Shown: positions 1 through 64,000, counted from the first letter of the stretch. The stretch is DNA of 64,000 nt from Galbibacter mesophilus (GCF_023721415.1 NZ_JAMQVC010000001.1:1426001-1490000); one strand, 5' to 3'. The notes: generated by a model not told the origin, from the letters alone. Numbers and translations are program-made.

Positions 1-2
1 TG

Positions 3-2561
3 CGCCTGATTGACGGCTATAGAAGCCGCGGTCATTTGTTTACTAAAACCAATCCGGTTAGGGAAAGAAGAAAATACGAACCTACGCTAGCAATAGAGAA
101 TTTTGGTTTGGAGCAATCCGATCTAAGCACCATTTTTAATGCGGGTGAAATCTTAGGAATCGGACCATCCACACTTCAGGAAATCATCAATCACTTAGAG
201 GCTATCTATTGCGATGCGATTGGGATTGAATACATGTACATTAGAAATCCTGAACGGATTCAATGGATACAGGATTGGTTGAATGTTAATGATAACCATC
301 CGAAATTCAGCAATGATGAAAAGAAGAATATCTTACGCAAATTAAACGAAGCTATTTCATTTGAAAACTTTTTGCATACCAAATATGTTGGTCAGAAACG
401 TTTTTCTTTGGAAGGAAATGAATCTCTTATTCCGGCTTTGGATACCTTGGTTGAGAAAGCGGCAGATATGGGTGTTGAGCAATTCGTAATGGGAATGGCG
501 CACCGTGGTAGATTGAATGTGCTTACCAACATTTTTGGAAAGCCGGCTAAAGATATTTTTAGTGAATTTGACGGAAAGGATTACGAGCAGGATATTTTTG
601 ATGGAGACGTAAAATATCACTTGGGTTGGACGAGCGATCGAAAGACACATGGCGGAAAGAAAATAAATATGAATATTGCTCCGAACCCTTCACATTTGGA
701 AACCGTTGGTGCGGTGGTGGAAGGGATTACGAGAGCAAAACAAGACAGGCACTTTAAAGACGATTTTTCTAAAGTTTTGCCAATTGTGGTGCATGGTGAT
801 GCCGCAATTGCAGGACAAGGAATTGCGTACGAAGTGGTGCAAATGGCATTGCTAGACGGCTATAAAACTGGAGGAACTATCCATATTGTGGTAAATAATC
901 AAATTGGTTTTACCACCAATTATTTGGACGGTCGTTCTTCTACTTATTGTACCGATGTTGGGAAACCAACACTTTCGCCAGTACTTCACGTTAATGCAGA
1001 TGATGTGGAAGCGGTGGTGCATGCAACAACTTTTGCCTTGGATTATAGAATGCGCTACGGAAGGGATGTTTTTATTGACCTTTTAGGGTATAGAAAGTAC
1101 GGGCATAATGAAGGGGACGAACCTCGTTTTACACAGCCTAAGCTCTACAAAGCGATATCAAATCACCCAACGCCAAGAGATATTTATGCTGAAAAGCTGA
1201 AGGCTGAAGGCGTTATTGATGATGATTATGTTAAAAAACTAGAGGACGATTATAAAGCTTCTTTGGAAGAGAAGCTGGAAGATTCCCGTAAGGAGGATAA
1301 AACAATTATTACTCCGTTCATGCAAGATGAATGGAAAGGGTTTAATCCGGCTTTAGAAGATAAAATGATGGAAGAGGTGGATACCACCTATCCAAAAGAG
1401 AAATTAACGCAGATAGCAGAAATTATAACCAATCTTCCGAAGGATAAAAATTTCATGCGAAAGATTGAGAAGCTAATAAAAGAACGTAATAAAATGTTCT
1501 TTGAAACCGATAAGCTGGATTGGGCTATGGGCGAGCTATTGGCCTACGGAAGTTTGTTAGAAGAAGGTTTCGATGTGCGTATGTCTGGGCAAGATGTAGA
1601 AAGAGGAACTTTCTCTCATCGCCACGCTGTCATAAAGGTGGAAGAGTCTGAAGAAGAAGTAGTTCTTTTAAATGAGCTGAAGGAAAACCAAAATGGCCAT
1701 TTCGATGTGTATAACTCCCTACTTTCAGAATATGGAGTAGTTGGTTTTGATTATGGATACGCCATGGCGAGTCCGAATACATTGACTATCTGGGAAGCGC
1801 AATTTGGGGATTTTAGTAACGGAGCCCAAATTATGATCGATCAATATATTTCTTCCGCAGAGGATAAATGGAAGTTGCAAAATGGATTGATTATGTTGCT
1901 GCCGCACGGATACGAAGGTCAAGGAGCTGAGCACTCTTCAGCGCGTATGGAAAGATATCTTCAACTGTGTGCAAAGGATAATATGTATGTGGCAGATGTT
2001 ACTACACCAGCAAACTTGTTTCACTTGTTCAGAAGACAAATGAAGGCAGATTTCCGAAAACCTTTAATTGTATTCACGCCAAAAAGTTTGTTGAGACACC
2101 CAAAAGTGGTTTCTTCTGTAGAAGAATTAACTAATGGAAGTTTTCAAACTGTAATAGACGATGCTGAGGCAGAAGTTAAGAAGGTGAAAACACTGGTGTT
2201 CTGTACCGGAAAATTCTATTACGACTTGTTAGCAGCACGCGAAGAAAAAGAGAGAACGGATGTGGCTTTGGTTAGAATTGAACAGTTGTTTCCATTACCA
2301 ACCACCAAGATGCGAGAAATAATAGAGAAATATGCTGATGCAGAAGAAGTGGTTTGGGCACAGGAAGAGCCTAGAAACATGGGGGCTTGGAGTCACCTAT
2401 TGTTACATTTTGAAGAAGCTCGTAGTTTTAGGGTGGCATCACGCCGCTTCTATGCTGCGCCAGCTGCTGGTAGTGCAACACGTTCTAAGAGAAGACATGA
2501 GCAAGTTATTGAATATGTTTTTGATAAAACGAAAGACAATATGCAACGAAAGCCTAAATAA
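3..2561 (+). CDS. sucA: 2-oxoglutarate dehydrogenase E1 component, 5'-truncated by window edge
   Basis: Thiamine-diphosphate-dependent E1 subunit of the 2-oxoglutarate dehydrogenase complex, which decarboxylates 2-oxoglutarate and passes the succinyl group to the lipoyl arm of E2 in the TCA cycle. The reading frame is open to the first bases of the window. The residues before the first in-frame TTG (GYRSRGHLFTKTNP) match the conserved N-terminal E1 segment, so the true start lies upstream and TTG at 36 is internal. Visible blocks include GMAHRGRLNVL, the ThDP region around HGDAAIAGQGIAYE, GHNEGDEPRFTQP and a C-terminal region with WAQEEPRNMGAW. It is followed 64 bp later by sucB on the same strand, as expected for an odh operon. 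Identity is very secure; only the N terminus is missing. Confidence 0.97.
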   Translation, partial: RLIDGYRSRGHLFTKTNPVRERRKYEPTLAIENFGLEQSDLSTIFNAGEILGIGPSTLQEIINHLEAIYCDAIGIEYMYIRNPERIQWIQDWLNVNDNHPKFSNDEKKNILRKLNEAISFENFLHTKYVGQKRFSLEGNESLIPALDTLVEKAADMGVEQFVMGMAHRGRLNVLTNIFGKPAKDIFSEFDGKDYEQDIFDGDVKYHLGWTSDRKTHGGKKINMNIAPNPSHLETVGAVVEGITRAKQDRHFKDDFSKVLPIVVHGDAAIAGQGIAYEVVQMALLDGYKTGGTIHIVVNNQIGFTTNYLDGRSSTYCTDVGKPTLSPVLHVNADDVEAVVHATTFALDYRMRYGRDVFIDLLGYRKYGHNEGDEPRFTQPKLYKAISNHPTPRDIYAEKLKAEGVIDDDYVKKLEDDYKASLEEKLEDSRKEDKTIITPFMQDEWKGFNPALEDKMMEEVDTTYPKEKLTQIAEIITNLPKDKNFMRKIEKLIKERNKMFFETDKLDWAMGELLAYGSLLEEGFDVRMSGQDVERGTFSHRHAVIKVEESEEEVVLLNELKENQNGHFDVYNSLLSEYGVVGFDYGYAMASPNTLTIWEAQFGDFSNGAQIMIDQYISSAEDKWKLQNGLIMLLPHGYEGQGAEHSSARMERYLQLCAKDNMYVADVTTPANLFHLFRRQMKADFRKPLIVFTPKSLLRHPKVVSSVEELTNGSFQTVIDDAEAEVKKVKTLVFCTGKFYYDLLAAREEKERTDVALVRIEQLFPLPTTKMREIIEKYADAEEVVWAQEEPRNMGAWSHLLLHFEEARSFRVASRRFYAAPAAGSATRSKRRHEQVIEYVFDKTKDNMQRKPK

Positions 2562-2625
2562 GGTATATTTAGCTAATAATTAGAGAATAACACATCAAAA
2601 AAAATATAAAACTAAAATAAAGAAC

Positions 2626-3894
2626 ATGGTTTTAGAAATGAAAGTTCCCTCTCCCGGGGAATCGATTACAGAAGTTGAGATAGCAGAATGGTTGGTGGCA
2701 GATGGAGATTATGTAGAGAAAGATCAAGCCATTGCTGAAGTAGATTCAGATAAAGCGACTTTAGAATTGCCAGCGGAAGCGAGCGGTGTAATTACATTGA
2801 AAGCTGAAGAAGGGGATGCCGTTGCTGTTGGGGAAGTGGTTTGTTTGATAGATACCGATGCGGAAAAACCTGGCGGCGGTAAAGAAGCTTCTGAAGATAA
2901 AAAAGAAGAGAAAAAATCAGATAAGGAAGAGAAGTCGGATGCTAAAGGATCTCCAAAGAAAGAAGATCAGCTTGCGGACGATACCAAGCCAGGAGAATCG
3001 GCTGACAAGCAAACATATGCAACTGGAACTGCAAGTCCTGCTGCGAAAAAAGTGTTGGCTGAAAAAGGAATTGACCCAAAAGAGGTAAAAGGTACAGGGA
3101 AAGACGGTAGAATTACCAAGGATGATGCTGTAAAAGCAACTCCTTCTATGGGTACTCCTGGAACAGGTAGCCGTGGAACAGAGCGCAAGAAGCTTTCCAT
3201 GCTTCGTAGAAAAGTTGCCGAGCGTTTGGTGTCCGTTAAAAATGAAACCGCAATGCTTACCACTTTTAACGAAGTGGATATGAGTCCGATTTTCGAACTT
3301 CGTAAGCAATACAAAGAAGAATTTAAAACAAAGCACGGTGTAAGCCTTGGTTTTATGAGTTTCTTTACGTTGGCGGTGGTTCGTGCCTTAGAAATGTATC
3401 CTGCAGTAAATTCCATGATTGATGGTAAGGAAATGATAAGCCATGATTTCTGCGATATTAGTATAGCGGTATCTGGTCCAAAAGGATTGATGGTTCCTGT
3501 AATACGAAATGCGGAAAACTTGAGCTTTAGGGGTGTTGAGGCAGAAGTGAAAAGATTGGCTATAAGAGCGCGTGAAGGTGAAATTACTGTGGATGAGATG
3601 ACAGGTGGTACTTTTACCATTACAAATGGAGGTGTTTTTGGTTCCATGTTATCGACACCAATTATTAATCCGCCACAAAGTGCTATTTTAGGAATGCACA
3701 ATATCGTTGAGCGTCCAATTGCTCGTGATGGAGCCATTGCAATTGCACCGATAATGTACGTAGCATTATCTTACGATCACCGTATCATCGACGGTAAAGA
3801 ATCCGTTGGGTTCTTGGTGGCTGTTAAAGAAGCATTGGAAAGTCCAGAAGAGTTATTGATGGATGGAAATGCCAAGAAAGCATTGGAACTGTAA
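2626..3894 (+). CDS. sucB: Dihydrolipoyllysine succinyltransferase (2-oxoglutarate dehydrogenase E2)
   Basis: E2 core of the 2-oxoglutarate dehydrogenase complex: it moves the succinyl group from lipoyl-lysine to CoA. Domains in order: lipoyl domain at about 1-77 with the lipoylated Lys43 in DSDKATLEL; a Lys/Glu/Asp-rich linker at about 85-135; the peripheral subunit-binding domain at about 138-170 (ending [14 protein letters not shown]); and the catalytic domain from about 190 with the DHRIIDG signature near 384-390, which carries the catalytic His and Asp. The length of 422 residues is normal. It sits directly downstream of sucA and is followed by a strong terminator, so the two likely form the end of one transcript. 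The E3 subunit is not in this window. Confidence 0.97.
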
Positions 3895-3918
3895 TTCAGT
3901 TAAAAATATAAAAATGGA

Positions 3919-3947
3919 AACGCCAAGGTAAAAGCCTTGGCGTTTTT
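3919..3947 (+). terminator. Rho-independent terminator of the sucAB transcript
   Basis: A perfect 10-bp stem (AACGCCAAGG paired with CCTTGGCGTT) with a 6-nt loop, followed by a T-run, 24 bp after the sucB stop. Confidence 0.9.
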
Positions 3948-3974
3948 AGTTTTGGTTGGTTAGTCTTAAGGGAA

Positions 3975-4100
3975 TTATAGTGTAACGACTAAAAATAGGT
4001 TTAAAAGAAAGGTTATCATTGCTAATGCCACTATAGTAATTACTAAAACCATATCCCTTGAGTTGTTTTTAATAATTTCGCTGCTCGTTTTCATGATCAT
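3975..4100 (-). CDS. Tiny single-span membrane protein (41 aa)
   Basis: A short frame starting at ATG (complement of 4098-4100), or at the second Met two codons later, and ending with TAA at 3975. The protein has a short polar N terminus (MIMKTSSEIIKNNSRD) followed by one hydrophobic helix (MVLVITIVALAMITFLLNLFLV). The layout of charged N terminus plus one membrane span filling the rest is typical of a real microprotein rather than chance translation. An ACCAACC motif precedes the start by about 15 bases, and a similar motif is found before the neighbouring microprotein and the kinase gene. No function is recognised. A second tiny membrane protein follows on the same strand upstream (4197-4307). 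Confidence 0.5.
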   Translation of the reverse strand: MIMKTSSEIIKNNSRDMVLVITIVALAMITFLLNLFLVVTL

Positions 4101-4196
4101 TTCTTTTGGTTGGTTGATGTAAATATCTTACAAAGAACGAATCACTTCAAGAGGGATTTCCCCCTTTTTCGAGGGGATGAAACGCAGGGATTTTTG

Positions 4197-4307
4197 TTAT
4201 AAAGCCAAAAGGGTATAAATGTTTATAGCCAATGTTGTGGCAATTAATAAAAATAAGAAGATAATCAAAAGAACTGGGGATCGGCGGTTTGTTGCTAGTG
4301 TGGACAT
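4197..4307 (-). CDS. Tiny single-span membrane protein (36 aa)
   Basis: A short frame from ATG (complement of 4305-4307) to TAA at 4197. It has a basic, polar N terminus (MSTLATNRRSP) and then one strongly hydrophobic helix ending close to the C terminus (VLLIIFLFLLIATTLAINI). It has the same architecture, strand and size class as the 41-residue protein about 100 bp downstream, and a related ACCTAACCAAC stretch precedes its start. The two sequences are not obviously homologous. Function is unknown; the case for it being real rests on composition, start context and the paired arrangement. Confidence 0.45.
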   Translation of the reverse strand: MSTLATNRRSPVLLIIFLFLLIATTLAINIYTLLAL

Positions 4308-4395
4308 GTTTTCTAAAGTTGGTTAGGTTTAGATGGTAAAAGTACCAGACACATCCTTCAAAGTAAATACGTACTAACTCGTATATTCACGAGAC

Positions 4396-4626
4396 CCAAG
4401 TTCCACAAGCCGCAGGCGTAGTGGAGGTTGTTGGTCGAGTGAACCCTGACCTTTAGCGTCAGGGTCTCTCTGGGTTTTTTCCCGAGTTTTCTCCAAGCTC
4501 CACAAGCCGTAGGCGCAGTGGAGGTTGTTGGTTGAGCCTGCCTACTTAATGGAGGTAGGTGAACCCTGACCTTTAGCGTCAGGGTCTTTCCGGTTTTTTT
4601 CAAGTTTTTTCCAAGTTCTACGAGCC
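4396..4626. repeat. Tandem hairpin-rich intergenic repeat (two full units plus a fragment)
   Basis: Two direct repeat units (about 4396-4495 and 4496-4610) share CCACAAGCCG, AGTGGAGGTTGTTGG and the hairpin CCCTGAC-CTTTAGC-GTCAGGG; a degenerate third start lies at 4615-4626. Each unit can form a CTCCAC/GTGGAG stem and the CCCTGAC/GTCAGGG stem. Unit 2 also carries a CCTGCCT/AGGTAGG dyad (4538-4559). A reading frame across it on the minus strand gives a repeated low-quality peptide and is not a gene. It looks like an intergenic REP-type element. Confidence 0.7.
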
Positions 4627-4734
4627 GCTGAATTAGAGGAGTCTATAGTTTAATTTTTTAAATCGCTACTGAAAAAATAGCTTTGCGAAATGGTTAAAAA
4701 ACATAAATTTAAGCCTTGGTAAAGTAGTAATCGT

Positions 4735-5373
4735 CTATCTCAAAAGCATTTCATTGTGGTCTTTTGCCCAAAGTAACAACGCATTGGTTTTATGCGGTAG
4801 ATCCAGTTTGTTGATAATGTTGCTGCGGTGTTTTTCAACGGTCCGAACAGAGATGAAAAGCATTTCTGCAATTTCTTTATTGGTTTTGTCCTTAGCAATT
4901 AAGCGAAGAATTTTCCTTTCGGAAGGCGTTATTTCAGATAGAACATCATCTTTTTCCCTAGAAAATTGTTTGAGCTCTTTTAAAATGGCCGGACTAAAAT
5001 ACTGCTTGTTTTCAGCGACGTGAACAAGACAGTTTTTAATTTCTTCAATGGCGTATTCTTTTAATACATAACCGTCTACATTGAGTTCTTTTGCACGACG
5101 GACAAGCTCTGGTTCTCTGTGAAGGGTGATGAGTACGATTTTAGTAGCAATATCATTGTTTTTACATGCCAATGCTACTTCTAGTCCGTCCATCTTGGGC
5201 ATTTCTATATCTAAAATAGCTATGTCCGGTTGATGTTTAATAATTAAATTGTAAGCAGAATTTCCATCCGAAGCGCTATCTATCACATTGTATTTTTGCT
5301 CAATCAAATAATCGTGCAGTCCTTTTAACAATAAAGGGTGGTCGTCTGCAATTATGATGGATGGGTTGATCAT
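4735..5373 (-). CDS. NarL/FixJ-type response regulator
   Basis: DNA-binding response regulator. The N-terminal receiver domain (about 5-120) has the acidic pair Asp10/Asp11 and the phosphoacceptor Asp55 in AILDIEMPKMDG. The C-terminal LuxR-type helix-turn-helix lies at about 145-200 (LTPSER-like ITPSERKILRLIAK, then KEIAEMLFISVRTVEKHR). The length of 212 residues is standard. Its start overlaps the end of the upstream histidine kinase by 4 bp, so they are a translationally coupled two-component pair. The regulon cannot be read from the sequence; the family is transcriptional activators that respond to phosphorylation. Confidence 0.93.
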   Translation of the reverse strand: MINPSIIIADDHPLLLKGLHDYLIEQKYNVIDSASDGNSAYNLIIKHQPDIAILDIEMPKMDGLEVALACKNNDIATKIVLITLHREPELVRRAKELNVDGYVLKEYAIEEIKNCLVHVAENKQYFSPAILKELKQFSREKDDVLSEITPSERKILRLIAKDKTNKEIAEMLFISVRTVEKHRSNIINKLDLPHKTNALLLWAKDHNEMLLR

Positions 5374-7388
5374 AAGAACGGAATGATATATGTAAAAGTA
5401 GTACCTTTTCCTTTTTCTGAATCTACTTTCATAGTGCCTCGTAGAAATTTTGTGCGTTCTTGAAGCGTTTTCAGTCCGAGCGATTCAAAATCATTGTATT
5501 TTTCAGAAAAGTCAAATCCTTTCCCATGATCTTTTATAGTAACGACAATGTTTTTTTCTTTCTTCTGAACAATAACTTTCGCCGCTTCTGTTTCAGAATG
5601 TTTTATTACATTGTTTAGTGTTTCCTGTACAATTCTGTAAAGATGGACTTCATTTGCTTTTGGTAGAGTGCGGGAAATGTCTTCAATGGAAGAAGTGATA
5701 AAAATATCCGTATGCTGGTCAACTTCATTAATGGTGTTTTCAATAGCGCGGGTAATTCCAAATTTTTCCAACTGAAAGGGGTGTAATGCGCGCGATATGG
5801 AGCGCACTTCTTCAATTGCGTTGTTGAACATTGTTTTGGTATTCTCATCTGCATTTAAAACCACTTTGTTTTTAATAAGCAGTAGACTTTGGCCAACGCT
5901 ATCGTGAAGATCTTTTGAAATTCTTTCCCGTTCTTGTTCTTGAGAACTGAGAAGTCGCTGACTAAATAATTCTTGTTGGATTTTAGCCTTTTTATGGTGT
6001 TGTTTGTTTTTGAAGAGAAAAACACTAAGAAAAAACAAACTTAATCCAGCAACAGAAAATCCTAAGAGTCTCTTCTTGGCTTCATTTTCACTTTTTAAGG
6101 TCTCGATGGAAGCATTTTTTGCTAAAAGATCTTTCTCTTTCTTTTCAGTTTCATAAAGTGTTTGGTAATAACTAAGTGCATTGGTTCTTTGTGTGCTGAA
6201 AAGGGAATCTTCTAAAGCATTGTATTCCTTATAAGTTTGGTAGGAATCCTCGAGATCTCCATTTTTCTCGTAAAGTCTGGCTAATTGCTGCTTTAGGTTT
6301 ACCAAATGATCCTTATTGTTTCCTTTTTCGTATTCTGGAATTAGTTGCTTCAACAATGCAATAGCTTGGTCATATTTTTCTTCGCCTTCTAGAATGGCTA
6401 CCTTGGCTTTGTGGTAGTGGTTCATTAGTTGCTTATTGTTTTCAAAATCATTTTTTCGAGCTTCAATCTTTTGAAAATGGTCTTGGGCTTTGTCTATTTC
6501 TCCTTTTTTAACGTATAATTTGGTCAACGAAGCTTCAATAAATACATCAGAATAAATATCATTGCCATTCTTTTCTTTATTGATTTTCTTCACTTCTAGC
6601 AGTAATTCTTCTTCCCTTTCCAAGTTGCCCATTTCTTGATAATGAATGGATTTATTATACAAACAGCTCACCGCTGCGTACCATTTTTCGTTTGCTTTGG
6701 CATAGGCGATCACTTCATCTTCTGCTTCTTCTGCTTTTTCATATAATTTATTCATCCCATATACAGAAGCAACGCCGCTTTTGGCCTGAATAACATATTC
6801 AATATCGCCTAGGGCTTCGTAATATTCTGATGCCTTCCGGTAATCGTTGATGGCATGTAAGAAGTTTCCTTGGTAGGATTCCGTGTGCCCTCTAAATAAA
6901 TATGCGTCGGCGACATATATAGAATCGGATTTCCCGAATGTATGAATAGCTTTGGTATAGTTTTCAGAAGCTTTTTTAAAATCCACATCGTAATATGCCC
7001 CTCCTTTTTTCAAATATATACTGCCAAGCAAGAAAGAGTCCTTTATTTTGTCTTTATGCTTTTCCGCCCTTAAAACCACCGCCAAAGCATCTTCATTATT
7101 GTTTTGAATATTGTTGATGTAATAAAATAGTTTTACTGATTGTCCTACCATTTTATCAAACTGCTCTGTTTCCTCGGCTATATCAATATATCTTTTGGCG
7201 AAATTTACGTAGGCGTCGGTTTGCTTTTCTTTATCTATGTGATGAATAATAGAGTCGAGATATTGTAATTGTATAGTTTTATTGTTGGCAGTATCCAGTA
7301 CGCGAATGAAAGGATCGATTTTTTCTTGAGCATACGTAAATAGTCCAAAATAGCATAAAAGTATGCTAAGGGAGGTGGTAGTTTTCAC
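5370..7388 (-). CDS. TPR-containing sensor histidine kinase (HisKA_3 / HATPase_c)
   Basis: Membrane sensor kinase, partner of the response regulator it overlaps. It begins with a signal peptide (MKTTTSLSILLCYFGLFTYAQ), then a long helical periplasmic region of tetratricopeptide-like repeats (about 80-400), a coiled segment, one transmembrane helix near 445-460 (LLGFSVAGLSLFFLSVFLF), a HisKA_3 dimerisation domain with the phospho-acceptor His near 495 (ERISKDLHDSVGQ), and a C-terminal ATPase with N box RIVQETLNNVIKHS and G box DHGKGFDF. This architecture is common in Bacteroidota for LuxR-regulator partners. The signal is unknown; TPRs imply a protein ligand or partner. The gene lies 12 bp after the aspartic protease gene, on the same strand. 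Confidence 0.92.
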   Translation of the reverse strand: MKTTTSLSILLCYFGLFTYAQEKIDPFIRVLDTANNKTIQLQYLDSIIHHIDKEKQTDAYVNFAKRYIDIAEETEQFDKMVGQSVKLFYYINNIQNNNEDALAVVLRAEKHKDKIKDSFLLGSIYLKKGGAYYDVDFKKASENYTKAIHTFGKSDSIYVADAYLFRGHTESYQGNFLHAINDYRKASEYYEALGDIEYVIQAKSGVASVYGMNKLYEKAEEAEDEVIAYAKANEKWYAAVSCLYNKSIHYQEMGNLEREEELLLEVKKINKEKNGNDIYSDVFIEASLTKLYVKKGEIDKAQDHFQKIEARKNDFENNKQLMNHYHKAKVAILEGEEKYDQAIALLKQLIPEYEKGNNKDHLVNLKQQLARLYEKNGDLEDSYQTYKEYNALEDSLFSTQRTNALSYYQTLYETEKKEKDLLAKNASIETLKSENEAKKRLLGFSVAGLSLFFLSVFLFKNKQHHKKAKIQQELFSQRLLSSQEQERERISKDLHDSVGQSLLLIKNKVVLNADENTKTMFNNAIEEVRSISRALHPFQLEKFGITRAIENTINEVDQHTDIFITSSIEDISRTLPKANEVHLYRIVQETLNNVIKHSETEAAKVIVQKKEKNIVVTIKDHGKGFDFSEKYNDFESLGLKTLQERTKFLRGTMKVDSEKGKGTTFTYIIPFL

Positions 7389-7400
7389 TTTGGTTGGTTT

Positions 7401-7841
7401 TTAAGGCTTTAAAAATAACGTTTTTTTGTTATAGTCTATTACAGCTTTAGCCCTTTTAAGAACATCTGCGCCAATAATTCCATGAACGGGAAGTGCGTCG
7501 TGAATGGTGAGTGCGGAGTTTACATGAGTCAGGTCGAAGAGCACTATTTTTATTTTTTTGCGGCTCCACCCTTCAATCTCGATACTGTTTTTTTTAGAAA
7601 TTTGCGTAAGCATATTTGTGGCTCCTGCGCCTGCTGCCTTAATTTCAGAAGCTTCGGTTTCCAATTTAAAATGTTCAACGCAATCAAAACCAATGCAGGT
7701 GTTGGAAGCGCCCGTATCAAGTATAAACCTGCCTGTAATCCCATTTATTTTGGCTACTACTTCAAAATGGTTGGTTTTTGTGTAGGTTAGTGGCGCTTTT
7801 ATATATCCTCTTTCTGATAGAAATTTTTTCAAACTCTGCAT
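7401..7841 (-). CDS. Retropepsin-like aspartic protease (single domain)
   Basis: A 146-residue clan-AA aspartic protease domain. It has the catalytic motif FILDTGASNTCIG (Asp42-Thr-Gly-Ala) and the later hydrophobic-hydrophobic-Gly element HGIIGADVLKRA followed by IDYNKKTLFL, as in retropepsin folds that work as homodimers. There is no clear signal peptide, so it may be cytoplasmic. I chose the ATG at 7841 (MQSLKKFL) over one at 7859, because a perfect -7 element (TATATTTG, complement of 7857-7864) would place the transcription start near 7852, between the two. The gene leads an operon with the TPR kinase and regulator. A role in signalling proteolysis is an inference from position only. Confidence 0.82.
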   Translation of the reverse strand: MQSLKKFLSERGYIKAPLTYTKTNHFEVVAKINGITGRFILDTGASNTCIGFDCVEHFKLETEASEIKAAGAGATNMLTQISKKNSIEIEGWSRKKIKIVLFDLTHVNSALTIHDALPVHGIIGADVLKRAKAVIDYNKKTLFLKP

Positions 7842-7856
7842 TATCGCTTTTTTATG

Positions 7857-7864
7857 CAAATATA
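7857..7864 (-). promoter_or_regulatory. Bacteroidota -7 element for the protease-kinase-regulator operon
   Basis: Perfect TAnnTTTG match (TATATTTG on the minus strand), 16 bp upstream of the chosen protease start. No clear -33 TTTG is visible. Confidence 0.7.
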
Positions 7865-7878
7865 GACGTTTAAACCAT

Positions 7879-7886
7879 TATTTTTG
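7879..7886 (+). promoter_or_regulatory. Bacteroidota -7 element for tatD
   Basis: Perfect TAnnTTTG match (TATTTTTG), ending 4 bp before the tatD ATG at 7891. This implies transcription starting at or very near the start codon, that is a leaderless or nearly leaderless mRNA. Confidence 0.7.
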
Positions 7887-7890
7887 CGCC

Positions 7891-8658
7891 ATGATTTTAA
7901 CAGATACCCATACACATTTATATAGTGAAGCTTTTGATGAAGATCGTAATGAAATGATGAAAAGAGCCTTGGATGCTGGGATTGAACGTTTTTTTGTTCC
8001 AGCAATCGATTCCACTTATACAAAATCCATGATGCAATTGGAAGCTGATTATCCAGATAATGTTTTTTTAATGACGGGTTTGCATCCAACGCATGTAAAA
8101 GAAAATTATAAGGAAGAGCTGGCGCATGTAGAAGCACAATTGGAGAAGCGCCAATTTTATGCAGTTGGTGAGATTGGAATCGATTTGTATTGGGACAAAA
8201 CATTCCTGAAGGAACAACAATACGCTTTTAAGTATCAAATTCAATTGGCAAAGAAGTATAAGCTCCCAATTGTAATTCACTGCAGGGATGCTTTTGATGA
8301 GGTTTTTGAAGTTTTGGAAAGTGAAAAAGGAGAAGATCTCTTTGGGATTTTTCATTGTTTTACAGGAACTGTAGAACATGCGCAACAGGCACTTTCTTAT
8401 AACATGAAATTGGGAATAGGGGGTGTAGTTACCTTCAAAAATGGTAAAATAGATAAGTTTTTGCAGGAAATTCCGCTTTCCGAAATAGTGCTGGAAACCG
8501 ATGCGCCTTATTTGGCGCCAACTCCTTATCGCGGAAAAAGAAATGAAAGTTCGTACTTGCTTGAGGTGGCAGGAAAATTGGTAGATATTTATGGGTTGCC
8601 TCTTGAGGAAATTGCAAAAATTACTACCGAAAATTCCAAACAAGTGTTTGGGCGATGA
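7891..8658 (+). CDS. tatD: TatD-family metal-dependent DNase
   Basis: TatD-type metallohydrolase of the amidohydrolase superfamily, a 3'-5' exonuclease or deoxyribonuclease in characterised members. The metal ligands are visible: DTHTHLY at the N terminus, the bridging Glu in AVGEIGIDLYWD, a central IVIHCRDAFDE, FHCFTGT, and ETDAPYLAPTPYRGKRNE near the C terminus. The length of 255 residues is normal. It is transcribed divergently from the aspartic-protease operon across a 49-bp gap holding both promoters. Cytoplasmic; its substrate in this organism is not determinable. Confidence 0.93.
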   Translation: MILTDTHTHLYSEAFDEDRNEMMKRALDAGIERFFVPAIDSTYTKSMMQLEADYPDNVFLMTGLHPTHVKENYKEELAHVEAQLEKRQFYAVGEIGIDLYWDKTFLKEQQYAFKYQIQLAKKYKLPIVIHCRDAFDEVFEVLESEKGEDLFGIFHCFTGTVEHAQQALSYNMKLGIGGVVTFKNGKIDKFLQEIPLSEIVLETDAPYLAPTPYRGKRNESSYLLEVAGKLVDIYGLPLEEIAKITTENSKQVFGR

Positions 8659-8762
8659 TACATGTATGTGAAATTAAGGGGACGGCTGTTCACCTTTTGT
8701 TAAGAATGACGGTTAAAGTGAACTAAATTTTGTTCTTTTGTTGTCGCAACTCGCTAAGCAAA

Positions 8763-9902
8763 TTGATTACTAAAGACGATATAAGGCCATATTACGATTC
8801 CGAAGTAAACGAAGTTATTCTAAAATACTTGGAGCATCCCATGTTTATGGCCATGCTTCAGTTTACTTTTCCTGAAAAAAGCAAAAAGGAGCTATTTGAG
8901 TACGTTAGCAGTTGCGCTTCTATTAAAGATTTTCAAACCAAGGTGGTTTACAAAAGTATCCAGATGATTCTGGAACGCAGTTCGGAAGGACTAACGTATT
9001 CTGGTTTTGATAAATTGTCTTCTGGGGAGTCTTATTTATTTATATCCAATCACAGGGATATAATTTTGGATACATCTTTTATAAATGTGGCGCTTTATGA
9101 TCATAATTTAACGATGACAGCTTCCGCCATAGGCGATAACCTAGTTAAGAAACCTTTTTTAATGGCGTTATCCAGACTAAATCGGAGTTTCATTATTAAG
9201 CGAGACCTTCCGCCAAGGGAAATGTTGGAGAGCTCTAAATTGATTTCCAATTATATACGTGAATCACTTCAGCAGGAAAAAAGATCTATTTGGATAGCAC
9301 AGCGGGAAGGGAGAACGAAAGATGGAAACGACCAAACCCAACAAGGATTACTTAAAATGTTGGCGTTGGCAAAAGGGGAAGACGAGGCGATGGACTATTT
9401 TAAAAAACTTAAAATTGTGCCTGTTTCCATCTCTTATGAAAACGATCCCACCGACATGCTAAAAATGCCGGAATTAACAGCTAAACATTACGACATTGAA
9501 TATGTAAAATCTTCCAACGAAGATTTTAATAGCATACTTAAAGGTATTACGGGACAAAAAAAACGCATTCACATTGCGGCAGGAAAAGTGCTTACCAGTG
9601 AATTGGATGCAATAAAAGATAGTGGGGAAGGCGTAAATAAGCAATTGCAGTTATTGGCCTCCGTTATTGATACAGAGGTTTACAGGAATTACAAGTTATG
9701 GCCATCGAATTACTTGGCATATGATATGATAAACGGGAGTACCGAGTTTAAGGATTTTTATTCTGAAAAGGAGAAAAGGCAATTTAAAAGAAGGATAAAG
9801 AGAAGGGTGGCAGATAAGAATGCGTTAGAATTGAAGAATTTTTTGGAAATGTATGCCAATCCGGTCAAGAACAAATTAAAAGAGTTAAAAAGTGCAGACT
9901 AA
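8763..9902 (+). CDS. PlsC/PlsB-like glycerol acyltransferase family protein
   Basis: Membrane-associated acyltransferase of the lysophosphatidate/glycerol-3-phosphate acyltransferase superfamily, likely in phospholipid synthesis. The acceptor block is SNHRDIILDTS and the glycerol-phosphate binding block is WIAQREGRTKDGND. In the first block His is followed by Asp at +2 and +6, not the textbook HX4D spacing. There is no ATG near the 5' end. I chose TTG at 8763 (MITKDDIRPYYDSEV) because conserved-looking sequence begins there; TTG at 8730 would add a Cys-rich 11-residue leader. A near-consensus TAAATTTTG (8724-8732) just upstream favours the later start. The stop overlaps the next gene by 11 bp. 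Confidence 0.85.
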   Translation: MITKDDIRPYYDSEVNEVILKYLEHPMFMAMLQFTFPEKSKKELFEYVSSCASIKDFQTKVVYKSIQMILERSSEGLTYSGFDKLSSGESYLFISNHRDIILDTSFINVALYDHNLTMTASAIGDNLVKKPFLMALSRLNRSFIIKRDLPPREMLESSKLISNYIRESLQQEKRSIWIAQREGRTKDGNDQTQQGLLKMLALAKGEDEAMDYFKKLKIVPVSISYENDPTDMLKMPELTAKHYDIEYVKSSNEDFNSILKGITGQKKRIHIAAGKVLTSELDAIKDSGEGVNKQLQLLASVIDTEVYRNYKLWPSNYLAYDMINGSTEFKDFYSEKEKRQFKRRIKRRVADKNALELKNFLEMYANPVKNKLKELKSAD

Positions 9903-10911
9903 TATATTGCTCATATATACTGGTGGTACTATTGGAATGGTAAAAGATTTCGATACGGGTGCGTTGCGCGCTTTTAATTTTGATAAGCTACTGAAGCGAA
10001 TCCCTGAACTTTCCCATTTAAACTGTAACATAAATACGGTTTCTTTTGAAAATCCTATCGATTCATCTAATATGAATCCGGGCTACTGGGTTCAAATTGT
10101 TGAAATTATTGAAGAAAATTATGAAGATTATGACGGTTTTGTAGTCTTGCACGGGAGTGATACCATGAGTTATACGGCTTCTGCTTTGAGTTTTATGCTG
10201 GAAAATCTAGCAAAACCAGTGATTTTTACGGGGTCGCAATTGCCTATTGGTGATCTAAGGACCGATGCCAAGGAAAATCTTATCACTTCCATTGAAATAG
10301 CTTCATTAAAAAAGAACAACAAGCCGGTAATACGGGAGGTTTGTTTGTATTTTGAATATAAATTGTACCGCGCAAACCGCACAACAAAGATTAATGCAGA
10401 GCATTTTCAAGCATTTGCATCTTTAAATTATCCTCCTTTGGCAGAGAGCGGCGTGCATTTAAAAGTGAATCACGAGTATTTATTGAAGCCTACACGGAAA
10501 AAATTGAAAGTCCATAAAAATATGGAGGCTAATATTGCTTTGGTAAAACTTTTTCCTGGTATAAACGAGGCAACCATTTCTTGTTTATTGCTAAATCCAG
10601 CTACGGAAGCTGTAATTTTAGAAAGTTATGGGGCTGGAAATGCGCCTACAGAAAAATGGTTTGAGGAAGTGCTGAAAAAAGCAGTGAATTCTGGTAAAAT
10701 TATAATAAATGTTACCCAATGTTCGGGTGGAAGTGTGCTTATGGGGCAATATGAAACCAGTTCCCACCTGAAAAAAATTGGTTTAATTAACGGAAAAGAC
10801 ATCACAACAGAGGCAGCGGTTGCAAAATTGCTATATTTGTTGGGGAATAATATTCAACGTAAAGTGTTCAAAACCATATATGAAACTTCTTTGCGTGGTG
10901 AAATGGTTTAA
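9892..10911 (+). CDS. ansA: Type I L-asparaginase
   Basis: Cytoplasmic-type asparaginase hydrolysing L-asparagine to aspartate and ammonia. Both catalytic threonine regions are present: IYTGGTIGM near the N terminus and VVLHGSDTMSYTASAL near residue 85, followed by FTGSQLPIGDLRTDA. The length of 339 residues fits the type I (AnsA) group and there is no signal peptide. The start is GTG at 9892, inside the end of the acyltransferase gene (11-bp overlap), so the two are co-transcribed. A C-terminal region with SYGAGNAP and NVTQCSGGSVLMGQY is typical of the family's second domain. Confidence 0.92.
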   Translation: MQTNILLIYTGGTIGMVKDFDTGALRAFNFDKLLKRIPELSHLNCNINTVSFENPIDSSNMNPGYWVQIVEIIEENYEDYDGFVVLHGSDTMSYTASALSFMLENLAKPVIFTGSQLPIGDLRTDAKENLITSIEIASLKKNNKPVIREVCLYFEYKLYRANRTTKINAEHFQAFASLNYPPLAESGVHLKVNHEYLLKPTRKKLKVHKNMEANIALVKLFPGINEATISCLLLNPATEAVILESYGAGNAPTEKWFEEVLKKAVNSGKIIINVTQCSGGSVLMGQYETSSHLKKIGLINGKDITTEAAVAKLLYLLGNNIQRKVFKTIYETSLRGEMV

Positions 10912-10984
10912 AATTAACTACATAAATTTTAAGAACTAAAAAAAAATTCGTTATTTGGCGGCTGAAAAAAGCTATAAGTTTAAT

Positions 10985-11072
10985 AGAGAGGTGGCCGAGT
11001 GGTCGAAGGCGCACGCCTGGAAAGTGTGTATACGCCAAAAGCGTATCGAGGGTTCGAATCCCTTCCTCTCTG
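10985..11072 (+). tRNA. tRNA-Ser(GGA)
   Basis: A class II tRNA with a perfect 7-bp acceptor stem (AGAGAGG / CCTCTCT), D-arm TGGCCGAGTGGTCGAAGGC, anticodon loop CTGGAAA with anticodon GGA at 11019-11021, a long variable arm (TATACGCCAAAAGCGTATC), a T-arm with GGTTCGAATCC, and discriminator base G. The long variable arm, G73 and anticodon GGA identify tRNA-Ser reading UCC/UCU. CCA is not encoded. Confidence 0.97.
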
Positions 11073-11147
11073 CTGTAGTTTTAATGTTTAATAACATTTT
11101 TTTTTTATCTTTAACCCTATTAACGAACAAATTTAAGTTTAGAAGAA

Positions 11148-11951
11148 ATGAAAAGACTATTCTCTATTCTGGCAATTGCTGGATTATTGGCTTTTAACGC
11201 AACAACTGCCAACGCGAAGGAGTTAACTCCTGCTGTATCTGATCAAATTTCAGAAATTGTTGCTATTGATGATGCTGCTACGGCACTAGTACAAGAGGAA
11301 GAAGCAGGCGCTGCAGAAGCACCTGGATTCCAACAAGTCCTTAAAGAAAAATTCATCCAAGGGGGTGCAGGTTTCATGGGGATTGTATTATTGTGTCTTA
11401 TCTTAGGACTTGCAGTGGCTATTGAAAGAATTATATTCTTGAACTTGGCTACTACAAATACTAAAAAACTTACACAACAAGTAGAAGATGCTTTGGCGTC
11501 TGGTGGTGTAGAAGCAGCTAAGGAAGTTTGTAGAAATACAAGAGGTCCTATTGCATCAATTTATTATCAAGGATTAGACAGAGTTGACGAAGGTGTGGAC
11601 GCTGCTGAAAAAGCTGTTGTGGCTTACGGTGGAGTTCAAATGGGTCAATTGGAGAAAAACGTTTCTTGGTTGTCTTTATTTATCGCTATTGCGCCGATGC
11701 TTGGTTTCATGGGTACAGTAATTGGTATGATTCAGGCATTCGAAAAAATTAGTGCAGCTGGTGGATTAGATGCATCTCTTATTGCAGGTGATATCCAGGT
11801 GGCGTTATTAACGACAGTATTTGGTCTTATTGTGGCTATTATACTTCAGATTTTCTACAACTACATTATCGCTAAAATTGATAGTATAGTTAACAACATG
11901 GAAGATGCTTCAATCATCTTAGTAGACATGTTGGTAGATCACAAAAAATAA
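11148..11951 (+). CDS. exbB: MotA/TolQ/ExbB proton-channel family protein
   Basis: Inner-membrane subunit of a proton-driven energiser for TonB-dependent outer-membrane transport. It starts with an apparent signal sequence (MKRLFSILAIAGLLAFNATTANA) and a charged, Glu-rich stretch, as seen in Bacteroidota ExbB. There are three membrane spans, at about 75-97, 170-195 and 210-235, with the conserved GTVIGMIQAFEKISAAGG region between the last two. It is first in a four-gene set with a 139-aa membrane protein and two ExbD proteins. A near-perfect -7 element, TATCTTTA (11106-11113), precedes it. The TonB protein itself is not in this cluster. Confidence 0.9.
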   Translation: MKRLFSILAIAGLLAFNATTANAKELTPAVSDQISEIVAIDDAATALVQEEEAGAAEAPGFQQVLKEKFIQGGAGFMGIVLLCLILGLAVAIERIIFLNLATTNTKKLTQQVEDALASGGVEAAKEVCRNTRGPIASIYYQGLDRVDEGVDAAEKAVVAYGGVQMGQLEKNVSWLSLFIAIAPMLGFMGTVIGMIQAFEKISAAGGLDASLIAGDIQVALLTTVFGLIVAIILQIFYNYIIAKIDSIVNNMEDASIILVDMLVDHKK

Positions 11952-11975
11952 TAAGCACTAAATTTAATTTAAGAT

Positions 11976-12395
11976 ATGTATAAAATAGCTAAAATATTAG
12001 CGATAATACTGGGTGTTGTTGGCCTTGGGCTATGGATTGCCATAGTGTACCAAGATAATAACGAAGGTGTTATTAGCTTGATGATTAATCTAGGTATTTG
12101 GTTAACAATTATCATTGCAGCGATTACTTTTATATTTTCTTTGGTTGGTTTGGCTTCAGATCCAGATAAATTAAAGAAATCACTAATCTCTGTAGGGGTA
12201 TTTGCATTAATCATAGCGATAAGCTACTTTGTTCTTGCAAGCGGTTCAGATGTTGATCTTGATAAAATGGCTGCGCGTGATATTGACGTAAGCGAAAACA
12301 CAGTTAAATGGGTAGGTGCAGGTTTATGGACCTTCTTCATTTTGGCCATTTTGGCTGTAGGAGCAATGATTGTAGGATCGTTTAAAAAACAATAA
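11976..12395 (+). CDS. Four-span membrane protein of the ExbB/ExbD cluster
   Basis: A 139-residue protein with four predicted membrane helices: about 5-25 (IAKILAIILGVVGLGLWIAI), 38-58, 72-88 and 113-133. A hydrophilic loop between spans 3 and 4 contains GSDVDLDKMAARDIDVSENT. I do not recognise a named family. Its fixed position between exbB and exbD, with gaps of 24 and 17 bp, makes it a likely accessory part of the energising complex. That role is inference from context; no catalytic motif is visible. Confidence 0.82.
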   Translation: MYKIAKILAIILGVVGLGLWIAIVYQDNNEGVISLMINLGIWLTIIIAAITFIFSLVGLASDPDKLKKSLISVGVFALIIAISYFVLASGSDVDLDKMAARDIDVSENTVKWVGAGLWTFFILAILAVGAMIVGSFKKQ

Positions 12396-12412
12396 TTAAA
12401 AACTTATAAAAG

Positions 12413-13033
12413 ATGGCAAGAAGAGGAGCACCGCCTGAGGTTAACGCAGGTTCAATGGCAGATATCGCTTTCCTACTCTTAATCTTTTTCTTAGTAACAA
12501 CTACTATTGAGACAGATGCAGGGTTAGACCGTAAGTTGCCACCTATAGAGCCGCCAGAAAATCCACCAATTATTAAGCAGAAAAATATCTTCACTGTGGT
12601 TGTTAACAAAAACAATCAATTGTTAGTTGAAGATTCTCCGATGGAACTTAAAGACCTTAGAGAGGCTGCGAAGGAATTCCTAGATAACGGTGGAGGAACT
12701 GGGGAAAAAGGAGAAACTTGTGATTACTGTCAAGGACCTAGAAATCCAGAATCTTCGGATCACCCTAATAAGGCTATTATTTCTTTACAGAATGATAGAT
12801 TGACCGAATATGGAACCTATATAGCAGTACAAAACGAATTGGTTGCTGCCTATAATGAATTAAGAAACAGAGAGGCACAACGTCTATTTGGAGAAGATTT
12901 TACATCTATGGATGCGAGATATTTGGATCCGAAAACTCCAGACGGGGTTAAGGATGATCTTAAGCCAAAGATTGAAAGAATCCAAAAGATGTATCCTCAA
13001 AAGTTATCTGAGGCAGAACCAAAAAGTAACTAA
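12413..13033 (+). CDS. exbD: ExbD/TolR-family biopolymer transporter (first copy)
   Basis: ExbD-type subunit: a short cytoplasmic N terminus, a single membrane helix at about 15-37 carrying the conserved proton-path Asp17 in SMADIAFLLLIFFLVTTT, and a periplasmic domain. At 206 residues it is longer than E. coli ExbD. The extra length includes a Gly-rich insertion with a Cys pair, GETCDYCQG, around residues 100-108. It lies between the 139-aa membrane protein and a second exbD. Two different ExbD proteins in one operon are common in Bacteroidota and suggest a heteromeric complex with ExbB. Confidence 0.9.
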   Translation: MARRGAPPEVNAGSMADIAFLLLIFFLVTTTIETDAGLDRKLPPIEPPENPPIIKQKNIFTVVVNKNNQLLVEDSPMELKDLREAAKEFLDNGGGTGEKGETCDYCQGPRNPESSDHPNKAIISLQNDRLTEYGTYIAVQNELVAAYNELRNREAQRLFGEDFTSMDARYLDPKTPDGVKDDLKPKIERIQKMYPQKLSEAEPKSN

Positions 13034-13051
13034 TTAATTAGTAAAGCTATT

Positions 13052-13534
13052 ATGGCAAAATTCACAAAGAAAAAGAAAGGGGATTTACCTGCGGTTTCTA
13101 CCGCGTCATTGCCGGATATCGTATTCATGTTGTTATTTTTCTTCATGACGGTAACCACAATGAAAGATAGTTCTCTTATGATTAAAAATGAATTGCCTTA
13201 TGCGGATCAGGTTCAAAAACTTGATAAAAAAGATAGGGTAATATATATTTATGCTGGTAAGCCTAGTCCACGTTACCAAGATAAGTTTGGTACGGCAGCG
13301 AAAATTCAGTTAAATGATAAGTTTGCTGATGTTTCTGAAGTGGCTAACTATGTGCTGGCAGAAAGATCCTCAAAGCGTGAAGAGTTACAAAACGTACTTA
13401 CAACCGCTTTGAAAGTCGATAACGAGACCAACATGGGACTTGTATCAGACATAAAGCAAGAGTTAAGAAAAGTGAATGCACTTAAAATTAACTACACCAC
13501 TAAATCTGGTGATGCTTTTCAAAATTTGAAATAG
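13052..13534 (+). CDS. exbD: ExbD/TolR-family biopolymer transporter (second copy)
   Basis: A second ExbD-type protein, 160 residues, with a Lys-rich N terminus (MAKFTKKKKGD), one membrane helix at about 20-40 containing the conserved Asp22 (SLPDIVFMLLFFFMTVTT), and a shorter periplasmic domain without the Cys-pair insertion of the first copy. It is the last gene of the ExbB cluster; a terminator follows 28 bp after the stop. It probably assembles with ExbB and the other ExbD to couple the proton gradient to TonB-dependent receptors, several of which are in this window. Confidence 0.9.
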   Translation: MAKFTKKKKGDLPAVSTASLPDIVFMLLFFFMTVTTMKDSSLMIKNELPYADQVQKLDKKDRVIYIYAGKPSPRYQDKFGTAAKIQLNDKFADVSEVANYVLAERSSKREELQNVLTTALKVDNETNMGLVSDIKQELRKVNALKINYTTKSGDAFQNLK

Positions 13535-13562
13535 GACATTTCAATTAAACTTATATTTAAAG

Positions 13563-13595
13563 AACGCTTCTTTCATTTCGATTGAAGCGTTTTTT
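13563..13595 (+). terminator. Terminator of the ExbB/ExbD operon
   Basis: An 8-bp perfect stem (AACGCTTC / GAAGCGTT) with a 13-nt loop, followed by a T-run. Confidence 0.85.
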
Positions 13596-13621
13596 AGTTA
13601 CCAGACTTTTTAAATTTAAAG

Positions 13622-13629
13622 TAACTTTG
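13622..13629 (+). promoter_or_regulatory. Bacteroidota -7 element for the beta-barrel gene at 13649
   Basis: Perfect TAnnTTTG (TAACTTTG), ending 19 bp upstream of the TTG start. It supports that non-ATG start, because transcription would begin only about 13 bases before it. Confidence 0.7.
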
Positions 13630-13648
13630 TTTTAAAATATAAACGCAC

Positions 13649-14344
13649 TTGAGGTCTCTCTTTGTCTTATTATTAATGTTTGTTTTTGTTGCATCTCAGG
13701 CGCAACAGGATAGTCTTTTTGTGGTTGAAGCTGACGAGAAGTATTTTGAAGATCAGTTTTATATAGGAATAAATTATAATTTGTTGACTCGGGCTCCCGA
13801 AGGGATAGGGCAGAGTAGTTTTTCTTACAGTTTTATAAGTGGATTTATTAAAGATTTGCCACTGAATAGACAGCGAAATATAGGATTTGGAATTGGGGCC
13901 GGACTATCAATAAACGCAATTTACAGTGACTTGTTGGCCATAAAAGAGGAAAATGGAAATATTGTTTATGAGAAGATTCCTAGTGATTTTTCCTATAATC
14001 GAAACATGCTGAACATGAGTTTTGTAGAATTTCCGATAGAATTTCGTTGGCGGAATTCAACCGCAGATAATTACAGGTTTTGGCGAATCTATACGGGGAT
14101 AAAATTTTCTTATTTAATTTCGGGTAAATCAAAACTGGTTACCGATGAAATTAAATATTCCTTTGATAATCCCGATATACGAAATATTCAATATGGTATT
14201 TACTTAAATTTTGGTTATAACACTTGGAACTTTTACGCCCAATACGATCTTTCCAATTTATTTGAGGATGATAAATTCACAATTGATGGTCAGCTTATTG
14301 AGCCAAGAATTGTGAAAGCCGGGCTCATTTTTTATATTTTATAA
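13649..14344 (+). CDS. Outer-membrane beta-barrel protein (PorT-like / OMP_b-brl type)
   Basis: A 231-residue secreted protein. The signal peptide is MRSLFVLLLMFVFVASQAQ, and amphipathic beta-strands with many aromatic residues follow (FYIGINYNLLTRAP, FVEFPIEFRWR, IYLNFGYNTWNFYAQYDL). The C-terminal strand ends in a hydrophobic residue pattern, VKAGLIFYIL, as in small outer-membrane barrels. It resembles the porin/PorT-like group in Flavobacteria, but I cannot assign it to T9SS PorT itself. The start codon is TTG; a later ATG would delete most of the signal peptide. The end overlaps the converging gene by 6 bp. Confidence 0.75.
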   Translation: MRSLFVLLLMFVFVASQAQQDSLFVVEADEKYFEDQFYIGINYNLLTRAPEGIGQSSFSYSFISGFIKDLPLNRQRNIGFGIGAGLSINAIYSDLLAIKEENGNIVYEKIPSDFSYNRNMLNMSFVEFPIEFRWRNSTADNYRFWRIYTGIKFSYLISGKSKLVTDEIKYSFDNPDIRNIQYGIYLNFGYNTWNFYAQYDLSNLFEDDKFTIDGQLIEPRIVKAGLIFYIL

Positions 14345-14944
14345 CCAGTACCCAAAAGTTATAAACTGTGTTATTACGCCAATAAATAATCCAGCAATAA
14401 TTTCTAAACCTTTGTGCGACTTTAAATAGAGCCTTGCGGTGGCTACGGAACCAACGCAAAGAATTAAGGCAGCCAATCCAATAGTGATATTTATTTCGTA
14501 ATGGATAGACAAACCTATTATAAATGTAGTGAGTCCACTTATGCCCATTGCATGAAGACTTATCTTAAAATCCAAATAAACCATGATTAATGCGCTTATA
14601 AGGGCTCCTAAAATGCCTACGAAGTAAAAGTAGAGCTCGGCGGAATAGGAAGCCGGTGCAATTTTAAGAATGGTTATGTAAGTAAGGATAATACAAACTA
14701 TTAGGGGCAGTTTTCTTTCTTTAGTTTCTTTTAATTCAATATTGCTAACCCACCCCAAGTTTTTTAAAAGCAAATAGCTTATAAACGGAATGACAACGGT
14801 TAATATCAAAACGGCCAATAATACAAGTTTAATTGCTTCAGGAGGGTTGTATTTTGGAGAAATTAAGAAATATAACGCGGTACCCAATACTGGAGCAAAT
14901 ATTGGGTTGAAAAGGTGGCTTATTAATTTTGAAAATACACGCAT
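14339..14944 (-). CDS. PAP2-like multi-span membrane protein
   Basis: A 201-residue inner-membrane protein with five or six hydrophobic helices. Motifs near the C-terminal half, SLHAMGISGLTTF followed by SVATARLYLKSHKGLEII, resemble the SxxH and SR...H parts of the PAP2 phosphatase core, but the first Lys/Arg motif is not clear. A lipid-phosphate phosphatase role is therefore possible, not established. The start codon shares one base with the rpoN stop (TAATG), so it is translationally coupled to rpoN. It converges with the barrel gene at 13649. Confidence 0.7.
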   Translation of the reverse strand: MRVFSKLISHLFNPIFAPVLGTALYFLISPKYNPPEAIKLVLLAVLILTVVIPFISYLLLKNLGWVSNIELKETKERKLPLIVCIILTYITILKIAPASYSAELYFYFVGILGALISALIMVYLDFKISLHAMGISGLTTFIIGLSIHYEINITIGLAALILCVGSVATARLYLKSHKGLEIIAGLFIGVITQFITFGYWL

Positions 14945-16404
14945 TAAATTTCCTTTCTTAATCGGGCCACAGAAATGTTTAATTGCTCTCGATATTTGGC
15001 TACCGTTCTTCTTGCAATAGGGTATCCTTTCTCCTTTAAAATAGCGGCTAATTTATCATCTGTTAAAGGCTTTCTTTTATCCTCTTCATTGATTACCGTT
15101 TCCAATATTTTTTTGATTTCCCGTGTGGAAACATCCTCTCCTTCCTCATTTTTCATTGATTCTGAAAAGAATTCTTTTATGAGCTTGGTTCCGTAGGGGG
15201 TGTCTACGTATTTGCTGTTGGCAACACGTGATACCGTTGATACATCCATTCCGATAGTATCTGCGATATCTTTTAAAATCATAGGTCTTAGCTTACGTTC
15301 ATCGCCCGTTAAGAAATACTCCTCTTGGTGATGCATAATACAGTTCATGGTAACGTAAAGTGTTTCTTGACGTTGTTTAATGGCTTCTATAAACCATTTG
15401 GCGGCATCCAACTTTTGTTTTATAAATTGTACAGCATCCTTTTGGGACTTCGATTTTTTCTTAGTGTCTTTATAGCCTTTTAGCATATTATTGTACTCCC
15501 TGGAAACATGAAGTTCGGGTGCGTTCCTGCCGTTTAAGCTTAGTTCTAGTTCGCCATCGACAATTCGGATAGTAAAGTCGGGAACCACATGCTCTATAAT
15601 TCGATTATTGCCAGAATAAGAACCACCAGGTTTCGGATTTAGTCGTTCGATTTCGTGAATGGCATTGCGCAATTCATCTTCTGTAATATCAAATTTCTGT
15701 ATGAGTCGGGTGTAATGCTTTTTGGTAAATTGCTCGAAAGATTTCTCAAGAATATCAATGGCCAAATCTACGCTGGGTGTTGGTGTTTTTCGTTCAAGTT
15801 GAATTAGGAGGCATTCTTGAAGGTTTCTCGCGCAAACCCCAGCAGGGTCTAATTGTTGCACCCTTAGCAACACTTTTTCTACTTCCTCTTCACTGGTAAA
15901 CACGTTTTGGGTGAAAGCCAAATCATCAACAATGTCACTAATTTCCCTTCGGATGTAGCCGCTTTCGTCTACGCTGCCAACCAAAAATTCAGCAATTTCC
16001 CTTTCTTCATCGTTTAATCGAAAGGTGTTTAGTTGATTTAACAAATATTGATGAAAAGAAGTGCCAGCGGCATAAGGAACCGTTTTCTCGTCATCGTCGC
16101 TACTATAATTGTTTGCCTGAAGTCGGTATTCCGGGATTTCATCATCACTTAAATACTCATCTACATTGATGTCTTCCGCATTGATAGTTTCATTGTCGTA
16201 ATCATCATGCGAAACATCATCAAGCCCTTCATTTTCATACTCCGAACTTTCTTCTTTACCGCTTTCTAAAGCTGGATTTTCCTCAAGCTCTTGTTTTAAG
16301 CGATGTTCAAAAGCTTGTGTAGGCAGCTGAATCAATTTCATTAATTGAATTTGCTGCGGAGATAGTTTCTGCGATAATTTAAATTGTAGTTGCTGTTTTA
16401 GCAT
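14944..16404 (-). CDS. rpoN: RNA polymerase sigma-54 factor
   Basis: Alternative sigma factor that needs AAA+ activators for open-complex formation. All three regions are visible: a Gln/Leu-rich activator-interacting N terminus (LKQQLQFKLSQKLSPQQIQL, then LEENPALES), an acidic linker (about 55-110), a core-binding domain, and the C-terminal RpoN box ARRTVAKYREQL near residue 465. The length of 486 residues is normal. It lies after asnS on the same strand but is separated from it by a strong terminator. No sigma-54 activator is encoded in the window. Confidence 0.96.
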   Translation of the reverse strand: MLKQQLQFKLSQKLSPQQIQLMKLIQLPTQAFEHRLKQELEENPALESGKEESSEYENEGLDDVSHDDYDNETINAEDINVDEYLSDDEIPEYRLQANNYSSDDDEKTVPYAAGTSFHQYLLNQLNTFRLNDEEREIAEFLVGSVDESGYIRREISDIVDDLAFTQNVFTSEEEVEKVLLRVQQLDPAGVCARNLQECLLIQLERKTPTPSVDLAIDILEKSFEQFTKKHYTRLIQKFDITEDELRNAIHEIERLNPKPGGSYSGNNRIIEHVVPDFTIRIVDGELELSLNGRNAPELHVSREYNNMLKGYKDTKKKSKSQKDAVQFIKQKLDAAKWFIEAIKQRQETLYVTMNCIMHHQEEYFLTGDERKLRPMILKDIADTIGMDVSTVSRVANSKYVDTPYGTKLIKEFFSESMKNEEGEDVSTREIKKILETVINEEDKRKPLTDDKLAAILKEKGYPIARRTVAKYREQLNISVARLRKEI

Positions 16405-16432
16405 GTGTTGTTCAACCTTTACATAAAAATAA

Positions 16433-16472
16433 AAAAACTAGCTTTAAGAATGTGTGTCTAAAGCTAGTTTTT
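16433..16472 (-). terminator. Terminator of asnS
   Basis: A 14-bp perfect stem (AAAAACTAGCTTTA / TAAAGCTAGTTTTT) with a 12-nt loop, between asnS and rpoN. The flanking A/T runs make it usable in either direction. Confidence 0.85.
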
Positions 16473-16496
16473 GATAGTCTTCTGTGTTAATTTATT

Positions 16497-17930
16497 CTAA
16501 AACTCTGCGTTTTGAGGAGTTCTAGGGAAAGGGATTACATCCCTAATATTCGTCATTCCTGTTGCAAAAAGTACCAAACGTTCGAATCCTAATCCAAAAC
16601 CACTGTGTTGAGCCGTTCCAAATTTTCGGAGTTCAAGGTACCACCACAATTCTTTTTCGTCAATTCCCATAGCTTTTACTTTATCCAAAAGCACATCATA
16701 CCGCTCTTCACGTTGTGATCCACCAACAATTTCTCCAATTCCCGGGAATAGAATATCCATTGCTCGAACGGTTTTGTTATCGTCGTTTTGGCGCATGTAA
16801 AATGCTTTGATTTTTGCGGGATAGTCAAACAGAATTACAGGAGCTTTAAAGTGTTTTTCAACTAAAAAGCGTTCGTGCTCACTTTGCAGGTCAGCTCCCC
16901 ATTCTTCAATTATATAATTGAATTTCTTCTTTTTGTTCGGTTTGGAATTTTTCAAAATATCGATAGCTTCTGTATAGCTAACTCTCTTAAAGTTGTTATC
17001 CAGTACGAAGTGAAGCTTTTCGGTGAGTGTCATGTCGCTCCTTTCCGCCTGAGGCTTTGTTTTTTCCTCTTGTAGAAGTCGGTTTTCAAGGAATTCAAGA
17101 TCATCTTTACAGTTATCGAGTGCATATTTGATAACATATTTGATGAAATCTTCAGCAAGATCCATATTTCCGTCAAGATCTAAAAAGGCAACCTCTGGCT
17201 CAATCATCCAGAATTCCGCCAAGTGACGAGAAGTGTTGGAGTTTTCGGCTCTAAAAGTCGGACCAAAAGTATAGACTTTTCCAAGTCCCATTGCATAGGT
17301 TTCAGCTTCTAGCTGTCCAGAAACCGTTAAGTTGGTTTCCTTTCCGAAGAAATCCTCTTTGTAGTTTATTTCGTTTTCTTCAGTAAGTGGTGGATTTTTT
17401 GGATCCAAAGTAGAGACGCGAAACATCTCACCGGCACCCTCGGCATCCGATCCGGTAATAACCGGAGTGTTTACGTAATAAAAGCCATTTTTATTAAAAT
17501 ACTCATGTACAGCAAATGAAAGGGCAGAGCGAACACGCATTACAGCGCTAAATGTGCTGGTGCGAACACGTAAATGTGCTTTTTCCCTTAAAAATTCTAA
17601 AGAGTGCTTTTTCGGCTGAATAGGATATTCTTCAGGATTGGCGATTCCAAGAACTTTTAATTCTTTCACTTGAATTTCTACCGATTGTCCTTTTCCTTGG
17701 CTTTCCACTAGCGTTCCAGTTACGCTTATGGCGGCACCTGTATTTAATTGTTTAAGGATTTCTTCTTCGGTATTTTCAAAATCTACCACACACTGAATGT
17801 TGTGAATAGTAGAACCGTCGTTTAAAGCGATAAACCTATTGCTTCTAAATGTGCGTATCCAACCTTTTACCTTCACTTCTTGGAGAACTTTTTCTCCTGT
17901 AAGCAATTCTTTAATGCTTTCTGTTTTCAC
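16497..17930 (-). CDS. asnS: Asparaginyl-tRNA synthetase
   Basis: Class IIb aminoacyl-tRNA synthetase charging tRNA-Asn. The N-terminal OB-fold anticodon-binding domain (about 15-110) contains [20 protein letters not shown]. The catalytic domain shows motif 2 ([19 protein letters not shown]) and motif 3 ([15 protein letters not shown], then [10 protein letters not shown]). The length of 477 residues is normal. The start is GTG at 17930 ([10 protein letters not shown]), which fits the family's N terminus; no nearby ATG is suitable. A roughly 160-nt leader with several dyads precedes it, and one of them can pair with the GTG start. Confidence 0.96.
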
Positions 17931-17976
17931 ACGTTTAAATTTTATTAATTTTTTATATTCAGTTAATTAAAAAATT

Positions 17977-18003
17977 GAGAACGTGTGCAATTGCTCCGCT
18001 CTC
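17977..18003. promoter_or_regulatory. 27-bp interrupted palindrome in the asnS leader
   Basis: The dyad is GAGAACG then TGCAATTGC then CGCTCTC, centred on CAATTG. Its CACACGUU strand (minus-strand RNA, 17980-17987) is also perfectly complementary over 8 bases to AACGUGUG at 17928-17935, which includes the asnS GUG start codon. Two exclusive RNA folds are therefore possible. Confidence 0.5.
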
Positions 18004-18058
18004 GCATTAAAAATTTTAAAGAATCTCTTTATAAGTAATTTTTAAAATTTTTTAATGC
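18004..18058. repeat. AT-rich inverted repeat in the asnS leader
   Basis: GCATTAAAAATTTTAAA (18004-18020) is the inverse of the TTTAAAATTTTTTAATGC stretch ending at 18058, with one extra T. In the asnS transcript it would form a long hairpin directly upstream of the 27-bp palindrome. Confidence 0.6.
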
Positions 18059-18094
18059 TCGTTTCATTCTTGGTTACTTGAATATTTAAGGGCA

Positions 18095-18102
18095 CAAAGA
18101 TA
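18095..18102 (-). promoter_or_regulatory. Bacteroidota -7 element for asnS
   Basis: Perfect TAnnTTTG on the minus strand (TATCTTTG). It implies a leader of about 155-160 nt before the asnS GTG. Confidence 0.6.
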
Positions 18103-18308
18103 AAATTTTAACGCTAGATTTAAACCCTTGTACGCTTATAATAATAGTATTCTACACGAAATTCATACATCTAACCTAAAATTAATCTTTAGGTTATGTC
18201 TAGGAAATGTTTTTTTTTGTATATTTAACATAGTCGAACTAAGAATTAAGAAAATTTTAAATAATAAAAAAAGGGAAAAACACCCCTTCAAAATATAGAA
18301 AATTAAGA

Positions 18309-18316
18309 TATCTTTG
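18309..18316 (+). promoter_or_regulatory. Bacteroidota -7 element of the candidate small RNA
   Basis: Perfect TAnnTTTG (TATCTTTG), with a TTC 19 bp upstream as a weak -33 match. No protein-coding frame follows before the terminator at 18389-18428. Confidence 0.55.
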
Positions 18317-18321
18317 TTCAT

Positions 18322-18428
18322 AGATTTTTAAAAAAAAGGTAAACAGAATACCTGACAATATATAAGAATGTAGGTTTGGGGGAACCTTAAAGCCTGTTTG
18401 AAAACTTTGTTTTCGGCAGGCTTTTTTT
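18322..18428 (+). ncRNA. Candidate small non-coding RNA (about 107 nt)
   Basis: A perfect -7 element (18309-18316) and a strong terminator (18389-18428) bracket about 107 bases on the plus strand with no plausible reading frame. Both flanking genes (asnS and the exporter) run on the other strand, so the terminator has no gene to serve. An internal hairpin, AGGTT-TGGGGG-AACCT, is visible at about 18372-18387. I cannot match it to a named family; 6S-like and other flavobacterial RNAs are possibilities. The 5' end is an estimate from the promoter. Confidence 0.55.
18389..18428 (+). terminator. Strong orphan Rho-independent terminator
   Basis: Outer stem AAAGCCTG / CAGGCTTT, inner stem GAAAAC / GTTTTC with a TTT loop, then a T7 run on the plus strand. 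On the minus strand the hairpin is followed by only three T, so it is oriented for plus-strand transcription. Confidence 0.85.
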
Positions 18429-18511
18429 ATTTTAGGATGCTTGAAAACATTTCAATCTTGGAGATACTCCAAAAGCAAGTTTTAAATTGAATAAAGTGTT
18501 TTGACTAAAAT

Positions 18512-20902
18512 TTATTTGCTCTCTTTTCCGTTTTTTGGGAGTATATCTACATTTGGTTTGATCATAACTTTCTTGTTGGCAATATTTCTTTCCAAGGCCA
18601 ATAATAATGCAGGAAGCAGAATAAGATTCGCTAACATAGCAACTAGCAAAGTGAAGGAAACTAAACCTCCCAAAGCTTTTGTGCCGCCAAAACTACTTAA
18701 CATAAATACAGAGAAACCAAAGAAAAGTACAATGGAAGTGTAAAACATACTTACGCCTGTTTCCCTAAGCGCATTGTAAACGGATTTACGAATGTGCCAA
18801 TGGTTTTTAGTAAGTTCTTGTCTGTACTTGGCCAAGAAGTGAATAGTATCGTCCACGGAAATACCAAAAGCAACACTAAATACCAAAATGGTAGATGGTT
18901 TTATAGGAATTCCTAAAAAGCCCATCATCCCAGCAGTAATAATAAGGGGTAAAATATTTGGAATGAGCGATACAATAATCATTTTAAAAGAACGGAACAT
19001 GTAAGCCATAAACAAAGAAATCAAGAAAATGGCTAATGCCAAAGACATGATTAAATTTTTTACCAAATATTTGGTTCCCTTCATAAAAACCAATGCCTTT
19101 CCTGTAAGAGTTACGTCGTAGCGATCTTGGGGAAGCACTTTATTGATTTTCTTCCAAAGATCGGTCTCTATTCCTTCCATTTTATCAGTACCGATGTCTT
19201 GCATAAAAGTGGTTATTCGAGCCACCTGTCCTGTGCTATCCACAAAGCTTTTAAGTAAGTCTGCTTGTCCGGAGGATTTTTTGGCATACGAAAGTATAAA
19301 CGTATTTTCTTGATTGTTGGGCAATTGGAAATAATTAGGATTGCCGTTGTAGTATGCTTGTTTAGAGTATTTAACTAAGTTGGTTACAGAAATAGGATCA
19401 GAAAGTTCTGGAATTTCCCTGATGAGTTCCTCCAATTCGTCCATTCTTCTTAGGGTAGATAATTTCATAACGCCGTTCTTGCGCTTGGTGTCCACCATAA
19501 TTTCAACAGGAAGAATACCGTCAAATTCCTTTTCAAAAAAACGTATATCATCAAAGAAGGCTGCACTTTGGGGCATGTCTTCAATAAGACTTCCAGAAAT
19601 TCTAATTTGGTAAATTCCAATTATACTTCCTATTAAAGCAATCAGAGAAACAATAAATACGGCAATTCTATGATTCCGTACACTGTTTTCCATCCAGCTT
19701 ACAAATGTGTTAATCCATCGCGTATTTAAGTGTTTTAAATGCTTTGTTTTTGGCAAAGGCATAAAACTGTAAATAATAGGGATAATAAGTAGTGAAAGCA
19801 CGAAGATGGCGAAAATGTTGAGTGATGCTACAATACCAAATTCCTTAAGAAGTTTACTTTCTGTAATAATAAAAGTGGCAAAACCAGCAGCAGTGGTAAC
19901 ATTGGTCATCAAAGTGGCGTTACCAACATTGGAAATTACCCGTTGAAGGGATTTGGCCTGGTTACCATGTTTTTGGACCTCTTGTTGATACTTATTAATG
20001 AGAAATATGCAATTGGGGATACCAATAACAATTATTAAAGGAGGAATTAGAGCCGTTAAGACTGTGATTTCATAATGAAGCAAGCCCAAAATACCGAAAG
20101 CCCACATCACGCCAATAATAACTACAATCATTGAAATGAAGGTGGCTCTAAACGACCTGAAAAAGAAAAAGAAAATGAGCGATGTTACTCCTAAAGCAGC
20201 TCCGATGAACATGCTTATTTCATCAATAATGCTTTGTGAGTTAAGCGTTCTTATGTATGGCATTCCAGAAACACGGACATCCAGACCTGTATTTGCTTCA
20301 AAATCTTCAATAAGGGGTTCAAAATCATTCAATACAAAATCCTTCCGAACGTTTGTGTTGACAATTTCTTTGTCTATATAAATTGCAGAGCGGATGGTAT
20401 ACGTTTTTTTGTTGTAAAGTAAGCTCTGATAAAAAGGAAGCTTCAAGAATATTTCATCTTTAATACTGTCAACTTCCGATTGTGTTTTTACTTTATTTTT
20501 AACAAGTGATTCCAGTTCAAATCGCTGTTCTTCATTGTTCTTAACCAGTTTTTGAAGATTATCGGTAGAAACTACCAAGTCAACTTCTGGTTTAGCTTGT
20601 AGCTGCTTGCTTAATTTATTCCAAGCATTAAAGTTTTTAGGAGTAAATAAATTGCTGTCTTTTACAGCGATTATGATAAGGTTGCCTTCTTCCCCGAAGG
20701 TGTCCAAAAATTTGTTGTATTCTAGATTGATTGGATGATGGTCTGGCAAAAGATTTGCTTCCGTAAAGGTAAACCGCATATTTTTCCATTGCATTGCCAG
20801 AAAAACAGTGATTCCGAGCAAAATTAGGAGAATAATAATGCGGTTACGAAGAATAATTCTGGATGTTTTTTTCCAGAAGCCTTTTGTTATTTTGTTGAGC
20901 AT
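18512..20902 (-). CDS. RND/MMPL-family exporter
   Basis: A 796-residue inner-membrane transporter with two repeats. Each has one leading helix, a large periplasmic domain and about five clustered helices (around 225-395 and 625-775). Signatures include LLPDHHPINLEYNKFLDTFGEE after the first helix and the second-repeat signature FGISVDDTIHFLAKYR. This is the predicted-exporter group of the RND superfamily; the substrate is not determinable (lipid-like cargo in some relatives). I chose the ATG at 20902 (MLNKITKGFWKK) over the one at 20932, because a perfect -7 element at 20920-20927 would put transcription start between them. Confidence 0.88.
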   Translation of the reverse strand: MLNKITKGFWKKTSRIILRNRIIILLILLGITVFLAMQWKNMRFTFTEANLLPDHHPINLEYNKFLDTFGEEGNLIIIAVKDSNLFTPKNFNAWNKLSKQLQAKPEVDLVVSTDNLQKLVKNNEEQRFELESLVKNKVKTQSEVDSIKDEIFLKLPFYQSLLYNKKTYTIRSAIYIDKEIVNTNVRKDFVLNDFEPLIEDFEANTGLDVRVSGMPYIRTLNSQSIIDEISMFIGAALGVTSLIFFFFFRSFRATFISMIVVIIGVMWAFGILGLLHYEITVLTALIPPLIIVIGIPNCIFLINKYQQEVQKHGNQAKSLQRVISNVGNATLMTNVTTAAGFATFIITESKLLKEFGIVASLNIFAIFVLSLLIIPIIYSFMPLPKTKHLKHLNTRWINTFVSWMENSVRNHRIAVFIVSLIALIGSIIGIYQIRISGSLIEDMPQSAAFFDDIRFFEKEFDGILPVEIMVDTKRKNGVMKLSTLRRMDELEELIREIPELSDPISVTNLVKYSKQAYYNGNPNYFQLPNNQENTFILSYAKKSSGQADLLKSFVDSTGQVARITTFMQDIGTDKMEGIETDLWKKINKVLPQDRYDVTLTGKALVFMKGTKYLVKNLIMSLALAIFLISLFMAYMFRSFKMIIVSLIPNILPLIITAGMMGFLGIPIKPSTILVFSVAFGISVDDTIHFLAKYRQELTKNHWHIRKSVYNALRETGVSMFYTSIVLFFGFSVFMLSSFGGTKALGGLVSFTLLVAMLANLILLPALLLALERNIANKKVMIKPNVDILPKNGKESK

Positions 20903-20919
20903 CCTTAAAAATTTCGGTG

Positions 20920-20927
20920 CAAAGGTA
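20920..20927 (-). promoter_or_regulatory. Bacteroidota -7 element for the RND exporter
   Basis: Perfect TAnnTTTG on the minus strand (TACCTTTG), 18 bp upstream of the chosen ATG. It rules out the longer start at 20932 if this promoter is used. Confidence 0.65.
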
Positions 20928-20950
20928 CGCAACCTCTGCTAATGAGCCTA

Positions 20951-21113
20951 GTGTCAGGTCAAATTTAAACCTACGGGTAGTCCGGGGTGTATTTAGAGGT
21001 ATTCCTGCATTGCAAAAAGACTTGCGTAGCTACTGCTATGCGCATTTTTTGCGCTTTGTCCTACCTCAAAATCCACGACCGCCCGACCCGTCATTCAAGA
21101 CTTGACTTAACAC
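20951..21113. mobile_element. MITE-like long imperfect palindrome with TA flanks
   Basis: A 163-bp element with imperfect 12-bp inverted ends: GTGTCAGGTCAA (20951-20962) and TTGACTTAACAC (21102-21113), 10 of 12 matching. Further inside, ACGGGT, ATTTaGAGGTA and GCAAAAAG have inverted counterparts, and the centre holds the perfect hairpin GCGCA-TTTT-TGCGC. Both ends are flanked by TA, like the target duplication of IS630/mariner-type elements. The right-hand TA belongs to the TAG stop of the neighbouring DUF5686-type gene. There is no transposase; a reading frame across it looks like chance. Confidence 0.55.
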
Positions 21114-23635
21114 TAAAAACCCAAACTAAAATAGTAGGTGAATTTCAGTGAAATGTTATCGTCGAAGTTGGGTAGATGGTAGGCACCGTAACGGTACATG
21201 AAGTTCAATCCGAAGCCTTTGAATATTTTATTGATTTCAAAACCACTTTCCAAGTAACCGTTTTCCAATGATTGAAAATCGACTCCTTCGTGTTGTTGTC
21301 TTTCTGAAATATTTCCAATGGCGAACCTGGAAATTAATACAAATTCTGGTCGGAATTTAGGTGTGATGTTTAATCTTTGGAAGTAATGCTTCCCTTGTAA
21401 AACCACATATCTATCAGAAAAGAATTCGTTAAAGTACATCGTTTCGAAGCTATCCCTTCCTGCTACGGAAAATCTATTCATTATTAACTCGCCATCCGGT
21501 TGGTTAGGGGAGGTGTTGTAAAGTTCTGTGATGGGTAAATCTCCAAAACTCATCCCGCCTAAAAAAAGCAAAGTGGTTTTACCTTTATTTAGGGGTCGAA
21601 ATTCATGCATAACCCGCATTGCGAACTTAGAAAAGCTCAAATCACTATCAAAAATATCCCGTAAAGCCTGCGCAGTTTGTAAGGTGAATTGTGGATATTC
21701 GTTTTCAATAACTACTTTCCCTTCACTTGTTTGCATATAGGTATTAAACGGATTCCATTGGAAGGATGCCGTAATGGAACTTACTTGGTATTTATCATAG
21801 GTTTTACCATCATTTGTAAAAGTGTAATTAAACGTAGGTGTTACATCTTGATGGGAAATCTGGAATTTCGAACTTAATTTCGGTGTAAAATCATGCGTAA
21901 GATACGTGCTAATATCTTTTATTTTATGGAATTGTGTGAGGTTAAATAAGCGTGGTTCAAATAGATAAAAGGCCCTGCCATCCGTAATGAAAGAAAGGTT
22001 TCCGGTTTCTACTAAATCGTCTTTATAGCTGATGCCGATACGTGTGTCATCAAATTTATCCAGCCTTCTTTCTGCGCTAAAACCATACTTAAAATCCCTG
22101 TCTTTGGTTCCGTAGGCACCGTAAGCGCTTAGTTTATATTTGGTGGAAAAATTATTGTTCGTAATAGCACTCATGCCAAGTCTGAAGCCCTCATAGCGGT
22201 TGAATTTAAGCAATGATTTATAGTCGAAATCAACGTATTTCGTACTTACATAGCCAACCATTACTTTTCGAATGAACGATAATTTATTTTCGTAATTACC
22301 AGAATTCACAATACTGTCCACCACATTATACGTTTCTTTCTCTCTTTCAGTAATAGGCTCTCTCCGGTAATTCTCCCAAAAATCCTCATCACGGGTAGGG
22401 GCTGCGTTCATCAACCTTAAAGCAGTTCCCTGTCGCTCGATGGTAACAGGTTCATTGAGTTGAATGTCGAAATTTTCAGTTTCCGATTCTAAATATAGAT
22501 GCTTAGTGATATCATCTGGGTTGGTGCTAACCATAGTAGAATCTTCCATAGTAGAGCTCGTGGCAATGCGTAGGGCGCCGAATAGATTTACTACGGTATT
22601 GTTTTCACCCTTCCCAACGATTATTTTGTTTGAAGATGGGAACCAAAGATTTTGCTTTGGGAAGTACGTGTAATTTTGTAGTGCCTGTATGTCTATGGTT
22701 GCATGGAGTTGAGAAATGCTTTTTTGAATAGCAAAGGTTTCCGCATCAATAAACAAAACACCTTTTAAGGCTACCGTTTCTTTTCCTTTTTTTGGAAAAT
22801 AATGAATCATGTATCCTTTTCGATTTTGCTCCTGAATAGTGTCTAAAATTCGGAAGTTGTAGGTTTTTAAGGATTGTTTGCTTAGCGGACTGATAAATTC
22901 AGTTCCAAAAACTTTATACCGATTATTGTAAAAGGAAAACGACTGCATCTCCAGCGCCAATACTTCATAAATCGGTTTTTTAAAGCCTGCCATACGGGTG
23001 CCAAGAATGTTTTCCCTTTTTCCTCGGTGTTTGGAGTATAAAAAATTGGAAGCTTTTTCAATAATATACAAGTGGGATTTTTCAAGGATATTTTTGACAT
23101 TGTAATTAGTAGAATCTATTTTTTTGAATTTTAGACCTTTACGTTTTACTTTAAAAATGGAATCGATGCTTCCGTTAATTGAATCTTTGTCTGCCGTAAT
23201 TAAAAGTTTGCTGTAGCTGTTGTAGTTGTAAGTGTTGAGTACATCTACAGGGTTGTTGATTTTTTTGCGGGAAATAGCTTCCTTAATAATTCGGTTAGCT
23301 TCATTTTGATTGGTTTGAACTACAACTTCGTTTAATGCTTCAGTGTGTTCTACGAGTGTTATGGTTAAAAATTTATTGGAGACTATATTTACAATTTGAG
23401 ATTTATATCCAATATAACTTATTCGAACCGTATTGATGCTTTCGTCTTGTTGTAGCTGAAATTTACCTTCTACATCTGTTATGGTACTGGTGTTGTTGTT
23501 TGCAATAACGGTAGCAAAGGGAAGCGGATTGTTGGTTTTGTAATCTACAACGACTCCTTTTAAGGTTTCTTGCGCGTGCAAGTAGGATGCTGCAAATAAG
23601 GCAGATATAAATATAAGAAACCTGAAATGTTTCAT
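21113..23635 (-). CDS. DUF5686-type outer-membrane protein with carboxypeptidase-regulatory-like N domain
   Basis: An 840-residue exported protein: signal peptide MKHFRFLIFISALFAASYLHAQ, then a CarboxypepD_reg-like beta domain (about 23-105, ETLKGVVVDYKTNNPLPFATV), a middle region typical of DUF5686, and a C-terminal region with alternating aromatic beta-strands (YGFSAERRLDKFDDTRIGISYKD) ending LKFTYYFSLGF, a barrel-type terminal strand. The function of the family is unknown; surface or outer-membrane location is likely. The ATG at 23644 would add only three residues. The stop codon abuts the MITE-like element. A hairpin terminator of the frr/pyrH transcript lies upstream. Confidence 0.82.
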   Translation of the reverse strand: MKHFRFLIFISALFAASYLHAQETLKGVVVDYKTNNPLPFATVIANNNTSTITDVEGKFQLQQDESINTVRISYIGYKSQIVNIVSNKFLTITLVEHTEALNEVVVQTNQNEANRIIKEAISRKKINNPVDVLNTYNYNSYSKLLITADKDSINGSIDSIFKVKRKGLKFKKIDSTNYNVKNILEKSHLYIIEKASNFLYSKHRGKRENILGTRMAGFKKPIYEVLALEMQSFSFYNNRYKVFGTEFISPLSKQSLKTYNFRILDTIQEQNRKGYMIHYFPKKGKETVALKGVLFIDAETFAIQKSISQLHATIDIQALQNYTYFPKQNLWFPSSNKIIVGKGENNTVVNLFGALRIATSSTMEDSTMVSTNPDDITKHLYLESETENFDIQLNEPVTIERQGTALRLMNAAPTRDEDFWENYRREPITEREKETYNVVDSIVNSGNYENKLSFIRKVMVGYVSTKYVDFDYKSLLKFNRYEGFRLGMSAITNNNFSTKYKLSAYGAYGTKDRDFKYGFSAERRLDKFDDTRIGISYKDDLVETGNLSFITDGRAFYLFEPRLFNLTQFHKIKDISTYLTHDFTPKLSSKFQISHQDVTPTFNYTFTNDGKTYDKYQVSSITASFQWNPFNTYMQTSEGKVVIENEYPQFTLQTAQALRDIFDSDLSFSKFAMRVMHEFRPLNKGKTTLLFLGGMSFGDLPITELYNTSPNQPDGELIMNRFSVAGRDSFETMYFNEFFSDRYVVLQGKHYFQRLNITPKFRPEFVLISRFAIGNISERQQHEGVDFQSLENGYLESGFEINKIFKGFGLNFMYRYGAYHLPNFDDNISLKFTYYFSLGF

Positions 23636-23678
23636 TTTTATCAAAAGAGTATGCGCTTTTTAGAATCGATGTAATGTT

Positions 23679-23712
23679 ACAAAAAATAAAAGCGACTGGT
23701 TAAAGTCGCTTT
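23679..23712 (-). terminator. Terminator of pyrH-frr
   Basis: A 9-bp stem (AAAGCGACT / AGTCGCTTT) with a 6-nt loop. On the minus strand it is followed by a T-rich tail, 38 bp after the frr stop. Confidence 0.85.
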
Positions 23713-23749
23713 AAAATTTTATTGAAAGTTTAACGAATTAATTAAACTA

Positions 23750-24304
23750 CTAAACCGTCATGATTTCTTTTTCCTTAACCGCTAAAATTTCATCAACTTT
23801 CTTTATGTATTTATCTGTCAATTCCTGAACATCTACTTCCGCATTGGCTTGTAAATCCTCAGAAACGTCTAATTTTTTTATGTCTTTATTTGCTTCTTGC
23901 CTTGCAGTTCTAATAGAAACTTTGGCATCTTCAGCTTCTGCCTTGGCTTGCTTTGCCAAGTCCTTTCTTCTTTCTTCGGTAAGTGGTGGAACGTTAATAA
24001 TTACCATTTCACCATTATTCATAGGGTTAAAGCCCAAATTGGCCATCATAATTCCACGTTCAATTTCCTGTAACATACCCTTTTCCCAAGGTTGAATGGA
24101 GATTGTTCTTCCGTCTGGAGTGTTTACATTGGCAACTTGGTTAAGAGGAGTAGGAGAGCCGTAGTAATCTACCATTACACTGCCCACCATAGAAGGACTT
24201 GCCTTTCCGGCACGTATATTTACGAATTCTTTTTCTAAATGTTTTAAGGCACCATTCATGGATTCTTTGGTGCTATCCAATATAAAATCTATTTCTTCGT
24301 TCAT
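23750..24304 (-). CDS. frr: Ribosome recycling factor
   Basis: Cytoplasmic factor that splits post-termination ribosomes together with EF-G. The 184-residue length and sequence are typical: MNGALKHLEKEFVNIRAGKAS at the N terminus, VMVDYYGSPTPLNQVANVN, then PWEKGMLQEIERGI and NVPPLTEERRKDLAKQAK. It lies 47 bp downstream of pyrH on the same strand, the usual pyrH-frr order, and a hairpin terminator follows. Confidence 0.97.
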   Translation of the reverse strand: MNEEIDFILDSTKESMNGALKHLEKEFVNIRAGKASPSMVGSVMVDYYGSPTPLNQVANVNTPDGRTISIQPWEKGMLQEIERGIMMANLGFNPMNNGEMVIINVPPLTEERRKDLAKQAKAEAEDAKVSIRTARQEANKDIKKLDVSEDLQANAEVDVQELTDKYIKKVDEILAVKEKEIMTV

Positions 24305-24351
24305 AACTATTAAAATTTAAAATAGTGTGGCTTTACTGTATGTGAATATAC

Positions 24352-25059
24352 TTAAAGATTCACTTTTGTACCAATTTTTTCTCCAGATATCACTTTTAAC
24401 AGATTTCCTTTTCTGTTCATGTCAAAGACGATGATAGGAAGCTCATTTTCTTGGCTTAATGTAAATGCGGTAGTGTCCATTACCTTTAATCCTTTGTTCA
24501 AAACATCTTTGAAGGTAATATTATCAAATTTAGTGGCATCTTTGTTTTTCTCTGGGTCGGAAGTGTAGATTCCATCCACGCGTGTTCCTTTCAAGATAAC
24601 GTCTGCGTCTATTTCAATGGCACGCAAAACAGCGGCAGAATCGGTTGTAAAATATGGATTTCCGGTACCGCCACCAAAAATTACCACACGGCCTTTTTCC
24701 AAATGCCTAACGGCTCGTCTTCTTATAAAAGGCTCTGCTACTTCATTGATTTTTATGGCCGATTGCAAACGCGTTTCAATGCCTTCATCTTCCAAAGCCG
24801 ATTGTAGTGCTAGTCCGTTTATAACGGTGGCAAGCATTCCCATGTGGTCTCCCTGAACTCTATCCATTCCATTACTGGCACCTGCAACACCCCTAAAAAT
24901 ATTACCGCCACCAATAACCACGGCTACTTCTACGCCTTTATCAATAACCGATTTGATTTCTTCGGCATATTCTTTAAGCCTTGCGGGGTCTATTCCGTAT
25001 TGTCTTTCGCCCATTAAAGCTTCCCCACTTAGTTTTAGAAGTATTCTTTTGTATTGCAT
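24352..25059 (-). CDS. pyrH: Uridylate kinase (UMP kinase)
   Basis: Phosphorylates UMP to UDP in pyrimidine nucleotide synthesis; bacterial amino-acid-kinase fold. Visible motifs: [11 protein letters not shown] at the N terminus, [11 protein letters not shown], the [16 protein letters not shown] signature, and [16 protein letters not shown]. The start at ATG 25059 ([12 protein letters not shown]) gives the standard 235 residues; longer in-frame extensions are not conserved in type and run into the promoter. A perfect -7 element lies 40 bp upstream. First gene of the pyrH-frr pair. Confidence 0.96.
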
Positions 25060-25098
25060 GATTATATGTTGAAGATTGTTCCTGAAAATTTTCCGAAG

Positions 25099-25106
25099 CA
25101 AAAATA
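25099..25106 (-). promoter_or_regulatory. Bacteroidota -7 element for pyrH-frr
   Basis: Perfect TAnnTTTG on the minus strand (TATTTTTG), giving a leader of roughly 35 nt before the pyrH ATG. Confidence 0.65.
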
Positions 25107-25448
25107 AGGAAAATAATTCAGTGGTGGAGATGGAAATTGGGGATATAAAAAAACCACTTCTGCAGATGATAAAATGGCAGTGCATATTTTAATAATTGAT
25201 TATATAGGAATTGTCTTACATGATAAAGGGTGTTTCCCCCCTTTTTTAACTGTTCAACCCTTATAATCAGTCTTTTATCTTGCGTTATGTTTTTTTTCTA
25301 TTTATTTTTAGTAAAAATTAACTATAGAGCTTTGCTTTTTTATTCAGTCTAAGTGAGGGGATGTAGTTGGTTTAGTTGCAACGTAATCGGTACCGATTTT
25401 TTACTTTTTTTGACTGAATGTTCCAATTGAAGACTGAAAAACAGACTG

Positions 25449-25499
25449 AATGTATTTATGGTTTAACCTGCCGGAAGTATAAATCCGGCCAAATACATT
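25449..25499 (+). promoter_or_regulatory. Structured leader hairpin before the small Cys peptide
   Basis: Outer stem AATGTATTT (25449-25457) with AAATACATT (25491-25499), 9 bp perfect, enclosing inner stem GCCGGA / TCCGGC (25470-25475 / 25484-25489) with an 8-nt loop. It ends 7 bases before the ATG at 25507, close enough to affect ribosome access. No known riboswitch is recognised. The rest of the 25107-25448 gap is AT-rich and shows no convincing gene. Confidence 0.55.
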
Positions 25500-25506
25500 T
25501 TTAACT

Positions 25507-25716
25507 ATGAAAATTTTTAAATCAATTATTTTAGGAATGGTATTCCTTTTTGGATTAACTGCGATGTCTTCTAATAAGGAAGAGGCTAATACAGTTACTG
25601 ATGAAGCGGTATTGGAGATGCCGCCAGCATGTGAAATGTTTTTCTCTGCATGTGATGCACAGAATCCTGATTCACACGATGATTTTGATAGTTGCATGAG
25701 CAGAAATGGATGTTAA
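25507..25716 (+). CDS. Small secreted cysteine-containing peptide (69 aa)
   Basis: A 69-residue precursor: a signal peptide at about 1-20 (MKIFKSIILGMVFLFGLTAM), an acidic linker (SSNKEEANTVTDEAVLE) and a C-terminal block with four cysteines at 42, 49, 63 and 69 (spacing C-X6-C-X13-C-X5-C) ending exactly at Cys69. The pattern suits a small disulfide-stabilised exported peptide. No family is recognised. It has a strongly structured leader and is followed by two GLPGLI proteins and an outer-membrane barrel on the same strand, with a 17-bp inverted repeat in between. A role with those neighbours is inference. Confidence 0.65.
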   Translation: MKIFKSIILGMVFLFGLTAMSSNKEEANTVTDEAVLEMPPACEMFFSACDAQNPDSHDDFDSCMSRNGC

Positions 25717-25742
25717 ATTCAATATGTAGTTTGTGTAAATTT

Positions 25743-25818
25743 TAGTCTTTGCCATATTGTTGATTTGGTAAATAGAATTCTATATAGATTCATTTTAGTG
25801 TCAATATGGCAAAGACTA
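25743..25818. repeat. Perfect 17-bp inverted repeat between peptide and GLPGLI genes
   Basis: TAGTCTTTGCCATATTG (25743-25759) and CAATATGGCAAAGACTA (25802-25818) are exact inverse complements separated by 42 bases. The outermost bases are TA on both sides, so it could be a tiny MITE with TA target duplication. It could also be a large RNA hairpin in the 3' region of the peptide gene. There is no T-run after it, so an ordinary terminator is unlikely. Confidence 0.75.
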
Positions 25819-25835
25819 TTCTAAATATTTAAAAG

Positions 25836-26576
25836 ATGAAAGAAAAATTTATATTCATATTCTTTTGCTTTGCTTTTAGTGTTGTAATAAGTGCCCAAGA
25901 AAAGTTAGGTATAATTGAATATCGTGGCGTAATCAACCAAAAATATGTAGATAGTTTTTTAATTGCTTTGGACAGAAAGAAAGATATTACGATGCATGTC
26001 AAACAGATTGTAGTAGGGAATTTCCGTAATGCTACTCCAGATGATTTTGTATTAAACTTCAAGAATGAAGAATCATATTATTATCATATTCCAATATTGG
26101 AAGAAAGCTACAATGTTGGTAGCAAGGCAGGGTTAAATTCGTATTATACTAACAATGGCAACCAAACAGTTATCGAAGAAAGTCCTTCTTTGGGAAATGT
26201 TGCCCACAAATCGTTGGACTGGAAAATAACTCAAGAGACGAAAAGAATTGGAAAGTATGTATGTTATAAAGCCATAGTTACAGAACGACTTTACAGCAGA
26301 CGAGGGTTCTATTATAACAAAAAGGCTGTAGCATGGTTTACTCCAGAGATACCAGTGTCTTTTGGGCCTAGTAAATATAGTGGTCTTCCCGGATTGATTT
26401 TACAAGTTGAAAGGGATATGTTTACCTTAACTGCAACTAAAATAAATCTAAACCCCAATGAAAAAGATGTTGAAATAAAGAAAATTGGGAAGGGTGAAAA
26501 GATAATTTCCGAAGAAGAATCCCACGACCGGATTAAGAAATTAACGGATGCTAGAAAAAAAGAGTATGGTGGTTAA
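25836..26576 (+). CDS. GLPGLI family protein (first copy)
   Basis: A 246-residue exported protein with signal peptide MKEKFIFIFFCFAFSVVISAQ and the family signature GLPGLI at residues 183-188 (KYSGLPGLILQVERD), preceded by AVAWFTPEIPVSFGP. The family is restricted to Bacteroidota and has no established function; a periplasmic location is expected. It is roughly 60% identical by eye to the next gene, with the same C-terminal end (ARKKEYGG), so the pair arose by tandem duplication. The cluster continues with a large outer-membrane barrel, which GLPGLI genes often accompany. Confidence 0.9.
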   Translation: MKEKFIFIFFCFAFSVVISAQEKLGIIEYRGVINQKYVDSFLIALDRKKDITMHVKQIVVGNFRNATPDDFVLNFKNEESYYYHIPILEESYNVGSKAGLNSYYTNNGNQTVIEESPSLGNVAHKSLDWKITQETKRIGKYVCYKAIVTERLYSRRGFYYNKKAVAWFTPEIPVSFGPSKYSGLPGLILQVERDMFTLTATKINLNPNEKDVEIKKIGKGEKIISEEESHDRIKKLTDARKKEYGG

Positions 26577-26667
26577 GTTGGATAGAATAAATGAATAGTT
26601 TCTTGTCATAGAAGTGAAAAATCGATAAGAGATAACGATTAATATGATGAGAACTATTTAAAAAAAA

Positions 26668-27411
26668 ATGAAAAGATCACCCTGTTTAATATTGTTAATA
26701 TGTTTTATAGGCACCTTTGCTAATGCACAAGACGTGTCTGGAATTGTAAAATATAAAGGGATTATTAACCAAAAATACATAGATAGCTTTTTGACTGTTT
26801 TGGAAACTAAAAAGGAAGTGCCTATGCATATTAAACAAGATGTTATAGATTCATACAAAAGTGCAAACCCAGATGATTTTATATTAAACTTTAAGAATGA
26901 AGAATCATATTATTATTTAATCCCTTCTTTGGAAGAAACAGAGTATAACATTGGTAGTCTAGCCAGTGAAACAAATTTTTATACTAATAGTGTAACGGAT
27001 ACTATTATTGAAACTGGATCGTCCTTAGGAAATATCTCTTTCAAAACATTGGATTGGAAAATAACACAAGATACCAAAAAAATAGGTAAATATTTATGTT
27101 ACAAAGCTAAGGCTTCTGAAAAACTTTTTAGTAGGCAAGGGTTTTATTACAGTAAACAGGTAATAGCTTGGTTCACTCCGGAAATTCCAGTGACTTTTGG
27201 TCCGTCAAATTATAGTGGACTTCCTGGATTGATATTGCAGGTAGAGCGCGATAAGTTTACCTTGACCGCAACTAAGATTAATTTAAGCCCTGATGATAAG
27301 GATATTAAAATTAAGCGATTAAGTAAAGATTCCCGAGTAATTACAGATGAAGAAGCGAACAAAAGAATCGAGGAAATGATGGAAGCCAGAAAGAAGGAGT
27401 ATGGAGGGTAG
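26668..27411 (+). CDS. GLPGLI family protein (second copy)
   Basis: A 247-residue paralogue of the preceding gene with signal peptide MKRSPCLILLICFIGTFANAQ and the GLPGLI signature in NYSGLPGLILQVERD. The segments LNFKNEESYYY, SLDWKIT/TLDWKIT and AWFTPEIPV are shared with copy one, while the regions at about 91-125 differ most. It sits 91 bp after copy one and 33 bp before the outer-membrane barrel gene. Function is unknown; divergence between the copies may reflect two partners or ligands. Confidence 0.9.
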   Translation: MKRSPCLILLICFIGTFANAQDVSGIVKYKGIINQKYIDSFLTVLETKKEVPMHIKQDVIDSYKSANPDDFILNFKNEESYYYLIPSLEETEYNIGSLASETNFYTNSVTDTIIETGSSLGNISFKTLDWKITQDTKKIGKYLCYKAKASEKLFSRQGFYYSKQVIAWFTPEIPVTFGPSNYSGLPGLILQVERDKFTLTATKINLSPDDKDIKIKRLSKDSRVITDEEANKRIEEMMEARKKEYGG

Positions 27412-27444
27412 TTTTTTGTTCGTGGTATAAATACCTTAATATCG

Positions 27445-30099
27445 ATGGTTTGTCCCAAGTTTATAATTTTCCTTTTCTTAGGATTCAGTTTTTCCTGCTT
27501 TTCCCAAAGTGTTTTAAAGGGCATTGTTAAAGATAGTTTACAAAATCCTTTACCATATGCAAATGTTATGGCAAAGCCACAAGATTCCTTGCAAAACATA
27601 AAGTTTTCAATCACGAATGAAAATGGATTTTACGAATTAGAACTGAAGAATATTCCTTACCAAATATCGGTAAGCCATATGGGTTATGCAGCTTATGATT
27701 TTCAGTTTATTCCTAATAATAAGGCAACAGTCAAGAACATCATTTTAAATGAAAAAGCTGAAGAACTTAGTGAAGTAGTCGTAGAAATCCCAATACTAGT
27801 TAAAAAGGATACTATTGTCTACAATGTTAATCAATTAACCAACGGAGACGAACGCAAACTAAAGGATGTTCTAAAGAAATTGCCTGGGGTAGAGGTTTCT
27901 AGAGACGGAGTGGTTACTGTGCAAGGTAAAAAAGTTACGACCTTGCTGGTGGAAAACAAAAAGTTTTTTGGCGGAGGTACAAAATTGGGGGTGGATAATA
28001 TCCCAGCGGATGCATTGGACCAAATTGAAGTTATAGACAACTACAACGAAATACCGATGCTGAAGGATTTGGTTGATAGCGATGAAATGGCCATGAACAT
28101 AAAACTCAAAGAGGATAAAAAAAACTTTGTATTTGGCGATGTTGAAGTAGGTAAGGGCAATCAGGATTTTTATAATCTACATAGCAATTTGTTTTACTAT
28201 AGTCCGAAAACCACGGTAAATTTTATTGCCAATACTAATAATATTGCAGAGGAAGTTTTTACGTACGACCAATATTTTGACTTTCAAAGTGGATTGAATA
28301 CTACTTTTAAAAAAGGCGGTACTTCATTCGAATTGCCTAATAGTGATTTTTTACAGTTTATAGAAAGTAATGACGTGATTTCGAGTAATCGGAAATTCGG
28401 TGCAATAAACATTACAAAAGAGGTAAATGAAAAGTTGAATATTTCTGGATATGGTGTTTTCTCTCACACTCAAGAGGGAACTTTAAGTCAGTCTATAAAC
28501 CGTTACAATACTTTTACAGAGGCAAAAGATGTAGCCTCGGAAACCGATAATGTCTTTGCTATTGGGAATATAGAGGCAGCTTATTTGCCAAATTTATCGG
28601 ATGCTTGGTATTTTAAAACCAAGTTTAAAAAAACGGATAATGAGTATGAAAATATCATTAATTCACGGGTGGACACTCTTCAAAACGTTTTTCTCACCGA
28701 GGAAAATGCTAAAGGGTCTTTGTTTAATCAAACTGTGGAATGGCACCGAAAAAAATCCCGAAAACACACTTTTTCGGCAGCGTTAAATTATACTTTTGAG
28801 GAAGGGCTTCCCAACAAATTTTGGCAAACCCAAGATGATATCTTGCAAGGGGTCATCCCAGTGGTTGAAGATAGTATTTATAGGTTAAGACAGCAAAAAC
28901 AAACAAGAAGTAATAAACTGGATGCCATTTTTAAACATTATTGGGTGCTTAACAAGAATAATCACATTTATTCTACTTTTGGAAACACCTATTACGGACA
29001 ATCTTTTTTTACGAGCGACAATCAAGAGCTTACAAATGGAACAAAAAACGATTTTGGCGATTCAGGTTTTGGCAATGATTTGGATTTTAACTTAAATGAT
29101 TTGTATTTTGGGATAAATTATAAGTTTCGAAGTGGAATTTTCACGTTTAACCAAGGTGTTTTTATGCATTATTACCATTGGAAACTTGAACAAGATGCCA
29201 TAATTTATGAAGACCAAATTACTTTACTTCCCAATTTTTCGGTCGAAGCGGAATTTAATCGATTGAAAAAGATAGAAATGAACTACGAAAGAACAACTTC
29301 TTTCTCAGAAGCTTCAAAATTTGCAAATAACTTCTATTTGCAATCTTACAATGCTGTTTATAGTGGGAATGAAAGCTTAAGAAATGAATTGTTTCATAAG
29401 TTAAGCCTGCGATTTAATAAGTATAGTGGATATAAAGGGTTTAGGCTTTTCTTCAATGTAAAATACATCAAAAAAACCGACGGAGTTATTGAAGATGTAA
29501 ATTATACAGGGATTAACCAGACCGTTTCCCCGGTTTTTGTAAATAGCCCAGAAAGTATGTGGAATTTTTTTGGGAGTTTAAAAAAGAATATTAAAGACGT
29601 CAATTGTAAAATAGGGTTAAATTACAATAACTCTCAATACCTTCAACTTGCAAACGGAATTTTGGGAACCAATAAGAACGGCAGTCTTTCTTACAATGTT
29701 TCTGCCAAAACCCTTTTCGATAAGTTTCCAACTGTAGAGGTGGGTTTTAAACAAAGTAGGGGGAATTATACTTTGAGCGGGCGTAGGGCTGAATTCATTA
29801 CAAATGAACCTTTTGTTAATTTTGATTATGATTTTTTGAAAGGGTTTGTTGCTTCTTTTGATTACGTCTACTACGGTTACGAGAATAAAACTCTCAATCA
29901 GCAAAACAATTATGAGATAGCGAATGCCTCTTTGTATTATAAAAAGGACGATAGCCCTTGGAGTTTTGAAATAGAAGCGAGAAATGTATTTGATGTCAAT
30001 TTTAAAAACAGAAATAGCTTTTCGTCCTACATCATTTCAGATACACAAACATTTATTTTGCCGAGAATTTTAATGTTTACTTTAGGGTATAATCTATAA
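27445..30099 (+). CDS. Outer-membrane receptor-like beta-barrel with carboxypeptidase-regulatory-like domain
   Basis: An 884-residue protein: signal peptide MVCPKFIIFLFLGFSFSCFSQ, a CarboxypepD_reg-like domain at about 24-110 (LKGIVKDSLQNPLPYANVMA), a plug-like region (LKDVLKKLPGVEVSRDGVVTVQGKK, and LDQIEVIDNY), then a long run of amphipathic strands to a C-terminal TLGYNL. This is the TonB-dependent-receptor-like barrel type that accompanies GLPGLI proteins in Bacteroidota. Whether it needs TonB is uncertain; I see no clear TonB box. The ligand is unknown. The neighbouring Cys peptide suggests transport or processing of a peptide, but that is speculative. Confidence 0.85.
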   Translation: MVCPKFIIFLFLGFSFSCFSQSVLKGIVKDSLQNPLPYANVMAKPQDSLQNIKFSITNENGFYELELKNIPYQISVSHMGYAAYDFQFIPNNKATVKNIILNEKAEELSEVVVEIPILVKKDTIVYNVNQLTNGDERKLKDVLKKLPGVEVSRDGVVTVQGKKVTTLLVENKKFFGGGTKLGVDNIPADALDQIEVIDNYNEIPMLKDLVDSDEMAMNIKLKEDKKNFVFGDVEVGKGNQDFYNLHSNLFYYSPKTTVNFIANTNNIAEEVFTYDQYFDFQSGLNTTFKKGGTSFELPNSDFLQFIESNDVISSNRKFGAINITKEVNEKLNISGYGVFSHTQEGTLSQSINRYNTFTEAKDVASETDNVFAIGNIEAAYLPNLSDAWYFKTKFKKTDNEYENIINSRVDTLQNVFLTEENAKGSLFNQTVEWHRKKSRKHTFSAALNYTFEEGLPNKFWQTQDDILQGVIPVVEDSIYRLRQQKQTRSNKLDAIFKHYWVLNKNNHIYSTFGNTYYGQSFFTSDNQELTNGTKNDFGDSGFGNDLDFNLNDLYFGINYKFRSGIFTFNQGVFMHYYHWKLEQDAIIYEDQITLLPNFSVEAEFNRLKKIEMNYERTTSFSEASKFANNFYLQSYNAVYSGNESLRNELFHKLSLRFNKYSGYKGFRLFFNVKYIKKTDGVIEDVNYTGINQTVSPVFVNSPESMWNFFGSLKKNIKDVNCKIGLNYNNSQYLQLANGILGTNKNGSLSYNVSAKTLFDKFPTVEVGFKQSRGNYTLSGRRAEFITNEPFVNFDYDFLKGFVASFDYVYYGYENKTLNQQNNYEIANASLYYKKDDSPWSFEIEARNVFDVNFKNRNSFSSYIISDTQTFILPRILMFTLGYNL

Positions 30100-30135
30100 A
30101 AAAAAACCACTTCTGAAAAAAATCAAAAGTGGTTT
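30098..30135 (-). terminator. Terminator of tsf, overlapping the convergent barrel gene end
   Basis: Stem AAACCACTT / AAGTGGTTT (9 bp). On the minus strand it is followed by nine T. It probably also stops the converging plus-strand gene. Confidence 0.85.
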
Positions 30136-30173
30136 GTATTGTAAAAGCTTATTTTGAAATAAGCTGAAGATTT

Positions 30174-30998
30174 TTATCCTAAAGCAACTCTTTCAAAAGC
30201 AGTTACAGTAAGGTCGCTGTTGAAAGATTTTACGTAACCAGCAACACTTTGCTTGCTATCTTTAATAAAATCTTGGTTAACTAGCGTATTATCTTTGAAG
30301 AAACGCTTCAATTTACCTTTAGCGATATTGTCTAACATAGCTTCTGGCTTTCCTTCAGCTCTAAGAGTATCTTTAGCAATTTCGATTTCTTTATCGATTA
30401 CTTCTTGGTCTACACCGCTTTCATCCAAAGCAACCGGATTCATAGCAGCAGCTTGCATAGCCACGTCTTTAGCAGCAGTTTCTGCACCGTCAACGTTAGC
30501 AGAAAGTCCAACCAAAGTAGCAATTTTGTTACCTGCATGAATATAAGAACCTACGAAAGGAGCTGAAAGTTTTCTGAAATCACCGATTTCAATTTTCTCA
30601 CCGATAACACCTGTTTGCTCGATAAGTTTTTCTGAAACTTTAATTCCTTTGTAATCAGCTTCCAATAAAGCTTCTTTAGAGTCGTAGTTCAATGCCAATT
30701 CAGCAAGGTCGTTAGCCAAAGCAACGAAAGAATCGTTTTTAGCAACAAAGTCAGTTTCACAGTTAAGAGAAACGATAACACCTTCGTTGTTAGCGTCGTT
30801 TACTTTTGCAATAACTGCACCTTCAGTAGATTCTCTGTCGGCTCTTTTAGCAGCAACTTTCTGACCTTTTTTACGAAGTATTTCTACTGCTGTATCAAAA
30901 TCACCTTCTGCTTCTACCAATGCATTTTTACAATCCATCATACCGGCACCGGTAGCTTTTCTAAGTTTATTAACCTCAGCGGCTGTAATTTTTGCCAT
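30174..30998 (-). CDS. tsf: Translation elongation factor Ts
   Basis: Guanine-nucleotide exchange factor for EF-Tu. It opens with the UBA-like N-terminal domain MAKITAAEVNKLRKATGAGMMDCK, followed by LVEAEGDFDTAVEILRKKG and the CETDFVAKNDSF signature of the core. At 274 residues it is the usual size for Bacteroidota. It lies downstream of rpsB on the same strand (rpsB-tsf order). The 190-bp gap holds a terminator-like hairpin and two further small hairpins, so expression relative to rpsB may be adjusted by attenuation. Confidence 0.97.
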   Translation of the reverse strand: MAKITAAEVNKLRKATGAGMMDCKNALVEAEGDFDTAVEILRKKGQKVAAKRADRESTEGAVIAKVNDANNEGVIVSLNCETDFVAKNDSFVALANDLAELALNYDSKEALLEADYKGIKVSEKLIEQTGVIGEKIEIGDFRKLSAPFVGSYIHAGNKIATLVGLSANVDGAETAAKDVAMQAAAMNPVALDESGVDQEVIDKEIEIAKDTLRAEGKPEAMLDNIAKGKLKRFFKDNTLVNQDFIKDSKQSVAGYVKSFNSDLTVTAFERVALG

Positions 30999-31017
30999 CT
31001 TATTATCAGTTTTTATT

Positions 31018-31064
31018 CCCTCGTGGAGGGGTTTGTTTGTCCGACCTTATAAAGTCGGGATGAT
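31018..31064 (-). promoter_or_regulatory. Two short hairpins in the tsf leader
   Basis: CCCTC-GTG-GAGGG (about 31020-31030) and CCGAC-CTTATAAA-GTCGG (about 31042-31059) lie between the rpsB terminator and the tsf start. They may be leader structure; the second resembles the intergenic CCCGAC/GTCGGG hairpin seen elsewhere in this window. Confidence 0.35.
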
Positions 31065-31113
31065 TTTTTTGTTGTTCGAATGCCCTGTAGGTTTGTCACC
31101 ATTAGGCATAGAA

Positions 31114-31170
31114 TAAAAAAAAACCGTTAACCCATATTTCTACCAAAGGTAAGAAGATGAAGGGTTAACG
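31114..31170 (-). terminator. Terminator/attenuator between rpsB and tsf
   Basis: A 9-bp stem CGTTAACCC / GGGTTAACG (31125-31133 / 31162-31170), with a T9 run following on the minus strand. Its 28-nt loop holds the perfect -7 match TACCTTTG (complement of 31144-31151), so termination of rpsB and re-initiation for tsf may be combined. Confidence 0.75.
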
Positions 31171-31188
31171 ACTTTATGTAAGTGTTAT

Positions 31189-31986
31189 TTAATCGTTTTC
31201 TTCAGCTTCTAACGCTTTAGCCTTTTTTTCTTTAGCCTCACGTTCTGCTTTAGTTTCCTCATCTTCATCGGATTGCTTTTCAGCAGCTTTATCAGCTTTT
31301 CTATCAGAAAGGCCTTCAGCAATAGCACCGGTTACATGAGAAAGAACTTTTTCAATTGATTTTGAAGCATCATCATTAGATGGTATAACGTACTCAACCT
31401 CTCTTGGGTCTGAGTTGGTATCTACCATTGCAAATATTGGAATGTTTAATTTTTGTGCTTCTTTTACGGCGATGTGCTCGCGCATAGTATCTACAATAAA
31501 CAATGCTCCTGGTAAGCGAGTCATGTCTGCAATAGAACCTAAGTTTTTCTCAAGCTTAGCTCTTAAACGATCTACTTGTAGTTTTTCTTTTTTAGAAAGC
31601 GTATCGAAAGTACCGTCTTTTTTCATTCTATCGATAGAAGCCATTTTTTTAACGGCTTTACGGATAGTTACAAAGTTGGTAAGCATACCGCCTGGCCATC
31701 TTTCTGTGATGTAAGGCATGTTTACAGCTCCAGCTTTGTCTGCAACGATATCTTTTGCTTGTTTCTTGGTAGCTACAAATAGTATTTTTCTACCGGATGC
31801 TGCAATTTTCTTAAGGGCTTCGTTCGCCTCTTCGATTTTGGCAGCAGTTTTGTATAAATTGATAACGTGGATTCCGTTACGCTCCATGTAGATATAAGGA
31901 GCCATGTTTGGATTCCATTTTCTAGTAAGGTGTCCAAAGTGTACACCTGCTTCTAGTAAATCTTTAACTTCTATGTTATTTGCCAT
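31189..31986 (-). CDS. rpsB: 30S ribosomal protein S2
   Basis: Small-subunit ribosomal protein S2. It begins IEVKDLLEAGVHFGHLTRKWNP and contains FVATKKQAKDIV, ERWPGGMLTNF and IPIFAMVDTNSDPREVEYVIP, all standard S2 segments. The length of 265 residues includes a C-terminal Lys/Glu-rich tail typical of Bacteroidota. It lies between rpsI and tsf on the same strand. A CCCAAAAATTGGG dyad about 30 bases upstream of the start may belong to the leader. The 267-bp gap up to rpsI shows short dyads but no gene. Confidence 0.97.
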   Translation of the reverse strand: MANNIEVKDLLEAGVHFGHLTRKWNPNMAPYIYMERNGIHVINLYKTAAKIEEANEALKKIAASGRKILFVATKKQAKDIVADKAGAVNMPYITERWPGGMLTNFVTIRKAVKKMASIDRMKKDGTFDTLSKKEKLQVDRLRAKLEKNLGSIADMTRLPGALFIVDTMREHIAVKEAQKLNIPIFAMVDTNSDPREVEYVIPSNDDASKSIEKVLSHVTGAIAEGLSDRKADKAAEKQSDEDEETKAEREAKEKKAKALEAEEND

Positions 31987-32253
31987 TTTTGTAATAGTTT
32001 ACGTTCCGTTGCCCAATTTTTGGGTTTTGAATTTAGCAATGTTAAAGTGGTCACGAATAATTCGATTGCCTTTACCATTTGGATGCTAAACGTATCCTTC
32101 TTTTTCTTTTCTGAAAAGGAAGCAACGACATGTTAATTTTTTTTGCTGAATTTATTTCAGCATCTGTTTTTCAATAATTGAAAATTCCGAGTTGTTCCAA
32201 ATAATAATTCTGTTAAGAGAATTACATATTCTGAAACAAGTCCAGAATTGAAA

Positions 32254-32640
32254 TTAACGCTTAGAGAACTGGAATTTCTTACGAGCTTTCTTCTGACCGA
32301 ATTTCTTACGCTCAACCATTCTTGGGTCTCTAGTAAGTAGCCCTTCTGGTTTAAGGGTTCCTCTGTTTTCTGCATCTACTTCGCAAAGCGCTCTGGAAAT
32401 AGCCAAACGGATTGCCTCTGCTTGTCCAGTTACACCACCACCGTAAACATTAACTTTAATATCAAAGTTCTCAACGTTTTCTGTTAAAGAAAGCGGCTGC
32501 TGAACTTTGTACTGTAATGTTGGTGTTGGGAAGTATTGCTTGAATTCTTTTTTGTTGATGGTGATGTTTCCTTTACCTTCAGAAACATACACTCTTGCAA
32601 CTGCAGTTTTTCTTCTGCCAATTTTGTGAATTACTTCCAT
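32254..32640 (-). CDS. rpsI: 30S ribosomal protein S9
   Basis: Small-subunit protein S9, 128 residues, with the RRKTAVARVYVSEGKGNI segment at the N terminus, the KVNVYGGGVTGQAEAIRL block, and the basic tail ending KKARKKFQFSKR, whose terminal Ser-Lys-Arg contacts P-site tRNA. Its ATG shares one base with the rplM stop (TAATG), the conserved rplM-rpsI pairing. Confidence 0.98.
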   Translation of the reverse strand: MEVIHKIGRRKTAVARVYVSEGKGNITINKKEFKQYFPTPTLQYKVQQPLSLTENVENFDIKVNVYGGGVTGQAEAIRLAISRALCEVDAENRGTLKPEGLLTRDPRMVERKKFGQKKARKKFQFSKR

Positions 32641-33095
32641 TATTTAAGATCGTTTAAGTTAATGGCAGTTGGTTTCTGTGCTTCTTGAGCATGCGCTGAA
32701 CCAACATATACCTTTAAATTGCGGAATAGCTCTGCACCTAATTTGTTCTTAGGAAGCATTCCTTTAATAGATTTTTCTAACAAACGTGCAGGATCTTTTT
32801 GGAAAAGTTCGTTTGCAGTTGTTACTCTTTGACCGCCTGGGTAACCTGTGTGACGCACGTATTGCTTAGCGTCCCATTTTTTACCAGTTAAGTTAATTTT
32901 TTCTGCATTGATAATTACTACATTATCTCCACAGTCAACATGCGGTGTGTAATTAGGCTTGTACTTACCTCTAAGTAGCTTTGCTACCTTAGAAGAAAGA
33001 CGACCTAGCGTCTGACCTTCAGCATCAACCAAAACCCACTGTTTGTTTACAGTAGCCTTGTTTGCTGAAATTGTTTTGTAGCTTAATGTATCCAC
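32640..33095 (-). CDS. rplM: 50S ribosomal protein L13
   Basis: Large-subunit protein L13. It contains NKQWVLVDAEGQTLGRLSSK, LRGKYKPNYTPHVDCGDNVV and MLPKNKLGAELFRNLKVY. The start is GTG at 33095 (MDTLSYKTISANKATV), giving 151 residues. An upstream ATG would run into the promoter and leader hairpin and adds an implausible 30 residues. It is translationally coupled to rpsI. A perfect -7 element is 88 bp upstream. Confidence 0.96.
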   Translation of the reverse strand: MDTLSYKTISANKATVNKQWVLVDAEGQTLGRLSSKVAKLLRGKYKPNYTPHVDCGDNVVIINAEKINLTGKKWDAKQYVRHTGYPGGQRVTTANELFQKDPARLLEKSIKGMLPKNKLGAELFRNLKVYVGSAHAQEAQKPTAINLNDLK

Positions 33096-33112
33096 ACTAA
33101 AAATTTTTAAAA

Positions 33113-33128
33113 CCTGTCTCCCGACAGG
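33113..33128 (-). promoter_or_regulatory. GNRA-capped hairpin in the rplM leader
   Basis: On the transcript the hairpin is CCUGUC-GGGA-GACAGG, a 6-bp stem with a GNRA-type loop, 18 bp before the GTG start. It could be an autoregulatory leader or simply a copy of a common flavobacterial intergenic hairpin. Confidence 0.4.
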
Positions 33129-33182
33129 CAAGATTAAACATTCCATTCCCATTCCCAAACGTGAATTCGGGATAATGGGGTG

Positions 33183-33190
33183 CAAAAGTA
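33183..33190 (-). promoter_or_regulatory. Bacteroidota -7 element for rplM-rpsI
   Basis: Perfect TAnnTTTG on the minus strand (TACTTTTG), implying a leader of about 80 nt. Confidence 0.65.
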
Positions 33191-33335
33191 CAATTATTTC
33201 TATTATTTACAAACAGCGAATGTTAATAATTTTACTCGCAAAACAATTTGGTTGTTAGTGGGTTAGGGGATTTTGGTGTGGTTGAGTGGTGTTCTTGCTT
33301 GTTAAAGTTACTTTCTTCCATTTTAAAAGAAAATA

Positions 33336-33370
33336 AAAAAGGTTGTTTTCATATCGAAAACAACCTTTTT
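33336..33370 (-). terminator. Terminator of the LRR-protein/lipoprotein operon
   Basis: A 15-bp perfect stem (AAAAAGGTTGTTTTC / GAAAACAACCTTTTT) with a 5-nt loop; usable in both directions. Confidence 0.9.
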
Positions 33371-33396
33371 ATCTTTAAAACCAATATGTGTTACTG

Positions 33397-34107
33397 TTAA
33401 TTCTTAAAATTAAGCTTTTTGAAAGCTGTTGATGTATTTCCTGCCTCATCCTTAGATACAATTTTTAAATAGTAAACTGTATTGTACTCAATAGCTTGTT
33501 TGTCTATTAAATTTTCATCTATAGATAGGTTTTCAGCAATCATGCTAGGTTCTTGGTCTTTTCCAAAATAAACAGTGTAGCTCTCTACATCTCCATCTAT
33601 ATCTTCTGTCTCCCACAGAATTTTTATAGTGCTATCTTTATTGTCTGTTATAAAAATCGAAGCTGGAAACGGAGCGTGGCTTTCTTCTTTCACGTCCCTT
33701 GAGTAGAAATTCCATTTTTCGTCACTCTTTAAGACTTTGTCTTCCAATATAGCTTCTACTTCCCAAGAATAGGAATGTCCCATTGCTACATCTGCCTCCT
33801 TAGAACTAGATGACGAGGTAAGCGTTTGGGATTCACCAGATGTGTTGTCTATCAAGTGAATTTTATAAGACTTAGCATTTTCTGACGGCTCCCATATAAG
33901 TAAAATATGGTTTAAATTACCAGCAATAGTGTAATCGCCTTCCACGCATAGAGAATTGTTTTCTGGAGTCACTAAGTTAAACGTTCCTAATTCCAAGGTG
34001 GGATTAGATGGGTTGTCAGGATCGGTGGGGTCATCGCTATCGCCACCTCCACATGAAATTAATAGTGAGCTAATAACTGGAAATATATAGTGAATTATTT
34101 TTTTCAT
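33397..34107 (-). CDS. Surface lipoprotein with fibronectin type III-like domains
   Basis: A 236-residue lipoprotein: the lipobox is SSLLISC with Cys19, followed by GGGDSDDPTDPD, an Asp-rich tether and likely surface-export signal in Bacteroidota. Two Fn3-like beta domains follow (about 55-130 and 140-236), seen in ILLIWEPSENAKSYKIHL and IKILWETEDIDGDVESYTVYF. Its ATG overlaps the stop of the large LRR protein gene by 4 bp, so it is co-translated with that protein and probably acts with it at the cell surface, for example as an anchor or binding partner (inference). A strong terminator follows. Confidence 0.82.
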   Translation of the reverse strand: MKKIIHYIFPVISSLLISCGGGDSDDPTDPDNPSNPTLELGTFNLVTPENNSLCVEGDYTIAGNLNHILLIWEPSENAKSYKIHLIDNTSGESQTLTSSSSSKEADVAMGHSYSWEVEAILEDKVLKSDEKWNFYSRDVKEESHAPFPASIFITDNKDSTIKILWETEDIDGDVESYTVYFGKDQEPSMIAENLSIDENLIDKQAIEYNTVYYLKIVSKDEAGNTSTAFKKLNFKN

Positions 34108-37100
34108 TTTTTAAGGATTTTGGATGTTATATTTTGAGAATCTGAAGTGATGTTAATTAGGTAAACGCCGCTCGATAATCCTTCTAAAGAAAGTTTTGTA
34201 TTTGAGGAAAAATCTTTCATTTTTCGATGAAAGACTATATTTCCGGCCATATCTGAAATATGTATTTCAACATTCTTTAAATTTGATAACCCTCCGATAT
34301 TTAAATTATCCACAACAGGATTCGGGTAGAATGAAACTTCTCTGAAATCGATGGTTTCATTGTACTGTCCTTGACAATCTTTATCTGTTTTTAAGATAAT
34401 TTCATTTTTACCATCTGTAATTGGAACTTGAATAGTTGTGGGTTCGGCGTTTTCAACATGAAATTCAAATAGCTTATTGTTTACAGAGACTGTATAATGG
34501 GCGTTTCCAGAAACTTTAAAAGAAGCTTTTTTGTTCTGAAGACTAATAAATGCTTTGGATGCAGTCATTTCCTCTGTAGCCTTTATATTAGCAGTGAAGC
34601 AATAATTAGAATCTTCATATCCAACATAACTCACGCAAACTTCGTAGCTTCCGGGGGCTAAATCGGTAATTAAATTAGCTTCGTTTTTGTCAACATCAGT
34701 AAAAGCTTCATTGTAATTTGGTCCCGAAACGGTAAATGTGTAATCCATATTGTTAAATGATTCAACGCTTATTTCTCCGTTATTGGTATTTGGACAGGAA
34801 GTATCAACTGCTTTTATCTTGATGGCTCTACTGTTAATAACATCACCTGCAGCACAACCTTTTTCGTCCACTACTTCTCCAAGTGTGGTTTCTGGGCATT
34901 CGTCTATATAATTAGGAACTCCGTCTTTGTCGTCGTCCACTTGGTACGGTGTACATCCTTTATAATCTACGTCTTCGCCATTTGGGGTGTTAGGGCATTC
35001 GTCAATATCATCATTTATCCCATCGTTATCACTATCTGGTATCGACACTTCTAAAGTTATTGGATTTTTATAAAGTGTTAATTCTGTTGCGACAGTATTG
35101 GTTATTTTACAAGTATATTCGCCCTCGTCTGAAATAGCAACGGAATCAATTTTAAAACTACTATTGGTGGCTCCTTCAATGGCAACATCGTCTTTAAACC
35201 ACTGATATATGTTATTTGGACTGCTAGTTGCCTCCACTTTTACTAAAAACTGACTATCTCTATCTATTGTGATTGTAGATTCTTCATCTATTTTTTTTTG
35301 ATTTTTGTAGTTGAAAGTTATATTCTCATTTATAGATTTTAAGATTTCTTCTATATCTTCAAACACAAACTTGTTATATGCTATATCTAAAGTGGTTAGA
35401 TTTGGCAATTTAATAATAGCTTCTGGTATAGTTCCTGTTAAGTAATTGCCATCCAAATACAGTTCAGTTAAATTTATCAAATTACCAATAGACTCTGGTA
35501 ATGTTCCAGTTAAATTATTACGGCTTAGGCTTAGGTGAGATAGGTTGATTAAATTTCCAATAGATTTTGGAATTTCACTTTCAAGGCTACCGTGTAAACT
35601 TAGGTCGGTTAGATTTGTTAGGTTCCCGATGGATTCAGGGATGCTACCTTTTAATTTATTATCGATTAAAACCAAATATGTTAAACTGGTTAGATTTCCA
35701 ATGGAATTGGGAATATGGCCAGCTAAATTATTAAGATAAAAATAAATATAGGTCACCCGGTTTTCTTCATTTATACGGATTCTCTCCCATTCACTAATCG
35801 GTTGATTTATATCCCAATTGGTACTCCAATTTGGGCCATCAGTAGCATTGTAAAGTTCAATCAGGGCTTCTCTATCGGGGCTATATATATATTCTTCAAA
35901 CTTTACGTTATCAATAATGATTTCGGAAGCTTCGGTATCTCCAATTATATTTATACTATAATTATATGTCCCTGATTTCTCTGGGGTAACATAATAACTT
36001 ATGGTTTGCCAATATGAATTAGTAAGATCATTGGTGATATTGCTATCAAAAACATAAAAGTTATCTTCCAAAATAGTAGATTTTAATTCTTTGATAGTTC
36101 CAGAAGATACTTTATAGTCAAATGAAACTCGATAAATTTTTTCAGCTTCCAATGAGAGATCGTTTAAAGGCGCAGCCGCATCCAATTTTGCAAAAAAACC
36201 ATTAGAGCCTGAGCGGTTGGTTTGAATTTTTATGGCATACTTGCCATCTGACGCTCCTGTAACTTTGGATTTGTTTGTGTCGAAATTTACATACCATCCA
36301 TCAGCATGTTCACTGGCGACAAGCGTCCACTTTTCAAAACTTGGGTTTTTGAGTAATTGGTTTTGTGCACAACCATTTGAGTTTACAGGTTGGCCATCAG
36401 TTGTTTCTGGGCATTCGTCAATATCGTTAGTGACACCATCATTGTCATTATCTAATTGGTTTTGTGCACAACCATAGTAGTCTACATTTTCTCCATTTTT
36501 AGTTTCCGGGCATTTATCTAAATCATTATTTACACCATCATTGTCACTATCTGGAATAGAAACATCTAAGGTTATTGTATTTTTATAGAGTGTTAGGTCA
36601 GTTATAACGGAATTTGTAATTTTACAAGTATATACACCCTTGTCTACAACAGCAACCGAATCAATTTTATAACTGCTATTGGTAGCTCCTTGAATGGCAA
36701 TTTCGTTTTTAAACCATTGATATTTGTTATTCGGGCTGCTAGTCGCTTCGACTTGTATTAAAAATGGATTACCTCTGTCAATTTTAAGCACAGCTTCTTC
36801 ATCTATTTTCTGTTGATTTTTGTAATTGAAAGCTATAGTCTCGTTTATAGTGGTTAAGACTTTTTCTATATCTTCAAATACAAACTTGTTGCCTACTATA
36901 TCTAAAGTTTCTAATTTAGGTAATTGAGTAATGGCTTTTGGAATAGGCCCCGTCAAGCTGTTATAGATCAAAGATAGTTCAGTTAGATTAATAAGGTTTC
37001 CAAAAGACTCTGGTATAGAACCTGTTAATTTGTTATAATTAATTCTAATTGTATTAAGATCTATTAGATTACCGATAGATTCTGGAATGTTACCAGTAAA

Positions 37101-37919
37101 ATCGTTAAAGTTGAGCCCCAAGGATTTTAACTTAGTTAAGTTTCCAATGGATTCGGGAATTTCCCCTTCAAGATCTTCTATTATGGATATATATTTAAGA
37201 CTAGTGAGGTCTCCAAAAGATTCTGGTAAAGAGCCAGTTAGGTTGTTGTTGTAAAAGCCAATATTTTCTACTCTATTTTCATTATTTAGTTGGATTCCGC
37301 CCCACTCACTAGCTGTTTTTTCCAAATCCCAAGTGTTTTTCCAGTTGGGTCCATCAGTGGCATTATAAAGGGCGATTAAAGTTTCTCTGTCTGGACTTGG
37401 TTGCGGTTTTTCAATAAGCTTTATATTATCAATATATACTTCAAAAGCTTCGTCAAGAAATGAGAATATAGAAAATTCGAAATACCAAGGTTCTGTTTCC
37501 AATACCTCAATTTCCTTAGATACGGAGTTCCATTCAAAATTAAGTGGGTTTCTACTTCCGGAGCTATTTGGAGTAAAATCTTCTGCTCCATGTTTTACCC
37601 CTATAACTTGGGATCCAAAGCTGGAGCTGCCAGTTTTCACTTTATAATCATAGCTCAAAATATAGGTTTTACCGGCCTCTAGTTGGATGCCAGACATGTA
37701 AATAGAAGGCTGTTCTTCTCCATCTATAAAAAGGGCACTGCTAGTTCCGCTAGTAAGATTCGTAGTTTCTTGGATAATTTGATTAGTCTGGGTTATTGTC
37801 CAGCTGTCAAGTTGTCCTGAAGACCAATTTTCTAAGTCTCCGTTGCTCAGTAGATTCTCCTGGCATATAGAAATGAGAGGAATGATAGCCATAGCTATCG
37901 CTAAGTAGATTTTTCTCAT
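34104..37919 (-). CDS. Large LRR / Ig-like / thrombospondin-3 repeat protein with T9SS sorting domain
   Basis: A 1271-residue secreted protein with an internally duplicated design: signal peptide (1-19); module A with a CBM-like domain (about 20-170), plant-type leucine-rich repeats (about 175-345, IPESIGNL units), an Ig-like domain (about 380-452, YQWFKNE... GVYTCKI) and thrombospondin-3-type Asp-rich repeats (455-515, DSDNDGVNNDLDKCP). Module B repeats the same order at about 520-1035. A beta region follows, then a type A T9SS C-terminal domain from about 1194 (VSFYPNPVVDNL ... GVYLINI ... KILKK). It should be exported by T9SS and attached or released at the surface; an adhesin or ligand-binding role is likely but unproven. 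Confidence 0.9.
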   Translation of the reverse strand: MRKIYLAIAMAIIPLISICQENLLSNGDLENWSSGQLDSWTITQTNQIIQETTNLTSGTSSALFIDGEEQPSIYMSGIQLEAGKTYILSYDYKVKTGSSSFGSQVIGVKHGAEDFTPNSSGSRNPLNFEWNSVSKEIEVLETEPWYFEFSIFSFLDEAFEVYIDNIKLIEKPQPSPDRETLIALYNATDGPNWKNTWDLEKTASEWGGIQLNNENRVENIGFYNNNLTGSLPESFGDLTSLKYISIIEDLEGEIPESIGNLTKLKSLGLNFNDFTGNIPESIGNLIDLNTIRINYNKLTGSIPESFGNLINLTELSLIYNSLTGPIPKAITQLPKLETLDIVGNKFVFEDIEKVLTTINETIAFNYKNQQKIDEEAVLKIDRGNPFLIQVEATSSPNNKYQWFKNEIAIQGATNSSYKIDSVAVVDKGVYTCKITNSVITDLTLYKNTITLDVSIPDSDNDGVNNDLDKCPETKNGENVDYYGCAQNQLDNDNDGVTNDIDECPETTDGQPVNSNGCAQNQLLKNPSFEKWTLVASEHADGWYVNFDTNKSKVTGASDGKYAIKIQTNRSGSNGFFAKLDAAAPLNDLSLEAEKIYRVSFDYKVSSGTIKELKSTILEDNFYVFDSNITNDLTNSYWQTISYYVTPEKSGTYNYSINIIGDTEASEIIIDNVKFEEYIYSPDREALIELYNATDGPNWSTNWDINQPISEWERIRINEENRVTYIYFYLNNLAGHIPNSIGNLTSLTYLVLIDNKLKGSIPESIGNLTNLTDLSLHGSLESEIPKSIGNLINLSHLSLSRNNLTGTLPESIGNLINLTELYLDGNYLTGTIPEAIIKLPNLTTLDIAYNKFVFEDIEEILKSINENITFNYKNQKKIDEESTITIDRDSQFLVKVEATSSPNNIYQWFKDDVAIEGATNSSFKIDSVAISDEGEYTCKITNTVATELTLYKNPITLEVSIPDSDNDGINDDIDECPNTPNGEDVDYKGCTPYQVDDDKDGVPNYIDECPETTLGEVVDEKGCAAGDVINSRAIKIKAVDTSCPNTNNGEISVESFNNMDYTFTVSGPNYNEAFTDVDKNEANLITDLAPGSYEVCVSYVGYEDSNYCFTANIKATEEMTASKAFISLQNKKASFKVSGNAHYTVSVNNKLFEFHVENAEPTTIQVPITDGKNEIILKTDKDCQGQYNETIDFREVSFYPNPVVDNLNIGGLSNLKNVEIHISDMAGNIVFHRKMKDFSSNTKLSLEGLSSGVYLINITSDSQNITSKILKK

Positions 37920-38020
37920 AGATTTTAGGTTTAGTTTAGGCGTGTAAGATAGAAAAAAAACTAAACCTGTAAAATATTGTTAATAAATTTAACAATTTAA
38001 TTATGTTGCCCACGAAAAAC

Positions 38021-38106
38021 TTCTAATGCGCCTCCAACCAATTTTCACTTGGCCCGAGTTCAACATCCAAATGGTAGGCTTAGTTTATATGCGATTTCCA
38101 TTTCTG
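38021..38106 (-). pseudogene. Decayed copy of the polA 3' end
   Basis: These 86 bases match the last 28 codons of intact polA (43222-43306) with about 10 substitutions and one inserted A. The homology stops exactly at the stop codon. Translated on the minus strand it reads EMEIAYKLSLP, then, after the frameshift, DVELGP and NWLEAH before a stop, against EMENAYKLSVP and NWLEAH in polA. It lies beyond the far end of the SusC/SusD cassette, so the cassette is flanked by direct repeats of the polA tail. Confidence 0.85.
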
Positions 38107-38118
38107 ATTTTTTGATAT

Positions 38119-38156
38119 AAAAAAACTCCTTGAGTTAGTTTCTAACTCAAGGAGTT
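38119..38156 (-). terminator. Terminator of the SusC/SusD operon
   Basis: A 15-bp perfect stem (AACTCCTTGAGTTAG / CTAACTCAAGGAGTT) with a TTT loop. A T7 run follows on the minus strand. Confidence 0.92.
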
Positions 38157-38177
38157 CCCGCTAAAATAAGACCAGGT

Positions 38178-39845
38178 TTATTTGTTTTGGTCTGCAGGTG
38201 TTAAATTAGGGTTAGCATCAATCTCTGCTTGAGGTATTTTAAATACCCACCTATTATTTACAGAAGGTTTGTCCTGCTTAAAAGCAGCTTGGTATAATAC
38301 TTCAGAAGCTCCTGATCCGCCATCCGTACTATGGTCTATCCCTTCGTCCCATCGAATTTTATCGGTGTAGCCAAAGCCTTCGCCCCATAGTTCTACACCT
38401 CTTTGGAATTTTATTTGATCCATTAGCAATTCGACAGTGCTGAACGCGGATACATTATAGGCGCTATCTCGCTCTTCACCTAAAGGCCTAAGTGCATTCT
38501 GAGCGCCAGTGATGTCGCCCATCATTGCTTTTGCTTCGGCTTCAATAAGATACATTTCTGAAGAACGCATATAAATTATGTCGTCCGGGTCAATAGATCC
38601 TGGATTAGCATTTTTAAGCTTGAAATGCATATAAGGATGTTGATTAAAATTGTTGTTAATACCATATTGAGCATTTATTTCCGCTCTCCTTTCGTTGTAA
38701 GCTTCTAAATCTCCCGCATAATTTGGGTCTCTTGGGAGGCCTGTATCTGGGTCCAAACCTCCTTCGTTATTGGCGGCAGAAGAATTTGTATTAGGAGCTT
38801 CAACGATGAAAACATCTTTTCTGTAATCTGAGTCAGGAATTGCATCCACAAGTCTTCTGTCGGCAATTTTTGGATTATTTCTAATTTGGCTACCGTTGAA
38901 AGTGTTGCTGGCAAGATAGAAATATGAACGGAAAAATGTTGTTTCAGCATCAATAACATTACTTCCCCAAATCACTTCAGAAAGTTCATTTGAATTAAAT
39001 CCAGATTTCCAATCATCTTCACTCATTAGTGGGAATCCTTCACGGGCTTTAACGGCTGCATCTGCAGCTGTTTGCCAATCCCCTTTGGATAATGCGGTTC
39101 GTGCTAATAAACCATACGCTACATTTATGTTTAATTGAGACTTCGTTTCAGGTCCACCGCTTGGTCGTCCTGTTCCATTCTCAAATGCAGTAATAGCTTC
39201 GTTGAGGTCAGATTCAATCTGATCGTAAATTTCTTGAACTGTTGACCTTCCAGCACTGGTAAAAGGAGATTCAGAAGAGAATAAGAGTGGTACGCCGGGC
39301 TCTGTGGATGGGTCAGCTATTAGGTACCCTTTGGCAAAATGTTGAACTAGTGATAGGTACGCATATGCTCTATATGTGTATGCTTGGCCTAATATTTCAG
39401 AAAGCTCTGGAGTTTCAGTTAAAGTTCCTTCATTGCCTCGGTTAATAAGCAGATTAGCGTGCAATATAATATTATAGCGGTGATACCAAAAAACCTCATT
39501 CATCCCAGAGGTCTGGTCGGTATGTGTGTTCCACTGCATTACGCTTCGCCATCCCAAATTGTTTGCATTTGCCGAATGGATAAGTCCTCCGGTTAGGTTA
39601 TCGCCCATGGGTAGCCAGAAATGATTGTTTGCCCAGGTGGAGTTACCGCCTGGAAAAACTGTTTGAGACTGGGAATATAATCCACGGTGTATTCCGTTTA
39701 AAATCAACTGCATATTTTCCTCATTGGCCAACGCGTCCGTTGCTGAAATAGCATCAGTTGGTGTAGTTTCCAGAAAGTCATCGTCACAGGAAGTTATAGT
39801 AATCCCTAGGAATACTATAAGCATAAATTTTATATTTCTTAACAT
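38178..39845 (-). CDS. SusD/RagB-family nutrient-binding outer-membrane lipoprotein
   Basis: A 555-residue lipoprotein with lipobox GITITSC (Cys20), followed by the SusD hallmark DDDFLETTPTDAIS. The body is helical with TPR-like segments (AYTYRAYAYLSLVQHFAKGY, then YGLLARTALSKGDWQTAADAA), and the C-terminal domain has IRWDEGIDHS and WVFKIPQAEIDANPNLTPAD. SusD proteins cap SusC channels and capture oligosaccharides or peptides at the surface. It lies 23 bp after susC. No carbohydrate-active enzymes accompany the pair here, so the substrate is open. The ATG at 39845 gives a cleaner signal peptide than the one three codons upstream. Confidence 0.93.
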   Translation of the reverse strand: MLRNIKFMLIVFLGITITSCDDDFLETTPTDAISATDALANEENMQLILNGIHRGLYSQSQTVFPGGNSTWANNHFWLPMGDNLTGGLIHSANANNLGWRSVMQWNTHTDQTSGMNEVFWYHRYNIILHANLLINRGNEGTLTETPELSEILGQAYTYRAYAYLSLVQHFAKGYLIADPSTEPGVPLLFSSESPFTSAGRSTVQEIYDQIESDLNEAITAFENGTGRPSGGPETKSQLNINVAYGLLARTALSKGDWQTAADAAVKAREGFPLMSEDDWKSGFNSNELSEVIWGSNVIDAETTFFRSYFYLASNTFNGSQIRNNPKIADRRLVDAIPDSDYRKDVFIVEAPNTNSSAANNEGGLDPDTGLPRDPNYAGDLEAYNERRAEINAQYGINNNFNQHPYMHFKLKNANPGSIDPDDIIYMRSSEMYLIEAEAKAMMGDITGAQNALRPLGEERDSAYNVSAFSTVELLMDQIKFQRGVELWGEGFGYTDKIRWDEGIDHSTDGGSGASEVLYQAAFKQDKPSVNNRWVFKIPQAEIDANPNLTPADQNK

Positions 39846-39868
39846 AATTATCATTCTTTAGCTTTTAA

Positions 39869-42800
39869 TTAAAATCCTACGTTTAGTCCAACAGAAAATG
39901 TTCTTGGAGGATTAAAAGTGTTTCCTACTGGAGTTCCATCTAATTCCGCTTGTGGGTTGGCTCCTGTTCTTTCACTATTAAAATACAGGTTTTCACCTAT
40001 AATAGAAAGTCTTAAGTTGTCAACACCAATTTGTTCTGTAACATTTCCATCAAAAGTATATCCTAAATTGATGTTTTTAAGGGTCCAAAAGGATGCATCG
40101 GTTAAAAACCTGTCCGATTCCTGTCTAACAAGATTTGGATTACCCGCCTCCAATCTAGGTACGCTAGTAATGTCTCCAGGTTGTCTCCAAGCATTTAAAA
40201 TATCAGGGTGATAAGAACTACCGAAGTTTCCGCTGTGCATCATGTCTGCATATCCAAAATCAAGGAATTTTCCGCCTATTCCGTAATTCACTAAAAAATC
40301 TAATGAAAACCCTTTGTAGCTAAAAGTACTAGATACAGATCCTAGCAAATCGGGTATAGAACTGTCTCCCGTATAAGCTCTTTGTGTGTCTTGCCAATCG
40401 GTTGTCGTGGCAATTTCTCCGTTGGCATCGAATACAGGCACGCTATTGTTGTCCGCGTCCAATTCATATTGATAAAATAATTGATCACCAGTATCTGGAT
40501 CAACTCCAGCTGTTCTTAAGAGGAAAAAGTCAAATCTAGACCGTCCTTCCGCCCAACGTTGTTGGTCATCAATAAATGGGTTAGGTAGACTTGTGATTTC
40601 ATTTTTAAAAGTAGATGCCTGAAGGGTTACATTCCATCTAAAATCATTTTTATTAATTAGTCGAGTAGTTAAAGCCATTTCCCAACCTGAGTTATACATG
40701 TCTCCAATATTTACTGGAACTTCGTTTAATCCATTACTTAAAGGAATTGGAAGTAAGTACAATAAATCGGAAGAATTTTTCTTGTAGTATTCTATAGAAC
40801 CTTCAAAAAGGTTGTTGAATAACGCAAACTCCAACGCAATGTCATAATTTTCAATTGTCTCCCATTGTAATTCAGGATTTCCTATATCAGTATATAAAAT
40901 AGCGGGGTCTGCTGCATTGGAAGTTATTGTAAACCTAGGTTGTGATATAAAGAAATCAATTGGATCTCCAAGTCTATCGTTACCAACTTCACCGTAAGAA
41001 CCCCGTAGTTTTAATTGATTAATAAAACCAACATTGTCCATAAAGCCTTCTTGGTCGATTCGCCATGAAGCTCCTACTGAATAAAAAGTACCCCATCGTG
41101 AATCTTCGCTAAATACAGAAGACCCATCTCTTCTAACAGAGGCACTTAGATAGTACTTGTTGCTGAAGTTATAATTAGTTCTTAAAAAATATCCTTCTAA
41201 AGATTTCCTCGTAGAAGAACCACCCAAATCTACAATATTAGAAAAATTGTCAAATTCAAAAATTCCGTTGGCAGCTTGAATAGTTTTTAAACCATTGTTG
41301 CTTGTAAAGGTTCTGTCAAAGCTTTCGTGACCTGCAGTAATATCAATATTATGATTGCCAAAACTTTTAACGTAAGTTAAGATTTGATTGAAGTTTTCAA
41401 CCTGTCTTCTAAATCGTGTTTCGCTATAACGCCCATCGGGTTGAGCATCTCCAATAATAGCATTTTCATATTCCTTTTCTAGACCTTCATTGATATCTCT
41501 ACCATAATTTATTCGAAGATTTAATCCATCTACAATTTTAATATCTCCAAAAAATCTGAATCCGTATGTGTTGTCCCTGTCCCGTTCGTCATTCAGAAGA
41601 AGTTCTTGTAATGCATGACGACCTTGGTAAATAGGTCTGGAACCTATGTTGAATTCCGGGTATCCTTCTCCATTATCGAATACAAAGTTCCCGAAAGCAT
41701 CTCTAACTAAATTTCCTTGTAGATCATTAAGGTATACTGGATAAATGGATCCAATATTCTTGGAAAAACCAAATGGATTTACGATGCTGTTTTCCCCAGC
41801 TGAACTTGGAGCTGTAGCTTCTGTAATCGCAATGTTTGCGCTACCACCAATTTTTATACTTTTACTTACATCAAACTCCGCGTTTAATCGAGTTGTAATA
41901 CGATCGAATCCAGAGGTAATAACATAACTTTCTTCATCTAAATAGGATGCGGAGAAAAATACTTTGTGGTTTTCTCCTCCACCGGAAACATTTACATTAT
42001 AGTTTTGACGAACTCCTGTACGTGTGAATTCATCATACCAATCAAGGCTTTTGTAGATAACTTGAGCATTTGGGTTTAATCGGCCGTCTGTTCCAACAAT
42101 TTGACTGTTGGGGACGTTAAAAGGATTGTATCCCAAACTATTATAAATATTTGCGGATGCAAAAGCTGGGTCACCTCCTCCTGCACTTGAGTTTTTTAGA
42201 GCTTCCCACATGGTTTCGTAATATTGGCCAGGAGAAAGTTCTTCATAAAAAGGGATGGCAGGAGAGACTAAACCATATTGCATGGATGCATTTACCTGTA
42301 TTTCTCCTCTCGTTCCACTTTTAGTGGTGATTATTACCACACCATTCGCAGCTCTAGATCCATATAACGAAGTAGATGAAGCGTCCTTAAGTATTGTAAA
42401 AGATGCAATATCCTCTTGGTTGATAGTGTTTAAGTCACCTTCATACTGCATTCCATCTACGATGTATAATGGGTCCGTATCTCCGTTAAGAGTTCCAACC
42501 CCTCGAATTACAATATCTGGTGATGAACCAGGGCCCGCTCCAGATGTGAATTGAACTCCCGTAGCTCTACCCTCAATTGCCGCAATTGGAGAGGTAACAT
42601 TTCGAATCTCCAGTTCTTCTGAGCCTACTACACTTGCAGAGCCTGTAAAAGCTTCTTTTGTTGTAGTACCGTACGCTGTCACGATAACTTCCTCCAGAGC
42701 TTGAGCATCTTGTTCTAGCGTTACATTTATTGTGCTTGATGCTCCCACATTTCTCTCAACGGTTTTTTGTCCTAAATAAGAAAATACTAGCGTGGAGCCG

Positions 42801-43000
42801 GAAGAGGTGTTAATGGAATAATTACCATCGAAATCGGTTTGAGTACCCGTGGAGGTACCTTTAACCGTTACGTTTGCTCCTGGTAAAGGAAGCCCGTCTT
42901 GATCTGTTACAACACCTGTAACAGTTTTCTCTTGTCCATAAGAGAATTGTAAGATTAACGCAAAAACTAGCGTTAAAAACCAATTTAACTTTGATCTCAT
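39869..43000 (-). CDS. SusC/RagA-family TonB-linked outer-membrane channel
   Basis: A 1043-residue TonB-dependent receptor: signal peptide MRSKLNWFLTLVFALILQFSYGQ, a CarboxypepD_reg-like domain (about 25-105, VTGVVTDQDGLPLPGANVTVKG), the SusC TonB-box region LEEVIVTAYGT, a plug (SPDIVIRGVGTLNGDTDPLYIVDG) and a 22-strand barrel ending FNPPRTFSVGLNVGF. It pairs with the downstream SusD. Energy would come from an ExbB/ExbD/TonB system such as the one at 11.1-13.5 kb. The cassette is bracketed by polA-tail repeats. Confidence 0.95.
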   Translation of the reverse strand: MRSKLNWFLTLVFALILQFSYGQEKTVTGVVTDQDGLPLPGANVTVKGTSTGTQTDFDGNYSINTSSGSTLVFSYLGQKTVERNVGASSTINVTLEQDAQALEEVIVTAYGTTTKEAFTGSASVVGSEELEIRNVTSPIAAIEGRATGVQFTSGAGPGSSPDIVIRGVGTLNGDTDPLYIVDGMQYEGDLNTINQEDIASFTILKDASSTSLYGSRAANGVVIITTKSGTRGEIQVNASMQYGLVSPAIPFYEELSPGQYYETMWEALKNSSAGGGDPAFASANIYNSLGYNPFNVPNSQIVGTDGRLNPNAQVIYKSLDWYDEFTRTGVRQNYNVNVSGGGENHKVFFSASYLDEESYVITSGFDRITTRLNAEFDVSKSIKIGGSANIAITEATAPSSAGENSIVNPFGFSKNIGSIYPVYLNDLQGNLVRDAFGNFVFDNGEGYPEFNIGSRPIYQGRHALQELLLNDERDRDNTYGFRFFGDIKIVDGLNLRINYGRDINEGLEKEYENAIIGDAQPDGRYSETRFRRQVENFNQILTYVKSFGNHNIDITAGHESFDRTFTSNNGLKTIQAANGIFEFDNFSNIVDLGGSSTRKSLEGYFLRTNYNFSNKYYLSASVRRDGSSVFSEDSRWGTFYSVGASWRIDQEGFMDNVGFINQLKLRGSYGEVGNDRLGDPIDFFISQPRFTITSNAADPAILYTDIGNPELQWETIENYDIALEFALFNNLFEGSIEYYKKNSSDLLYLLPIPLSNGLNEVPVNIGDMYNSGWEMALTTRLINKNDFRWNVTLQASTFKNEITSLPNPFIDDQQRWAEGRSRFDFFLLRTAGVDPDTGDQLFYQYELDADNNSVPVFDANGEIATTTDWQDTQRAYTGDSSIPDLLGSVSSTFSYKGFSLDFLVNYGIGGKFLDFGYADMMHSGNFGSSYHPDILNAWRQPGDITSVPRLEAGNPNLVRQESDRFLTDASFWTLKNINLGYTFDGNVTEQIGVDNLRLSIIGENLYFNSERTGANPQAELDGTPVGNTFNPPRTFSVGLNVGF

Positions 43001-43223
43001 ATTTTAATTAGTTTGAATTAGCATTATACTAATATCTTAATTTTTAATTAAAAAAGAGGTTTATTGGTTAAAATTTTAACACTTGGAGGGATTAATTAGA
43101 ATATTTCAAAATTTCACGTTAATAATTTGAAGATGTTCAAAATAGATACTGAAAGCTTAATGGTCGTTGCAATGATTCTGTTTTTATGGGTTTCTAAAAT
43201 ATGATATAGAGGTTTGCGTATTT

Positions 43224-46049
43224 CTAATGCGCCTCCAGCCAATTATAGCCTGTGCCGAGTTCAACATCCAATGGTACGCTTAGTTTGTATGCGTTTTCCA
43301 TTTCTGTCTTGATAAGGTTTTTTACGGTGTCGAGTTCGTCTTTATGGGCGTCGAACACCAATTCATCATGAACTTGAAGCAGCATTTTAGTTTTAAAATT
43401 GCCTTCTTTTAGTTTTTGGTGAATATTTATCATCGCAATTTTAATGATGTCAGCAGCACTCCCTTGAATGGGAGCATTTACGGCATTTCTTTCGGCAGCT
43501 CCTCTAACAACTTGATTTCGGGAATTAATGTCCTTTAAATAACGACGCCTTCCTAAAATGGTTTCCACATAACCGTTATCCTGTGCAAAATGAACTTGTT
43601 TGCTCATGTATGCCTTTAATTTAGGATATGTTTCATAATAGGTGTCTATTAAGTCTTTTGCCTCACTTCTGTTAAGTGTAGTTTGATTGCTTAGTCCGAA
43701 GGCGGAAACGCCGTAGATAATTCCGAAGTTTACTGTTTTGGCATTGCTTCGCTGCTCGCGGGTAACATCTTCAATAGCTACTTTGAAGACTTGCGAAGCC
43801 GTTGTGGCGTGAATATCCTGACCTTCTTGAAAGGCTTTTATCATAGTGTCCTCTTCACTCAATGCTGCGATAATGCGAAGTTCAATTTGCGAATAATCCG
43901 CGGCAAGCAAGGTGTAGTTTTCATCGCGTGGGACAAAAGCTTTTCGAACCAGTCTTCCTCTTTCGGTTCTTATCGGGATATTCTGCAAATTCGGATTGTT
44001 GGAACTCAACCTTCCCGTTGCCGCTACGGCCTGACTGTAAACCGTGTGGATACGGTGTGTTTTGGAGTTTATTTCGTTTGGAAGCGCATCCACATAGGTG
44101 CTTTTTAGCTTGTTCAATTGGCGCCATTCCAAAATGTCAGCTACAATTTGATGGTCTTTTGCGAGATAGGAAAGTACGTCTTCCGCAGTGGAATATTGAC
44201 CTGTTTTGGTTTTTTTCGGTTTATCAACTAGCTTCAATTTATCGAATAAAATCGGGCCTAATTGTTTTGGAGATGCTAAATTGAATTCTTCCCCAGCTTG
44301 TTCAAAAATTGCCTTTTCCAGTCGGTCGATATCGGTATTTAGAGCGCCACTTAAACTTTTCAGGTAGTTTTCATCTAAATTGATTCCCTCAATTTCCATG
44401 TCGGAAAGCACTTTTACCAGTGGAGCTTCAATCTCTTCAAAAAGCTTCTTGGCATTTCGTTTCGGGAGTTCTTCAGCAAAAAGATTTTTTAACTGGAGTG
44501 TAATATCAGCGTCTTCAACCGCATATTCCGTTTGCTTCTCCAATTCAACCGAGCGCATGGAACGTTGGTTTTTGCCTTTTTTTCCTATAAGAGTTTCAAT
44601 TGAAACTGGACTATAATTTAAATAGGTTTCTGCAAGGACATCCATATTGTGACGCATATCTGGATTGATAAGATAATGCGCAATCATGGTATCGAAAATA
44701 GGGCCTTTTACAGGCATGTTGTAATTGGACAAAACTTTGAGGTCGTACTTAAGATTTTGTCCTATTTTTTCAATTCCCTCGTTTTCAAAAAACGGTCGAA
44801 ATTCTTCCAAAATTGCTTTTGTTTCCTTTTGATCTTCGGGAAAAGAAACATAATACCCCGTGCCAGGTTCCCATGAAAATGCACAGCCAACCAACTCGGC
44901 TTCCAATGATTTTATATTCGTGGTTTCCGTGTCAAAACAAACACTTTTTTGTTTCAATAGCTTTTCCAGCAATAGTTTTCGTGCCAGCGGTGTGTTGGCC
45001 TGTTGATAAAAATGCGGTACCTGTTCTATGGTTTTAAACCCAGAAACGGTAGTTGTCGCACTTTCAGCAGCTTGGTTATTTCCAAAAAGATCGTATTGAA
45101 CGTCTAAATTTGTGTTTACGTTTGCTTTATTCCCTTCGGAAGTTTTTTCTTCGGAAGAAATTTCCTGTCCGAAGGTTTTCATTAAATTATCGGCAAGTCT
45201 TCTAAACTCCAATTCCTGAAATATCTCTTGCACTTTTGGTATGTCGGGAGTGTCTAGAGTAAAGTTTTGTTCATGAAATTCAACTGGCACATCCAGCATA
45301 ATTCGAGCCAGTTTTTTGGAGAGCAAGCCTAGTTCGGCATTGGCTTCCACTTTCTCTTTCATTTTCCCTTTTAGCTGATCGGTATTTTCCAACAAGCCTT
45401 CCATGCTGCCAAATTGTTTTAAAAACTTTTTGGCCGTTTTTTCACCAACGCCAGGCAACCCGGGAATATTATCTACCGAATCTCCCATCATTCCGAGAAA
45501 ATCAATAACTTGTTCTGGAGTTTCTACTTCAAATTTCTTTTGTACCTCCGGAATTCCCCAAATTTCAATACCATTTCCCATTCTTGCTGGGCGGTACATA
45601 AAAATATTTTCAGAAACCAACTGGGCAAAATCTTTATCGGGAGTCACCATGTATACTTTATAGTTGGCTTTTTCCGCCTGTTTTGCAAGTGTTCCAATGA
45701 TATCATCAGCTTCATATCCCGCTTTTTCTATGCAGGGAATATGCATGGCTTTTAAAATATCTTGAATAATCGGTACTGCAATACGAATGGCTTCCGGCGT
45801 TTCGTCGCGATTGGCTTTGTAGGCTTCAAACATTTCCACACGATCCTTGCTGCCTTCCTTATCGAAAGCAACCGCTAAATGATCTGGATTTTCTCTTTTA
45901 ATTACGTCCAATAGCGAATTCATAAATCCCATAATGGCAGAAGTGTCCATGCCCTTGGAATTAATACGTGGATTTTTTATGAATGCGTAGTACCCTCTAA
46001 AAATTAAAGCGTAAGCGTCTAAAAGAAAAAGCCGTTTTTGATCTTGCAT
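43224..46049 (-). CDS. polA: DNA polymerase I
   Basis: A 941-residue polymerase for Okazaki-fragment processing and repair. It has three domains: 5'-3' exonuclease (about 1-290, LLDAYALIFRGYYAF, then VTPDKDFAQLV), a 3'-5' exonuclease (about 355-530) with the metal-binding residues of CFDTETTN and YAVEDADITLQ still present, so proofreading is probably active, and the family A polymerase (from about 560) with ADYSQIELRIIAAL, RSNAKTVNFGIIYG and QVHDELVFD. The 3' end (last 28 codons) has a decayed duplicate at 38021-38106, on the other side of the SusC/SusD genes. Confidence 0.97.
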   Translation of the reverse strand: MQDQKRLFLLDAYALIFRGYYAFIKNPRINSKGMDTSAIMGFMNSLLDVIKRENPDHLAVAFDKEGSKDRVEMFEAYKANRDETPEAIRIAVPIIQDILKAMHIPCIEKAGYEADDIIGTLAKQAEKANYKVYMVTPDKDFAQLVSENIFMYRPARMGNGIEIWGIPEVQKKFEVETPEQVIDFLGMMGDSVDNIPGLPGVGEKTAKKFLKQFGSMEGLLENTDQLKGKMKEKVEANAELGLLSKKLARIMLDVPVEFHEQNFTLDTPDIPKVQEIFQELEFRRLADNLMKTFGQEISSEEKTSEGNKANVNTNLDVQYDLFGNNQAAESATTTVSGFKTIEQVPHFYQQANTPLARKLLLEKLLKQKSVCFDTETTNIKSLEAELVGCAFSWEPGTGYYVSFPEDQKETKAILEEFRPFFENEGIEKIGQNLKYDLKVLSNYNMPVKGPIFDTMIAHYLINPDMRHNMDVLAETYLNYSPVSIETLIGKKGKNQRSMRSVELEKQTEYAVEDADITLQLKNLFAEELPKRNAKKLFEEIEAPLVKVLSDMEIEGINLDENYLKSLSGALNTDIDRLEKAIFEQAGEEFNLASPKQLGPILFDKLKLVDKPKKTKTGQYSTAEDVLSYLAKDHQIVADILEWRQLNKLKSTYVDALPNEINSKTHRIHTVYSQAVAATGRLSSNNPNLQNIPIRTERGRLVRKAFVPRDENYTLLAADYSQIELRIIAALSEEDTMIKAFQEGQDIHATTASQVFKVAIEDVTREQRSNAKTVNFGIIYGVSAFGLSNQTTLNRSEAKDLIDTYYETYPKLKAYMSKQVHFAQDNGYVETILGRRRYLKDINSRNQVVRGAAERNAVNAPIQGSAADIIKIAMINIHQKLKEGNFKTKMLLQVHDELVFDAHKDELDTVKNLIKTEMENAYKLSVPLDVELGTGYNWLEAH

Positions 46050-46298
46050 GCGTTGCTTGTATAAAGTTGAAAGCGTAAAGTTAAAAAGTTTTACGCACTC
46101 TTGGCGATATCTTTTGGTTTCTTCCGAAGAAAGGAATTGTAGCTTTTACGACATATAAATACAAACCAAAGTGTAGGTGTGCGTTAAATAAATTTTAAAT
46201 GCACCGTATTGTACTGTTTATAAGGTACTTTTGCTAATGAAACTCAATTTTAAAAAATCACATAATTGATGTATTTTTTAGAATTCTAAGTTGAATTA

Positions 46299-46440
46299 GT
46301 CCCGACCGGTAGCGTCGGGAACTATTTTAAACGCTTCGTTTCGCAAATTTTTGACTTTGCGAAACATATTGGTTTAATATTTTGTTCCTATTGATTTTTT
46401 TTAATTTTATTTGTCAGGCTGAGCTTGTCGAAGCCCTGGA
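46299..46440. repeat. Intergenic hairpin repeats between polA and the phosphoesterase gene
   Basis: The 437-bp gap between the divergent genes contains the hairpin CCCGAC-CGGTAGC-GTCGGG (46301-46319) and, at 46413-46437, a TCAGGCTGAGCTTGTCGAAG motif of the type widely scattered between genes in Flavobacteria. No coding frame of substance is seen in the gap. Confidence 0.5.
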
Positions 46441-46486
46441 TGGGATATTAAATTACTCTCATTAATAAGCCTTATTAAAAAACTAT

Positions 46487-47749
46487 ATGTCTCGATTTTT
46501 TATTTTTCTTGGAATCATCTATCTCATTGGTGCCTTTTACGGTTTCCAAGCTTTTAGAACCCTAGTAAAAAACCCATATTTTCAAATTCTGTATGCACTT
46601 TCTTTTGTGGCGGTGCTGATAAACGTGTATGTTCAATTTAATCACTTCGATAGAGCGCAGGGAATGAGTCATTCTATGGGCGTTGCTGTGGGTCTTTTTC
46701 TGGCATTTATGGCGCTCGGGTTTTGTTCTGGAATATTTATGCTTTTGGAGGATGTAGTTCGCTTTTTTACTTGGATTTTCGGTAAATTGTTTTCTTCTGA
46801 AAAAATTGCTTCGGAAGGATTCCCAAGTCGTAGGAAATTTATGAGTCAGGTAGCGCTAGGTGTTGCGGCTGTTCCATTTCTATCCTTGCTTTATGGAATG
46901 TATAAAGGAAAATACGATTATCGCGTTTGGAAACATACGTTGGAATTTGATGATCTTCCCGATGCGTTTGATGGATATAGAATTACACAAATATCAGATA
47001 TTCACAGTGGTAGTTTAGACAACAAGGAAAAAATTGAATACGCCGTCGATCTCATTAACGAGCAGGCTTCAGATGTAATTTTGTTTACGGGGGATTTGGT
47101 AAACAGCATTGCTACGGAAATGTATCCGTGGAAAAATGTCTTTTCAAAACTCAAAGCGAAAGACGGAATGTTCTCAGTATTGGGGAATCACGACTATGGC
47201 GATTATGCCGAGTGGCCTTCCGAAGAAGCAAAAGTGGCCAATCTCGAGGAACTAAAAGCTATTCAGGAAGAAATTGGTTTTGATCTTTTACTGAATGAAA
47301 ACCGATATTTAGAACGAAACGGCGAAAAATTGGCATTAATCGGAGTAGAAAATTGGGGCGAAGGCGGATTCAAAAAAGCGGGCGATTTGGATAAAGCCAT
47401 CCAAAGTATCGATGCTAATTCATTTAAAATTTTAATGAGCCACGACCCTTCACACTGGCAACATCAAGTAATTGATCATCCGTATCATTTTCATCTAACG
47501 TTAAGCGGCCACACTCATGGAATGCAGTTTGGAGTGGAAATTCCAGGTTGGTTAAAATGGAGTCCCGTTAAATATCGATATAAGTATTGGGCGGGTGTGT
47601 ATGAGAAAATGGGACAGTATATAAATGTAAACCGTGGGCTCGGTTTTATTGGCTATCCTGGTCGTGTGGGAATTTGGCCCGAGATAACCGTAATTGAGTT
47701 GAAAAAGAAACATAATAATGTTGGAACGTCAAAAAGCAGGATTTCATAA
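46487..47749 (+). CDS. Membrane-anchored metallophosphoesterase
   Basis: A 420-residue protein with about four N-terminal membrane helices (3-20, 33-50, 66-92, 118-140) and a C-terminal calcineurin-like phosphoesterase domain carrying all metal-binding motifs: QISDIHSG, FTGDLVNS, LGNHDYGDY, MSHDPSHW and LSGHTHGMQFG. The arrangement resembles YkuE/UDP-diacylglucosamine-type hydrolases that act at membranes. The substrate cannot be read from sequence. It is followed by the thioredoxin-like gene 95 bp later, which has its own promoter element. Confidence 0.9.
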   Translation: MSRFFIFLGIIYLIGAFYGFQAFRTLVKNPYFQILYALSFVAVLINVYVQFNHFDRAQGMSHSMGVAVGLFLAFMALGFCSGIFMLLEDVVRFFTWIFGKLFSSEKIASEGFPSRRKFMSQVALGVAAVPFLSLLYGMYKGKYDYRVWKHTLEFDDLPDAFDGYRITQISDIHSGSLDNKEKIEYAVDLINEQASDVILFTGDLVNSIATEMYPWKNVFSKLKAKDGMFSVLGNHDYGDYAEWPSEEAKVANLEELKAIQEEIGFDLLLNENRYLERNGEKLALIGVENWGEGGFKKAGDLDKAIQSIDANSFKILMSHDPSHWQHQVIDHPYHFHLTLSGHTHGMQFGVEIPGWLKWSPVKYRYKYWAGVYEKMGQYINVNRGLGFIGYPGRVGIWPEITVIELKKKHNNVGTSKSRIS

Positions 47750-47806
47750 AAAAGGTTAAAAACACCCTAAAACACCTTGTTTAGAGCATTTTAACGCTTT
47801 TTTTAT

Positions 47807-47814
47807 TACATTTG
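47807..47814 (+). promoter_or_regulatory. Bacteroidota -7 element for the thioredoxin-like gene
   Basis: Perfect TAnnTTTG (TACATTTG), ending 30 bp upstream of the ATG at 47845. Confidence 0.65.
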
Positions 47815-47844
47815 ATTTATCAAGTTGTTAAAAATTGAATATTT

Positions 47845-48141
47845 ATGTCAAAGTTTGGCGAGTTAATCCACGGTAACATTCCAGTTTTATTGGACTTTTA
47901 CACAGATTGGAATGAATCTTCCACCGCAATGCACCCAGTGCTTCGTGATGTAGCAGCAGCATTGGGAGACAAAGCAAGGGTTATAAAAATTGATATTGAT
48001 AAAAATCAAGAATTGGCAGATGCTTTGCGCGTAAAAGGATTGCCCACACTTATGATATACAAAAGTGGCGAAATGGTTTGGCGACAAAGTGGGGAGCAAG
48101 ATGCCAACACCTTGATCGGACTCTTACAGGAGTACCTTTAA
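47845..48141 (+). CDS. Thioredoxin-fold protein lacking the redox cysteines
   Basis: A 98-residue thioredoxin-like protein. The fold signatures are present (VLLDFYTDW, ARVIKIDIDKNQELADAL and the cis-Pro loop KGLPTLMIYKSGE). The usual WCGPC is WNESS (Trp22 to Ser26), and there is no cysteine anywhere in the protein, so it cannot act as a disulfide reductase. A chaperone-like or scaffold role is possible. The length is normal for thioredoxin, so this is replacement of residues rather than truncation. Its 3' end overlaps the converging lipoprotein gene by 4 bp. Confidence 0.88.
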   Translation: MSKFGELIHGNIPVLLDFYTDWNESSTAMHPVLRDVAAALGDKARVIKIDIDKNQELADALRVKGLPTLMIYKSGEMVWRQSGEQDANTLIGLLQEYL

Positions 48142-48719
48142 TCTTCTATACAGCGACAACTTTTAGAGAAATTTCCCGCTTTAATTTCTATTGACTGCTC
48201 GGGAATATATTCAATGTAAATCGGTAAATTATTTTGATTGGTAGAGGAGGTGAAATAGTAACCAGAATTCCCTAATTCCCTTGAACCCACTTGAGGTGCA
48301 CGTTGCCCAGCTGGTAACAAATCGAAGTTTACTAAATTTCCTTGAAAAGTAGCCCCAGGTTCTACCAAAAGATGTGATACATTTATGCCCCCCAAGTATT
48401 CAAAAAGTTCTTCCCATTCTTCCATTGTTGGAACATGCCAGCCGTCGGGGCATTCAATTGAATTTAGGGTTTCATATAACCTTCCTAGAAGTTCACAATT
48501 AAAAGAGTCATTATCGTAGCAAGAACTCCTAGAATCACCTTTGTCGTAATTAAGATTTTCTGCAAACCAACGCTGGTTGCCAATTCTTACAGTGCGGTAA
48601 ATTTGGCCATCTCGAGAATCCACTACTAAATCATTGTCCTTTGGTTGTGGCGAATCATCATCGTTGGAGCACGAAGTGATAATTAGGCAGAAAATGGACA
48701 GGTAAAAAAATATTTTCAT
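48138..48719 (-). CDS. FISUMP-domain lipoprotein
   Basis: A 193-residue lipoprotein with lipobox CLIITSC (Cys17), then an acidic stretch SNDDDSPQPKDND, and a single domain of the Fibrobacter succinogenes major paralogous type: DSRDGQIYRTVRIGNQRWFA, then ENLNYDKGD, CPDGWHVPTMEEWEEL and a Gly/Asn-rich end with paired cysteines (KSCRC). It is probably exposed at the cell surface; the function of these domains is not established. A near-consensus -7 element (TATCTTTA, complement of 48750-48757) precedes it. Confidence 0.85.
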   Translation of the reverse strand: MKIFFYLSIFCLIITSCSNDDDSPQPKDNDLVVDSRDGQIYRTVRIGNQRWFAENLNYDKGDSRSSCYDNDSFNCELLGRLYETLNSIECPDGWHVPTMEEWEELFEYLGGINVSHLLVEPGATFQGNLVNFDLLPAGQRAPQVGSRELGNSGYYFTSSTNQNNLPIYIEYIPEQSIEIKAGNFSKSCRCIED

Positions 48720-48790
48720 GGTCTTTAAATTTCTAGTTGTTAGGTTGTTTAAAGATACGAAAAATTATTATTTGTCTGTATTTCAGTGTT

Positions 48791-49429
48791 TTATATCTTT
48801 CTAAAACTAAAGTTTTGTTGATTTAATTCCTCCAGTGTTTTTGGGAGAGCTTTTTGAAGAATAGGAAATGATTTTTTACTATCGTGAAAAACAATAATAC
48901 TTCCCCGCTTCGTATTTTTCAACACATTTTCAACACAGTTTTCGGGAGTGTTTTTTAAATCGAAATCGCCACTTAAAACATCCCACATAATAATTTTGTA
49001 GCCCTTTTTTTGAAGATATTTAGCCGCTTTTAAAGGCATTCGGCCGTAGGGAGGCCTAAAAAGTTTTTCCGTTTCAGCGGAATGATATTTTTGAAAAGTG
49101 ACTTCAGCTTTTTCAATATTTTCCAGATAGTCGGGTAATGAATGTTTTGTTCCGTTTAAATGATTGTGTGTGTGATTTCCCACGGAATGCCCCTCGGCGA
49201 GAATTCTTTTGAGAATATTGGGATGGTTTTCCACATTTTTTCCAATACAGAAAAAAGTAGCTTTCGCCTTGTATTTTTTTAGTTCATCTAAAACAAAATG
49301 GGTGACTTCTGGTGTTGGACCATCATCAAAAGTTAAAAAAACTTCTTTTTTATCGGTTTTAATGTCCCAAATCCAAGTTGGATAAAAGAGTTTAAGAATT
49401 TTGGGGATTTTAATCGGGTAATATTTCAT
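48791..49429 (-). CDS. Polysaccharide deacetylase (NodB homology, CE4)
   Basis: A 212-residue metal-dependent deacetylase of the carbohydrate esterase 4 type. Motif 1 LTFDDGPTPEVTH (catalytic Asp and metal-binding Asp), motif 2 GHSVGNHTHNH (metal-binding His pair), motif 3 FRPPYGRMP, and the late IMWDVLSGDFD and IIVFHDS segments are all present. There is no obvious signal peptide, although a hydrophobic segment follows the first dozen residues. It starts 3 bp after the TonB-dependent receptor gene, so the two are one operon. Likely substrates are peptidoglycan or an N-acetylated polysaccharide. Confidence 0.92.
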   Translation of the reverse strand: MKYYPIKIPKILKLFYPTWIWDIKTDKKEVFLTFDDGPTPEVTHFVLDELKKYKAKATFFCIGKNVENHPNILKRILAEGHSVGNHTHNHLNGTKHSLPDYLENIEKAEVTFQKYHSAETEKLFRPPYGRMPLKAAKYLQKKGYKIIMWDVLSGDFDLKNTPENCVENVLKNTKRGSIIVFHDSKKSFPILQKALPKTLEELNQQNFSFRKI

Positions 49430-49432
49430 ATT

Positions 49433-51493
49433 TTAAAACCTATAGCCAATCTTAACACCTCCAAAATAATTCACAGGTAAACCAGGGTAATAATACCTCG
49501 GTTGAGAACCCCCAAACCCAACCGCATTGATTAGAATTGAAGAAGCATATTTTTCATTAAAAACATTATTTATTCCCCCGTTAATTTCCAGATTAAAATT
49601 GCTGAATAATAGCGTTTGATATGCTGCCTTGATGTTTACCACATCGTTTGCGTTGTAATAAAGGGAGTTTTGGTCGTTCATAGGGAGTTCACCCACATGC
49701 TGATACGTGGTTGAAAAATAAATACCAGCTTCGTGGCTTACCGAAAAACCAGCATTCCAAAGGTTTTCAGGCACACCGGTGAGGTCATTTCCAGAAAAGT
49801 CTTCATCTCCGTCGGTAAAATCGACGAAACTATGGTTGTTGAAAGTGGCATTCGCGTATGGTTGGATTGTGATATTGCGGAAAGCGTCCCAAACATAATT
49901 TACGCTAACTTCTAAACCTTTATGGGATGTTTCCCCAGCATTTTTACCAATAAATTGATCTTCGCCAACACGTTCTGCGACCAACAGATTGTCAACATTC
50001 ATGTAATAAAATGTAATGTTTGTTTTTAGTTTTCTTTGGAAGAAGAAGTTTTCGGTTCCCAGTTCGTAATTTATACCTGTTTCTGGACCGATATCTGGGT
50101 TGATAACTCCAGATGGTGTTAAGGTTTCTTCCAAGTTCGGGAAAGAAAATCCGTAGCTCACATTTCCGAAAAGCTGATGATTTTCCGTAAGATTGTAAAG
50201 AAGGGTGAAATTTGGCGCCCAAATGCCATCGAAATCACGATTGGCGTTTTTGTTGTTACTACCTTCATTGAAATAATCCCGAAACGAATACTTGTTTTTG
50301 TTGTAATTTACGCCAATTTCTGCAACCCATTTGCCAAAATATGCCGAGAAATTTGCGAATGTGTTCCATCGGGTTCGGTACTCTTTATTGTCGCTGAGTC
50401 GGGCGCCTTGTAAACTTCCTTGGTTGTTGTTTTGTTCATATAAATTTTCAAAAGTGCTCCAATTATAGGTGTCGGAGTACAATTCTGCGCCTGTTGTGAA
50501 TTTATTTTTGAATGGAAGCGCATTGATACTACCAGCTAATACGGTACGAAATCCGTAGCTATTGGTAAATTCGTCTAAAATATTAAAAGGGCGCGGTTCG
50601 TAATGGTCGGTGTACGAATAAAATAGCGTGGTTGTGTTTTTTATGTTTTTACTGAAAAGATGCTCGTAAGTGAGTCCGGTCGTAGTAATTTTGTTGTCTT
50701 CAAAACCTTGGGCTGCTTTCCAATTGGCGGCAGCTCGTGTGGGGTCTTCGTTAAAATCAGTTTCATTAATCGAACTCGGAATTTGCGCATTGTAGTTAAG
50801 CTGATTCACTAGAAATTTAATTTTGTTTTTGTCATTCAGTTGAAAACCTGCATCTAGAAAAATTGCATCCCTATCGTAATTGCTGTTTTCCCGGTAACCA
50901 TCGGTTTGCAAATGGTCTGAAAGTAAATTGATGTAAAAAGAATCGTCACGGTAGCCAGCTTGCAAACTATTTTTTAATAATCCGTAAGAACCAACCGTAA
51001 AACTATTCCGGAAGGTGGTTTTGTTTTTTTCCGGCAATTTGGTGTTTAAAAGTAGTGCTCCTCCAAGATTGGATCCATACGTGGTAGCTTTTGGGCCTTT
51101 TATAATTTCAATTTGTTCCAAACTTTCAGGGTCGTAAATATTAAAGGCAGTTTCCCCAATACCACTGGTTATGGGAATTCCGTTGTAATAAGCCTGTATT
51201 TTGTTAGTTCCGTATAATGTTCGGGCGCCCATCCCGCGAACCGTAAGCCTGTTCGTGTTTAAAGCTCCAGAAAACACATGAACGCCGGGGGTTTCGTTTA
51301 AAACAGTTGTGATTTCCGTTGGGGCATATCGTTCTATGTCTCCGCTGCTTATTTGTGTTGCTGGAGTAATCAAAGGGGAAGGATTTATAAATCGATTTGA
51401 TTCTAATACAACTTCCGTTAATGTATCGTTTTCCCTTTCTTGCGCAACCATTATTCCGAAGGAAAAAATAAAAAAAAGTAGGATTCTATTCAT
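49433..51493 (-). CDS. TonB-dependent outer-membrane receptor
   Basis: A 686-residue receptor: signal peptide MNRILLFFIFSFGIMVAQ, a TonB-box-like TLTEVVLES, a plug domain (about 35-150) with VLNETPGVHVFSGALNTNRL, LTVRGMGARTLYG and IEIIKGPKATTYGSNLGG, then a 22-strand barrel ending YFGGVKIGYRF. It has no CarboxypepD_reg-like extension, unlike the SusC-type proteins. The plug is most like FecA/siderophore-type receptors, so iron-complex uptake is plausible but not certain. It is directly followed by the polysaccharide deacetylase gene. Confidence 0.92.
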   Translation of the reverse strand: MNRILLFFIFSFGIMVAQERENDTLTEVVLESNRFINPSPLITPATQISSGDIERYAPTEITTVLNETPGVHVFSGALNTNRLTVRGMGARTLYGTNKIQAYYNGIPITSGIGETAFNIYDPESLEQIEIIKGPKATTYGSNLGGALLLNTKLPEKNKTTFRNSFTVGSYGLLKNSLQAGYRDDSFYINLLSDHLQTDGYRENSNYDRDAIFLDAGFQLNDKNKIKFLVNQLNYNAQIPSSINETDFNEDPTRAAANWKAAQGFEDNKITTTGLTYEHLFSKNIKNTTTLFYSYTDHYEPRPFNILDEFTNSYGFRTVLAGSINALPFKNKFTTGAELYSDTYNWSTFENLYEQNNNQGSLQGARLSDNKEYRTRWNTFANFSAYFGKWVAEIGVNYNKNKYSFRDYFNEGSNNKNANRDFDGIWAPNFTLLYNLTENHQLFGNVSYGFSFPNLEETLTPSGVINPDIGPETGINYELGTENFFFQRKLKTNITFYYMNVDNLLVAERVGEDQFIGKNAGETSHKGLEVSVNYVWDAFRNITIQPYANATFNNHSFVDFTDGDEDFSGNDLTGVPENLWNAGFSVSHEAGIYFSTTYQHVGELPMNDQNSLYYNANDVVNIKAAYQTLLFSNFNLEINGGINNVFNEKYASSILINAVGFGGSQPRYYYPGLPVNYFGGVKIGYRF

Positions 51494-51593
51494 GGCATAA
51501 AAATAACGGATTTCCTGTAGAGCGCAGTTTCTTTTTATCTTTTTGTGAAACTATGCTTATTTTAGCCAATTCATTCTTTTCAAATAAAAATAA

Positions 51594-52358
51594 ATGAAGA
51601 TTATCTCATACAACGTAAACGGAATTCGCGCTGCGATTAAAAAAGGATTTCTAGACTGGTTACAAACAGCCAATCCCGATGTAATTTGTTTGCAGGAAAT
51701 AAAAGCCAATAAAGAGCAATTGGATCTTTCGGTTTTTGAGGAGGCTGGATATCCTTATCATTATTGGTACAGTGCAGAAAAGAAGGGATACAGTGGGGTG
51801 GCTATTTTGTCTAAAATTCAGCCTAACAGTGTTACCTACGGAACAGGAATCGATTATATGGATGCGGAAGGGAGAAACATCAGAGCCGATTTTGATACTT
51901 GTTCAGTAATGAGTTTATACTTGCCGTCGGGAACCAATATTGCTCGTTTGGAACATAAGTTGCAGTACATGGCCGATTTTCAAAAGTATGTAAACGCTTT
52001 GAAGAATGAAGTACCCAATTTGGTAATTTGTGGCGATTACAATATTTGTCACGAAGCGATAGATATACATGATCCCGTAAGAAATGCTAATGTTTCGGGT
52101 TTTCTCCCTGTGGAAAGAGAGTGGATTGGAAATTTCATAGAAAGCGGATTTATAGATAGTTTCCGTCATTTCAATAAAGAGCCTCATAATTACAGTTGGT
52201 GGAGTTACCGTGCCAATGCCAGAAACAATAACAAGGGTTGGCGTATTGATTACAACATGGTAGCGCAACCGTTGCAAGAAAAATTAAAAAGAGCCGTTAT
52301 ATTATCGGAAGCGAAGCACAGTGACCATTGCCCGATTCTTGTCGAAATTGAAGAATGA
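51594..52358 (+). CDS. xth: Exodeoxyribonuclease III
   Basis: AP endonuclease and 3'-5' exonuclease in base-excision repair, a member of the EEP superfamily. It begins MKIISYNVNGIRAAIKKGFL and contains the metal ligand in CLQEIKANKEQL, the active-site blocks VICGDYNICHEAIDIHDP and WWSYRANARNNNKGWRIDY, and the terminal SDHCPILVEIEE with the catalytic Asp-His. The length of 254 residues is standard. It is followed 64 bp later by the OmpA lipoprotein gene on the same strand. Confidence 0.96.
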   Translation: MKIISYNVNGIRAAIKKGFLDWLQTANPDVICLQEIKANKEQLDLSVFEEAGYPYHYWYSAEKKGYSGVAILSKIQPNSVTYGTGIDYMDAEGRNIRADFDTCSVMSLYLPSGTNIARLEHKLQYMADFQKYVNALKNEVPNLVICGDYNICHEAIDIHDPVRNANVSGFLPVEREWIGNFIESGFIDSFRHFNKEPHNYSWWSYRANARNNNKGWRIDYNMVAQPLQEKLKRAVILSEAKHSDHCPILVEIEE

Positions 52359-52422
52359 TTTTAGGTAACTGGCATGTGTTTTGAGGAATAGACGGAAACC
52401 AAACGTTAATAAAGAAATTAAG

Positions 52423-53382
52423 ATGATAAAAAAACTTTTTACAGGCATTGCATTGGTAGCATTGGCAACTTCCTGTGTGTCTTCCAAGGTGTATAACGAC
52501 CTTCAAAGCAGGTACGACGATTTAAAATCGGATAAAGAAAATCTGTCTGCTGAAAATCAAGACTTGAAAACGCAGAAGAATCAGTTGGAAAACGATCTCA
52601 ATGCGCTTCAGAAAAAATATGATGATGCAGTGGCAGAGCGTAACCAATTACGCCAAGATTACGAAGCAGCTAAGAACAATTTAGCAAATCTGGAAGCATC
52701 TTACAAAGCATTGGAAGACAATAGTAGTGCTGCTATTGCCGCTAATGCAGAAAAGAATAGAAATTTATTGCGTCAGTTGGAGGAAAAGGAAAAAGCCTTG
52801 GCGGAAGAAAATGCTCGTTTGCAAACCTTAAAACAGCAGTTGGAAGCCCGTTCTAAAAGAGTGGCCGAACTGGAAAGCGTAATTGCCTCGAAAGATGCGG
52901 CAATGAAGCAATTGAAAGATGCCATTTCACGTGCGCTTCTCGATTTTGAAGGTAAAGGACTTACCGTAGAGCAACGGGACGGAAAAGTATATGTTTCTAT
53001 GGAGAACAAGTTGCTTTTCCCTAGCGGAAGTTGGGTGGTAAATTCCAACGGACGAAAGGCGGTACAGCAGCTTGGTTCGGTGTTGGCTCAAAACCCAGAT
53101 ATTTATGTTTTAATTGAAGGGCATACCGATAATGTTCCGTATGGCGGCAGTGGCCAACTTAGCGACAATTGGGATTTATCCACCAAGCGGGCTACTTCTA
53201 TCGTACGAATTCTGGAAGAAAACAAGCAAATAGATCCGGCTAATCTAACAGCGGCAGGAAAAGGCGAGTACGTGCCAGTAGCAACGAACAGCACGGCTGA
53301 AGGAAAGGCAAAAAATAGAAGGATAGAAGTGGTTTTAACACCAAAACTCGATGAGGTAACGAAGCTTTTGAATGATATTTAA
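52423..53382 (+). CDS. OmpA-family lipoprotein with long coiled coil
   Basis: A 319-residue outer-membrane lipoprotein: lipobox LVALATSC (Cys18), a long heptad-rich coiled coil (about 25-175, rich in Lys/Glu/Gln/Leu), and a C-terminal OmpA/MotB peptidoglycan-binding domain with VLIEGHTDNVPYGG, NWDLSTKRATSIVRIL and the terminal KNRRIEVVLTP. It should tether the outer membrane to peptidoglycan across the periplasm. I chose ATG 52423 because it starts the signal peptide; an upstream start at 52381 would add 14 polar residues before it. Confidence 0.93.
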   Translation: MIKKLFTGIALVALATSCVSSKVYNDLQSRYDDLKSDKENLSAENQDLKTQKNQLENDLNALQKKYDDAVAERNQLRQDYEAAKNNLANLEASYKALEDNSSAAIAANAEKNRNLLRQLEEKEKALAEENARLQTLKQQLEARSKRVAELESVIASKDAAMKQLKDAISRALLDFEGKGLTVEQRDGKVYVSMENKLLFPSGSWVVNSNGRKAVQQLGSVLAQNPDIYVLIEGHTDNVPYGGSGQLSDNWDLSTKRATSIVRILEENKQIDPANLTAAGKGEYVPVATNSTAEGKAKNRRIEVVLTPKLDEVTKLLNDI

Positions 53383-53456
53383 TTCAATAACCCATACTTA
53401 GCTTATTATTTTTAAGTCAAAGTATAAGTTGATAAAACCCTTATCTAGAGAATAGT

Positions 53457-53597
53457 GATCAAAAGCTCCGGAAACAGGAGCGAAGGTACGTAGCGACGCG
53501 GAGTTTTGATTACGATTTTTCGACTTCATGGTCGAAAAAATTCATGGGATAAGGCGCCTTTTTCTTTGTTTCGTTTCTTTTGGGCGAGCAAAAGAAA
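53457..53597. repeat. Mosaic of three intergenic hairpin repeats
   Basis: In series: ATCAAAAGCTCCG / CGGAGTTTTGAT (53458-53470 / 53499-53510), TTTTTCGAC-TTCATG-GTCGAAAAA (53516-53539) and TTTCTTTTG-GGCGAG-CAAAAGAAA (53574-53597). The blocks resemble scattered Bacteroidota intergenic repeats. A reading frame runs through them into the reductase gene but is not conserved in type, so the reductase start is placed after them. Confidence 0.55.
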
Positions 53598-53659
53598 TGA
53601 AAGTTTCAAGGATTGGATTTAGATCAGTTCTCCTAGAAATATTGCTTATAAAAATAGTT

Positions 53660-54700
53660 ATGAAATACACGAAATTACCCAATACCGAATTAGAAGTAAG
53701 TAAAATTTGCCTTGGAACCATGACTTGGGGAAAGCAAAATACAGAGGCAGAGGGTCATGAACAAATGGATTATGCACTGGAAGAAGGTGTGAATTTTTTT
53801 GATACTGCGGAACTATATGCCATTCCAAAGGAACAGGAAACGCAAGGTAGAACAGAAGAAATTATTGGAAATTGGTTTACAAAGACGGGAAATAGAAACA
53901 AGGTAATTCTAGCATCCAAAATTGCGGGTCCGTCGAAATTCAATGAGCATTTTATTCGGGAGGAAGGTTTTACTAAAGCTGCTTTCGAAGATGCTATTCA
54001 TGGAAGTTTAAAAAGATTGCAGACCGATTATATTGACTTATACCAACTTCACTGGCCCGACCGTGCTACCAATTTCTTCGGAAAAAGAGATTATGAGCAC
54101 GATTCGAATGAAGAATGGGAGGATAACATTCAAGAAATTCTTCAAATTTTGGAAGGTTTTATCAAGCAGGGTAAAATTCGATACATCGGTTTGTCTAATG
54201 ACGTTCCGTGGAGTGTAATGCGCTATTTGGAAGAAAGTAAATATAACGGGTTGCCAAAAATAAGTACGGTTCAAAATCCTTACAATTTACTGAATAGGAC
54301 TTACGAGATCGGTCTAAGTGAAATCTCCATTCGAGAAAATGTTGGATTATTACCGTATTCTCCTTTAGGTTTCGGAAGACTGACGGATAAATTTATAGAA
54401 AACGAAGGAATTGAAGACGCCAGACTGACGCTTTTCCCAGAAATGGCTAGATATAATGGCGAAAGGTCTTTACGGGCAACAAAGCAATATTACGATCTTG
54501 CTAAGAATAACGGACTTTCACTGGCTACGCTTGCGTTGGCTTTTGTGAATCAGCAACCATTTGTAACGAGTAACATTATTGGTGCTACTAAAATGCATCA
54601 GTTGAAAGAAAACATAGATAGTATTCATGTTGAATTAAGTGATGAAGTCCTTTCAGAAATAAATAAAATCCATGATACCATTCCAAATCCGGCGCCATAA
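53660..54700 (+). CDS. Tas-like aldo/keto reductase
   Basis: A 346-residue NADPH-dependent oxidoreductase with a TIM-barrel aldo/keto reductase fold. It matches the E. coli Tas protein pattern: LGTMTWGKQNTEAEGHEQMD, FFDTAELYAIPKEQETQGRT (catalytic Asp and Tyr), LQTDYIDLYQLHWPDR (His), and a C-terminal cofactor region IIGATKMHQLKENIDSIH. The start is the ATG at 53660 (MKYTKLPNTELEVSKICLG); upstream in-frame sequence lies in an intergenic repeat. The stop is 1 bp from the converging peptidase gene. The physiological substrate is unknown. Confidence 0.92.
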   Translation: MKYTKLPNTELEVSKICLGTMTWGKQNTEAEGHEQMDYALEEGVNFFDTAELYAIPKEQETQGRTEEIIGNWFTKTGNRNKVILASKIAGPSKFNEHFIREEGFTKAAFEDAIHGSLKRLQTDYIDLYQLHWPDRATNFFGKRDYEHDSNEEWEDNIQEILQILEGFIKQGKIRYIGLSNDVPWSVMRYLEESKYNGLPKISTVQNPYNLLNRTYEIGLSEISIRENVGLLPYSPLGFGRLTDKFIENEGIEDARLTLFPEMARYNGERSLRATKQYYDLAKNNGLSLATLALAFVNQQPFVTSNIIGATKMHQLKENIDSIHVELSDEVLSEINKIHDTIPNPAP

Positions 54701-54701
54701 T

Positions 54702-55838
54702 TTATAAAGGCTTAACTAAGCTTTTATGTATAAAACCCGACTGGTTGTTTGCAGTTTTTATTTGAAACCAATCCTCGGTGATGGAAACTAAATTAAGGGT
54801 ATCCTTTCTTTTTGCTGTTGTAATTACTTTTGAAGCCTTTGTGGTAGGAGAATTCCGAATATTTGCAACACTTCCGTTTACAAGTAAATGACTTGAATAC
54901 GAATTTTCAGTCTTTATCAACGGAGGCAACGTTTCATTTTTAACAAACGGGAAAGGGTCTACCGCTCCGCCAAAACCTTTATAAATTCCAAAATGTAAAT
55001 GAGGGGCTGTATTTCGAGCGTTTCCTGTATTGCCAACAAAACCGAGGGTGTCACCTTGAGAAACTTTTGCACCGCTGGAAGCATTAATGCTATCTAAATG
55101 CGCGTAATATAGAGAAACGTTGTTTTGTCCGTCCCTCAGCCAAACTTGTTTTCCGCCCAGTCCCTTTTCTCCAGTGTAACGTACAAACCCATCGTTTACG
55201 GCAACTACTGGAGTTCCACGTTTTGCAAAAATGTCAATTCCTTCATGGGTGCGTTTACCGCCATCCCGCCTGGCTCCCCAAAAACTTTGAATGGCAGTAT
55301 CGGACTTTCCAGCTACGGGAAAAGTAGTATAAAGAGGAATATTTTGAATGGTAATTTTAAAATTGGACTGCGTAGCTATTTCCGGTTGTATAAGAAGCTT
55401 ATAGGTTCCTGTTTCTTCAACCTTGTATGTAAGTTCTTTTTGTTGATTTTCTGAAGTAGCTACTTGTTTGAAGGGAGAAAGCGAATCGTTGGTAACCTTA
55501 TAGATTTCTGTAAAAACACGGTATTTGGGATTGTCAAGCTTTGTGTCAATATAGATACTGGTGCCAAAAGATAATTTTAGGGTAAAAGCTAAAGGCTGGG
55601 TTTTGTCTTTATGGAAGCTCCCATGCGCTACGAAAGGAGTATTTATGAATAAACTGTCATGCAGTGCTTCACGGCCAATCGTCCCCCATTTTTCGTAAAC
55701 GGACAAAGAATCCTTGAATTCCCTTTTGTAGATTTCTTTGGCACTTGGTTGCAGTACGAAATCAGTTGCTTTTTGTATTTGTTTGCAACTTGAAATTAAA
55801 CAAAAACCTGCGATAAATAATAAAATTCTCTTTTTCAT
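54702..55838 (-). CDS. M23-family metallopeptidase lipoprotein with SH3-like domain
   Basis: A 378-residue lipoprotein with lipobox GFCLISSC (Cys18). A central LytM/M23 domain carries the zinc site: HEGIDIFAKRGTPVVAV (His and Asp) and APHLHFGIYKGF (HxH). A C-terminal SH3b-like domain follows (about 318-378, VNGSVANIRNSPTTKASKV). Such proteins cut peptidoglycan cross-links or regulate those that do. I chose ATG 55838 (MKKRILLFIAGF), which gives a proper signal peptide; upstream Met codons add unlikely residues. Confidence 0.92.
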   Translation of the reverse strand: MKKRILLFIAGFCLISSCKQIQKATDFVLQPSAKEIYKREFKDSLSVYEKWGTIGREALHDSLFINTPFVAHGSFHKDKTQPLAFTLKLSFGTSIYIDTKLDNPKYRVFTEIYKVTNDSLSPFKQVATSENQQKELTYKVEETGTYKLLIQPEIATQSNFKITIQNIPLYTTFPVAGKSDTAIQSFWGARRDGGKRTHEGIDIFAKRGTPVVAVNDGFVRYTGEKGLGGKQVWLRDGQNNVSLYYAHLDSINASSGAKVSQGDTLGFVGNTGNARNTAPHLHFGIYKGFGGAVDPFPFVKNETLPPLIKTENSYSSHLLVNGSVANIRNSPTTKASKVITTAKRKDTLNLVSITEDWFQIKTANNQSGFIHKSLVKPL

Positions 55839-55925
55839 GCACTTAATGAAGTGCATAAACAATGCCATAGACAATCTGCCGTATGATTATACGCTTTTGA
55901 GTTATAAAATTTGGCAATTGAGCAA

Positions 55926-56717
55926 CTAATCGACTTTTCTAAAAACTAAAGTGTCATTTTCAGAAGTTAGCGTAAGCAATAGATTTCTGTATGCAAAACT
56001 GAATTTTTTATTAGTAATCTTACTCAGAAACTGACTTTCTAAATCTGCATTTGGACAAGTCATTCTTGTACTTGCCAGCTCACCTATGGCCAGCGAATCC
56101 TTTTCAACAATTAAAGTTCCGTTGATACGGTTACAACCACCAAAGCCAAATACTTTTCCTTCCCGAAGGTTGAATTCAAGATTTGGGCGTTTCATCGTTT
56201 TATCAATCGGGTTATCATTGATGCTTTCCAAAGCCCAAATATCATTCAATCGATAATCGCCAATATACTTTCCACAGCCTTCAAAGTCTTGAAAATCTTC
56301 CATTTCCCCAGTTTTGGCGCTTATCCTTACTTTGTAAGAGAAAGCCTCATTATTTTCTGTAACACAAGGTTTTTTAAAAATGGTAACCTGTAAAGTGCCA
56401 GCTTCCGTTTCAGCAGAATAATTTACTGCATTCACATCTTGCGGAATACGCGCTTCGGGTATGGGCGTAGAAATGTTCTTAGGTTCCCCAAGCGAGGTGA
56501 AATTCATTGATTTGTCAAAATCAATCAACAGGCTCCAGGACGGGTTTTCGCCAGAAGCCATGAAATCAACTCCTTCGGGTATATCCTTTTTGTCATTCTT
56601 TATTTTATCTACCACAATTTCATCTTTTGTTATGGTTTCATTTGCCTCTTTTTTCGGAGTTTCTTGACAGGCACTCATTAATATTAACGCTCCAATGGCC
56701 AAGCCTATATTTTTCAT
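55926..56717 (-). CDS. META-domain lipoprotein
   Basis: A 263-residue lipoprotein: lipobox ALILMSAC (Cys17), a Lys/Glu-rich tether, a middle beta domain (about 50-155, like COG3650: FMASGENPSWSLLIDFDKSM), and a C-terminal META/HslJ-type domain (about 160-255) with GGCNRINGTLI and STRMTCPNADLESQF. META proteins are linked to heat-shock or antibiotic-stress phenotypes in other bacteria; the role here is unknown. It lies 18 bp after radA on the same strand, so the two are probably co-transcribed. Confidence 0.88.
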   Translation of the reverse strand: MKNIGLAIGALILMSACQETPKKEANETITKDEIVVDKIKNDKKDIPEGVDFMASGENPSWSLLIDFDKSMNFTSLGEPKNISTPIPEARIPQDVNAVNYSAETEAGTLQVTIFKKPCVTENNEAFSYKVRISAKTGEMEDFQDFEGCGKYIGDYRLNDIWALESINDNPIDKTMKRPNLEFNLREGKVFGFGGCNRINGTLIVEKDSLAIGELASTRMTCPNADLESQFLSKITNKKFSFAYRNLLLTLTSENDTLVFRKVD

Positions 56718-56735
56718 CATAATTCTATATTTTCT

Positions 56736-58097
56736 TTAATCAAACAAAAACGCTACAACATCTTCAATTTTGCTAACTTTTCGAATACTGATTTGCGTGT
56801 TTTTTAATGATATTTTATTCTGTTTTGAAACAAATATAGTGCTGAATCCTAATTTTTCAGCTTCTAAAATTCTTTGTTCCACGCGCTGTACAGGTCGTAT
56901 TTCACCGGCTAAACCAACTTCCGCTGCAAAACAGATGTCTTTTTCAATAGCAACGTCCTCGTTACTTGAAAGGATGGCTGCTACCACGGCCAAGTCAATC
57001 GCAGGTTCTTCAATAGAAATACCGCCGGTAATATTTAAAAAAACATCTTTAGCGCCCAGTCGAAAACCAGCTCTTTTTTCTAATACGGCCAACAAAAGAT
57101 TTAATCTTTTGGTGTTGTAGCCAGTGGTGGTGCGTTGCGGAGTCCCATAAACGGCTGTGCTTACCAAAGCTTGCACTTCTATCATCAACGGGCGCATTCC
57201 TTCCAGGGTGGCAGCAATAGCCGTGCCACTTAGGTCTTCTTCCGTTTTAGATAGTAAAATTTCTGAAGGATTGTTCACTTCCCTCAATCCGCTTCCAAGC
57301 ATTTCATAAATCCCCAATTCGGCAGTGGAGCCAAAACGATTTTTTAGAGAACGGAGAATTCTGTACACGTGATTTCTGTCGCCTTCAAATTGAAGCACTG
57401 TATCTACCATATGTTCCAAAATTTTCGGTCCGGCTATATGTCCATCCTTAGTAATATGTCCAATGAGGATTACTGGTGTGTGTGTTTCTTTGGCAAACTT
57501 TATCAGTTCGGAAGTACATTCGCGAATCTGGCTGATGCTTCCAGCGGAAGATTCTATATAATCAGTGTGAAGCGTTTGAATGGAATCGATAATTAGAATA
57601 TCGGGTTGGGTTTCTTCAATTTGCCGAAAAATATTCTGGGTTTTAGTCTCCGTTAAGATATAACAGTTTTTGCTGTCTGGGAAAATACGCTCCGCTCTCA
57701 TTTTTATTTGTTTCTGACTCTCTTCTCCGGAAACGTATAAAGTTTTAAAAGGTAAATGCAGCGCAATTTGAAGCAATAACGTACTTTTTCCAATGCCGGG
57801 TTCACCACCGAGCAAGGTTACAGAGCCGGGAACGATACCACCGCCGAGAACACGGTCGAATTCCTTACCTCCAGAAGACATTCGCATTTCCTGAGAACCG
57901 TCAATTTCTTGAATGCGTAATGGTTTGGAAGCTCTTTTAGATGAGGTATCAGTAGGTTTCCAGCCTTTCTTTTCTTCCTTTTGCACTACCTCTTCAACCA
58001 GCGTGTTCCATTCTTTGCACGCCGAGCATTGCCCTTGCCATTTTGCGTATTGAGTGCCACAGTTCTGGCAAAAAAATGTTGTTTTGACTTTCGCCAT
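56736..58097 (-). CDS. radA: DNA repair protein RadA
   Basis: A 453-residue ATPase that promotes branch migration in recombination. The N-terminal zinc finger is CQNCGTQYAKWQGQCSACK, the RecA-like core has Walker A GGEPGIGKSTLL and Walker B DILIIDSIQTL, the RadA signature is LKNRFGSTAELGIYEM, and the C-terminal Lon-protease-like domain includes GGISIEEPAIDLAVVAAILSS. It is complete. A near-perfect -7 element (TACCTTTC, complement of 58118-58125) lies upstream. Confidence 0.97.
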   Translation of the reverse strand: MAKVKTTFFCQNCGTQYAKWQGQCSACKEWNTLVEEVVQKEEKKGWKPTDTSSKRASKPLRIQEIDGSQEMRMSSGGKEFDRVLGGGIVPGSVTLLGGEPGIGKSTLLLQIALHLPFKTLYVSGEESQKQIKMRAERIFPDSKNCYILTETKTQNIFRQIEETQPDILIIDSIQTLHTDYIESSAGSISQIRECTSELIKFAKETHTPVILIGHITKDGHIAGPKILEHMVDTVLQFEGDRNHVYRILRSLKNRFGSTAELGIYEMLGSGLREVNNPSEILLSKTEEDLSGTAIAATLEGMRPLMIEVQALVSTAVYGTPQRTTTGYNTKRLNLLLAVLEKRAGFRLGAKDVFLNITGGISIEEPAIDLAVVAAILSSNEDVAIEKDICFAAEVGLAGEIRPVQRVEQRILEAEKLGFSTIFVSKQNKISLKNTQISIRKVSKIEDVVAFLFD

Positions 58098-58227
58098 TCA
58101 GCTAAAATTTTAAAAGTGGAAAGGTACGAAGATTTTTGGGTTCCTTGAAGGTGGATATTTAATCTCGACCATTTGAAATGCCGAAAATATTCTTTATATT
58201 TATTGGATAATCAGAACGAAAATTATC

Positions 58228-58380
58228 ATGAAAATTAAAAGTAGAGATATTAAATTTTTTGTGCTAGGTGTTTTTGCCATGTTGTTGTTGGTAGTCATTA
58301 CAGATTGGCAAGATGTCAAAAAGTCTTTTTTAGAGGGATACAATGAAGGAGCTTTCAGCGAATCCGTTGAACGCCATTAA
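58228..58380 (+). CDS. Small single-span membrane protein (50 aa)
   Basis: A short frame from ATG 58228 to TAA 58380 encoding a basic N terminus (MKIKSRDIKF), one membrane helix (FVLGVFAMLLLVVITDW) and an acidic tail (KKSFLEGYNEGAFSES). The pattern is that of a real small protein. It is followed 17 bp later by the broken small gene at 58398 on the same strand. I do not recognise a function. Confidence 0.6.
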   Translation: MKIKSRDIKFFVLGVFAMLLLVVITDWQDVKKSFLEGYNEGAFSESVERH

Positions 58381-58397
58381 CTGTGGAAATAAATTAA

Positions 58398-58676
58398 ATG
58401 AGCTTTGGTGCCGGACATGTTTTAGATATGATTAATCGGATGAAACAAAACTGAGCACAGCGTCCTTCGCAAAAAACTAAATTTAAATCGGGAAAAATTA
58501 CTCCGCGTAGAACTGCTAAGGAAAAACCAAATTATCCTGAAATACCTCCCGAAAAATTAGCCTTCGTTTTAAAACAAATAAGAGCCAAGGCTAAAGAGCA
58601 AAAACGAAATGAAAGGATTTTATTTCTTTCAGCGGTCATTCTTGTTCTTCTCTTATTTGCGTTTCTTTTTATTTGA
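58398..58676 (+). pseudogene. Small flavobacterial membrane protein gene interrupted by an in-frame TGA
   Basis: From ATG 58398 the frame reads MSFGAGHVLDMINRMKQN, meets TGA at 58452-58454, then continues in the same frame as AQRPSQKTKFKSGKITPRR through to a C-terminal membrane helix (ILFLSAVILVLLLFAFLF) and a TGA at 58674. I recall flavobacterial proteins of the form MSFGGGHV...MKQNRA-RPS with Arg at the stop position, so one C-to-T change (CGA to TGA) would explain it. It is either a recent pseudogene, a sequencing error, or (less likely) read through. If intact it would be 92 residues. Confidence 0.75.
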
Positions 58677-58840
58677 ATTAACACACCTAATTTAAAGTGT
58701 ATACCTGTACCCAAGTAAACACTTCTGTATATTATTTATACACTTTTAAAAATAGGGTTTTTTGTAACCTGTTGTTTATCAATAGCTTTTAAAATGGCAC
58801 TGATGTTGGTTTTATAGTTGTGCAAATTAAAATACACGCT

Positions 58841-60280
58841 ATGAAACAAGAAATATCATCAAATTCATCAGAGATTCAAACGGAAGGGGCGACTAACCGT
58901 TTTGAAAAATTTATATCAAACTCATCATCTTCATTTATTCTAGGAGGAACATTTCTATTAATGTTCGGGGCGATATCCCTTTTCTTCTTTCTTCAGCCTT
59001 ATTTCGAGCAAATTCATTTGGAGCGTATGGCTACCACTTGGGGAATTTCCTTAATGGTTATCGGGTTAACCTTATTGGCCATTAAAATCAGTTTTATAAT
59101 TTACATTTTGGTTCTATATCTAAAATACAGGTCGATAAAATCGGTAGCTGATGAAGATTTACCATTATGTACGGTAATTGTGCCTGCTTACAATGAAGGG
59201 GAGTTGGTTTATAAAACATTAAAAAGTTTGGTAGCGAGCGATTATCCAGAAGAAAAACTTCAAATCATTTCTATTGATGACGGAAGTCAGGATAACACTT
59301 GGGATTGGATGAAGAAAGCCCAAAACGAACTTGGGAATCGTATTTCTATCTATCAGCAACCAGAAAATAGAGGAAAAAGACACGCATTGCACCGTGGTTT
59401 TAAGCTAGGTACGGGAGATGTATTTATAACGGTGGATAGTGATTCTATTGTGAAAGAAGATACATTGCGAATTATGGCGAGTCCGTTCGTAGTTAATCCA
59501 GAATGTGGTGCCGTAGCAGGAAATGTGAAAGTTTTGAATAGTAAGAAAGCATTAATACCACGTATGCTGAATGTAAGTTTTGCGTTTAGTTTTGAATTTA
59601 TCCGTTCAGCCCAAAGTAGATTGGGCTCTGTATTGTGTACGCCAGGAGCGTTATCTGCCTATCGAAGAGATGCCGTTTTCAATTGTTTACACGATTGGAT
59701 TAATCAGACCTTTATGGGAGAAGTATCCAAAATTGGAGAAGACCGTGCCATGACGAATATGATTTTGAAGCAAGGATACAAGGTTTTGTTTCAGCGTAAA
59801 GCGTATGTGTACACCAATATTCCAGAACGTTATAAAAACTTATATAAAATGTTTATTCGTTGGGAGCGAAGTAATGTACGTGAAAACATAGCCATGAGTA
59901 GGTTCGCCTTTACCAATTTTAGGAAAGGAGCTAAAAGTGGAACGAGAATATTGTTGTTGAACCAATGGTTGAAAATGACTATGGCATACCCTGCAATTGT
60001 TTTGATGGCGTATTTTGTAATAAGTTACCCAGTGTTATTTTTAAGTTCTACGTTAGCTGGTATTTTGATTTTTTCCAGTATGCAAGCGTTATTTTATGCC
60101 AAAAAACATAGTTTTTCAGAAGCATTTTGGGCGTATCCATACAGTGTATTTTATGCCTTTACATTATTCTGGATTACTCCTTACGCCATTGCAACCGCTG
60201 GTAGAAGTGGATGGTTAACAAGGGATTTGTCTAAAAAAGAATTAAAAAAGCAACAACAACTCGTTGCAGTATCATCTTAA
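58841..60280 (+). CDS. Membrane-bound family 2 glycosyltransferase
   Basis: A 479-residue processive-type glycosyltransferase: two N-terminal membrane helices (about 33-55 and 70-95), a cytoplasmic GT-A domain with VIVPAYNEGELV, IISIDDGSQDNT, FITVDSDSIV (metal-binding DSD), CTPGALSAYRRD, GEDRAMTNMIL and RWERS (the QxxRW-like acceptor motif), and three C-terminal helices (about 380-460). The layout matches hyaluronan/chitin synthase and NodC-like enzymes that make and extrude a polysaccharide. The product is unknown. The start is ATG 58841; a strong terminator follows. Confidence 0.9.
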   Translation: MKQEISSNSSEIQTEGATNRFEKFISNSSSSFILGGTFLLMFGAISLFFFLQPYFEQIHLERMATTWGISLMVIGLTLLAIKISFIIYILVLYLKYRSIKSVADEDLPLCTVIVPAYNEGELVYKTLKSLVASDYPEEKLQIISIDDGSQDNTWDWMKKAQNELGNRISIYQQPENRGKRHALHRGFKLGTGDVFITVDSDSIVKEDTLRIMASPFVVNPECGAVAGNVKVLNSKKALIPRMLNVSFAFSFEFIRSAQSRLGSVLCTPGALSAYRRDAVFNCLHDWINQTFMGEVSKIGEDRAMTNMILKQGYKVLFQRKAYVYTNIPERYKNLYKMFIRWERSNVRENIAMSRFAFTNFRKGAKSGTRILLLNQWLKMTMAYPAIVLMAYFVISYPVLFLSSTLAGILIFSSMQALFYAKKHSFSEAFWAYPYSVFYAFTLFWITPYAIATAGRSGWLTRDLSKKELKKQQQLVAVSS

Positions 60281-60325
60281 CAGCTAGATACTACATGCTA
60301 GAAATAGTGTGAAACTCAAAAAGTG

Positions 60326-60365
60326 AAAAACGTTCCTAAGGAAATTTCCAAGGGAACGTTTTTTT
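60326..60365 (+). terminator. Terminator of the glycosyltransferase gene
   Basis: An 11-bp stem (AAAAACGTTCC / GGAACGTTTTT) with a loop of about 16 nt, followed by a T-run. Confidence 0.85.
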
Positions 60366-60435
60366 GTTTTGTTATAAGAACAGTACTTTTAGGCAGAATT
60401 TTCATTCAGAATCAACTTAAAAAGCCAACGAACAA

Positions 60436-60930
60436 ATGAATGATAGTTATTTAAATTATGTTGAGTACACCATTTGGGCAAACAACCGATTGATGAACGA
60501 TTTAGAGTCTCAGCAAGAAACAGTTTTCAATCATACTTTTGTAGGAAGTTTTCCCACTATACGCGCCACACTTTTGCATCTGTGGTATGCAGAAACTGGG
60601 TGGCTTTCCCGAATGGAACGTGGGGAATGGTTGGTTGGAAATGTGACAAATTTCTCAGGAGATATAAAAACGCTTTTTAAGGAATGGAAAGCAACTACGA
60701 AAGCGTTTAAAGTGTTTGTAGAAACGGCAAATTTGGAAAAGGAATTAGAATTCGAACATAAAGGGGAGCACTTCTCCATACCTTTTCGTGAAATCGTTCA
60801 AACCGTTTGTAATCACGGAAGCTATCATCGCGGGCAAATAGTTTTAATGATGCGGCAATTGGGAATTACCAATATTTCGCAAACCGATTATATTGAGTGG
60901 GTTCGTGAAAAAGAAAGAGGGAACATCTAA
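60436..60930 (+). CDS. DinB-family four-helix-bundle protein
   Basis: A 164-residue DinB/DfsB-type metal-binding protein. The histidine ligands of the bundle are visible: one near residue 46 in TLLHLWYAETGWL and two near 131-135 in CNHGSYHRGQIVLMM. N-terminal WANNRLM and C-terminal DYIEWVREKE are typical. Many members are thiol-dependent transferases or damage-inducible, but most have no assigned reaction. It stands alone between a terminator and the converging transporter gene. Confidence 0.88.
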   Translation: MNDSYLNYVEYTIWANNRLMNDLESQQETVFNHTFVGSFPTIRATLLHLWYAETGWLSRMERGEWLVGNVTNFSGDIKTLFKEWKATTKAFKVFVETANLEKELEFEHKGEHFSIPFREIVQTVCNHGSYHRGQIVLMMRQLGITNISQTDYIEWVREKERGNI

Positions 60931-60976
60931 AATTTCATCTAGATACCATAAAATTCAGGACAATTCTACAGCACTA

Positions 60977-61870
60977 CTATTTTTGAGTGGTTTTTTTCCT
61001 GTCTTTATTCACAATATAAACCCCTAATAGAATTACACCGGAAGCCAAAAGGTGTATCAAAGTGAATTTTTCACCATCCAATATCCCCCAAAAAATACCA
61101 ACAATGGGAATTAAATAGGTAACGGATGTAGAAAAAACCGCGTTAGAAATGTGAATCAACTTATTAAACAGAATCTTCGCGAGACCAGTACCAAAAATGG
61201 AAAGTATTAAAACGTAAATCAGTGAAGTTTTTATTTTTTCTGAGCTAAGAATATCTTTGGATAGGAGTCCGCTAAAAAACAATATCAGGACTGCGGGGAG
61301 AAGCATGACTGTGAAATTTCCAACGGCAATTCCCATTGGTGAAACTTCTTGCAATTTAGATTTTATAATATTGGCATTAATAGCATAGCAAATAGCAGCT
61401 ACCACTACCAACAGGGCGAAAAAATAATTCTGATTGGGATTTACATTTGCGCCTTGAAAAATTAAAATGATGGCACCAATCAACCCAACTGCTACACCAA
61501 CAATTTGATTTTTACTGAAGGAAACTCCAAATGCCAGAAATCCGGTTAGGATAGTGAAAAGGGGAACAAGCGAATTTAAAATAGAAGCGATGCTGCTGTC
61601 TATTTCGGTTTCTGCATAACCAAATAAAAAGACGGGTAAAAAAGTTCCCGTAAGGGCAGAGGCAGCTACCCAAATCCATTGTTGTTTGGAAATGGCGAGA
61701 ATGGATTTAAAACCGATTAAAAATAGAAAGATGGTCGAAAAGATAATCCGAACAGCGCCCAATTGAAAAGGCGTTAACCCCATCAATCCTTTTTTAATTA
61801 AAATATAAGAGCTCCCCCAAATAAGTGAAAGCACTACTAAATAAAGCCATTTTTTACGGGTATTATCCAT
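60977..61870 (-). CDS. EamA/DMT-family transporter
   Basis: A 297-residue inner-membrane protein with ten hydrophobic helices in two EamA repeats. The first contains LSLIWGSSYILIKKGLMGLTP, and the second repeats the pattern (IFGTGLAKILFNKLIHIS then SVTYLIPIVGIFWG). The family exports amino acids and metabolites; the substrate is not determinable. I chose ATG 61870 (MDNTRKKWLYLVV) because it places the first helix correctly; the longer form at 61933 would add a basic leader that overlaps the divergent promoter region. Confidence 0.9.
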   Translation of the reverse strand: MDNTRKKWLYLVVLSLIWGSSYILIKKGLMGLTPFQLGAVRIIFSTIFLFLIGFKSILAISKQQWIWVAASALTGTFLPVFLFGYAETEIDSSIASILNSLVPLFTILTGFLAFGVSFSKNQIVGVAVGLIGAIILIFQGANVNPNQNYFFALLVVVAAICYAINANIIKSKLQEVSPMGIAVGNFTVMLLPAVLILFFSGLLSKDILSSEKIKTSLIYVLILSIFGTGLAKILFNKLIHISNAVFSTSVTYLIPIVGIFWGILDGEKFTLIHLLASGVILLGVYIVNKDRKKTTQK

Positions 61871-61932
61871 CCATGTACGTTTTGAAGCTGCAAAATTCCG
61901 CTTTTTAGCATAGAAACTAAACCTTTTTTGCA

Positions 61933-61940
61933 TAATTTTG
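61933..61940 (+). promoter_or_regulatory. Bacteroidota -7 element for the small Cys protein at 61968
   Basis: Perfect TAnnTTTG (TAATTTTG), ending 28 bp upstream of the TTG start. Confidence 0.6.
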
Positions 61941-61967
61941 CCAACCGATTAAACGAATGACTCGATT

Positions 61968-62339
61968 TTGGTAAAATTTTACCCCATAGTATTCACACTT
62001 CTTTACATGGTAGCCATGGTGAAACCTGTGTTGCCGGTATTCGACTATGTGGTAAATCACGATTATATTGTTGAGTTTCTTTGTATCAACCAAGACAAGC
62101 CAGAACTTAATTGTGATGGTAAGTGTTATTTAATGCAGCAATTGGAAGCTCAAAAGGAAGAAAAAAAGCAAAACCTTCCAGCAATCGATCTTCAAGAATA
62201 TCCAATCGGGTTTGTGAGCTTTGTAGCCATTGTTGCTGTAAGTGATGCTCCCAAAATTTTAAAAAAGACAATTTCTTACTCTAATCAGTATAGTTTTTTA
62301 ACGAGCTATTCTTATTTCCATCCACCAAGCGTATCCTGA
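61968..62339 (+). CDS. Small membrane protein with a three-cysteine motif
   Basis: A 123-residue protein with one N-terminal hydrophobic segment (about 4-24), a Cys cluster at 39, 49 and 53 (CINQDKPELNCDGKCYL), a Lys/Glu/Gln-rich helix and a second hydrophobic stretch (about 78-91). It starts at TTG 61968: the ATG just upstream stops at once, and the later ATG would cut the membrane segment; a perfect -7 element supports this start. It is followed by a Met/His-rich outer-membrane protein and a TonB-dependent receptor. The Cys motif and context suggest metal binding (inference). Confidence 0.7.
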   Translation: MVKFYPIVFTLLYMVAMVKPVLPVFDYVVNHDYIVEFLCINQDKPELNCDGKCYLMQQLEAQKEEKKQNLPAIDLQEYPIGFVSFVAIVAVSDAPKILKKTISYSNQYSFLTSYSYFHPPSVS

Positions 62340-62410
62340 TATTTTTTAGTTAAAAAGGAATCATTTATTTGAATTGTTTGGTCTTTTCCAGACACTTCAT
62401 TGCAATCGGC

Positions 62411-62470
62411 GCCTAGGCAGGCTTTTGTCTATCGACAGGCATGTTTGCGCTACGCGGTAGCTGGTTTCAA
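62411..62470. repeat. Intergenic hairpin-rich repeat upstream of the Met-rich outer-membrane protein gene
   Basis: In the 281-bp gap, GCAGGC, TGTC-TAT-CGACA and a TAC-CGCGGTA-like dyad lie close together, resembling the GCCTGTCG hairpin repeats elsewhere in the window. No gene is seen in the gap. Confidence 0.35.
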
Positions 62471-62620
62471 TCCCGAACACGATGCTTCATTCATATTTCA
62501 GGCATTAAGAAATCCTTTTTAGCACTTTTCAATTGAATTTTTATATGCTTTTAATTCCGAAGAAATCAAGGAAATTTCAGCATAAAGTCAAACAATTTGT
62601 TACAAAACATCAGGAAAAAA

Positions 62621-63631
62621 ATGAAAAAGCACATAACTATCATTCTATTAATGGCATTCACAATGCTTCAGGCTCAAGAAGAAAGTGAAAAATGGACTTC
62701 TGGCAGGCCCGATGGACACGCGCCAATTTCGGTGATGGGAGACCACACCCATAGCAAAGGGGAATGGATGTTTTCCTACCGGTATATGTATATGAACATG
62801 GAAGACCTAAACAGAGGAAGTGAAAACACTTCTTTTGAAGATGCACTTTCGAAATATATGGTAACTCCTACCAGTATGCCAATGAATATGCACATGCTGG
62901 GAGCCATGTACGCCCCTTCCGATAGACTTACGCTAATGGTAATGGGAAATTATCTTAGCAGTGAAATGGATCACGTAACTCGTATGGGCGGTTCTTTTAC
63001 TACAGCCTCTTCAGGTTTTGGGGATTTTAAAATCGCTGCACTTTATAAACTGTTTAATAAGAATAGTGCACAGTTGCATGCTAATATCGGACTTTCAATT
63101 CCTACAGGAAGCATAGACGAAATGGATGTTACCCCAGCATCTTCCCCAAATGAGGTAATTCTACCATATCCTATGCAAATTGGTAGCGGTACGTGGGATC
63201 CTTCTTTGGGTCTAACCTATTTAAAACAATGGGACAACCTTTCTTTTGGAACGCAAGCCAAAGCCACTTTCCGACTAGGTGAAAATGATAATGATTATTC
63301 ACTTGGGAATGAATATTCTTTAAATACCTGGGGCGCGTTTAAAGCTAACGATTGGTTGAGTTTTTCTGGACGCTTAAAATGGGGCGCTATAGAGAAAATA
63401 GAGGGCGCTAACCCAATGCTCAACCCGATGATGGTAATTACCGCCGATACGGCTAATAGTGGTATGACATACGCTGAAGCTGGATTGGGCTTCAATCTGT
63501 ATGCATTTGAAGGGAGCTTAAAAAACTTGCGATTAGGTTTTGAGGCAAGTATGCCGCTTTATCAAAATATGAATGGAATTCAACTTAGAAACAAAGAGAC
63601 ACTTACCATTGGTTTACAATATTCACTTTAA
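62621..63631 (+). CDS. Met/His-rich outer-membrane beta-barrel protein
   Basis: A 336-residue exported protein: signal peptide MKKHITIILLMAFTMLQAQ, then a region dense in metal-type ligands (HAPISVMGDHTHSKGEWM, YRYMYMNMEDL, MPMNMHMLGAMY, SEMDHVTRMGG), and amphipathic strands up to a final TLTIGLQYSL. It resembles COG4313-like outer-membrane transporter proteins. The concentration of Met and His near the N-terminal third suggests binding of copper or silver (inference). The start is ATG 62621. It is 21 bp before a TonB-dependent receptor gene, so the two are co-transcribed. Confidence 0.8.
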   Translation: MKKHITIILLMAFTMLQAQEESEKWTSGRPDGHAPISVMGDHTHSKGEWMFSYRYMYMNMEDLNRGSENTSFEDALSKYMVTPTSMPMNMHMLGAMYAPSDRLTLMVMGNYLSSEMDHVTRMGGSFTTASSGFGDFKIAALYKLFNKNSAQLHANIGLSIPTGSIDEMDVTPASSPNEVILPYPMQIGSGTWDPSLGLTYLKQWDNLSFGTQAKATFRLGENDNDYSLGNEYSLNTWGAFKANDWLSFSGRLKWGAIEKIEGANPMLNPMMVITADTANSGMTYAEAGLGFNLYAFEGSLKNLRLGFEASMPLYQNMNGIQLRNKETLTIGLQYSL

Positions 63632-63652
63632 TACACCAAGTTAAAAATACAG

Positions 63653-64000
63653 ATGAAAAATTTATATATCGCAATCATTTTGGCAATGGTTGCACAGTTC
63701 TCCTACAGCCAAACCATATACAAAGGTCGCATTACAGATGCGGAAAAGAACCCACTAACCGGGGTAAATGTAATTTCAAAAGCAAATCCTAGCAACGGTG
63801 TTTCAACAAACATACATGGGGATTTTAGCATAACTCTAGACAGTCCAGAAGTACTGCTTACCTATATTGGTTTTAATACTAAAGAAGTGGTGCTAAAAAC
63901 CAATTTTAACCTGATTCCGCTTCAGGAAAGCACGCAGGCTCTGGAAGAGATTGTGGTTTCTGCGAGTCGTGAAGAACAAAAAAGATCGGAAATTCCGGGG
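63653..64000 (+). CDS. TonB-dependent receptor, 3'-truncated by window edge
   Basis: The first 116 codons of a receptor: signal peptide MKNLYIAIILAMVAQFSYSQ, a CarboxypepD_reg-like domain (about 21-100: TIYKGRITDAEKNPLTGVNV, then VLLTYIGFNTKEVVL), then the TonB-box/plug start (ALEEIVVSASREEQKRSEIPG). The frame is open to the last base of the window. Together with the two preceding genes it makes a probable outer-membrane uptake locus, perhaps for a metal. Confidence 0.9.
   Translation, partial: MKNLYIAIILAMVAQFSYSQTIYKGRITDAEKNPLTGVNVISKANPSNGVSTNIHGDFSITLDSPEVLLTYIGFNTKEVVLKTNFNLIPLQESTQALEEIVVSASREEQKRSEIPG

Follow-up and report, generated by a model that had tools for sequence, protein, structure and literature searches.

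Gene cassettes inserted repeatedly behind polA in Flavobacteriaceae, each leaving a dead second tail of the gene

Gene cassettes have been repeatedly inserted behind the essential gene polA, each leaving a dead second tail of that gene. The case from which this analysis starts lies in a stretch of 64,000 nucleotides of the Galbibacter mesophilus genome (hereinafter, the window; all coordinates refer to it), where a second polA tail at 38021-38106 is the scar of the insertion of a SusC/SusD gene pair. This scar is probably best explained by one-sided homologous import, that is, a single crossover in polA that results in partial duplication of the gene, and we favor this mechanism over integrase-mediated integration at an attachment site and over tandem duplication. 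Events of this class have precedents; their recurrence at polA, the small size of the cassettes, the array of relics and the multi-gene SusC/SusD scars appear to be undescribed in the literature searched.

All genes of the locus are located on the minus strand. The polA gene (43224-46049) is intact and encodes a DNA polymerase I of 941 amino acids with the Pfam domain PF00476 and exonuclease domains; its working 3' end is the proximal copy of the repeat (43222-43306). Pairwise alignment of this segment with the distal copy at 38021-38106, 5.2 kb downstream, gives 75 identical positions of 86 (87%) in the same orientation, which confirms the repeat and the approximate identity reported in an earlier reading of the sequence alone (hereinafter, the sequence-only reading). 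That reading also placed the end of the homology exactly at the stop codon, but the match extends 2 nt beyond the TAG (43224-43226). The distal copy is truncated, and the single 1-nt indel between the two tails puts it out of frame. There are only two copies of the repeat in the whole 3.77-Mb genome, and its score is 103 bits; when the downstream DNA was shuffled 200 times, no score exceeded 31.9 bits. Between the two copies, in agreement with the sequence-only reading, Pfam searches identify one SusC and one SusD gene, namely, a SusC-type TonB-dependent receptor of 1043 amino acids (39869-43000; PF00593, PF07715, PF13715) and a SusD-type lipoprotein of 558 amino acids (38178-39854; PF14322, PF07980). 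The right end of the cargo is a predicted terminator behind SusD (38114-38159; hairpin and T run, -24 kcal/mol, z -6.3). In the direction of the genes, the relic tail comes next, followed by a resident gene beyond the scar that encodes an LRR/Ig/TSP3 protein of 1271 amino acids with a type IX sorting tail (34104-37919; Pfam), then a fibronectin-III-like lipoprotein of 236 amino acids (33397-34107; a weak match to PF00041, below the cut-off) and, finally, rplM (32640-33095), the conserved far flank of the variable interval and a neighbor kept in most relatives, with which the ribosomal cluster rplM-rpsI-rpsB-tsf starts. No tRNA or Rfam element was found in the interval.

The comparison within the genus included six genomes besides G. 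mesophilus. In four of these, polA is located directly before rplM, with a gap of 154-266 bp; these loci are not the exact empty site for G. mesophilus. The nearest congener (G005), with 97% amino acid identity in polA, carries the same SusC/SusD pair followed by a homologous relic of 131 bp (80% identity), and the genes past the relic differ from those in G. mesophilus. Because the two relics are alike (the one in G. mesophilus resembles that in G005 minus about 45 bp), the terminators are similar and the same motif, ATATCAA, precedes the tail in both genomes, the two scars likely originate from one shared event. Given that the polA-SusC spacers of the two species are unrelated, independent events or a later replacement could also account for these loci. 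Another congener (G003) has a different SusC/SusD pair behind polA (SusCD1), then a relic of 326 bp and a second pair (SusCD2).

Direct evidence of an insertion that displaced the old polA tail comes from two genomes outside this genus that are congeners of each other, G074 and G295, the clearest of the cases. In G074, odhB immediately follows the polA stop, and the region from -55 to +2952 aligns as one unbroken block to the region from +995 to +3999 in G295. Therefore, the distal tail of G295 is the original polA end, and this genome gained 997 bp (about 1 kb including the new tail), added at position -54. The sequence-only reading suggested a search of relatives for an empty site, and in this sister case one exists; the alignment also upholds the claim of that reading that the insertion occurred at the 3' end of the gene, leaving polA whole and displacing the old tail.

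A family-wide search with the last 110 polA residues as the query, which is insensitive to short or frameshifted relics, produced matches in 389 genomes, and about 119 polA downstream regions were inspected directly. Decayed polA tails behind other cargo are present in at least four more lineages. The cargo at the polA scars includes SusC/SusD, a putative toxin-antitoxin pair, a 171-aa gene and a symporter-like gene, and thus SusC/SusD is only one kind of cargo. G185 has an array of three relics separated by single-gene cargo: 139 bp at +8965, 20 bp at +10160 and 191 bp at +11740. In G295, a perfect 54-bp tail is found 997 bp downstream, and the cargo looks, from its sequence, like a toxin-antitoxin pair of the RelE/ParE type. 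In Flavobacterium hungaricum, a 237-bp relic lies behind the 171-aa gene. The second polA-like matches in G004, G182 and G367 are located elsewhere in the respective genomes and were taken to be other genes. The lengths of the polA relics span 20-326 bp (20-365 bp for all scars, including those of other genes), and their 5' edges are at about -318, -199, -192, -142, -131, -82, -53 and -21. Nearly all 3' ends fall between -4 and +7 of the stop, with one at +37. All these relics have in common just the last ~20 bp, a segment that is coding and conserved anyway.

Relics are more frequent at polA than at other genes. Among polA loci that were not picked for a second tail, 3 of about 115 contain a relic, compared to 2 of about 915 other genes in the same DNA (Fisher p 0.011; both denominators are approximate). 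Homology by itself does not account for this preference for polA over other conserved genes. Duplications of the 5' head upstream of a gene are almost absent, with one relic outside paralogues and repeat arrays, and selection against parting a gene from its promoter could explain this rarity.

Anchor genes other than polA came to light in the SusC/SusD family itself. Relatives of the G. mesophilus SusD with E < 1e-70 are encoded by 24 of 397 genomes, most of them elsewhere in the chromosome, and 22 such loci were read (21 when G. mesophilus and G005 are counted as one event). Three further loci contain a second, partial copy of the upstream gene at about 105-170 bp past SusD. The source is a DUF2911-like gene in G239 (113 bp, 94%), a BamA-like gene in G143 (365 bp, 90%) and, for an internal fragment (125 bp, 94%), a regulator gene in G030; all three genes are named by sequence resemblance. 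Because pieces of several upstream genes are duplicated behind one SusC/SusD family, the scar follows the anchor gene, whichever it is. Of the 21 loci of this family, 4 are scarred; among 40 SusD loci taken at random, none is (Fisher p 0.011), and the latter count led us to reject the idea that SusC/SusD pairs in general come with duplicated tails.

Some of the same cargo is found behind polA in other genomes. The 171-aa cargo of F. hungaricum is present in 2 of 15 Flavobacterium genomes, once in each and both times directly behind polA; one of the two loci is scarred, and the other genome is F. chungbukense. The 320-aa cargo of G185 is located 21 bp behind polA in G035, a match with a selection bias, as it was drawn from a set of polA regions. 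In G084, SusC/SusD follows polA with no visible second tail. The sequence-only reading would have counted such a relative against insertion, and the arrangement does occur, this once, but the SusD of G084 (69% amino acid identity) is not the closest relative of the G. mesophilus protein, being less similar than that of G229 (78%), whose SusD is not near polA. For this reason, G084 would represent a separate occupancy or a donor-like arrangement. The loci in G035, F. chungbukense and G084 are possible donor arrangements, and none of them is the actual donor.

The relic and the working tail of G005 differ at 24 sites over 40 codons, with 8, 1 and 15 differences in the three codon positions, respectively; the probability of at most one of 24 differences falling in the second position is 0.0008. 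Of the 8 amino acid differences, 5 involve residues that congeners also have; the consensus of the congeners agrees with the relic at 10 sites and with the working tail at 9. This pattern suggests that the tails represent two polA lineages, both functional, and not a single copy in decay. Our confidence in this claim is moderate because, over the 28 codons that are also kept in the G. mesophilus relic, the two species share only 2 fixed differences that set the relic apart from the working tail, a count that would fit identical tails at the time of insertion as well. The relic in G003 shows plain neutral decay (3, 3 and 1 differences by codon position). Sliding identity along the polA genes of G. 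mesophilus and G005 revealed no mosaic break.

Under one-sided import, the SusC/SusD pair would have been carried by a fragment that at one end contained the polA 3' end of a relative and at the other extended past the SusD terminator. Homologous recombination confined to polA would bring such a fragment into the chromosome, either through a single crossover of the recircularized fragment or through a one-ended equivalent with an illegitimate join. The polA gene, now ahead of the cargo, would stay complete, and the incomplete tail left over behind SusD would decay, its 5' edge corresponding to the random fragment end or to the join. Three elements of this scheme are inferred: the single crossover itself, how the DNA entered (for example, by transformation) and which of the two tails came from the donor. 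One-sided import predicts a variable 5' edge, an end of the homology near the stop, because donor and recipient downstream DNA diverge there, and cargo beside the same gene in the donor. Partial duplications of the anchor gene that vary in length are indeed found at polA and at other genes, and cargo beside the same anchor gene in possible donors is found for the 171-aa cargo, the 320-aa cargo and SusC/SusD in G084; a donor sequence close enough to show the junction was not found. Four observations count against one-sided import: the tails of G295 are 100% identical over 54 bp, as the core of an attachment site would be; polA is preferred over other genes (p 0.011); polA of G. mesophilus and G005 shows no mosaic break; and only 2 tail differences are fixed over the 28 shared codons. 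In an Escherichia coli conjugation system, 56 of 60 integrants with one-sided homology gave the duplication product, and in 14 sequenced integrants, 109-950 bp of the anchor locus were duplicated, which was attributed to recircularization of an eroded linear fragment followed by a single crossover (PMC3240628). Natural competence has been shown in Riemerella, whereas F. johnsoniae, tested under the same conditions, showed no competence (PMC7965970).

The mechanism put forward in the sequence-only reading, integration at an attachment site, appears rather unlikely. It would make the polA 3' end the attachment site of a tyrosine recombinase and SusC/SusD a CIME-like element that lacks an integrase, is bounded by attL and attR and is moved in trans, with tandem accretion building arrays such as that in G185. 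Such a mechanism would account for polA as the preferred target, for direct repeats with the gene end restored, for the perfect 54-bp repeats in G295 and for the serial array of three relics in G185, and a tyrosine integrase is indeed encoded 49 bp behind polA in G228, with its nearest relative on the polA contig of G021. However, the cargo lacks an integrase in every scarred locus (none was found between the repeats in G. mesophilus, G005, G003, G295 or F. hungaricum, an absence that the sequence-only reading had recognized, and the PF00589 matches of the G. mesophilus genome lie elsewhere, outside the cargo); the shared stretch is anywhere between 20 and 326 bp long and lacks a common 5' edge; and one SusC/SusD family is accompanied by pieces of polA and of the DUF2911-like, BamA-like and regulator genes. 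The G228 integrase was rejected as the cause: its family is found next to integron-like arrays that carry attC-like repeats of their own, and in G228 and G021 the sequence behind the integrase, which runs for about 150 bp up to the contig end, contains no polA tail. A chromosomal integron was rejected as well, the repeats here being polA tails and the attC-like arrays being located elsewhere with a different integrase. Among phages and plasmids, no record with the polA tail alone was seen; the tblastn matches, at 44-58% identity, are full polA genes where annotated. A hidden recombinase behind the excess of events at polA is a slim possibility. Improbable, too, is the prospect that the polA 3' end is a dedicated landing site of an unrecognized Flavobacteriaceae recombination system that inserts small integrase-less cassettes in trans; on this speculative reading, the last ~20 bp of polA would serve as the core and arrays such as that in G185 would be integron-like.

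Local tandem duplication of the polA tail together with the cargo, with the second cargo copy later lost or decayed, is the least probable explanation. The order in G003, polA-SusCD1-tail-SusCD2, with the two pairs 78% identical, is suggestive of such a duplication, but the unconstrained tail in this locus is 95% identical and the genes are 78% identical, the reverse of what copying them together would give, and the stretches that separate tail and SusC are unrelated. Moreover, tandem duplication predicts homology through the spacer, whereas the observed homology ends within -4 to +37 of the stop, both at polA and in G239; G295, in turn, retains the original polA end as its distal tail and has no second cargo copy. 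A larger ancestral duplication of polA, which the sequence-only reading had raised as an objection to insertion, is not supported, given that the homology stops at the stop codon and that the relic starts within the last 44 codons. Strict homology-facilitated illegitimate recombination, in which one end of a linear fragment recombines by homology and the other joins at microhomology, so that the distal tail is wholly resident, predicts the same anatomy, fits the polarity observed in G074 and G295 and has been described in naturally competent species (PMC3240628). It usually yields, however, an insertion with a deletion rather than a duplication (PMC3240628), and we consider it quite improbable here.

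Among known systems, one-sided integration at lacZ in E. coli (PMC3240628) resembles the events described here in the variable partial duplication of the anchor, the foreign DNA between the copies and the independence from a recombinase. The duplications are 109-950 bp long in that system and 20-365 bp here. The E. coli system involves a laboratory plasmid and conjugation, whereas the present events are natural, recurrent and located at the polA 3' end, and in them the anchor gene is intact and its duplicate has decayed. Integrative elements and CIMEs similarly use a gene 3' end as flanking direct repeats, restore the gene and can form tandem arrays; unlike these, the cassettes analyzed here come with no integrase and no fixed core, and one cargo family has several target genes. 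Homology-facilitated illegitimate recombination shares the one-sided anchor bearing non-homologous DNA, but typically results in insertion-deletions, in contrast to the duplications seen here. Minimal mobile elements are, likewise, variable cassettes between conserved genes (here, polA and rplM) that carry no mobility genes. In naturally transformable bacteria, such elements are described as being exchanged by homology on both flanks, which leaves no partial duplication.

SusC/SusD pairs determine which glycans are taken up by these bacteria. A decayed gene tail is a polarized scar that reveals the anchor gene and the direction of the insertion and, with denser sampling, could reveal the donor as well. 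If polA is a true hotspot, the region downstream of it would be a natural insertion locus with a testable cause.

Directly 3' of polA, the relative G228 (stretch L174) encodes a tyrosine integrase of 393 aa, located 49-1231 bp past the polA stop, with 160 bp of contig left beyond it; the closest relative of this integrase (76%) is found in G021, about 6 kb past a polA gene on the same contig. In four stretches of relatives' DNA (L201, L204, L205 and L207), integrases of the G228 type adjoin arrays, mostly 3' of the integrase gene, of repeats of about 120-240 bp each; these repeats have complementary ends, CAACGTGT..TATACGGTGTTR, and resemble integron attC sites.

In another relative's stretch, L115, a 45-bp repeat (93%) at 2162-2206 past the polA stop spans -4..+40 of the polA end, so that the duplicated segment is the region immediately 3' of polA and not the tail of the gene itself. 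Relic tails, i.e. partial copies of a gene's 3' end downstream of the intact gene, are also found for genes other than polA. The final 190 bp of a gene for an 877-aa membrane protein (3110-5744 in L198, G176 C39) are duplicated (94%) at +8337, 8.3 kb downstream with three other genes in between, and neither polA nor SusC/SusD is involved. Short relic tails follow a YgiQ-like gene (L111, 18250-20203; 59 bp, 88%) and a gene for a 257-aa protein (L083, 14967-15741; 33 bp, 100%).

Within the window, the gene for an LRR/Ig/TSP3 protein with a type IX tail (34104-37919) consists of two long tandem halves, with 300-bp blocks that are 74% identical at a spacing of 1515 bp.

The SusC/SusD family of the window adjoins rpsL/rpsG in four genomes, G284, G348, G338 and G143 (L212, L220, L225 and L226, respectively), often with a BamA-like gene in front; thus, the neighbourhood of rpsL/rpsG is a second place in the chromosome where the family recurs.
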